A stretch of 29,335 bases of DNA from a virus, in the IMG/VR virus record IMGVR_UViG_3300021091_006069, positions 1 to 29,335 of that record; one strand, given 5' to 3'. Every line of letters starts with the position of its first letter. Position 1 is the first letter of the stretch. Below are positions 1 to 29,335 of this stretch, one piece after another. The translations under genes were made by a program, and so were the position numbers. The notes beneath the pieces were generated by a model. That model was not told where the DNA came from. It ran no database searches and worked only from the letters and a program-made list of their open reading frames with translations.

Positions 1-2
1 GG

Positions 3-230
3 TATAAAAACAATAAACTCCACCGGGAAGATGGGCCTGCGGTTGAGTATGCTGATGGTAGTAAGCAGTGGTGGATAAACCATAAACAGTACCTCACAAT
101 TCCTAAATGGGCTGCAGCACTCTTTAAATACAAAGGCCTAACTCGCGAAACCTTAAAAGATATGGGTCGCGACTATAATACTCTTCTCAACACAGTTATT
201 AAATGGATGAAGAGTAAATATGGAAAATAA
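3..230 (+). CDS. 3' end of hypothetical protein with an HREDGPA-type repeat
   Basis: The open frame enters from the left edge and ends at TAA 228-230, giving 75 residues. It begins with one copy of a motif, LHREDGPAVEYADGSKQWW, that is familiar from many phage proteins in which it recurs in tandem ('HREDGPAxxxxdGxxxWyxnG'). The remaining 50 residues are basic and aromatic (IPKWAAALFKYKG, VIKWMKSKYGK) and I do not recognise a domain there. The repeat is predicted to form small beta hairpins; its function is unknown. Because the start lies outside the window, the total length and number of repeats cannot be judged. The gene converges on the minus-strand gene that ends at 404. Confidence 0.75.
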   Translation, partial: YKNNKLHREDGPAVEYADGSKQWWINHKQYLTIPKWAAALFKYKGLTRETLKDMGRDYNTLLNTVIKWMKSKYGK

Positions 231-275
231 CGATTCCCGCGTCCCCAGCCCGGACTTTTTTGGCCACGGCCACGA

Positions 276-407
276 GTGATCCAGACCCTTGCTATCGATA
301 ATATTATAAAGAGTGTCCTGAACAACAGTGATTACTCATCAGTTACTCACGCAACCGTTGCAGTTGGGCTGCTTGCTCGTGGGCGGCTTGGGTTTTGTAT
401 TACCTAA
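276..407 (+). CDS. Doubtful micro-ORF, 43 residues
   Basis: A GTG-initiated frame starts inside the stop of another tiny frame (220-279, ATG start, 19 residues), with a GTGA overlap; that tiny frame itself overlaps the end of the gene ending at 230. The peptide (IDNIIKSVLNNSDYSSVTH and then a small-residue segment ending GRLGFCIT) reads like protein but matches nothing I know. Its end overlaps the convergent gene at 404 by four bases. The chain of overlaps is the main support. It could equally be the non-coding tail between convergent genes. The interval 231-403 shows no other gene, tRNA or convincing terminator. Confidence 0.22.
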   Translation: MIQTLAIDNIIKSVLNNSDYSSVTHATVAVGLLARGRLGFCIT

Positions 408-1075
408 GCATCAGTAATTTGGTGTCTAATGGAATTATATATCATGTTATTGATATCTGCTGTGTTGGTTAATTTATTCTTTTTTGCTAAAACTCTGTAA
501 TAAACTATCATACTGCCAAAACGCTCATCCGAGACATGTTTGTAGTATGGTGCAATATTAGGTACAATTTCCGGTATATACTTTTTGTATAGCTCTTTTA
601 CCTTAAGTATGGCATATCTATCAGTAGTGTTCTCTATTCGTTTGAGAGTTTTAATGGCGTCCTTTAGAGGAATTTTTTCAAGATATATTTCTAATGCTAT
701 ATCCTCACCATGCTTGGAATATTGATATTGATGAACTACTTCATGGTAAACAACATAAAGCAGATAATCTAACGGTCCATGAAGAACAGTACTACTAATT
801 ATACAACAGTCAGTTTTACTTATTCCTAAAGCCCCTCTTAAGGGTTCAAACTTTATTGCGGGGCATCCTGATAATTCTATAAAACTTTTTATTTCTTTTA
901 TAATATTGTCTAACGGGGATGTGCTACGATCCGCCCAAAGTTTACTATATCTATCTTTTATGGCGCTTAAAAAAAGGTCTATACCCTCTACAGCAGAGTC
1001 TATATCTCTGCGCTCCACAACTAGATCATATTGTTTTAATAGTAAACTATTTTCCTCTTTAGTGATAGTATACAT
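404..1075 (-). CDS. Putative HExxH zinc metallopeptidase-like protein
   Basis: The product has 223 residues. Around residue 111 there is an HEVVHQYQ stretch, the HExxH pattern that binds zinc in gluzincin/SprT-like peptidases. It is preceded by a hydrophobic helix (YLLYVVYHEVVHQ), as expected for an active-site helix. The N-terminal third is charged and the C-terminal third helical. No third zinc ligand can be assigned with confidence, so catalytic activity is inferred. The ATG at 1075 lies 8 bases after a perfect TATAAATA on the minus strand, so unlike its replication-gene neighbours it is probably transcribed late. It lies downstream of queC with a 29-base gap. Family not recognised beyond the motif. 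Confidence 0.6.
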   Translation of the reverse strand: MYTITKEENSLLLKQYDLVVERRDIDSAVEGIDLFLSAIKDRYSKLWADRSTSPLDNIIKEIKSFIELSGCPAIKFEPLRGALGISKTDCCIISSTVLHGPLDYLLYVVYHEVVHQYQYSKHGEDIALEIYLEKIPLKDAIKTLKRIENTTDRYAILKVKELYKKYIPEIVPNIAPYYKHVSDERFGSMIVYYRVLAKKNKLTNTADINNMIYNSIRHQITDA

Positions 1076-1083
1076 ACTATAGT

Positions 1084-1091
1084 TATTTATA
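1084..1091 (-). promoter_or_regulatory. T4-type late promoter TATAAATA for the HExxH gene
   Basis: The minus strand reads TATAAATA, identical to the T4 late -10 consensus recognised by gp55-RNA polymerase. Eight bases separate it from the ATG at 1075. It is the only late-type promoter I find in the left minus-strand block. Confidence 0.65.
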
Positions 1092-1104
1092 ATATGTAAT
1101 ACAA

Positions 1105-1803
1105 TTAAGTGGAGAGAATAGACCTCCAGTCAATTGACTTTGAATAAAGAAGAGGATCCGGTAATCCTGCATCAATAAATCCCTTTAGTCTTAAAGAACA
1201 TGCAGTGCATTCACCGCACGCTTTTTCTTTACCCTCGTAGCATGTCCATGTTTTATCATATTCAACCCCTAAATCTAACCCCTTCTTAATTATATCACTC
1301 TTACTCATTTCAATGAGCGGGGCGCTAATTGTTATTTTATTTCTTCTATTGAGAATGTTTACCTTATTAACAGCCTCTAAAAACTCCTCTGATCCATCCC
1401 AATAGCCTGCAACAGAATCCGCTTGAGCTGCACCATAAAAAACTTCATGTGCACCAAAAGTTTCTGCGGCCGCTGATGCTATGGAAAGTAACATCATATT
1501 CCTAAACGGTACGTAGTTTACTGTTTGAGGGTCACCCATCACATCTTTTGCCCGCGCAACAGCTATATCATTATTTAATAATGAGGACTGTGTGGCAATA
1601 TCCTTAAAAAAGGTTACATCGACGGACTTTAATACTACCTTTTTAAGTTTGCTAGCGTGATATTTTGCATATTCATACTCCTTAATATGCCTCTGACCAT
1701 ACTTAAAAAATAATGCTAAGACCTCGTCATACTCCTTACAAGCCTGATACAGGAGTACGGTACTATCCATGCCTCCAGAAAAACTAATTACACATTTCGA
1801 CAT
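1105..1803 (-). CDS. queC: 7-cyano-7-deazaguanine (preQ0) synthase QueC
   Basis: QueC converts 7-carboxy-7-deazaguanine to preQ0 using ATP and ammonia. The 232-residue length is normal for the family. The PP-loop SGGMDST is at residues 9-15, the conserved NYVPFRN at about 96-102, and the zinc-binding cysteines at C186, C194, C197 and C200 (CGECTACSLR), so all key residues are present. There is no fused amidotransferase domain of the Gat-QueC type. The ATG overlaps the stop of the upstream 57-residue gene as TAATG, indicating translational coupling. With FolE, QueD and QueE elsewhere in the window the preQ0 route is complete. In phages this usually serves DNA modification that blocks host restriction enzymes; that role is inferred here. 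Confidence 0.95.
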   Translation of the reverse strand: MSKCVISFSGGMDSTVLLYQACKEYDEVLALFFKYGQRHIKEYEYAKYHASKLKKVVLKSVDVTFFKDIATQSSLLNNDIAVARAKDVMGDPQTVNYVPFRNMMLLSIASAAAETFGAHEVFYGAAQADSVAGYWDGSEEFLEAVNKVNILNRRNKITISAPLIEMSKSDIIKKGLDLGVEYDKTWTCYEGKEKACGECTACSLRLKGFIDAGLPDPLLYSKSIDWRSILST

Positions 1804-1976
1804 TATTTTTCTAATTCAGTAACCAGTTTGCTAAACATTTCCCAGATACTATTTTTTACAGCATTTTCACCACTTTTCTTTACTATAGCATCTAACACCT
1901 CCATAGGAACCTTGGTAACCAGTAGTTGTTTATTGTCATCATTAACAATTCTTAATTCAAGATATAGTTTTTTCAT
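1803..1976 (-). CDS. Small hypothetical protein, 57 residues, coupled to queC
   Basis: The frame runs from ATG at 1976 to TAA ending at 1803, where the stop shares its last A with the queC start (TAATG). The peptide starts MKKLYLELRIVNDDNKQ, carries a middle segment LLVTKVPMEVLDAIVKK and ends WEMFSKLVTELEK. It looks like two beta strands followed by helices and has no cysteines, signal or membrane segment. It sits 12 bases after the uvsX stop. The tight coupling suggests co-expression with QueC, but I do not recognise the family and cannot assign a role. Confidence 0.7.
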   Translation of the reverse strand: MKKLYLELRIVNDDNKQLLVTKVPMEVLDAIVKKSGENAVKNSIWEMFSKLVTELEK

Positions 1977-1988
1977 ATACAATATATA

Positions 1989-3137
1989 TTAACTATTTTC
2001 CTTTATTACTTCCACTGAAGTACTATTTAGATCTGAGGTATCTTTAGACAGATTATCGCTCTCGTCTGGTATTTCTTCATCTGTAATATTACCATAAGCC
2101 CACTTAAGATTAATAGCCTTTTCAAGTTCAGGGAGTATTTTATCCCACACTGATTTATTTTTACGCCAATTTTTGTAGTAACCTATTTTTTCGCCATTAG
2201 GGAATTGATAGGTAGATCCGGTCTGAATAATGGAGCCAAACCCTACAGCTAAATCAAGAAGACCGTAATATGTATCGAGCCCGGATTTAAAGCTGAGATA
2301 CATTTCAGTCTGCAGATATTGTTGAATAAACCTGTTTTTAACGGTAAGAGCTCTTAAGATCACCCCCGGGTAATTGCGCTGACCGACTACCAACTCACCG
2401 TCCGTCGTCTTTCCTTCATCTGACTTTTCAGGTTTACGGGCAAGTTGTACTGTAACCGACGGTAAATATACTACACTCTTACCGCCGGGCTGATTTTTAA
2501 TGATAGATTCATACATAGCCCCCGGGTCGTCGTAAGTATGATTTGTACATATAAAAGTTGTTTTGGTATAAGCTGATAGCTGGGTGCAAGTTCTTAGAAG
2601 AGTTTTAATAGATCTCGCCCGCGTTCCCATATCCATAGAAGTATTTTCCTTATCCATCCTATTAATGCTCAGTTCATTTTCTAAATTACCTAATGAATCA
2701 ATAGCTATAATAAATTTATCTTCTACACCTTGCTCTTTAGCTTTGGTTAAAAATTTATAAATAGAATTCCTTGTTTGTTCTATACTGAAGCACGGAACAT
2801 ATTTTACAGCGCTTGTATCTAAACCTAAATTTTCAGCTGTACTTTTATTGATAGCGTTTTCGGTATCAAAAATTACAGGAATAAGACCTTGTTTTTGTGC
2901 ATTAGCAAGGGTCTTCATTATAATATACGTTTTACCCGTCATCGACTCACCACAAATCATAGTAAGTTTATTTCTTGGTATACCTCCATATAATGAGCCG
3001 CTAATAATTGCATTAAGAGGCATCGAACCTGTATCGATCCACCCGTTCGATTTAGATATTGTATTTTTATCTAAAAAAGTAGCATACGGATTAACACTAT
3101 CAATTGCAACTAAAATTTTTTCAATCTCTTTGTCCAT
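1989..3137 (-). CDS. uvsX: RecA-like recombinase UvsX
   Basis: This 382-residue protein is the phage strand-exchange recombinase, which forms filaments on single-stranded DNA for recombination-dependent replication and repair. Walker A is GESMTGKT at residues 63-70, followed by a RecA-fold pattern with the acidic VIFDTENAI strand at about 88-96 and Walker B FIIAIDSLG with D147. The NQPGGKSVVYLPS stretch at about 223 matches the DNA-binding L2/QPGG region of UvsX and other RecA-family proteins. The C-terminal tail (about residues 350-382) is rich in Asp, Glu and Ser, an acidic tail like that of T4 UvsX (about 390 residues). It lies downstream of a 119-residue gene and a minus-strand terminator, so it probably has its own promoter in 3138-3173. 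Confidence 0.95.
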   Translation of the reverse strand: MDKEIEKILVAIDSVNPYATFLDKNTISKSNGWIDTGSMPLNAIISGSLYGGIPRNKLTMICGESMTGKTYIIMKTLANAQKQGLIPVIFDTENAINKSTAENLGLDTSAVKYVPCFSIEQTRNSIYKFLTKAKEQGVEDKFIIAIDSLGNLENELSINRMDKENTSMDMGTRARSIKTLLRTCTQLSAYTKTTFICTNHTYDDPGAMYESIIKNQPGGKSVVYLPSVTVQLARKPEKSDEGKTTDGELVVGQRNYPGVILRALTVKNRFIQQYLQTEMYLSFKSGLDTYYGLLDLAVGFGSIIQTGSTYQFPNGEKIGYYKNWRKNKSVWDKILPELEKAINLKWAYGNITDEEIPDESDNLSKDTSDLNSTSVEVIKENS

Positions 3138-3173
3138 ATATCATATAATAAAGATAATATTATATATTTCAAC

Positions 3174-3206
3174 ACAAAAAAACCCTCTCGTGGTCACGAG
3201 AGGGTA
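3174..3206 (-). terminator. Rho-independent terminator on the minus strand
   Basis: A perfect inverted repeat CCCTCTCGTG / CACGAGAGGG occupies 3183-3192 and 3195-3204; with a four-base loop it leaves a nine-pair GC-rich stem. On the minus strand it is followed directly by seven T residues (plus-strand A at 3176-3182). It ends transcription from the 119-residue gene at 3227-3586 and the polymerase gene above it, isolating uvsX. The plus strand has no T-run after the stem. It is the clearest intrinsic terminator in the window. Confidence 0.9.
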
Positions 3207-3226
3207 TACTGCTTAATTAATTTTTT

Positions 3227-3586
3227 TTATTCGTCAAATAACTTAATAACTTTAGGTTCCCCTTGAGGTGGGGATATTTCCGTAGCAGGAGCAACCTTTC
3301 TGTTAAGAATATTATTATATTGGGCAACCAACCGATCATCTAGTTGGAGATTAGTATTGATAGTAATAGAGTCTTTTCTAAATAACCAAGTTACCGGTCC
3401 TTCATTTTTGACAAATTCTTTAAAAAATAAAGGAATACTCTGTACATTAAGTTGTCCTTGCGGAGTGGGTTGGACGTAGATTTGTGCCGGGTCGTCCACG
3501 TGAAGATGCAGATCATCTTCTCCGCTTATCTTACCATAGATTGTTCTACCCGTCTTATCAATAAAAACAATTAGAGAATTATCCAT
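3227..3586 (-). CDS. Conserved-looking small phage protein between gp43 and uvsX
   Basis: The product has 119 residues, begins MDNSLIVFIDKTGRTIYGKI and appears rich in beta strands for its first 75 residues (LHLHVDDPAQIYVQ, PLFFKEFVKNEGPVTWLF). It ends in a short charged linker and the tail KVIKLFDE. I recognise no catalytic motif and no signal or membrane segment. The N-terminal half could be a small beta barrel, but that is only an impression. The C-terminal KLFDE loosely resembles short hydrophobic clamp-binding tails such as the polymerase's own DLFDL ending; this is speculative. A strong terminator follows it, and the gap of 37 bases from the polymerase stop suggests shared transcription with gp43 plus an AT-rich start region. 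Confidence 0.75.
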   Translation of the reverse strand: MDNSLIVFIDKTGRTIYGKISGEDDLHLHVDDPAQIYVQPTPQGQLNVQSIPLFFKEFVKNEGPVTWLFRKDSITINTNLQLDDRLVAQYNNILNRKVAPATEISPPQGEPKVIKLFDE

Positions 3587-3623
3587 ATACTATATATTAT
3601 ATAATTATACTTAAAATTCAACC

Positions 3624-6209
3624 CTATATTTTTAAAAGATCAAATAAATCTGTTTGAGCAGTCATAGCCGGAGATTTTAATTTCCAACCTACAGTCTCGT
3701 AAAAACGATCCATAACAGAGTAAATAATTTTTTCAAACATTTTTTCCCTATCTGGCTCGAGATCATCTTTAAATTCTTTAGGAAGATAATACTTGTAGCC
3801 TATAACGCTTAACCCAAATTTATTAGGCTGTTTCAAATAAAAATATCTAACCTTATCGCCTGATGATAGCGTTTCATACTGATTAGTAATACCGTATCTC
3901 TCTAATAGATTATTATAATAATATGCGGCCTTAACATGAACGGGCATACCTTTTACTGTTTCGAAACCATTCGATACATCGGCATACTTTTCATACCCGT
4001 TAATTCCCATTACAAACGCTATATCTTCTATGGGCAACTTCTTAAAAATATCATATGTCTCAGTAAACACACCGTTTGTTTTGTTTTCACTTTGAGTTGT
4101 TAACATTGTTTCAATAATCTTTTTTACATAAGGCTTGACAGGTTTAGGCATTGTAGTTCTGACTACCTCTACACCAGTATACTTAAACTTATTGCACGGA
4201 ATACCTTCATTATCCAATACATGAATGACATAACGTTTTTTTTGTAAAAAAAGACCTACATCAGCAATAGCCTCTCTCTTAAAAGCTAACCTGCAATCCT
4301 TGGACCGCAATACCCTGCTGCCCCACTCTTTGATACTGGTATTGAGCGTATCTTCTATACGTTGAACAATTTCATAGTATTCTTTAGTAATATTACCCTC
4401 TTCGTCTTTAAGTTTAATATTTAAATTATTCACAACCTGCTTAATACTAACATATGAACTATCAGTATCGTTGTAAATGATAGGCGATTTTTTTCGTACA
4501 TCTTCATCAGTAGTTTTACCATGGGTTTTGATAAAGTCTATAAGAAATTCATTCGATTGCTTAATAACTGCCTGGCCTGTAAGTGTGATTGAGCGTGCAA
4601 TATCGTCGTCACCTAAAGATGACTGCTTGTTGCCGAAATAGCCGTAAATTGAATTAATGAGAATTTTAATTGTAAATTGTTGTATGTTGAGATACTCAAT
4701 TGTTGTTTGCAACTTTTTATACTCTTCGCTATTCTTTTTTAGCTTTAACTGTTTTTGTTTAGCAGCTTTTAACAGAGCTTTAATTTCCACGCGTTTTTGA
4801 TAATATGAATCAACAATCTCCGGTACGATGCCTTTTTTCTTTTGTGAAAAAAGAACTAGCGCCTTTGATATTGATATCTCTTCGCTTTCAACAAATTTTA
4901 AAAATTTGTGCGGTTCTAATTTATATGTTTCACCATTAACGTGCTTGATTACTATTTCTTTATCAGATTTACTTATAATTTTACCTACTTTTGTCTCTGG
5001 CGATAAGTTCAATGATATCATTACGTTGGGGTACAGACTATTTGCATCAAAAGAAATGATGTGTTCTTGAAAGCCTTTTTGCGGCTCACCAACGTATGCA
5101 CCTTCATTTTTACCGTCCCCTGCGTCACGAATGAATGTGGGTATACGCAGCTCTTTATGTCTGGCTCTAATAGCACATAATCCGGTAATGATTGATAGAG
5201 AGCCTAGTGCTGATTCAAACGTGGTACACCCTGCATAAGCTAACATTCTAAGTAATTCGAGATATTTCAGCTTTTTCTCTAATCTAATAAGTAGATTGAC
5301 ATCTTGAATATTATAATCAACAAAAGTCTTCCAGTCCGAGTCAGCTAATTGGGCAAGATTTTGATCACCATAATCAATCTTATTCTCACCCAACTCAATC
5401 TCGCCTATAGTATCAAGCTTATAGCTTTCTCGCATACTCATACAAAAGCGCTTATAAATATCCAGATAATCAATACAAGCTATGCCGTCTATATGATATC
5501 TTTTTTGTTCCTTACCAAACTTACCTAATATGGTCCTAAAGTATACCCTACCGACAGGTGAGAGCTTGTTGGCTTTATTTTCACCGAGAACATTATTGAT
5601 ACGATTTATAAGATATGGTATATCGAAAAACTCACTATTATAACCCGAAAGGATGTCGGGTATATCCTTTTGAAAAAATTCAATAAATTTTTCAAGTAAT
5701 ATTGCCTCCGTGTCGCACCTAATGTAAGTAACATTTGGTTGAGTAGGCTTGTAGCTATTATTTAATCCCCATGTAGTGAACCTCTCACTTAAACTATCAT
5801 AAACAGTTATTACATTAATAGTATGGGATGCCTCATCGGGTATAGGAAATGAATCTGGTGAATATGTTTCAATATCTACAAATACCACCCGTATAGGGTA
5901 CTTAGTTGCTTTATCCGACTCAATATCTTTCCAATACGTATCTACTAAAAACTGCTGAGTCGCTGGTAGATTTTCAAACAACCGAACAACACCGCTATTC
6001 TTAATATACTTATTGCGGTCATAATGATTGCGAAACGACACCTTCTTGAGACCTGTGTTGTATATGCTTGTTAAGGTTGAATTAACATTAGTCTCAAGAC
6101 AAATATATGGTTCGTACGTACTATCATATGATGTCCTGTTGCCACACTCATCCCAGGTGTAGACACGCATCAACTGCTCATTAGGCAAATATACCGCATT
6201 TCTATACAT
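3624..6209 (-). CDS. 43: Family B replicative DNA polymerase gp43
   Basis: This is the phage replicative polymerase with 3'-5' proofreading. It has 861 residues against about 898 in T4. Exonuclease motif I is FVDIETYS (D112, E114), Exo II is YNSEFFD (D196) and Exo III is DYNIQDVNLL (D303). Polymerase motif A is FDANSLYPNV (D388), motif B is KILINSIYGYFGN at about 515-527 and motif C is YNDTDSSYVS (DTD 581-583); a KKRY motif follows at about 667. All catalytic carboxylates are present, so it should be active. The last residues, QTDLFDLLKI (852-861), look like a clamp-binding peptide, as known for T4 gp43. No intein or split is seen. Translation starts at ATG 6209. No clamp or clamp-loader gene lies next to it, unlike in T4. 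Confidence 0.97.
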   Translation of the reverse strand: MYRNAVYLPNEQLMRVYTWDECGNRTSYDSTYEPYICLETNVNSTLTSIYNTGLKKVSFRNHYDRNKYIKNSGVVRLFENLPATQQFLVDTYWKDIESDKATKYPIRVVFVDIETYSPDSFPIPDEASHTINVITVYDSLSERFTTWGLNNSYKPTQPNVTYIRCDTEAILLEKFIEFFQKDIPDILSGYNSEFFDIPYLINRINNVLGENKANKLSPVGRVYFRTILGKFGKEQKRYHIDGIACIDYLDIYKRFCMSMRESYKLDTIGEIELGENKIDYGDQNLAQLADSDWKTFVDYNIQDVNLLIRLEKKLKYLELLRMLAYAGCTTFESALGSLSIITGLCAIRARHKELRIPTFIRDAGDGKNEGAYVGEPQKGFQEHIISFDANSLYPNVMISLNLSPETKVGKIISKSDKEIVIKHVNGETYKLEPHKFLKFVESEEISISKALVLFSQKKKGIVPEIVDSYYQKRVEIKALLKAAKQKQLKLKKNSEEYKKLQTTIEYLNIQQFTIKILINSIYGYFGNKQSSLGDDDIARSITLTGQAVIKQSNEFLIDFIKTHGKTTDEDVRKKSPIIYNDTDSSYVSIKQVVNNLNIKLKDEEGNITKEYYEIVQRIEDTLNTSIKEWGSRVLRSKDCRLAFKREAIADVGLFLQKKRYVIHVLDNEGIPCNKFKYTGVEVVRTTMPKPVKPYVKKIIETMLTTQSENKTNGVFTETYDIFKKLPIEDIAFVMGINGYEKYADVSNGFETVKGMPVHVKAAYYYNNLLERYGITNQYETLSSGDKVRYFYLKQPNKFGLSVIGYKYYLPKEFKDDLEPDREKMFEKIIYSVMDRFYETVGWKLKSPAMTAQTDLFDLLKI

Positions 6210-6242
6210 GCTCTGTATAGTATAACTGCCCGATGCAAGACT

Positions 6243-7481
6243 TCAAGGATTATATCTCTTAAGATTAATCCTGCTTTTATTATCTCTTGCTTGAGTATAT
6301 AGCTCGAGGTAGCAATCAATATTTTTATCTTTCTCGAGAAATCTATCCTCAGCTACTGCTCGAGCATCTCTACTCTGTTTCATGTAGTGAGTTGTAGATT
6401 TAATAAGACGGTCAATTTGATCTACCATCTCACTACCGGTAGTGAATCTAATAGGAGCGTGTTTGTACGCTTGAATGTCTTGACAAACAGCCGGCATACC
6501 GAAACAACCAGCCTCAATATATTTGAGATCACTCTTAGCATTATTAAAATTATTATTCTGCAGAGGTGCTACCATTATGTTACACTTTAAATCATTAATT
6601 GCTTTTGGATATTCGTATAATCTTTTCCATGGATGAAATTCAATCTTACCTGCCTTAACCAGCGGTGTGAGAGGTAGCGGGTAGCCCCCTAAAAAGACCC
6701 ATTGATATTTGTCAATAGTTTTAGCTATAACATCACGAACATGTGCAAAATCATCGTTTTGATTTGTTCTGTTTTCAACATCAAAATGAGCGCCGGATCC
6801 AGGATAAAGAATGCGAGGTTTAATTTTCTTACCCACACAATATCTGTCGTAGATTTCTCTAACTTTACTATCTCTGTAGAGATTACCTATCCACCACTCT
6901 GGCGGAAAATTCGGTATAACTGTTATATTTTTATTTCCAGTTTTCTGTATATAATAGTCACGCATGAAATCACATGTAACAGTAACCTCATCACACATAG
7001 CCATTATTTCCTGCGAAATTTTTCTTATTTCAGGATTCACAAATGCGGGTTTAAATTTATTATAATCTGGAATATCCTCTGAAAAAATAATATCATCTAT
7101 TTCATAGATAATTCTAAATGAGTGCTTGCTTGCGAGCTGTCTTAAGTATCGTACAAACTCTCTTTGATGGGGCGTAGCCTGCCTCTGAATTCTAACTGAT
7201 TTGATACCAGCAAAATAACGCTCGTCTAAATTCATAACCGTAGAGCCGTGTACGATGTGTTTTTGATGAGCATTAAGGAGATGCTCTGGCCAAATCATTC
7301 GCCAAAAACCGCATCCGGAGTAATCTGCATAATAATTTAGTGATCGTGTTAAATCCTGTTCCGGCATTTTTAAAGGGGCGGGTGGAGGCGAAAGTATGTG
7401 CGCAGGCGGGGGCCCGTATGGGGATGCCGCAAAAGGAGAGTGAAACGGCTTAAGACTGTTGAACGGATCCGGAGAAAACAT
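6243..7481 (-). CDS. GT-B fold glycosyltransferase (GT4-like) in the replication module
   Basis: The product has 412 residues. The first 40 residues are Pro-rich low complexity (PYGPPPAHILSPPPAPL), probably a flexible tail. The rest resembles GT4-like (glycosyl transferases group 1) enzymes: an N-terminal half with YEIDDIIF at about 125, a linker TVIPNFPPEWW at about 187, and a C-terminal nucleotide-sugar-binding region with RILYPGSG, WVFLGGYPLP and the E-x7-E-like segment SDLKYIEAGCFGMPAV at about 330. The position is unusual, directly between gp43 and gp46 in the gap where T4 encodes clamp and clamp-loader genes. That makes DNA or modified-base glycosylation a possibility, as T4 alpha-glucosyltransferase lies near gene 47, but a virion or surface-sugar role is equally open. 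Sugar donor and acceptor are unknown. Confidence 0.8.
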   Translation of the reverse strand: MFSPDPFNSLKPFHSPFAASPYGPPPAHILSPPPAPLKMPEQDLTRSLNYYADYSGCGFWRMIWPEHLLNAHQKHIVHGSTVMNLDERYFAGIKSVRIQRQATPHQREFVRYLRQLASKHSFRIIYEIDDIIFSEDIPDYNKFKPAFVNPEIRKISQEIMAMCDEVTVTCDFMRDYYIQKTGNKNITVIPNFPPEWWIGNLYRDSKVREIYDRYCVGKKIKPRILYPGSGAHFDVENRTNQNDDFAHVRDVIAKTIDKYQWVFLGGYPLPLTPLVKAGKIEFHPWKRLYEYPKAINDLKCNIMVAPLQNNNFNNAKSDLKYIEAGCFGMPAVCQDIQAYKHAPIRFTTGSEMVDQIDRLIKSTTHYMKQSRDARAVAEDRFLEKDKNIDCYLELYTQARDNKSRINLKRYNP

Positions 7482-7497
7482 GTTTAAAATATGTAGT

Positions 7498-9315
7498 TTA
7501 ATTGTTGATAAAATCTACACGTCTAGTGACTCCATTATACTTTTCCAGCATAATAATTTCACCGGTAGCAAACTTTATACTCTCTTTTCTGTGACTTATT
7601 ACAAAAATACACTCTTTATATTTTTCAATTCGCTCTTGAAGTATATCTAAAACAAGTTCGATACCTCTCTCATCAAGGCTTGAGTCGAGCAACTCATCGT
7701 AAAGACTAAAATTAAACGTAGTGTCACCTTGTAAGCGCCTGATATCCATAAAAGTAAACAAACAAGCGAGATCTATATTTTTACGCTCTGCACCTGAGAA
7801 ATTGAAATAGGAGCACATCTTATCCTTATCATTTATAATAGTCTCTTCAAAATACTCATTAAATGTGCACGTACAGTTTGCGTCCATTTTTTTGAGGTAA
7901 TAACTTAATCGACTATTTAGCAGATGTATTATTTTTTTGATAAGAAAAGACTTTACACCCTCTTCTGATAACACAAACTTAACGTTAGTGAGCAGCTCTA
8001 ATTCATCTTTACTAACACTTATATCGCTATCTATTGTAGATAGTCTTTTTTTCTGCTCTACCACCAATTCATAAAAGGTATTGCTTTCGCTGTTTGTAGA
8101 TTTAATCTGACTGTCTATATCGTTTATCTGTAATTTTAGTCTATCTATTTCAAGCATCGACTCTTTATATTGATTTTCAAGTATAGTTAATTTGGAATAT
8201 TTTGTATCTTCAACAATAATACTTTTTTTAAAATTCTCACAAACTACTTCGTGTTCAGCTATTTTAGAACTAAATTCGTCCTTACTTAAGTTGAGAGATT
8301 GTATTTCATTGTGAATTTTTTTAATTTCAGAGGTTATGTGATCTCTATCTTTTTCAGTTATATCTCTCAAGCACATAGGGCATCTATCGTTATTACTATT
8401 GACTTTTGAAACAGTCTTACTTAAAGACAGCATTTCCCCCTCAAGACCCGACATTTTATGTTTTAATTCGTTAATGACACCTCTCACTGCAGCTATATTA
8501 GCCTCGTGCTCATTTTTTTTAAGTAGCGTATCTCTTTTTTTTGTCGAATAATCTATGTCACGTAATTTTTCGAAATTAATATTTAATTTTTCTAGCTGCT
8601 CATAGAGACCTTTTAACCTCTCTTCCAACTCTGTTATTTTTTTGACTTTTTTAGCATTAAAAGTTGCATACTGAGATTCGAGAATAGTTAAACTATTTTG
8701 TACCTCGGTCCTCTTACCGAGCAAGATATCAAAGTCTCTCTTTTGATCACTATACTGTGATTTAGCTTCAATAAGCATTTTACTAAAAATTTCTAGATTA
8801 AAAATACTTTCAATAAATTTGCGCTTATCCTGTTTCTTTTTACCCATGAACGGTAAAGTATTATTAAGGGTCATTATTACACAATTATCAAATACCTCCT
8901 GATTACTGTTGAGTAGATTAGCAACGTAATCGTTGTTATTTTGAATAGTATCGAGAGTTTTATCCTCACCATCTACTATAACACTGACTTTAGATGGGTT
9001 GAGAGTTCTTATAACTTTATATTTCGTAGTAGATCTAGTTGTAATAATATCAAAATCTAATACCACTTCGCACCTTCTACCCGTGCAGTCATTATTGACG
9101 TTTTCCTTTTTAATGTCTCTTATAGTATTACCAAAAATAGCGAAATTTATAGCATCTGCAATAGATGACTTACCTACCCCGTTACGTCTATCCTCTTTGT
9201 CTTTATTATTACCAGTAATTATATTAAGACCGGTATTAAAATTAACGCACACCGGCTCATCTCCAATAGATAGAAAATTTTTAATATTTATCTGCTTAAA
9301 TTGTATGTTGTTCAT
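7498..9315 (-). CDS. 46: Recombination endonuclease subunit gp46 (SbcC/Rad50-like)
   Basis: This is the ATPase subunit of the gp46-gp47 complex that resects DNA ends for recombination-dependent replication. It has 605 residues (T4 about 560). The P-loop ends NGVGKSS at 45-51 but is preceded by an eight- or nine-residue charged insertion after ITG. A long coiled coil (about 185-440) carries the zinc hook CPMC at 312-315. The ABC signature FSGAE is at 506-510, Walker B LYDELLD with DE at about 540-541, and the switch histidine in FVISHRKES at about 575. It overlaps the gp47 stop by four bases (ATGA), so the two are translated together in a fixed ratio. Confidence 0.95.
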   Translation of the reverse strand: MNNIQFKQINIKNFLSIGDEPVCVNFNTGLNIITGNNKDKEDRRNGVGKSSIADAINFAIFGNTIRDIKKENVNNDCTGRRCEVVLDFDIITTRSTTKYKVIRTLNPSKVSVIVDGEDKTLDTIQNNNDYVANLLNSNQEVFDNCVIMTLNNTLPFMGKKKQDKRKFIESIFNLEIFSKMLIEAKSQYSDQKRDFDILLGKRTEVQNSLTILESQYATFNAKKVKKITELEERLKGLYEQLEKLNINFEKLRDIDYSTKKRDTLLKKNEHEANIAAVRGVINELKHKMSGLEGEMLSLSKTVSKVNSNNDRCPMCLRDITEKDRDHITSEIKKIHNEIQSLNLSKDEFSSKIAEHEVVCENFKKSIIVEDTKYSKLTILENQYKESMLEIDRLKLQINDIDSQIKSTNSESNTFYELVVEQKKRLSTIDSDISVSKDELELLTNVKFVLSEEGVKSFLIKKIIHLLNSRLSYYLKKMDANCTCTFNEYFEETIINDKDKMCSYFNFSGAERKNIDLACLFTFMDIRRLQGDTTFNFSLYDELLDSSLDERGIELVLDILQERIEKYKECIFVISHRKESIKFATGEIIMLEKYNGVTRRVDFINN

Positions 9316-10352
9316 TTAGCGAATTGATAAATTTCAAGACACTTGGCATATAACTTGGTTTTAGAAGGCGTGTCTATTTCAAGGAGCTCAACAAACTCCT
9401 TCATTATGTCCTCCATATTAACCCCAGCAATATCACAATTTTTATCGTCCGCAATATCTAGTGCACCTGTATTGACTGCGTAGTCGACAGTGATAAATGC
9501 CGGTCTAAAATTGGAAATTTTTGTAATAATTCTTTCAACCTGATCAACCTTAATCTTTTTATCAACTATAAGACGAACAATATTACCTTTAACGTTGATC
9601 TCGCTAAGCTTAGTACCCTCAATTAATTTAGAGGTTAATATTTTTATGTGTTTCGGGGACAGGGTATTTTCTACGAATTCAGCAATTCCCGTAGTGGTAT
9701 CGAGAAAATAAACCCCTTTACTAGACCCACTATCACCAAAATCCATTTCAAACGGGTTTCCAACATACGTAATAGCGCCGGTTTCGTATTTTTTATGATC
9801 TCGTAAATGGAAGTGACCCGAATAAACATGTCTTGCTTTGGATATAATATCTAAGGAGTCTATACCCCCGTCACAAAGCTTATTTTTATTCATTTTAAAT
9901 GAATTAATCTCAAGGTGACCGAAGAGATAATCTGTTTTAACGTCCAAGCTACCTCCCCAAGGCACAAAGGCTGCAGTTTTTTTGCCAGGAAACTCCACCA
10001 CGGTAGTTTCATTAAAAATTGTTAACATATTTCTTCCGCTAAATATATTGAGAGAATTTATTCCCGAATGTTCCTTGTAAAAACTGTCGTGATTACCTGG
10101 TATCATTAAAAGATTATATGAAGTCAATCTTTCAAGTAATTTTCTCCCAACGTCGAGCGTATTGACAGCAACCTCATCCCGGTAATGAAAATAATCCCCT
10201 AGAAATAGAATAGTATCAACGTTGCGCCTACTTACCTCATTTAAAAACCAGTCACACCATCTCATCGAGACGTCATGCCAAAACGTATGGTTTTGGTGGA
10301 CCCCTAAATGAAGATCGGAAAAAACAGCAACCTTGTCTGTGTTAATCTTCAT
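9312..10352 (-). CDS. 47: Recombination nuclease subunit gp47 (SbcD/Mre11-like)
   Basis: This is the metallophosphoesterase partner of gp46, supplying the nuclease activity of the complex. The product is 346 residues, close to the T4 length (about 339). Metal-binding motifs are all present and in order: FSDLHLG (D13, H15), LGDYFHYRDE (D53), PGNHDS (N87, H88), FGHLE (H146) and SGHFHLRDH (H180, H182). The C-terminal third is the capping and gp46-binding region, less conserved. The start ATG at 10352 lies inside the end of gp55 (11-base overlap), so the order gp55-gp47-gp46 is tightly coupled, as in T4-like phages generally. Confidence 0.95.
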   Translation of the reverse strand: MKINTDKVAVFSDLHLGVHQNHTFWHDVSMRWCDWFLNEVSRRNVDTILFLGDYFHYRDEVAVNTLDVGRKLLERLTSYNLLMIPGNHDSFYKEHSGINSLNIFSGRNMLTIFNETTVVEFPGKKTAAFVPWGGSLDVKTDYLFGHLEINSFKMNKNKLCDGGIDSLDIISKARHVYSGHFHLRDHKKYETGAITYVGNPFEMDFGDSGSSKGVYFLDTTTGIAEFVENTLSPKHIKILTSKLIEGTKLSEINVKGNIVRLIVDKKIKVDQVERIITKISNFRPAFITVDYAVNTGALDIADDKNCDIAGVNMEDIMKEFVELLEIDTPSKTKLYAKCLEIYQFAK

Positions 10353-10803
10353 TATCCGTATTCTGACCCTCAGTATTTTTTATATAAATATTTTCTTCGT
10401 CTATCATTAGGTCGAGATAGAGCTTATCTTTATACTCACCCACACACTCTTGGTATTTTTTTTCCTTTTTAATTCTATTAATAAAGGCATGAAACGCTAT
10501 AGTAGTAAAATATGAAAATGGCGAAAACCCGGTATTGAGTTTAAATTTTTTATTCTTTAAGGCGGAAAACATTTTAACAATGGCATCACCCACCATTTCA
10601 TCTTTATAGCTGTAGTTAATAAAATTCGGAGCGTAGCTTAATCCGTTTGCAATTTTTGTTATAGACTCTGCTAGCTTATTACTAATTTTATTAGATTTAT
10701 AATATAATTTAATCTCTTCCTCGAACTCCTTCGAGTTGACATAATTTTCTTTTTTTTCACTCGGAGATTTCTTTTTTATGGACTTGGATTCGCTCTCGTT
10801 CAT
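10342..10803 (-). CDS. 55: Late-transcription sigma factor gp55
   Basis: gp55 directs host RNA polymerase to late promoters of TATAAATA type. I chose the ATG at 10803 (153 residues), because the longer frame to 10863 would need TTG and run further into uvsW. The body matches T4 gp55 in layout: YVNSKEFEEEIKLYY near the start, a middle region KDEMVGDAIVKMFSAL, and FSPFSYFTTIAFHAFINRIKKEKK, corresponding to T4's [21 protein letters not shown]. That segment is a region 2-like helix pair that contacts polymerase and the -10 element. T4 gp55 ends in a hydrophobic clamp-binding tail (SLDFLYE); this protein instead ends polar, TEGQNTDNED, so clamp coupling may differ. It overlaps uvsW by 47 bases. 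Confidence 0.9.
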   Translation of the reverse strand: MNESESKSIKKKSPSEKKENYVNSKEFEEEIKLYYKSNKISNKLAESITKIANGLSYAPNFINYSYKDEMVGDAIVKMFSALKNKKFKLNTGFSPFSYFTTIAFHAFINRIKKEKKYQECVGEYKDKLYLDLMIDEENIYIKNTEGQNTDNED

Positions 10804-12187
10804 ATAAGATGTCACGCCGCCAGCTATGCTCCATACTATATTTAAAATTATCTGAGATATCAACTATTACGAGTCTTTTCTTGCTTTCATGCAGTCTTAA
10901 TCCCCTGCCTATCGATTGAATAATTTTTATTTTGGCCTTACCTCCTCCCGCGAAAGCAATGTAGTGTAAATTTTTAATATTAATTCCGGTAGAAAATATT
11001 TTGGAAATAGCTATAACAACTACATTTGTATTTTGCTCCACCAATTGCTTCACCTTCTCCCTCTCGTCTACCTGCACCTCACCTTGTATAAAATATACCT
11101 GTTTATTGTTACATATCTTCTTACATACGTCATACAGGTTTTCACCGTGCTTAATATAATCAACCATTATAAGAATGTTATTGTCTGCATTATTTGCAAG
11201 CTTAGCAATAGTGTTATTTCTAAACTCACTACCTATTAAATAATCCAATTCCTGTCGGTACGGGTTTATATCTGATGAGCGATATAACCGCGTCTTATGA
11301 TTTAGTTTAAGCTTTAAAACCTTGGCATTGGCTACGTAACCCTCAACCCTCAATTCATAACTATTTTTTTCATATAAAACCGGGCCGATTTTTCCTATAA
11401 TATTCCATTGATCCAGCTTATCTTCAGGCATTGTACCGGTAAATCCGTACTTGTGGGGGGTCTTTATTTTTTTAATTATTTTATTAACTTTATTACCTCT
11501 TCTAATCTTATGTACCTCGTCTACTATTAATAAATCTATATAGTTTATCCATGTAAGATCTGTCTTTGAGCTTTGTAGTATACCTAGATTGGCTATAATA
11601 ACGTCTGTACTTAAATCCAGTAAATCATCACCCGTCCATTTTGAAAAGGAAAATGGTACGTTATATTCAACAAAATCATTAAAGGTTTGCTCTACAAGAC
11701 CCCTATCTGGAACAATAATAAGGCCTTTTAGGTTGTTGTCGTAGAAAGTAGTAATGCGAGAAACTAGCGACGCAACAGTAAGGGTCTTACCGCCCGCAGT
11801 AGCGAGGACTACTGTTCCTCTACCTGAGATAAGACAGCGTTGTACTATATTACTTTGATACTCTCTTAATTTCAAATTAAGAGGGTACGGTTCAGTGGTA
11901 AAGTTGTGCGACCAATTTTTACTGGGTCGAATAATGTTCGTAAGGTTATCGGAACAGTAAATTTTAGAGGTATAAGAAGATGCAGCTAGATATTTTACAA
12001 TTTCAGGTATAAGACCAGGATCACATCTTCCAGTGGGAGTTATAGCATAATTTCTTCGCTGTATAAAACCGCCGTATCCCCGTTGAAATTTTGCAGCATT
12101 ATTTTCTTCCGAAAAATGCTCACGAATTTGATCAAAAAAATCGCCTCGAATTATAGCCTGCCCCTGTTTATCTATATCAAAATTCAT
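10757..12187 (-). CDS. uvsW: Branch-migrating DNA/RNA helicase UvsW
   Basis: This superfamily 2 helicase unwinds R-loops and branched recombination intermediates and helps switch origin-dependent to recombination-dependent replication. It has 476 residues (T4 UvsW about 500). A substrate-binding N-terminal domain of about 100 residues precedes the helicase core: LREYQ (Q motif-like, about 107), ATAGGKT Walker A at 129-135, DEVH at 223-226, FTGTMPE at about 254, and motif VI QSIGRGLRL at about 426. The ATG overlaps the uvsY stop by one base (TAATG), and the 3' end overlaps gp55. The adjacency of uvsY and uvsW is as in T4. Confidence 0.95.
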   Translation of the reverse strand: MNFDIDKQGQAIIRGDFFDQIREHFSEENNAAKFQRGYGGFIQRRNYAITPTGRCDPGLIPEIVKYLAASSYTSKIYCSDNLTNIIRPSKNWSHNFTTEPYPLNLKLREYQSNIVQRCLISGRGTVVLATAGGKTLTVASLVSRITTFYDNNLKGLIIVPDRGLVEQTFNDFVEYNVPFSFSKWTGDDLLDLSTDVIIANLGILQSSKTDLTWINYIDLLIVDEVHKIRRGNKVNKIIKKIKTPHKYGFTGTMPEDKLDQWNIIGKIGPVLYEKNSYELRVEGYVANAKVLKLKLNHKTRLYRSSDINPYRQELDYLIGSEFRNNTIAKLANNADNNILIMVDYIKHGENLYDVCKKICNNKQVYFIQGEVQVDEREKVKQLVEQNTNVVVIAISKIFSTGINIKNLHYIAFAGGGKAKIKIIQSIGRGLRLHESKKRLVIVDISDNFKYSMEHSWRRDILYERERIQVHKKEISE

Positions 12188-12585
12188 TAGGTTGTTTCCA
12201 GCTTAATTATTTCTACAATGTTTTTAATGTCAAACGTCATGGCAGATAACGTTTTTTTCGTTTCCTCTAAAAGTTCTATTACTAATTTAAGTTCTTTAAT
12301 TTTATTATCTATTTCAGATAAGAGTTCATGACACTCTATAGTCTTTCCTGCTGCGACTTCAGATAAAGTTATTGGTGACTGTTCTTGAAGTTTTTTTATT
12401 AGAGAATCTTTTTTCTTTTTTCTTTCTGTTTCTAATTTTAAAATCTCTTGTTTTGCTCTAATTAACCTACCCACCCATTTGTGCTTAACGGCGGGCAGAG
12501 CCATTTGTACGTCTTTCAAATTAAAAGCATCAACCCGAGTATCTACTTTTAATTCTTCTATATAATTATCTAGTGTTGCACCCAC
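12187..12585 (-). CDS. uvsY: Recombination mediator UvsY
   Basis: UvsY loads UvsX onto single-stranded DNA coated with gp32. The chosen start is GTG at 12585 (132 residues against 137 in T4), because the longer frame needs TTG at 12618 inside the divergent gene. The order of features matches T4 UvsY: a short acidic N-terminal helix (DNYIEELKVDTRVDAFNL), a basic helical middle (KHKWVGRLIRAKQEILKLE followed by KKKKDSLIKK), a long coiled-coil helix, and the ending MTFDIKNIVEIIKLE, comparable with T4's GFAIKHIQDM. Its position directly upstream of uvsW supports the call. The start region overlaps a plus-strand late promoter at 12584-12591, so the two directions may interfere. Confidence 0.85.
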   Translation of the reverse strand: MGATLDNYIEELKVDTRVDAFNLKDVQMALPAVKHKWVGRLIRAKQEILKLETERKKKKDSLIKKLQEQSPITLSEVAAGKTIECHELLSEIDNKIKELKLVIELLEETKKTLSAMTFDIKNIVEIIKLETT

Positions 12586-12591
12586 TAAATA
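12584..12591 (+). promoter_or_regulatory. Late promoter ACTAAATA upstream of the gene at 12605
   Basis: The TAAATA core lies 13 bases before the ATG at 12605, the longest spacing of the set in this window. It overlaps the GTG start of uvsY on the other strand. It would drive the plus-strand cluster from 12605 onward. Confidence 0.5.
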
Positions 12592-12604
12592 ATATATAGA
12601 TACT

Positions 12605-12853
12605 ATGTATAGTTTCAAACAATTTTATAACGAAAACAACACAGCGGGCTCGGTGTTCACGAACGGCGCAGTATCTGTAGGCGAAACCGGCAACCAATTT
12701 CCAGCTAATAATGACTCAGGCTACGCCCCGGGCGATTATAGAACTCCACTTACTTTTGGGGCTTTTACCAGAAACGGCATAAAGTTGAAAAAACGTAAAA
12801 TTAGAAATAAATCACCACGACATGTCCAATCCCCGAAAACAAAAAGGAAATAG
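12605..12853 (+). CDS. Small late protein with capsid-targeting-like N-terminus
   Basis: The product has 82 residues. The first ten, MYSFKQFYNE, align without gaps to the T4 internal-protein capsid-targeting peptide MKTYQEFIAE: aromatic at position 4, Phe at 7, Glu at 10. The middle is polar and Gly/Asn-rich with an SGYAPGDYRTP segment, and the last 25 residues are strongly basic (KLKKRKIRNKSPRHVQSPK), as expected for a protein that sits on packaged DNA. I infer that it is a head-internal or core-associated protein whose first ten residues are removed by the prohead protease. The family is not otherwise recognised. Its 3' end overlaps the nuclease gene by 32 bases. A late promoter precedes it. 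Confidence 0.7.
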   Translation: MYSFKQFYNENNTAGSVFTNGAVSVGETGNQFPANNDSGYAPGDYRTPLTFGAFTRNGIKLKKRKIRNKSPRHVQSPKTKRK

Positions 12854-13304
12854 ATTAGAGCGCGAGGTTGCAGAACACCTGACAAAGGTGTTTGGCTTAA
12901 ATTTTTGCAGAGTGCCTAATTCAGGAGCCTTTGTAGGTGGTAAAAACGAAACACGTAAACAGTTTTTATCGGAAAACCAAATACTCCTCGCTACCGGCGA
13001 CATTATAGTTCCGGATGAATTAAAACACATCTCATTTGAATGTAAAAATTATAAAACGTTTTCTTTTCACGGTTTATTTACCTCAAATCTCCTCCTTGAA
13101 AGCTGGATTGAGCAGGCTAAAAACCAGGATAAAAAGTGGTTTTTAATATTTAAAATTAATAGAGCTGGAAAATATGTAGTGTACGAAACTAAACATAAAT
13201 GGTGCTTACCCAATGAAAGTGTAATGTACTACAAGGATTGTTCTATATGCACTATGGATGGTTTTTTTGAAAAGAATAAAGACAATATATTGAGTAATTT
13301 ATAA
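12822..13304 (+). CDS. PD-(D/E)XK nuclease, Holliday-junction-resolvase-like
   Basis: The product has 160 residues. The start is basic (MSNPRKQKGNRLEREVAEHL) with Glu14 in the first helix, followed by GAFVGGKNETRKQF and then the active-site strands ATGDIIVPDE (Asp60) and HISFECKNY (Glu72-x-Lys74). This E...D...ExK layout is that of Hjc/VRR-type endonucleases, which cut four-way junctions or branched DNA. In a T4-like phage such an enzyme could replace endonuclease VII (gp49) in debranching DNA before packaging; that is inference, as is the exact substrate. It starts inside the preceding gene, so translation is probably coupled. No cysteine cluster or targeting peptide is seen. Confidence 0.75.
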   Translation: MSNPRKQKGNRLEREVAEHLTKVFGLNFCRVPNSGAFVGGKNETRKQFLSENQILLATGDIIVPDELKHISFECKNYKTFSFHGLFTSNLLLESWIEQAKNQDKKWFLIFKINRAGKYVVYETKHKWCLPNESVMYYKDCSICTMDGFFEKNKDNILSNL

Positions 13305-13324
13305 TTTTATATACTTTGTCTTAC

Positions 13325-13879
13325 ATGGATACGGACAAAATAGACCAAGGTCTTTTAACAGTAATAAATTTTTCTTCTCTGTATGTAACCAGTATTGAGG
13401 CTGAATTTCTCAGCGATCTAACAAAATACCTACCTAATACCACAGAAATAACTGCAGATGTAAGGCGACTATTATATCACCACGTAATATACGGCGTCTG
13501 CGAAGCTGTTAAAAAGGATTCTTTTGGACCGAGATGTATAATTTATTTTTGCGCTACAGATTTGCTGTGTACGCGGACCTGTGATGCTCTTAGCGCAGGG
13601 GTAACGGACACATTCAACAAAATTTTGAAAGATATACGCAATAAACTACCAATTAGAGTTTATCAAACAAAAACGCCCTTTGAATACTATATCTTTTTAA
13701 AATCGAATAACAAAAATAGAGGAATTAGCATAATGGAAGACTTGGTATTATACGCCTGTAAAGACCAGCCACAGTATACGTTCAATAAAATTAAAAAATA
13801 CGCATCAAAAAAAGGCTTAACTTTTCTAAATCAGAATTATTTTAATAACATAACCAGCAGAATGTTAATAGCCAGATAA
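13325..13879 (+). CDS. Hypothetical protein, 184 residues
   Basis: I prefer ATG 13325 over the TTG at 13316. The sequence is a mixed alpha/beta soluble protein with a hydrophobic beginning (GLLTVINFSSLYVTSIEAEF), a cysteine-containing middle (GPRCIIYFCATDLLCTRTCD, five Cys within about 30 residues) and a basic C-terminal part (FNKIKKYASKKGLTF). No catalytic motif, signal peptide or membrane helix can be named. It lies 20 bases after the nuclease gene with no late promoter of its own, so it is probably in the same transcript. I do not recognise the family. The cysteine group might bind metal, but spacing does not match a standard zinc finger. Confidence 0.7.
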   Translation: MDTDKIDQGLLTVINFSSLYVTSIEAEFLSDLTKYLPNTTEITADVRRLLYHHVIYGVCEAVKKDSFGPRCIIYFCATDLLCTRTCDALSAGVTDTFNKILKDIRNKLPIRVYQTKTPFEYYIFLKSNNKNRGISIMEDLVLYACKDQPQYTFNKIKKYASKKGLTFLNQNYFNNITSRMLIAR

Positions 13880-13886
13880 CTAAATA
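13879..13886 (+). promoter_or_regulatory. Late promoter ACTAAATA for the gene at 13894
   Basis: The TAAATA core ends seven bases before the ATG at 13894. It overlaps the stop of the preceding gene. The expected start site is two bases before the start codon. Confidence 0.6.
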
Positions 13887-13893
13887 TTATTAT

Positions 13894-14286
13894 ATGCAGT
13901 CAAAATTTTGGAAGATATACAGAGAGTTTGTAACAGAACAGCAAGATCCTGAGCAACCTCAAGCTGTGGCAAGCATAGAAGGCGGAGCACAGCAACCGGA
14001 CGCAAGCGCACCAGCAGCCGCCGAACCGGCAGCTAACAATCAACAGGACATAGACAGCCAGGCACCAAACGATCAATTAGACACCTCGGGTTTCGTAACT
14101 TTAGTTCGTCTTTTAAAGATAGCATTTGTCGTACGGCCTAAAGAAGAGGACGCGGGCAATATTATGGATATAGGCGAAATCAATGGCGCTAATGTTTATG
14201 ATAAGTTTCGCACAATATTGTCTTTAATTAAAAAATATAACCCGGATATTGATATTGACATGTCTCTTAATCAGACACCTAAATGA
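13894..14286 (+). CDS. Late protein with targeting-like N-terminus and Gln/Ala/Pro linker
   Basis: The product has 130 residues. The N-terminus MQSKFWKIYREFVTEQQ is amphipathic, aromatic and ends with a VTE site, resembling a prohead-protease-cleaved targeting peptide. Residues about 18-65 are low complexity, rich in Gln, Ala and Pro (SAPAAAEPAANNQQD), likely disordered. The C-terminal 60 residues look folded (FVTLVRLLKIAFVVRP, VYDKFRTILSLIKKYNPD). The layout of cleavable peptide, linker and small domain fits a head-internal or scaffold-associated protein; this is inferred. It has its own late promoter and overlaps the next gene as ATGA. Family unknown. Confidence 0.7.
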   Translation: MQSKFWKIYREFVTEQQDPEQPQAVASIEGGAQQPDASAPAAAEPAANNQQDIDSQAPNDQLDTSGFVTLVRLLKIAFVVRPKEEDAGNIMDIGEINGANVYDKFRTILSLIKKYNPDIDIDMSLNQTPK

Positions 14287-14474
14287 AATTTAAAGATTAT
14301 TATATAAAATTAAAAATTCAACAAAGAAGAAAAAAGCTAAAAATGCGTAAACTACAAAGAGAGTCGCGTCCTTTAACAAGCAGCTTTTCCCTGAAAAACT
14401 ACACTGATGCCAATAACTATATCAACAGACCGTCTATGGGTAATTTGCCGTCCTTATATACCTCAACTTACTAA
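14283..14474 (+). CDS. Very basic small protein, 63 residues
   Basis: The frame begins at an ATGA overlap with the preceding stop. Residues 1-30 are extremely basic (KLKIQQRRKKLKMRKLQRES), and the remainder is Ser/Tyr/Asn-rich, ending LPSLYTSTY. The beginning MKFKDYY loosely resembles the targeting peptides of its neighbours but lacks the acidic cleavage residue. A positive, probably nucleic-acid-binding head or tail protein is plausible; no function can be assigned. It is followed by an 82-base gap in which I see nothing beyond A-rich sequence. Confidence 0.6.
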   Translation: MKFKDYYIKLKIQQRRKKLKMRKLQRESRPLTSSFSLKNYTDANNYINRPSMGNLPSLYTSTY

Positions 14475-14556
14475 AGTTTGAGTAGAAATAGTCGCAACCT
14501 GCGCCCTACCAGTAGACTTAATAAAGGTAAAATAACTACAAACAAAAAAATTACGC

Positions 14557-15189
14557 ATGATGTCTTTTAGTAAGTTTTATGAACAAGAAGTTATTAGCTC
14601 TGTTGAGCCTATTTTTATAGAGGGTGTAGGGCAGCTATCGTGTAAGGTTGATACCGGCAACGAAAGTCATAACGTTCTACACGCAGTCAATATATCAAAA
14701 ATTGGCGATAGTAAAATCAGATTTTTATCAAACAATAAAACCTTAGTAAAAAAATATCTGGGTACAATTAACATACATACAGGATCGGGTCACGAAGAGG
14801 AAAGATATATCGTACCCTTCAACTTAAAATTTAAAAGTAAATTTTACGAAAATATACCCTTCACTTTAGCCGATCGAAGTCAAACAGAGTTTCCGGTTTT
14901 GATGGGAGAACCGTTTTTAAAAAAAATTTACGCAGTTGTAGACGTCAACAAACCTCAGCTCTTATCCTCACATTCGTCTCAACCGCTCGGTTACCCGGAA
15001 GCGGTTGAAGGCCGGTTACATTCTCTAGCAATGAGTGATCAAGCAGAAAGATATGCCTACAGAGATTTGGAAAGCATTTATGAGAGAGAAGTCTTGAATG
15101 AAAAAAGGAAAGAAAGACTTCTTCCGATAAAGATGGCAGTTATGATCCAAGGTGTGGCAGAGGGCCAACTCCTCAAAGTTATTAAATAA
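14557..15189 (+). CDS. Retropepsin-like aspartic protease (PF05618-like) with targeting-like N-terminus
   Basis: The product has 210 residues. The active-site loop is CKVDTGNESHNVLHAV with D32-T33-G34; the known family (often annotated as 'ATP-dependent zinc protease' or RimK-associated) reads KVDTGA-x-x-S-x-LHA. The second hallmark, the hydrophobic-hydrophobic-Gly turn, is FPVLMGEPFL at 112-121, matching 'YPVLLGRRFL'. Together they define a single-domain retropepsin fold that would act as a dimer. The last 60 residues are helical, acidic/basic mixed (SIYEREVLNEKRKERLL). The N-terminus MMSFSKFYEQE resembles T4 capsid-targeting peptides; the second ATG at 14560 could be the real start. The gene lies among late small proteins and overlaps folE tail-to-tail. 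Its substrate is unknown; head maturation is a guess. Confidence 0.72.
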   Translation: MMSFSKFYEQEVISSVEPIFIEGVGQLSCKVDTGNESHNVLHAVNISKIGDSKIRFLSNNKTLVKKYLGTINIHTGSGHEEERYIVPFNLKFKSKFYENIPFTLADRSQTEFPVLMGEPFLKKIYAVVDVNKPQLLSSHSSQPLGYPEAVEGRLHSLAMSDQAERYAYRDLESIYEREVLNEKRKERLLPIKMAVMIQGVAEGQLLKVIK

Positions 15190-15847
15190 CGGAAGATTTG
15201 CTGGCTTTCGCAAACTCTACAAATTTATAAAACTCAGCTCGTGATTGATCATTATTATCTAAAAAAGCACCAGTCATACGAGCTGTTCTCATGGTAGAAT
15301 TATGACCTATACCTCTATGCGAGCAACAGGTATGATCTGCCTCAAGGACTACTGCGGTTCCTTTATTACCTACGCATATCTTATCAACATGTTTGGAAAT
15401 TTGACCTGTTAAATTTTCTTGTACTTGCGGTCTTCTTGCATAAAACTCTACTATTCTGTTAAGTTTAGAAAGACCTATAACTTTACCCGTTTTAGCCGGT
15501 ATGTAAGCTACGTGCGCCACACCGCTAAAAGCTAAATGATGATGAGAGCACAAAGAGAGTAATTTAATATTGGTTTGACACACTATACCATCGTATCCCT
15601 CAAGATTATCAAATGCAGTAATTTTAGGTGAATGGCAATAGCACCCAGAAGCGAGATCATTTACAAAGGCCTTGGCTACCCTGCGAGGAGTATCACTGGA
15701 GTTAGGATCGTTTCTCCAGTCTATTTCTAGGGCATCCAAATAAGCTCCATATGCTATTGCAGCTTTATCAATAATTTTTTGCTTTTCCTCTTCCGTTCTC
15801 GGAAGATTGCCGTTAGCAAATTGTAGCTTTTCACACTTTAAATTCAT
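15182..15847 (-). CDS. folE: GTP cyclohydrolase I
   Basis: FolE converts GTP to 7,8-dihydroneopterin triphosphate, the first step toward folate and toward preQ0. I chose the ATG at 15847, giving 221 residues, essentially the E. coli length (222); the upstream in-frame ATG at 15901 would add 18 hydrophobic residues overlapping a divergent gene. Zinc ligands are present: C100 and H103 in LLSLCSHHHLAFSG, and C174 in ADHTCCSHRG. The substrate-binding stretch IGLSKLNRIVEFYARRPQVQE (about 124-144) is intact. It is the only minus-strand gene within the plus-strand late cluster, tail-to-tail with the protease gene. With no folate genes nearby and QueD, QueE and QueC in the same window, I infer that it feeds preQ0 synthesis. 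Confidence 0.95.
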   Translation of the reverse strand: MNLKCEKLQFANGNLPRTEEEKQKIIDKAAIAYGAYLDALEIDWRNDPNSSDTPRRVAKAFVNDLASGCYCHSPKITAFDNLEGYDGIVCQTNIKLLSLCSHHHLAFSGVAHVAYIPAKTGKVIGLSKLNRIVEFYARRPQVQENLTGQISKHVDKICVGNKGTAVVLEADHTCCSHRGIGHNSTMRTARMTGAFLDNNDQSRAEFYKFVEFAKASKSSVI

Positions 15848-15884
15848 ATAAATTAATATAACAATATAATAAAGGGTATCAACT

Positions 15885-15892
15885 AATAAATA
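15885..15892 (+). promoter_or_regulatory. Late promoter AATAAATA for the gene at 15900
   Basis: TAAATA ends seven bases before ATG 15900. It lies in the divergent interval between folE and the plus-strand gene. On the minus strand the same interval carries an AT-rich folE start region with CTTTATTATAT (15864-15874). Confidence 0.6.
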
Positions 15893-15899
15893 ATTGTAC

Positions 15900-16298
15900 A
15901 TGCAGTTTGATTTAATTATACAGGAAAATTTAAGAAACGCCCTTAAATTAATTAGAGTTAAGGTTGACCCTATATTTTCTTCATATCATAATTTTAAAAA
16001 GGTAGCTTCCTATGAGGGATACTTTTTAGAAGAAACGCCTGAAATTATTAAAATAATGGTATCAGAGCCATCCCTTTCTGTAATCGACATACCTAAGCTA
16101 ACGATAGTTAGTCCGCAAATATTAGAGAAGTTCAAGCACTATATTCTCGACCAGCTGAACATCCCGGAAGAAGATTCACTGTTTGGTCAGATATCTAATA
16201 GTACCTGTCTTAAGGATATAGAAGTATTTTTAAAACAATCAGGCCATAAGGATGTAGATCTTATAAATATATACAGAAATTATATAGAGCATGTTTAG
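15900..16298 (+). CDS. Hypothetical late protein, 132 residues
   Basis: I prefer ATG 15900 over TTG 15894 because the late promoter sits seven bases before it. The product begins MQFDLIIQENLRNALKLIRV, where IQE could be a cleavage site like those of neighbouring proteins, although the stretch may simply be the first helix. The rest is alpha/beta, acidic, with ILEKFKHYILDQLNIPEED and a C-terminal helical part ending YRNYIEHV. There are no recognisable catalytic residues, membrane helices or repeats. Its last eight bases overlap the next start, so the two are probably translated together. I do not recognise the family. Confidence 0.65.
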   Translation: MQFDLIIQENLRNALKLIRVKVDPIFSSYHNFKKVASYEGYFLEETPEIIKIMVSEPSLSVIDIPKLTIVSPQILEKFKHYILDQLNIPEEDSLFGQISNSTCLKDIEVFLKQSGHKDVDLINIYRNYIEHV

Positions 16299-17226
16299 GT
16301 CTATTAAAACATTCAAAGACCTCGTTGGTATATTAAGCGAGCAAAACAGCCAAGCTGCTGCAGCTCAAAGACAGTCTGCGCTCCAAGCTAAAGGTGTAGC
16401 TCCAGGAGACGCAGTCCGGCCGGGAGTTAGTACACCTACAGGAAGAGCAGGCAATTTGCTCACTAAAATTGACCCCACTACTTTGGCTGCTAAAATAAGA
16501 TCAGTTGAGACTGGTGGTATATTTAAATTTTTAGGCGACACTCTAACTGCAATGAGCATACAAAAGCTTCGTGAATTTAATTTTAAATCACAGTTCCCGC
16601 GAGGCTGGCCTAAGAAGGGTTCTAAATTTATTTATATACCTGTGGTAAATGCTTTGAAGGGAAGCAACAAACAAGGTATAGAGGGAGTGGTAATTAGCGA
16701 TAGCGTTGCTGGTCAAAATTTAATACTTAATATTGATTTTCCCAACTCGAGTGTGGGGGGTTCTATTAACCCTCAACAAAATAATATGAAATACGCCAAA
16801 CGCGTAGTAGCTACAATCAATACTCAAATGAAAGATAACCCCAATTTTAGTATGAGCGCTTGGGAAGTGCAAGACATAATACCCGGTAAGGGAGCAGTTC
16901 GTGACCCTGAAAACTCAGCTCACTACCAGAGGCCCCTCACATACGACGTAACTACTTCTAAATTTACATTTGACCAAGCGGGTTCAAACGATAGCAGTGC
17001 GCCCAGTAGTGCGAGCAAGACTCCGAAAGGGACCACCCTCACCTTATCAGTAAACGACCTTAAAACTAAGTATAAGGTAACCAACCCGGTGAAAAATGTA
17101 GTATTTAGATTCAAACCCATGCCCACATCAAGCGAAGTAGAGGCCAAAATTATCTCCGATCCGATATCTGTAGACACCAATACAGGTAGCAAAATAGACG
17201 TTGTAATAGTACAAGTGGTAAAATAG
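16291..17226 (+). CDS. Putative virion protein with targeting-like N-terminus, 311 residues
   Basis: The N-terminus MFRSIKTFKDLVGILSEQN is amphipathic and ends in LSE, matching the LxE site cut by T4 prohead protease. Residues 18-60 are low complexity, rich in Ala, Gln, Gly and Pro. From about residue 60 the protein reads as beta-rich with helices (WPKKGSKFIYIPVVNALKG, TLTLSVNDLKTKYKV, KIDVVIVQVVK), and the segment at about 225-245 is Ser/Asp-rich. No enzyme motif is visible. It is the largest member of the targeted-looking set and might be a structural or internal head protein; that is inference. It starts eight bases inside the preceding gene and ends 24 bases before the next, which has its own late promoter. 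Confidence 0.7.
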   Translation: MFRSIKTFKDLVGILSEQNSQAAAAQRQSALQAKGVAPGDAVRPGVSTPTGRAGNLLTKIDPTTLAAKIRSVETGGIFKFLGDTLTAMSIQKLREFNFKSQFPRGWPKKGSKFIYIPVVNALKGSNKQGIEGVVISDSVAGQNLILNIDFPNSSVGGSINPQQNNMKYAKRVVATINTQMKDNPNFSMSAWEVQDIIPGKGAVRDPENSAHYQRPLTYDVTTSKFTFDQAGSNDSSAPSSASKTPKGTTLTLSVNDLKTKYKVTNPVKNVVFRFKPMPTSSEVEAKIISDPISVDTNTGSKIDVVIVQVVK

Positions 17227-17237
17227 TACAAACCTAA

Positions 17238-17245
17238 CATAAATA
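17238..17245 (+). promoter_or_regulatory. Late promoter CATAAATA for the gene at 17251
   Basis: The core ends five bases before ATG 17251. If the start site follows T4 geometry (six bases after the last A), transcription would begin on the A of the ATG, giving a leaderless mRNA. Confidence 0.65.
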
Positions 17246-17250
17246 ATTAT

Positions 17251-18030
17251 ATGAAGATATGTGATAGTATTCTCGCAGAAAAATACAACGAAGTTTTAGG
17301 TTATAAAATGTTGGTAGAGAAACCGTTTGGTTTTTTTGACAAAATCGGAGCTAAAATAGGTAGTGCGCTTGGCTCGCAAAGTTCAGCCGCCAAGTTAGAT
17401 GCGGGTAACCTGCTTAATAGATATTATCAATCTTTTAAAGAATATTTAATTAAAGGTAATCTTAATACTAATACCGTAACAAACCAAATTTTCAAAAATT
17501 ATTTTAAAAAAGCATTTATAAATGTTGAAAAATCCCCCACCTGGCAAAGTATTCCCAGTGGATCTGATAAAAAAAGCAATCAACCGGTTGCAGATATAGA
17601 AAAAACATTCAAGAAAATAATTGGTGAATGGAATTTGTATAAGGACGATGCATCTAACCAAACACCTGAAGACAGCAATCAAACTACAATTCAAGACCCA
17701 GCAACACCTGCAACGCCACCGGATGGAAGCCGTAGTACGGCCAGGAACCAGGGAGGGGGCAGCGGAGCGCGGGGCGGGCGGACGAATTCGAACCGACAAC
17801 CAGTAATAAATATCACGCTTAATAACGCCTTGAATGACGTAGTCTCTACACTGGGCGGGAAGGCGAATGGCGCGTCATTACTTGACCGTATAAAGAAACT
17901 TTCTGCCAAACAACTTCAAAAATTAAAGGCTGATATTGAGACGCTTGAAATTGCTAAAGACAAGATTGAGAAAAAGCCCTCAATGGCTACCATACAGGCT
18001 GGGCAAGGAAATGTAAAACAAGGAAAGTAA
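17251..18030 (+). CDS. Putative virion-internal protein with LAE site and Gly/Arg linker
   Basis: The product has 259 residues. The first ten, MKICDSILAE, end in LAE, very close to the IAE end of the T4 targeting peptide. A folded-looking part (about 20-135) follows, with FFDKIGAKIGSALGSQSS and SFKEYLIKGNLN. Residues about 140-185 form a Thr/Pro then Gly/Arg/Asn linker (ARNQGGGSGARGGRTNSNRQ). The C-terminal 75 residues look like a helical hairpin (DRIKKLSAKQLQKLKADIE). The linker DNA at about 17750-17785 is a sharp G+C peak in an otherwise AT-rich gene. Function unknown; the layout suggests a protein cleaved and enclosed in the head. The late promoter is five bases before the start. Confidence 0.7.
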   Translation: MKICDSILAEKYNEVLGYKMLVEKPFGFFDKIGAKIGSALGSQSSAAKLDAGNLLNRYYQSFKEYLIKGNLNTNTVTNQIFKNYFKKAFINVEKSPTWQSIPSGSDKKSNQPVADIEKTFKKIIGEWNLYKDDASNQTPEDSNQTTIQDPATPATPPDGSRSTARNQGGGSGARGGRTNSNRQPVINITLNNALNDVVSTLGGKANGASLLDRIKKLSAKQLQKLKADIETLEIAKDKIEKKPSMATIQAGQGNVKQGK

Positions 18031-18048
18031 AACCATAATTTTTTTCAA

Positions 18049-18375
18049 ATGAACCAAGAATTCGATAACCTCGTTAACAGCGTCCTCAATGAAGAGTTCG
18101 GCAAAAAAACTGCCTACAACCCTGGAGATAACATAGAGTGTCCGTTCCTTCTTCGAGATTCTCTAGCAGAAAAGGGCATCCAGGTTAGTGATGCCGATCT
18201 TACCACACTCTACGACAAGTACAAGAATAAGCCTTACGCTGATGCTGAAAAGGAAGTAAACAGCGCTCGCTCTAAAAAAACCAATAACTCCCTTAATCCC
18301 TACGGTCAAATGGATCCACAAAATCCTACGTATAGAGAAACTAAAGTAAGTCCACTAGAAACTTCTATGTACTAG
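18049..18375 (+). CDS. Hypothetical late protein, 108 residues, LNE-type N-terminus
   Basis: The product begins MNQEFDNLVNSVLNEEFGKK, whose LNE could be a prohead-protease site. The rest is hydrophilic: IECPFLLRDSLAEKGIQVSD resembles a helix-loop-helix, followed by DLTTLYDKYKNKPYADAEK and a Pro/Tyr-rich tail (NPYGQMDPQNPTYRETK) that is probably disordered. It lies 18 bases after the previous gene without a clear late promoter, so it is likely co-transcribed. It ends just before an AT palindrome at about 18374-18391. No family recognised. G+C is slightly higher than in the genes before it. Confidence 0.65.
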   Translation: MNQEFDNLVNSVLNEEFGKKTAYNPGDNIECPFLLRDSLAEKGIQVSDADLTTLYDKYKNKPYADAEKEVNSARSKKTNNSLNPYGQMDPQNPTYRETKVSPLETSMY

Positions 18376-18422
18376 TTTTTTTAAAAAAAACTCTTTTTAC
18401 AGTTGACTTTCTTGGACAATCA

Positions 18423-18430
18423 ATTAAATA
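18423..18430 (+). promoter_or_regulatory. Late promoter ATTAAATA before a micro-ORF or small RNA
   Basis: TAAATA is followed after five bases by GTG 18436, the same geometry as at 17251, 18535 and 24294. No long gene follows, so this promoter may serve a tiny ORF or an untranslated RNA. Confidence 0.45.
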
Positions 18431-18435
18431 ATTAT

Positions 18436-18486
18436 GTGGTTGGGATTAAGCCGCCCACCCTAAAGGGCTTAAGACTCTTATTATAA
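18436..18486 (+). other. 16-codon micro-ORF overlapping a hairpin, possible small RNA
   Basis: The interval between 18375 and 18535 has no conventional gene. It does contain GTG 18436 at the standard late-promoter spacing, a 16-residue frame (VVGIKPPTLKGLRLLL) ending TAA at 18484-18486, and within it a perfect seven-base inverted repeat TTAAGCC (18446-18452) / GGCTTAA (18466-18472) with a 13-base loop. The segment could be a leader peptide, a stable late small RNA or a processing hairpin upstream of the next late promoter. No run of T follows the stem, so it is not a normal terminator. The rest of 18376-18522 is AT-rich without features. Confidence 0.35.
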
Positions 18487-18521
18487 GATAATCTATTATA
18501 TCTTGCAAAAAAGCGGATTTA

Positions 18522-18529
18522 CCTAAATA
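18522..18529 (+). promoter_or_regulatory. Late promoter CCTAAATA for the gene at 18535
   Basis: The TAAATA core ends five bases before ATG 18535; T4 geometry places the transcription start on the first base of the start codon. Confidence 0.6.
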
Positions 18530-18534
18530 ATTTT

Positions 18535-18738
18535 ATGTTCGACACCAATATACTGAGTAGATTCTACTCAAAAGCGACACAAGAAGAGAAGACTCTCGTC
18601 GAGTCAGCTCTAAAAGATAAGAACTATACCATCGCGCGCGAGGTTATAGATAAGGTTATTGGAAAAGACATTACGTCAGATATGCAACTTCTGGTGGAGA
18701 TACCCAAGGCTCCTCCCGGTACTTTAATTTTTGGTTGA
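18535..18738 (+). CDS. Hypothetical small late protein, 67 residues
   Basis: The protein starts MFDTNILSRFYSKATQEEK, continues with two predicted helices (TLVESALKDKNYTIAREVID, KVIGKDITSDMQLLVEI) and ends in a Pro/Gly-rich hydrophobic tail, PKAPPGTLIFG. It has no cleavage-type N-terminal site, unlike several neighbours. The AREVIDKVIGKDI stretch is helical and amphipathic, so it may oligomerise. No known family is recognised. Its own late promoter points to expression with structural genes. A 31-base gap without a late promoter separates it from queD. Confidence 0.65.
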   Translation: MFDTNILSRFYSKATQEEKTLVESALKDKNYTIAREVIDKVIGKDITSDMQLLVEIPKAPPGTLIFG

Positions 18739-18769
18739 GATTTCATGAATAACATCTACATTTGTTATC

Positions 18770-19414
18770 ATGAGTTTTATAAGTACGAAAATAATCGAAC
18801 TAGGTTCGTGTGCATTTCGTCAACCGCGCGCAATACACTCCCACTGTAAGTTTATTCACGGCTACAGGCTCCAGGCTAAATTTTGGTTTAGTGCTTCCTC
18901 ACTAGATGAACGGAATTGGGTTGTGGATTTTGGTGACCTCAAGGACCTCAAGTCAGTTTTGCAGAAACAATTCGATCACACATTGTGTATTGCAGGCGAT
19001 GATCCGCTTTTAGAGTATTTTGAGAAACTTCATTCACTAGGTGGTTGTGACTTAAGAGTAATGCCCGGCGGCGTAGGCATAGAGCGTACTGCAGAATGGT
19101 GCTATCAAGCTGCCGATTCGTTAATTAAACAAAAAACGTCAGGTAGATGCAGATGCGTGAGAGTAGAGGTATGGGAACATGAGCAAAACTCTGCAATCTA
19201 TGAAGGTCTCGTTGAACCTGTTTTGAATGGTACGAGAGAAGCAACCGAACCAACTACCTCAACGCCAGCGTCAACGCAACCTCCTACTGCTGTGTCACCG
19301 CAAAACAATAAAACAACGATACCTGCAAAAGTAGGTAATACGGTTTCTAGTGGTTGGTCCAATCCTTTCGCAGGAACCACATGGGGAACCGATCGTCCGG
19401 GTTCTGCTATATGA
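18770..19414 (+). CDS. queD: 6-carboxy-tetrahydropterin synthase QueD with C-terminal extension
   Basis: QueD makes 6-carboxy-5,6,7,8-tetrahydropterin from dihydroneopterin triphosphate, the second step to preQ0. Recognisable parts are SCAFRQPRAIHSHCKFIHGY (13-32) with catalytic-type C26 and zinc-type H30, WVVDFGDLKDLK at 50-61, the FDHTLC catalytic Asp/His at 69-70, and VRVEVWEHEQN with Glu near 136. The usual HGH is HGY here, and the N-terminal AAH is replaced by an AFR plus HSH arrangement; I recall this form as a distinct QueD subfamily rather than a dead enzyme. Residues about 150-214 form a Thr/Pro/Ser-rich extension ending in NPFAGTTWGTDRPG, absent from bacterial QueD (about 120 residues). 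The stop overlaps the next frame as ATGA. Confidence 0.85.
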   Translation: MSFISTKIIELGSCAFRQPRAIHSHCKFIHGYRLQAKFWFSASSLDERNWVVDFGDLKDLKSVLQKQFDHTLCIAGDDPLLEYFEKLHSLGGCDLRVMPGGVGIERTAEWCYQAADSLIKQKTSGRCRCVRVEVWEHEQNSAIYEGLVEPVLNGTREATEPTTSTPASTQPPTAVSPQNNKTTIPAKVGNTVSSGWSNPFAGTTWGTDRPGSAI

Positions 19415-19576
19415 CATCAAAAGAAGATGTGTTGGAGAAGTATGGTATTAAGATAGGAGTGGACTGCTCCGGAGGAGCCTCAGCAAGACAGCTGGTACAT
19501 AACAAAACAGGGTGTCATCCACAGGCAAACAACCGAAGCCGATGTTTACATTAACCACACGCGAGATTTACAATGA
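19411..19576 (+). pseudogene. Frameshifted small gene between queD and a glycosyltransferase
   Basis: An ATG overlapping the queD stop (ATGA) opens a frame beginning MTSKEDVLEKYGIKIGVD, which soon becomes Gly/Ala/Ser-Arg-rich and stops at 19554. The +1 frame instead reads TAPEEPQQDSWYITKQGVIH followed by a peptide ending YINHTRDLQ, and stops at TGA 19574-19576, overlapping the next ATG (19573) again as ATGA. The total span, 166 bases, is one more than a multiple of three. The simplest reading is one gene of about 54 residues broken by a one-base insertion near 19465, or a sequencing or assembly error. Programmed frameshifting is possible but no slippery site is evident. If only the first frame is real it has 47 residues (19411-19554). 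Confidence 0.55.
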
Positions 19577-20406
19577 AAATCGACATAGTGACATTTTCGT
19601 GCGACAGCACCCCTATTTACTCTGATTTTTGGAACCCCATTTCCAAATTTTGGAGGACCAAGTTTGGCATTCATCCTGTTCTGCTGTATTGTGGAAACAA
19701 CCACATAGACCTATCCGAAGAATACGGCACCGTTCACCGCGTTCCAAGTGTGAACGGGGTGGCTGATTATCATTCTGCTACATGGGGTCGATTTTGGATC
19801 ACCAAAAAGTACCCTGACGCGGTTTGTCTGACGGGAGACATAGACATGATACCGCTGTCCAAGAGGTTCTTCTTGGATGGTGTTGAGCAGTTCACCGAAG
19901 ATTCGTATATTCATCTGAATTCTGGTTGGTATTACGGAAACGATGCCACTGCTTGGAAAAAAGAATTCAACATCATATCGGCATATTATCATCTCGCCAC
20001 CGGAAAGATGTTTCAAGATGTTTACGGATTCGAAGACAATTTTGCTGATGAGATGCGTAAATTTGAATCCGGGGATTACAACGGGAAGAACAAGGGAGTA
20101 GGTGTTGGATACGCTCCTCTCCGGGATGTTGCAAGCCACCTGAAACACGCAAGCAGTGAAATGGGTGGAAAATGGGGTCAGGACGAATTGTATTCCACTG
20201 ACTTGATGCGAAAGTACTTGAGCAGGGGGGGAAAGATTGTTACGGACACCAAGATAGATCGTAGCCAGAGAATTGATCGCAGCCATTGGCAATACTATCC
20301 ACAGGCAGTGTTTGAGGACGCTCACTATGTGGATTCGCATTTGCTTCGCCCTTATAGTGGTGATGCAAAGAAGCACATAGATTTTCTGATGCACCTTGTT
20401 CCATGA
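19573..20406 (+). CDS. Putative GT-A type glycosyltransferase, 277 residues
   Basis: The product begins MKIDIVTFSCDSTPIYSDFW, a typical Rossmann-like first strand, and continues with GVADYHSATWGRFWITKKYP and then CLTGDIDMIPLSKRFF, where DID is the DxD-type metal and nucleotide-sugar site of GT-A enzymes. The segments IHLNSGWYYGN and GKWGQDELYST match the acceptor-side pattern of such proteins. There is no signal peptide or membrane segment, so it should be cytoplasmic. Donor and acceptor are unknown. It is chained by ATGA overlaps on both sides, and its base composition is higher in G+C than the phage backbone. Confidence 0.7.
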   Translation: MKIDIVTFSCDSTPIYSDFWNPISKFWRTKFGIHPVLLYCGNNHIDLSEEYGTVHRVPSVNGVADYHSATWGRFWITKKYPDAVCLTGDIDMIPLSKRFFLDGVEQFTEDSYIHLNSGWYYGNDATAWKKEFNIISAYYHLATGKMFQDVYGFEDNFADEMRKFESGDYNGKNKGVGVGYAPLRDVASHLKHASSEMGGKWGQDELYSTDLMRKYLSRGGKIVTDTKIDRSQRIDRSHWQYYPQAVFEDAHYVDSHLLRPYSGDAKKHIDFLMHLVP

Positions 20407-21290
20407 CCACTGTAGACGCACACGAAATCATAAGATCACAAAACTTCATCCCTAAGTGTGATTTTTGGTTTGCCATCACCGCTGTATCCGACAGTGTTAA
20501 GCAATCAGAATCCACGCAGATGGTTGTTCGCAGGAGTGATGTTTTTGGAGACTACATCAATTGGTTTGATGTTTCTGCTCTTACTCCAAGATCAATTGTG
20601 TTCTGCAAATTTGACTATTTGCAGCACCTTGTGCAGTATCTGCAACCCAAGAACCGCAAGACTCCATTCACACTCCTCACAGGTCAGAGCGACTACACCA
20701 TAACTGATTCTGCTTTTGATTGGGTTCGTTCTAAGATTCCTGTGTCTTGGTGGGGTTGCAACAACGAATGCACGCGGGCACATGGTGTTCCACTTGGAAT
20801 AGCAGATGATTTCTGTACTCTTACCGTAAAGAGCAGTTTCGAACAGACCAAGGCAAATGCGTTGCTGTATGTGAATCACCGTACAGAAACCTTTCCCGGT
20901 GTGCGAAAGCCGCTGTACTCTCTTTTTTCGGACAAGTCGTGGGCAACCGTTCGTGATCCTATGGAGAAAGGAAAGATGGAGGAATACAGAAGCGAATTGT
21001 TGAATCACAAATTCATTCTGTGCCCTCGCGGAAACGGTGTGGACACCCATCGAATGTGGGAAGCACTGTATTGTGGGGTGATTCCTGTCGTGCAGAGGCA
21101 TGAAGTCCACTCATTCTTGGAAGGAAAACTTCCAATACTATTTGTTAATTCGTATTACGATGTGACAGAAGAACTGCTGAACAAAACATACACCCAATAC
21201 AGGACACAGAACTGGAACACCGAAATGCTGAAGGTGTCTTGGTGGCTTGATCTGATGAGGAACACTGAAAATGACAAAACCGGTTCCTAA
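20403..21290 (+). CDS. Exostosin-like (GT47-type) glycosyltransferase
   Basis: The product has 295 residues. The C-terminal signature LLNHKFILCPRGNGVDTHRM followed by WEALYCGVIPVV (about 200-230) is the GT47/exostosin nucleotide-sugar-binding region: 'FxLCPrGxGxdshRlwEaLxxGciPVi'. The N-terminal half is less conserved, with PRSIVFCKFDYLQHLVQYLQ and SWWGCNNECTRAHGVPLG. It may act as a cytoplasmic sugar transferase in decorating phage proteins, DNA or a host glycan. The ATG overlaps the stop of the preceding glycosyltransferase (ATGA). Its 3' end contains the start of a truncated GT32 frame. Confidence 0.75.
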   Translation: MTTVDAHEIIRSQNFIPKCDFWFAITAVSDSVKQSESTQMVVRRSDVFGDYINWFDVSALTPRSIVFCKFDYLQHLVQYLQPKNRKTPFTLLTGQSDYTITDSAFDWVRSKIPVSWWGCNNECTRAHGVPLGIADDFCTLTVKSSFEQTKANALLYVNHRTETFPGVRKPLYSLFSDKSWATVRDPMEKGKMEEYRSELLNHKFILCPRGNGVDTHRMWEALYCGVIPVVQRHEVHSFLEGKLPILFVNSYYDVTEELLNKTYTQYRTQNWNTEMLKVSWWLDLMRNTENDKTGS

Positions 21291-21315
21291 AGTAATATAT
21301 CAAACATGGATTTAA
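21271..21315 (+). pseudogene. Truncated GT32-type glycosyltransferase remnant, 14 residues
   Basis: Inside and beyond the 3' end of the exostosin-like gene an ATG opens the frame MTKPVPKVIYQTWI and ends at TAA 21313-21315. 'PKxIYQTW' is the typical beginning of glycosyltransferase family 32 (OCH1-like) proteins, which normally continue for more than 200 residues. Here the frame stops at once and the sequence turns A/T-rich. The overlapping start position is exactly what a coupled downstream gene would have. I read this as the 5' stub left when a recombination event joined the insert to the phoH side. Confidence 0.6.
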
Positions 21316-21358
21316 CAGGAACTATATGGATGATAAAAAATTTATAGTTAATTGAAGC

Positions 21359-22084
21359 TTATTTTAGTTTTTTAATTTTATTAACGATATACTTAAGAAT
21401 TTTACTTCTTACTATATCATCCTCGGTAAACTTGAAGGATTGTATGCCGTTCTTTTTAGACGGTTCATCGTCAAATGCTTCAAAAATAGTTTTAAAACAG
21501 GATCTGTTAATATCTGATTGTAGCGTATCACCAATAATAAACATTTTACAATTTAAACCGAATCTCGTAAGAATGGTTATTATTTCACTTATTTCTAAAT
21601 TTTGCGCTTCGTCTACGATTACTACACTATTTTTAAAGGTCGATCCTCTCAAAAAATTAACCGGGGTACATTTAACGTAGCCGTTTTCAATTAAAGAATC
21701 CGCCACCTGGGTAGTAATTAATTCATCGCACTTTTCTAAAAAAGGTATAATCCAGGGTTTAAATTTCTCGTCTACCTCACCTGGTAGTGCACCGAGTTTC
21801 TTCGTAGCTGATTCAACAATACTTCGTACATATATAATGCTGTCAATTTGCTTTTGTTGAAGCATTTGTAGTGACACATACACTGCACAGAAAGTCTTGG
21901 AGCTGCCAGCAGGTCCATCGCACAAAATTATTTGAGTCTCGCTTTTTTGCGATATTTCTAAAAAGTTTACTTGATTTTCTGTAAGCTTATATGGTTGCTT
22001 AATAAAAAACTTTAACCCCAGATCGGTCTCTACTACGGGTTTTTGTTTACTCGCTCTTCTGTCGTTTTCTTTTTTTTTGGGCAT
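21359..22084 (-). CDS. phoH: PhoH-like P-loop ATPase
   Basis: The product has 241 residues. After a charged N-terminus (MPKKKENDRRASKQKP) come the PhoH features: the helix YKLTENQVNFLEISQ, Walker A GPAGSSKT (about 56-63; GPAGTGKT is more usual), the PhoH stretch PGEVDEKFKPWIIPF at about 100-114, and Walker B VVIVDEAQN at about 153-161, followed by LTRFGLNCKMFIIGDTLQSD. PhoH proteins are widespread in aquatic phages, with a proposed RNA-related or stress role and no settled function. The ATG lies seven bases after a late-type AATAAATA, so it may be expressed late. It is convergent with the glycosyltransferase insert. Confidence 0.93.
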   Translation of the reverse strand: MPKKKENDRRASKQKPVVETDLGLKFFIKQPYKLTENQVNFLEISQKSETQIILCDGPAGSSKTFCAVYVSLQMLQQKQIDSIIYVRSIVESATKKLGALPGEVDEKFKPWIIPFLEKCDELITTQVADSLIENGYVKCTPVNFLRGSTFKNSVVIVDEAQNLEISEIITILTRFGLNCKMFIIGDTLQSDINRSCFKTIFEAFDDEPSKKNGIQSFKFTEDDIVRSKILKYIVNKIKKLK

Positions 22085-22091
22085 CTAATAA

Positions 22092-22099
22092 TATTTATT
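22092..22099 (-). promoter_or_regulatory. Late-type promoter AATAAATA for phoH
   Basis: On the minus strand TAAATA ends seven bases before the phoH ATG at 22084. The spacing equals that at 13894 and 15900. Confidence 0.55.
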
Positions 22100-22135
22100 C
22101 TTTACTTTTTCAATCTATACAATATATTTTTTTAT

Positions 22136-22879
22136 ATGAACGACGTTAGCATTTATTTAAGCGATGATATGATTTTTTATACAATAGAGGGTGAGGGGAG
22201 GTATGTGGGTTATCCGTCTATCTTTATGAGACTCTCTATGTGTAATCTTACCTGTATAGGATTTAAAAGCGAGGATGCGCCTTATGGTTGCGATAGTTAT
22301 GTAAGCTGGTCGGTCAAGAATAAGCACACAATAGAGAGTCTTTATAAGATATTTGTAGATAAAGGTTATATTGAACATCTCCGCAAGGGAGCTATATTAA
22401 AACTAACTGGAGGCGAACCCTTAATTCAACAAAAACAATTGTTGGCATTTATTAGATATTTCGCGGTGAAGGAAGAGTTTGTTCCTAATATTGATTTTGA
22501 GACGAACGGCACTCTAATGCCTGACTCAGACTGGCATCTTGTATTTAATGCTACGTTTACTGTTTCTCCTAAGCTAAGTAATAACGGAGACCCGGAAGAG
22601 AAGCGGTACAAGCCTGAAGTGTTATCATACTACCAGGGTATTAATTCGTGTTTTAAGTTTGTAGTACGAGGAGATCGGGATATCGAGGAGATTAAAGAAA
22701 AGTACATGAACAAGGAGATTGGCATTACTAGAAATCAAATATGGCTAATGCCTTGCTGCGGGTCACGCCAAGAGCAAAATGAGGTCGCTGGTAGTGTGGC
22801 TGAGTATTGTAAGCTGTTGGGTGTTAAGTTTTCACCTAGACTCCACTTAATGATTTGGGACAAGGCCTTAAAAGTTTAA
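22136..22879 (+). CDS. queE: 7-carboxy-7-deazaguanine synthase QueE (radical SAM)
   Basis: QueE converts 6-carboxy-tetrahydropterin to 7-carboxy-7-deazaguanine using S-adenosylmethionine and a 4Fe-4S cluster. I chose ATG 22136 (247 residues), since the longer frame adds a Phe-rich stretch that is the antisense of the phoH start. Diagnostic parts are FYTIEGEGRYVGYPSIFMRL (14-33), the cluster cysteines C36 and C40 in MCNLTCIGF with a third candidate C52 in PYGCDSY (CX3CX11C rather than CX3CX2C), KLTGGEPLIQQ at about 90-100, and NIDFETNGTL at about 120. It follows phoH divergently after 51 bases and precedes the superoxide dismutase gene, whose promoter overlaps its stop. Confidence 0.92.
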   Translation: MNDVSIYLSDDMIFYTIEGEGRYVGYPSIFMRLSMCNLTCIGFKSEDAPYGCDSYVSWSVKNKHTIESLYKIFVDKGYIEHLRKGAILKLTGGEPLIQQKQLLAFIRYFAVKEEFVPNIDFETNGTLMPDSDWHLVFNATFTVSPKLSNNGDPEEKRYKPEVLSYYQGINSCFKFVVRGDRDIEEIKEKYMNKEIGITRNQIWLMPCCGSRQEQNEVAGSVAEYCKLLGVKFSPRLHLMIWDKALKV

Positions 22880-22885
22880 TAAATA
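22878..22885 (+). promoter_or_regulatory. Late promoter AATAAATA for the superoxide dismutase gene
   Basis: TAAATA overlaps the queE stop and ends six bases before the GTG start at 22892. The SOD gene therefore has its own late promoter, separate from queE. Confidence 0.6.
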
Positions 22886-22891
22886 TATATT

Positions 22892-23515
22892 GTGAGTAAA
22901 TTTAATAACATATATAATCTAGTATTAGAAGGTAGTGATTTAGCTTACAAACCGGTGCCACTGCCATATAAATTTAATGATTTAGAACCGTTCATAGATG
23001 AAGAGACTATGAGTCTCCATTATAATAAGCACTATAAGGGGTATATAAAAAAACTTAACAATGAGATATCGGGATCAACTCCTATTGTACAAGTTATAGA
23101 AAATATTAAAAAATATTCTGATAAAGTAAGAAACAACGCGGGTGGTTACTACAACCATACGCTATTTTGGTCGTATATGACACCGCGCGCCACCTCCCCC
23201 TCTGATGAATTAGTAAAGGCAATTAGCTCTAAATTCACCTCACTCAAAAACTTTAGGGAGAAGTTTATTGAAAGTGCCTTAAGTTTATTTGGTTCTGGGT
23301 GGTGTTGGGTGGTAAAGAAAAATAACAAACTTGAGTTAGTACATACCTCTAATCAAGATAACCCGTTAATGACTAGGCAGGGTAAACCTATATTAGGTAT
23401 AGACGTATGGGAGCATGCGTATTATAAAAAATACGGGCCTGATAGAGAGAGATATATTGAAAACTTTTTTAAAGTTATTAATTGGAATAATGTAAGCAAT
23501 AACTTTATTAGTTGA
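22892..23515 (+). CDS. sod: Fe/Mn superoxide dismutase with N-terminal targeting-like extension
   Basis: The enzyme dismutates superoxide to oxygen and peroxide. It has 207 residues. All four metal ligands are visible: H43 in SLHYNKHY, H89 in YYNHTLFW, and D171 and H175 in GIDVWEHAYY; FGSGWCWVV at 133-141 is the family core. I cannot tell iron from manganese. Bacterial enzymes begin about at the LPY of PVPLPYKFNDLEPFID; here 20 residues precede it: MSKFNNIYNLVLEGSDLAYK. No later start codon is available in that stretch, so the extension is real if the gene is translated from GTG 22892. It resembles T4 capsid-targeting peptides with a VLE|G cleavage site, which would leave a normal-length enzyme. 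A late promoter is six bases away. Confidence 0.92.
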   Translation: MSKFNNIYNLVLEGSDLAYKPVPLPYKFNDLEPFIDEETMSLHYNKHYKGYIKKLNNEISGSTPIVQVIENIKKYSDKVRNNAGGYYNHTLFWSYMTPRATSPSDELVKAISSKFTSLKNFREKFIESALSLFGSGWCWVVKKNNKLELVHTSNQDNPLMTRQGKPILGIDVWEHAYYKKYGPDRERYIENFFKVINWNNVSNNFIS

Positions 23516-23545
23516 TTATAAAATTTATTTGTCTAACTAATAGTA

Positions 23546-24289
23546 ATGCGAATTGCAATTTCAGGTTCACAATGTTTGGGAAAGACAACACTCTGCAATG
23601 ATATCCTTGACACGTGGAAGACCTACAAGAAGGGCCCCGCATCTTTTAAACAACTAATTAAAGATAATAACATACCGCTTAATAAGGAAGTAACTAAAAA
23701 TGGACAACAGCAAATTCTCCAAGCTCAATATAAAGACGTCAGAAATTTTAAATCGGGCGATAAGGTTATTTTCGACCGGTGTCCTCTTGACAATATTGTG
23801 TACTCTCTTTGGTCTTTTGATAAAGGCAAATCTGATATTGATGAGAATTTTATTAAGGATTCTATAGAGATAGTAAAAGAGGCGATGAGATATATTGATG
23901 TCGTTTTTTTTATTCCCATTACCAAAGCCTCTCCCATACAACTCGAGGCACGGATCATGCGAGAAATAGATGAAGAATATATTACTGAAATAGACCATCT
24001 ATTTAAAGCGATATCGTACCAGCATGGGAGAAATGAATGCTCCTTTTTCCATAAGGGTGATTCGCCGCCCATTATCGAAATATTTGGATCAAGACAAGAG
24101 AGAATTGAGCTTCTTAAATATTATCTCAACACTGACGGTGATTTGGTGGAGACACAAAGCTCGGTGTTAGATTTAGAAAATTTACACGCGGCTGAGCAAC
24201 TTCTGAGAGAACAAAAAGAGGCGTTTGTTGAAGAAAACAAACTAGATTTAATTAAAAAAGGTATTATAACTAACAAATATACTAAATAA
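23546..24289 (+). CDS. P-loop NTPase, nucleotide/NadR-like kinase (AAA_28 type)
   Basis: The product has 247 residues. It starts directly with a P-loop strand MRIAISGSQCLGKTTLCNDI (GSQCLGKTT 7-15), then has KVIFDRCPLDNIVYSLWSF (about 73-91), where DRCP resembles the DRxP/DRS nucleoside-binding motif of kinases, then VVFFIPITKASPIQLEARIM with a lid-like Arg region. This layout matches P-loop proteins annotated as NadR/Ttd14-type kinases or phage AAA ATPases. The C-terminal 60 residues are charged and helical. A nucleotide or coenzyme substrate is likely but not identifiable. It follows SOD by 30 bases without a late promoter of its own. Confidence 0.75.
   Translation: MRIAISGSQCLGKTTLCNDILDTWKTYKKGPASFKQLIKDNNIPLNKEVTKNGQQQILQAQYKDVRNFKSGDKVIFDRCPLDNIVYSLWSFDKGKSDIDENFIKDSIEIVKEAMRYIDVVFFIPITKASPIQLEARIMREIDEEYITEIDHLFKAISYQHGRNECSFFHKGDSPPIIEIFGSRQERIELLKYYLNTDGDLVETQSSVLDLENLHAAEQLLREQKEAFVEENKLDLIKKGIITNKYTK
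24281..24288 (+). promoter_or_regulatory. Late promoter ACTAAATA for the gene at 24294
   Basis: It overlaps the preceding stop. The TAAATA core ends five bases before GTG 24294. Confidence 0.6.
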
Positions 24290-24293
24290 TTAT

Positions 24294-24500
24294 GTGAGTT
24301 ATAATAACGAAGTAAATTTAATTTTGGAAAAGTTTAGTAGGGTTAAACTTAGCGAGGACGACGCCCCTTCACTCGGCTTCGAATTATCAGACCGTTTTAT
24401 AAATGAGTTTAGGAGAAAGTTGACTCGCCTTAGAAACTCGGGTATGTCTAAAAAACAAGCACTACGAAAAATCTACACTGCCTTACAATCTCACGTTTAG
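24294..24500 (+). CDS. Small late protein, 68 residues, ILE-type N-terminus
   Basis: GTG 24294 is the start consistent with the late promoter five bases before. The protein opens MSYNNEVNLILEKFSRVKLS, with ILE as a possible prohead-protease site, then has an acidic stretch (EDDAPS) and a basic, helical C-terminal half (FINEFRRKLTRLRNSGMSKK) that could bind DNA. The arrangement of cleavable start plus basic domain is like T4 internal proteins. No family is recognised. It ends convergently on the fibre-like gene, with stops overlapping by four bases. Confidence 0.65.
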   Translation: MSYNNEVNLILEKFSRVKLSEDDAPSLGFELSDRFINEFRRKLTRLRNSGMSKKQALRKIYTALQSHV

Positions 24501-25198
24501 TTGACTGTAAAGGTTTTTAGTATTTTTAGCGTGAACTTGGTATCGCCTAAATTTGTTTGACGGGTAAATACTGTTGCCTGCAAATTATCGCCAATAAGTC
24601 CAATATTGCGCACTGCGCAAGTTGTTGACAGGACGGGGAGAGTCCCGTTTAATAACGTCTCTGAGAAGGTAAAATCGCACGGTTGTATCTCTTCAACCTC
24701 TAAACCATCTGGTAGTTCTTTGAGGAAAGTGCCCGCAGCGCTAACGCTGCCAGAGGGCCACACTATATCTATATAATCTTCATATATAGACGGGTATGCA
24801 CTAATTAGCGCTGCAGTTGCTGCAGGTATGCGAGTATTAATTATGTCTAAAAACTCAGGCGAGCCTGATGCATAGAAACCGCTGGTTATAAGACCGTTTG
24901 TTGTGGTAAACTTATTGTAATAGTCGGTTTCTAGCGTGAGCCCTATTGCACCATCTGATTCAAATTTGGAACCGGATATACTACCTGTAACTATAGTACC
25001 CACCCGCAAGCTGTCTCCGGTAAGTGTGCCTGTATAAGAGCCGCCACCGCTTAAACCCAGTTTAATAACACTAACATTTGCCCAGTCAATTATTTGGGTA
25101 CCAATTTTATTTTGTACTATTAAATAATTGCCGTCAAAAATATTTTGAGCTTCCGGTAAATTGCTGATATTGACTATATTTGTCTGATTAGTTGACAT
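24497..25198 (-). CDS. Putative tail-fibre or virion structural protein
   Basis: The product has 233 residues with a fibre-like composition: abundant Gly, Ser, Thr and Ile, few charged residues, and short alternating strands (LGLSGGGSYTGTLTGDSLRV, then GTIVTGSISGSKF). The beginning STNQTNIVNISNLPEAQ and then YLIVQNKIGTQIIDWANV is reminiscent of N-terminal regions of T4-like fibre or collar-type proteins. The C-terminal part (about 150-233) looks like a beta domain. There is no enzyme motif. Two TAAATA elements precede it, so it is late. Which virion part it forms is unknown; whisker, fibre and baseplate-decoration roles are all possible. Confidence 0.6.
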   Translation of the reverse strand: MSTNQTNIVNISNLPEAQNIFDGNYLIVQNKIGTQIIDWANVSVIKLGLSGGGSYTGTLTGDSLRVGTIVTGSISGSKFESDGAIGLTLETDYYNKFTTTNGLITSGFYASGSPEFLDIINTRIPAATAALISAYPSIYEDYIDIVWPSGSVSAAGTFLKELPDGLEVEEIQPCDFTFSETLLNGTLPVLSTTCAVRNIGLIGDNLQATVFTRQTNLGDTKFTLKILKTFTVN

Positions 25199-25205
25199 CT
25201 TAAAG

Positions 25206-25225
25206 TATTTACATTATTATTTATA
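25206..25225 (-). promoter_or_regulatory. Tandem late promoters for the fibre-like gene
   Basis: On the minus strand a perfect TATAAATA (25225-25218) is followed by a second TAAATA (25211-25206). The latter ends seven bases before the ATG at 25198. The perfect consensus and duplication suggest strong late expression. Confidence 0.65.
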
Positions 25226-25233
25226 GCTACAAC

Positions 25234-26076
25234 ATGAAAAAGACAGGTGTCGGTGTAATAACATGCAATAGACCGGTTTTTTTAAAAAAACTTATTAATT
25301 CGTTAATACAGTGTAAAAATAGTATAAATGAGCTTGTTGTGGTAAACGATGGTGACACGATTACAAACTATGATTTGTCGTCAGGCGAGTGGATTAATAA
25401 CGAGGTTAATTTGGGTGTGGGTAAGTCCAAGAACAGAGCATTAAATTATCTTTATGACAAGGGGTGCGATTATTTCTTTCTTATAGAAGATGACATCTTT
25501 ATTGAGAGCCCGAATGTATTTTGTGAATATATTAAGGCAAGCAGGGTGTCGGGTATACAACACTTTAATTATGGTCCCGGGTCACCGTTTAATAGAAAAC
25601 AAACTATTAAGGACGTTGATCTTAATAACAGACATTTACTCGATAACAGCTCATCACCCGCACCAAAACTAATAGTAGATTACAGTAATGACTGTAAGGT
25701 CGCTTTGTATGAGCACGTAGCTGGGTGTTTTTCATTTTTTACTAGGAAGGCAATAAGCGAAGTAGGCTTCTTTGACGAGCAGTATACAAACGCGTGGGAA
25801 CATGTAGACCACACTTTTAGGATTATTAATGCAAACATGCACCCGCCTTTTTGGTGGTTTGCGGACATCAGCAATAGTGATAGTATGATAAGGGTACATC
25901 CCGACGCAATTGCTAACAGCTCAATTTCTAAAAACCAACAAAAATGGATGGAGAACGTACAGCGGGGTAGAGAGATATACTTTAGAAAGCACGGCATTTA
26001 TCCAAATCAAACTAAACACGTAGATGAGTTAGACGTCGTTGATCTTCTTAAGAAAATAAAAATTAAACATGGTTGA
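25234..26076 (+). CDS. Glycosyltransferase family 2-like, 280 residues
   Basis: A GT-A fold enzyme is indicated by the first strand MKKTGVGVITCNRPVFLKKL (TCNRP is the GT2 opening), ELVVVNDGDT, then GVGKSKNRALNYLYDKGCDY and FFLIEDDIFIE, where EDD is the DxD-type site at about 86-88. The later AGCFSFFTRKAISEVGFFDE, and then WEHVDHTFRI, matches the conserved GT2 region that closes over the acceptor. No membrane segments are present. It heads a run of five glycosyltransferase-type genes and overlaps the next start by eight bases. Acceptor unknown. It starts 36 bases from the divergent fibre-like gene, so both may share the intergenic region. Confidence 0.8.
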   Translation: MKKTGVGVITCNRPVFLKKLINSLIQCKNSINELVVVNDGDTITNYDLSSGEWINNEVNLGVGKSKNRALNYLYDKGCDYFFLIEDDIFIESPNVFCEYIKASRVSGIQHFNYGPGSPFNRKQTIKDVDLNNRHLLDNSSSPAPKLIVDYSNDCKVALYEHVAGCFSFFTRKAISEVGFFDEQYTNAWEHVDHTFRIINANMHPPFWWFADISNSDSMIRVHPDAIANSSISKNQQKWMENVQRGREIYFRKHGIYPNQTKHVDELDVVDLLKKIKIKHG

Positions 26077-26800
26077 CATTACCCTAATATCATGTTCTTA
26101 TAACACACCACAAGTGACCTTAACAATGTTAAGGTCATTCTTTGCACACCACACACATATTCCCGTTTTGATATCGGAAAATTCATCCGACGACCGCACA
26201 TTGAAGTTATTAGAGCTGCACAACATACCGTTTATTATTAATAAAAACGGCCTTCACATTAGGAGCATTGATCCGCTGCTCGAACGCGTGCGAACGAGCT
26301 ATGCTTTACTCGTTGATACAGATATTATTTTTCTTAAAAATTGTAACGATGTTTTTGAGGATTTTAAGCGTTATAACTTGGCGTTACTGGGTGAAATCTG
26401 CGGTGATAGGGGAGGTAAGAAGATACATAATAGAGTGCATCCATGGTTTTGTTTTATAGATGTTAATAAAATTAAAAATAATAATATTACTTTTTTTAAC
26501 CCCCAAAAACACAATCGCAAAGATGGAAAGCTATACGACGTAGGTTGTACGTTTTTTAGTGATATTCTGGACTGCAAGTTGAAAATTGGTGATATTAACT
26601 TGGAGAATGATTACTTTAAACATTATGAAGGGATGTCGTGGAGAACTGAGAGATACGGTGAGTGTGCAGGAGATATCGATCTAGATCATACTGCTACTCA
26701 TAATAATAGATATTTATATGAATGCGGCTTGCGAGTGTGGGATTCATATCTTCCTGAAATATCTAAATATGAAAATGTGGTTATACCGCGTAACCTATAA
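26069..26800 (+). CDS. Glycosyltransferase family 2-like, 243 residues
   Basis: The product begins MVDITLISCSYNTPQVTLTM, typical of GT2, followed by VLISENSSDDRTL (first Asp motif at about 36-41) and YALLVDTDIIFLKN, where DTD at about 85-87 binds metal and nucleotide sugar. A later region (LYDVGCTFFSDIL) and the Trp/Arg-rich YEGMSWRTERYGE may form the acceptor side. It starts within the last eight bases of the preceding gene, so the pair is coupled. The substrates are unknown. A gap of about 100 bases follows, with no clear promoter. Confidence 0.8.
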   Translation: MVDITLISCSYNTPQVTLTMLRSFFAHHTHIPVLISENSSDDRTLKLLELHNIPFIINKNGLHIRSIDPLLERVRTSYALLVDTDIIFLKNCNDVFEDFKRYNLALLGEICGDRGGKKIHNRVHPWFCFIDVNKIKNNNITFFNPQKHNRKDGKLYDVGCTFFSDILDCKLKIGDINLENDYFKHYEGMSWRTERYGECAGDIDLDHTATHNNRYLYECGLRVWDSYLPEISKYENVVIPRNL

Positions 26801-26903
26801 TAGTTGCATAATAGTTTGCGGTAAATCAATAGTATAAAAGCCCCCGTATAGGTGGTTTATCGGTATTTAGATGATAGTAAGATGTAGAGGGTTGAGTGAG
26901 AAT

Positions 26904-27575
26904 ATGAAAGATTTAAATCTATTAATAAAATTTCCAACCAGAAGTAGACCGGAAAAGTTTTTTGCTGTATTAGATGTATACTACAGCTTTCTTCTATCTA
27001 ATAATGTTAGATTTCTAATATCCTGCGACTATGATGACGCAACCATGAACAATGAATCGGTTAAGTCTAGACTCAAAACCTACCCAAATCTTGATGTATT
27101 CTTCAGCCACAACACATCAAAAATTCAAGCGGTAAATGCAGATATGACCGGTATGTCGTTTGACATCTTATTGCTCGCGTCTGATGATATGATACCCGTC
27201 AAGCGAGGTTATGATGTTTACATTAAAAATATATTTAAATACACCTTCGACGGTGACACCGATAACGTTGCGTGGTTTAACGACGGGTTTCAAGGTCAGA
27301 GATTAAACACTTTATCTATACTAGGTAAAAAGTTTTATGAACGGTTTGGCTATATTTATAATCCCGACTACGAATCGCTCTATTGTGATGCGGAGTTTAC
27401 TTGTATAATTAAACAGCTTAACAGGTATGTATATTCCGACATGGTCATAATAAAGCACCAACAGTATTCAATAATAAACGAAAAACCAGATGATCTCTAT
27501 ATTCGAAACGATCGATTGGAACGCAAAGACCGAGAAACCTTTCTTAAAAGAAGCGCTGCTAATTTTTTTCTATAA
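26904..27575 (+). CDS. GT-A type glycosyltransferase, 223 residues
   Basis: I prefer ATG 26904 over 26871: GAGTGAG precedes it as a possible ribosome site, and MKDLNLLIKFPTRSRPEKFF is a typical compact start. The core motifs are RFLISCDYDDATM (about 28-40) and DILLLASDDMIPVKRGYD, where SDD at about 96-98 takes the DxD place. The ending YSIINEKPDDLYIRNDRLER is basic and acidic mixed. Proteins starting 'LLIKFPTRSRP' are found in phage and bacterial sugar-transfer clusters; I recall no defined sugar. It follows a gap of about 100 bases (26801-26903) holding AT-rich sequence and no gene. Confidence 0.7.
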   Translation: MKDLNLLIKFPTRSRPEKFFAVLDVYYSFLLSNNVRFLISCDYDDATMNNESVKSRLKTYPNLDVFFSHNTSKIQAVNADMTGMSFDILLLASDDMIPVKRGYDVYIKNIFKYTFDGDTDNVAWFNDGFQGQRLNTLSILGKKFYERFGYIYNPDYESLYCDAEFTCIIKQLNRYVYSDMVIIKHQQYSIINEKPDDLYIRNDRLERKDRETFLKRSAANFFL

Positions 27576-27580
27576 TATAA

Positions 27581-28306
27581 ATGGCTAAGAAAATATTAAT
27601 ATCGTTCGCTACTAATCCAAAGTGGTATAGAGCGCAGCATTTGTTAAACAATAGTGCAAAAGACGCCGGCTTTGATGGGTTTATTAGCTACACCGATAAA
27701 AATATGGTTTTGGGGTTCGCAGACAAATATAATGATGTATCCACTACGAGGGGGTATGGGTTCTGGCAATGGAAGCCTATTATTATTTTAGATGCTTTAA
27801 ATATGCTTAACGATGGCGATATAGTAGGTTATGTTGATAGCGGTAACATAATAGTTAGCAGTCTTAAGTATATTTTTGATGAGTGCGACAAACAGGAGAT
27901 AGTTCTTTTCGATAATAGAGATGGAAATTTTCGAAAAGATACTCATAAAAATAGAGAATGGACAAAGCGCGATTGCTTTGTCCTCATGGGCTGCGATACA
28001 GAAGAATTTTATAATGCCCCACAAGTAGATGCTTCATATCAGTTTTACAAAAAAACACCAAAAACAATTAAGTTTTTAGAGAAGTATTTAGAATTTTGTT
28101 CTAATGATAATATAATTTCGGATTTGCCTAATATAACGATGCCTAATTTGCCTGAGTTTAAAGATCATAGACACGATCAATCCATACTGTCGTTACTAGC
28201 CGCGAAGCATAAGATAACACTTTTTCCTGAACCCTCAGAATGGGGTAATTATCTCACCGACAGACCTTACGCGCAATTATTTTTACATCACAGAGGAACA
28301 ATGTGA
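27581..28306 (+). CDS. Glycosyltransferase-like protein, 241 residues
   Basis: The protein begins MAKKILISFATNPKWYRAQH and contains TTRGYGFWQWKPIIILDALN and GDIVGYVDSGN, a combination seen in sugar-transfer proteins of capsule and LPS clusters (a polar 'RGxGxWxWKP' helix followed by a DxG/DSG acidic site). Later parts include VLMGCDTEEFYN and HRHDQSILSLLA. The sequence has the size and strand pattern of a GT-A domain, but the family number is not certain. It starts five bases after the previous stop, and its last codons overlap the following GTG start. Confidence 0.65.
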   Translation: MAKKILISFATNPKWYRAQHLLNNSAKDAGFDGFISYTDKNMVLGFADKYNDVSTTRGYGFWQWKPIIILDALNMLNDGDIVGYVDSGNIIVSSLKYIFDECDKQEIVLFDNRDGNFRKDTHKNREWTKRDCFVLMGCDTEEFYNAPQVDASYQFYKKTPKTIKFLEKYLEFCSNDNIISDLPNITMPNLPEFKDHRHDQSILSLLAAKHKITLFPEPSEWGNYLTDRPYAQLFLHHRGTM

Positions 28307-29148
28307 AATTTCTAATTATACAAGAAAACGGCCGGCATGAGATAAGCAGGCATCTTAGAGAATGTAACAGCATGCAGCGGGCTCTTGTTGAGTGTGGGGT
28401 TGAGTGTGACGTGTGGGGGCTCGGTCATGAAAATTATAATACCACACCCCGCTATAACGACTATGATGTAATCATAAATCTTGAGAATTATGATACAGGT
28501 TGGATGCCTACTTTATCCGATATTACTAAACCTTTAAAATTTCTATGGTCTATCGACAGCCATGTTAGAGGTTATAATTATTATAGAGAGGTGTTTAGAG
28601 CGGGCAGATATAATTACATCTTACAAGCCACCAAAGATTATTTAGATAAAGATAGCCTCTGGTTTCCAAATTGTTATGATTCTGAATTTATAAAACCTAT
28701 AGCCGTAGAGAAGAAATATTTTGTTGGTTTTTGTGGAAATTATGTTAATCGTAAACCGTATTTTGATTATTTAAATTCATATATATCTTTGAAATTAGAT
28801 ATAGATGTAAGAGGTATTGATATGATTACAGCCATAAATTCTTATCACATACAGTTTAATAAGAATATTGCTAATGATATTAATTACAGAAATTTTGAAA
28901 CAATGGGCTGCTGCACTGCACTATTGACCAACTATAATTCGCAGTATGATGAGCTAGGGTTCAAAGAAAATGAGAATGTGTTTTATTACAGATCTATTAA
29001 GGAGGCTGTTGATATTCTTAATCGCTTGAAGTTAGATGGTTTGAAAGTCCAGCGAGTTGCAAAATCTGGGTACGAATTTGTGCTCGCAAAACATACATTT
29101 AAAAACAGAGCTAAAAGCTTATTAAAATTTATAACCACCAAAATATGA
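28303..29148 (+). CDS. GT-B type glycosyltransferase (PF13524-like), 281 residues
   Basis: The start is GTG 28303, overlapping the previous stop as ATGTGA and preceded by GAGGA, one of the few Shine-Dalgarno-like sites here. The N-terminus MKFLIIQENGRHEISRHLRE is a GT-B first strand. NYNTTPRYNDYDVIINLENY and LKFLWSIDSHVRG are typical of the acceptor domain. The C-terminal part has VGFCGNYVNRKPY, INYRNFETMGCCTALLTNYN (the Glu-containing nucleotide-sugar helix) and YEFVLAKHTFKNRAKSLLKF, the ending of group 1 'glycosyl transferases 1_2' proteins such as CgeB. It closes the five-gene sugar-transfer run. Confidence 0.75.
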   Translation: MKFLIIQENGRHEISRHLRECNSMQRALVECGVECDVWGLGHENYNTTPRYNDYDVIINLENYDTGWMPTLSDITKPLKFLWSIDSHVRGYNYYREVFRAGRYNYILQATKDYLDKDSLWFPNCYDSEFIKPIAVEKKYFVGFCGNYVNRKPYFDYLNSYISLKLDIDVRGIDMITAINSYHIQFNKNIANDINYRNFETMGCCTALLTNYNSQYDELGFKENENVFYYRSIKEAVDILNRLKLDGLKVQRVAKSGYEFVLAKHTFKNRAKSLLKFITTKI

Positions 29149-29210
29149 TAATTATAATGGTTATAAAATAGTTGAACTGCGGGTAAATTTCTTTATATTA
29201 TATATATAAT

Positions 29211-29335
29211 ATGATTGTAAATGATATTAAAAGTTATGACGGTACGTTGATTCACAAGCGATTTGCTTATAAATATCATCGAAAAAAAACGCTGCCTATT
29301 GGTAATATTATTGCTTTCCGCTCACCTATGCACGT
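29211..29335 (+). CDS. 5' end of a possible DUF366-family protein
   Basis: ATG 29211 opens a frame that runs off the right edge after 41 codons. The peptide MIVNDIKSYDGTLIHKRFAY and then LPIGNIIAFRSPMHV fits the start of DUF366 proteins as I remember them (a 'YDGxxLxxxFAY' strand and 'GDxIVAFxGPxxV'), which have unknown function. Only the beginning is visible, so this is tentative. The 62-base gap before it is AT-rich (CTTTATATTATATATATAAT) without a TAAATA element at late spacing. Confidence 0.5.
   Translation, partial: MIVNDIKSYDGTLIHKRFAYKYHRKKTLPIGNIIAFRSPMH

Follow-up and report, generated by a model that had tools for sequence, protein, structure and literature searches.

Which proteins a phage head carries is a question for which most answers so far come from T4 and a handful of giant phages. 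In T4, the prohead protease gp21 cuts after L/I-X-E, and the first 10 residues of the internal protein IPIII suffice for targeting (PMC9026906). The same paper describes foreign enzymes that were fused to the T4 capsid targeting sequence (CTS), packaged and delivered. CTS propeptides comprise 10-20 residues, and the Alt protein is cut at both ends (PMC5694885). In the T4 record itself, ipII and ipIII both begin MKTYQEFIAE/A. The locus described below encodes a superoxide dismutase (SOD) that is probably targeted and trimmed in the manner of IPIII or Alt.

The window, i.e., the whole stretch of DNA that was analyzed, is a 29,335-base IMG/VR record of a marine T4-like phage. Its minus strand bears a T4-like replication block encoding DNA polymerase gp43, UvsX, UvsY, a UvsW-type helicase, gp46/gp47, and the late sigma factor gp55. 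The SOD gene (22892-23515, plus strand, GTG start) encodes 207 amino acids and is located among QueE and thymidylate-kinase-like genes. The ORFs at 404-1803, 15182-15901, 18770-19414, and 22136-22879 resemble QueC, FolE, QueD, and QueE, respectively, a set that suits queuosine/preQ0 DNA modification and of which QueE is the only confirmed member (PHROG 2076). No head genes, gp21 included, are found in the 29-kb window.

Both Fe/Mn-SOD Pfam domains are present (PF00081, E=3.8e-22; PF02777, E=1.4e-36), beginning at residue 19, and homologues in the PDB are found down to E=1e-55, while PADLOC and PHROG returned no match for this protein. It belongs to the Fe/Mn family only and not to the Cu/Zn family. 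The ligands H43, H89, D171, and H175 (three histidines and one aspartate, in full-protein numbering) are invariant across 38 aligned phage SODs, as are Y51 and Q155, and the sequence harbors the NNAGG and NQD motifs, which we take to be marks of the Mn type. Judged by its domains and ligands, the predicted product is an intact-looking Mn-type enzyme.

Its N-terminus departs from that of cellular enzymes. Cellular relatives typically start 7 residues before the LPY motif, a position equivalent to residue 17 here, whereas the window SOD possesses 23 residues before LPY and is thus about 16 residues longer. The first-pass annotation had noticed an N-terminal extension of about 20 residues with a VLE|G site, and the ORF at 22892-23515 does encode an additional N-terminal helix ending in VLE|G. 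It had also held that no alternative start lies nearer the fold, which is wrong, as codon 22 (22955-22957, plus strand) is a GTG. This codon is nevertheless unlikely to be the true start, since no late box precedes it, it would begin two residues ahead of LPY, and the conserved extension would be lost.

Residues 1-13, MSKFNNIYNLVLE (22892-22930, plus strand), resemble a capsid-targeting propeptide by comparison and are predicted to form a detached helix. The putative prohead protease site, placed by its conservation in phage SODs, is E13/G14 (VLE/G, 22928-22933, plus strand), and a cut after E13 would leave a mature SOD of 194 amino acids (22931-23512, plus strand). The length of 13 residues falls within the CTS range of 10-20 (PMC5694885). 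In the AlphaFold2 model, the SOD fold is confident from about residue 21, a separate helix spans residues 3-14 outside the fold, and pLDDT stays below 50 for residues 1-12; a low-confidence outlying helix is as expected for a flexible propeptide. As an amphipathic, charged helix that has neither a hydrophobic core nor a lipobox, the extension is similar to the N-termini of gp22 and of internal proteins. Its lack of a hydrophobic core led us to reject a secretion signal.

The comparison set comprised 80 viral loci with SOD relatives and 80 cellular loci. A slot 7-12 residues before LPY was searched for [LIVMF]xE, and the 25 upstream residues were shuffled as the null. In this slot, just before the fold, 51 of 52 distinct phage SODs contain the motif, whereas shuffling predicts 12.7. 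It is absent from all 70 cellular SODs whose start was parsed, mainly since these proteins do not extend to that position. The lone exception, L004, displays LVSE a few residues further upstream. The window site, V-L-E, is not a strict L/I-X-E, and P3 in relatives is mostly I, L, V, or F. As a motif, [LIVMF]xE is weak and frequent in Glu-rich helices, the shuffled values being 12.7 of 52 here and 16.4 of 25 at the second site described below; with 51 of 52 against 12.7, and 0 of 70 cellular proteins, the extension is nonetheless in excess of chance. Phage homologues lacking the extension had been proposed as a refutation of packaging; the extension and site are kept in these 51 of 52 proteins, which favors packaging. 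In the tree, all phage SODs form one clade, separate from cellular SODs, with a support of 100/100. Inside this clade also falls the SOD of a contig assigned to a Fluviicola MAG (L204, JAJTEO010000009.1), with the tag-like start MNLKIVDILREG; this contig probably represents a phage or prophage that was binned together with the bacterial sequences. Several SOD-bearing records labelled as phage were set aside as apparent host DNA, among them MW462191, whose SOD has the ordinary bacterial start MAFELPALPY among bacterial-type genes.

The genomic position of the gene in relatives is informative. A gp21-type prohead protease was found in G002, G008, G009, G010, G013, and G016. In G002 (the phage of locus L003), gp21, gp22, and gp23 are directly followed by the SOD gene, and L004 exhibits the same order; in G008, G009, G004, and G013, the SOD gene does not adjoin the capsid genes. 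With sites placed by eye against T4, the gp23 proteins of relatives read LNE/A, LKE/A, FRE/A, or IEE/D at the stretch that is cut in T4, and their gp22 proteins begin ILRE/A, ILGE/A, ILSE/E, or VLTE/E. The putative sites in gp23, the major capsid protein, and in gp22 are thus [LIF]xE sites of the kind predicted in the SOD.

The SOD would be made late in infection, in keeping with the spacing of its putative promoter and the presence of gp55. As the first-pass annotation had recognized, the gene has its own T4-type late box, AATAAATA (22878-22885, plus strand), ending six bases before the GTG, and gp55, which would read such boxes, is encoded in the window (10342-10863, minus strand; PHROG 234, E=3.8e-25). 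Across six contigs, about 124 TAAATA boxes end 5-6 nt ahead of a start codon and few lie at other spacings, and a late box is present at the SOD gene in the window (6 nt), G002, G013, and L012. In T4, the late transcription start lies about 6 nt after the late box; with the box 5-6 nt before the codon, late SOD messages would be leaderless. The 5-6 nt peak goes along with no visible ribosome-binding site in the window (22878-22892 and 24283-24294) and in contigs G002, G004, G008, G009, and G013. Given this arrangement, these phages should, in contrast to T4, produce many late messages that lack a leader (compare the upstream regions of ipII and ipIII).

The extension is not restricted to the SOD. 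A loose CTS regular expression was enriched about twofold whether the genes were late, early, or of other classes, and was therefore dropped for a profile built from 12 SOD extensions only; this profile was applied to 687 other N-termini from six contigs. Sixteen N-termini matched at a score of at least 6, against 1.0 expected from internal-Met peptides and 3.0 from shuffles; eight of them have a late box and one an early-type box. The top match (21.7) is a small unrelated protein of 68 amino acids (24294-24500, plus strand), encoded 0.8 kb downstream of the window SOD and preceded by a late box, TAAATA, at 24283-24288; its tag reads MSYNNEVNLILE, to be compared with MSKFNNIYNLVLE in the SOD. 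Other candidate tagged proteins in the window, all on the plus strand, are one of 108 amino acids with MNQEFDNLVNSVLNE (18049-18375, score 10.2), one of 311 amino acids with MFRSIKTFKDLVGILSE (16291-17226, score 8.3), and one of 130 amino acids with MQSKFWKIYREFVTE and a late box (13894-14286), which matches the loose pattern only. A distinct SOD lineage (L013, L016, L017, and L022) bears a different tag, MRELIKKILKEGFLSEAKK in L017, where a P-loop protein (AAA_33/Zeta_toxin) encoded near the SOD gene shares 68% identity with SOD residues 1-22 (E=2.5e-4). Since this kinase-like protein shares the differing tag, each SOD appears to carry the tag of its own phage. The tag thus appears to be modular: the same phages also have it on proteins that are unrelated to the SOD and often late.

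CTS-like N-termini were also noticed on other enzymes, a Zn_protease/retropepsin-like protein, cytidylyltransferase-like proteins, and a zeta-toxin-like P-loop kinase (window 14557-15189; G013:C1:60666-61268; G008:C1:17657-19468; L017:11342-11995). Contig G013:C1 further encodes, at about 7187-10741, 54202, 123009, and 178972-179728, a late-box gene family in which N-termini like MTRKDINLLAEAY and MNRKDQKDIGKLYIEA recur; these look like a further set of tags for head targeting.

Many freshwater-type relatives have the SOD embedded as a module within ORFs of about 240-744 amino acids, where an [LIVF]xE site precedes it. Most long polyproteins also exhibit a doubled [LIVF]xE between the SOD and the C-terminal domain, about ten residues apart and at near-fixed positions. 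At least one such site occurs in 25 of 25 polyproteins, while shuffling already gives 16.4 of 25, making the fixed position the stronger argument for this second site. The common C-terminal domain has a conserved E...GxD...QxK pattern. A fold search with it gave nothing below E=0.001, the best matches being PD-(D/E)XK-type nucleases at E=0.01-0.1, and these matches together with the pattern are the grounds for the label "nuclease-like". Some N-terminal domains harbor a metalloprotease-like HEWxHE motif. Both assignments are tentative, and a Pfam search of the partner domains found nothing convincing. Loci of this type include L019, L027, L034, L046, L040, and similar ones, which have a hydrophobic-x-Glu at the joints and a metalloprotease-like N-terminal and/or a PD-(D/E)XK-like C-terminal domain.

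Taken together, the SOD is probably an internal head protein that would be targeted and trimmed like IPIII or Alt and then, in all likelihood, ejected. The first 13 or so residues would form an amphipathic helix acting like the T4 CTS and docking the SOD in the prohead core. The gp21-type protease of the phage would cut after E13, leaving the 194-residue enzyme in the head with the DNA. The trimmed SOD would probably be ejected with the genome into the next cell, where it could act from time zero and remove superoxide before any phage gene is expressed. The comparative evidence is good for the docking and trimming steps; packaging, cleavage, ejection, and benefit we infer. The first-pass annotation had already suggested that the enzyme is packaged in the head. 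Targeting to the head and trimming by the prohead protease are well supported by comparison, through the tag, the site, the adjacency to gp23, and the polyproteins, with the adjustment that V-L-E is not the strict gp21 site.

An extension without any targeting role would make the SOD one more of the many metabolic genes that phages carry, and its intact catalytic residues, its neighbors in the window (QueE and thymidylate-kinase-like genes), and the SODs found among metabolic genes in jumbo phage MIJ3 and Vibrio phage 2.275.O would all suit such a role. It is distinctly unlikely, given that the extension and its site are conserved, that the same tag occurs on unrelated proteins, that the gene follows gp23 in G002 and L004, and that polyproteins exist. 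Even less probability attaches to an extension whose sole function is to anchor the SOD during assembly, in the prohead core or on a membrane, or that serves as an export signal, the mature particle being devoid of SOD. In T4, core proteins including gp22 and gp67 are indeed cleaved into fragments, most of which leave the head (PMC9026906), and the near cellular relatives include Bacteroidota SODs whose N-termini are long and resemble signal peptides. Against this, the charged amphipathic helix has no hydrophobic core or lipobox and resembles the N-termini of gp22 and internal proteins, and a single cut site ahead of a compact fold predicts retention in the head, as for IPIII.

The SOD could also be packaged by its tag and guard the particle itself, its DNA and tail proteins, from outside superoxide, for example in sunlit water. 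This would share all the packaging evidence set out above, the relatives are environmental viral contigs, and a head could in principle store many SOD copies. It remains unlikely: the T4 head-internal proteins of known role act after ejection (PMC9026906), and the tagged or fused companions of the SOD look host-acting (kinase- or zeta-toxin-like, nuclease-like, protease-like) and would not protect a particle. Of the two roles that the first-pass annotation had put forward, delivery into the host appears to fit such companions better than sun protection of the particle.

If the SOD is indeed ejected, phages in the environment supply their hosts with an antioxidant enzyme along with the viral genome, which would link infection to superoxide stress or host oxidative defence. 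With about even chances, a large marine and freshwater T4-like clade ships a cellular-type SOD via a swappable tag, some lineages doing so as a polyprotein (metalloprotease-like, SOD, nuclease-like) that is cut into effectors delivered with the genome. Such a polyprotein, if real, would be an unusual way of loading several effectors at a fixed ratio, and the swappable tag with the [LIVF]xE rule would allow the head cargo of marine T4-like phages to be predicted from sequence.

Several known systems invite comparison. Jumbo phages of the MIJ3/PA5oct group and Vibrio phage 2.275.O also encode Fe/Mn-SOD homologues, but these are about 30% identical, shortened, and encoded among metabolic genes, and that of 2.275.O has no such N-terminal extension. 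The shortened PA5oct-like SOD of Pseudomonas phage MIJ3 (L126:3947-4495), despite its metabolic neighbors, has a CTS-like, helix-like start, MNDSIKKYISIAE/AASS, ending IAE/A; the MIJ3 paper names only four proteins from mass spectrometry, and the SOD is not among them. In the giant phages SPN3US and phiKZ, a gp21-like protease cleaves head proteins after Glu, as proposed here for the SOD, and does so at several sites in some of them, but their propeptides often exceed 100 residues, and the available parts of PMC5694885 and PMC9026906 do not mention a SOD cargo. Within the literature searched, whose coverage is incomplete, no phage SOD is reported from virions, and neither SOD as head cargo nor the polyprotein form is described. 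A virus-encoded SOD in a particle is nevertheless known from chlorovirus PBCV-1, whose late protein A245R has the presumed role of reducing superoxide inside the cells it infects (PMC7019647). A245R is of the Cu/Zn family and belongs to a eukaryotic algal virus, whereas the enzyme described here is of the Fe/Mn family, belongs to a bacteriophage, and would reach the particle by a T4-like head route, its packaging being deduced. A close parallel is that of T4 IPI, IPII, IPIII, and Alt, which, as predicted for the SOD, are products of late genes whose N-terminus is a short amphipathic propeptide with hydrophobic-x-Glu at its end, and the T4 internal proteins likewise have a tag common to unrelated proteins. 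Compared with the IPIII CTS, the SOD tag has 13 residues instead of 10, one more helical turn, and a valine at P3; compared with the T4 internal proteins, the cargo is of cellular type and unrelated to any of them, and polyprotein versions exist. The T4 delivery system and a packaged SOD in an algal virus are thus already known; what would be new, as far as the literature searched shows, is a SOD carried in the head of a bacteriophage, and likewise its arrangement in a polyprotein.
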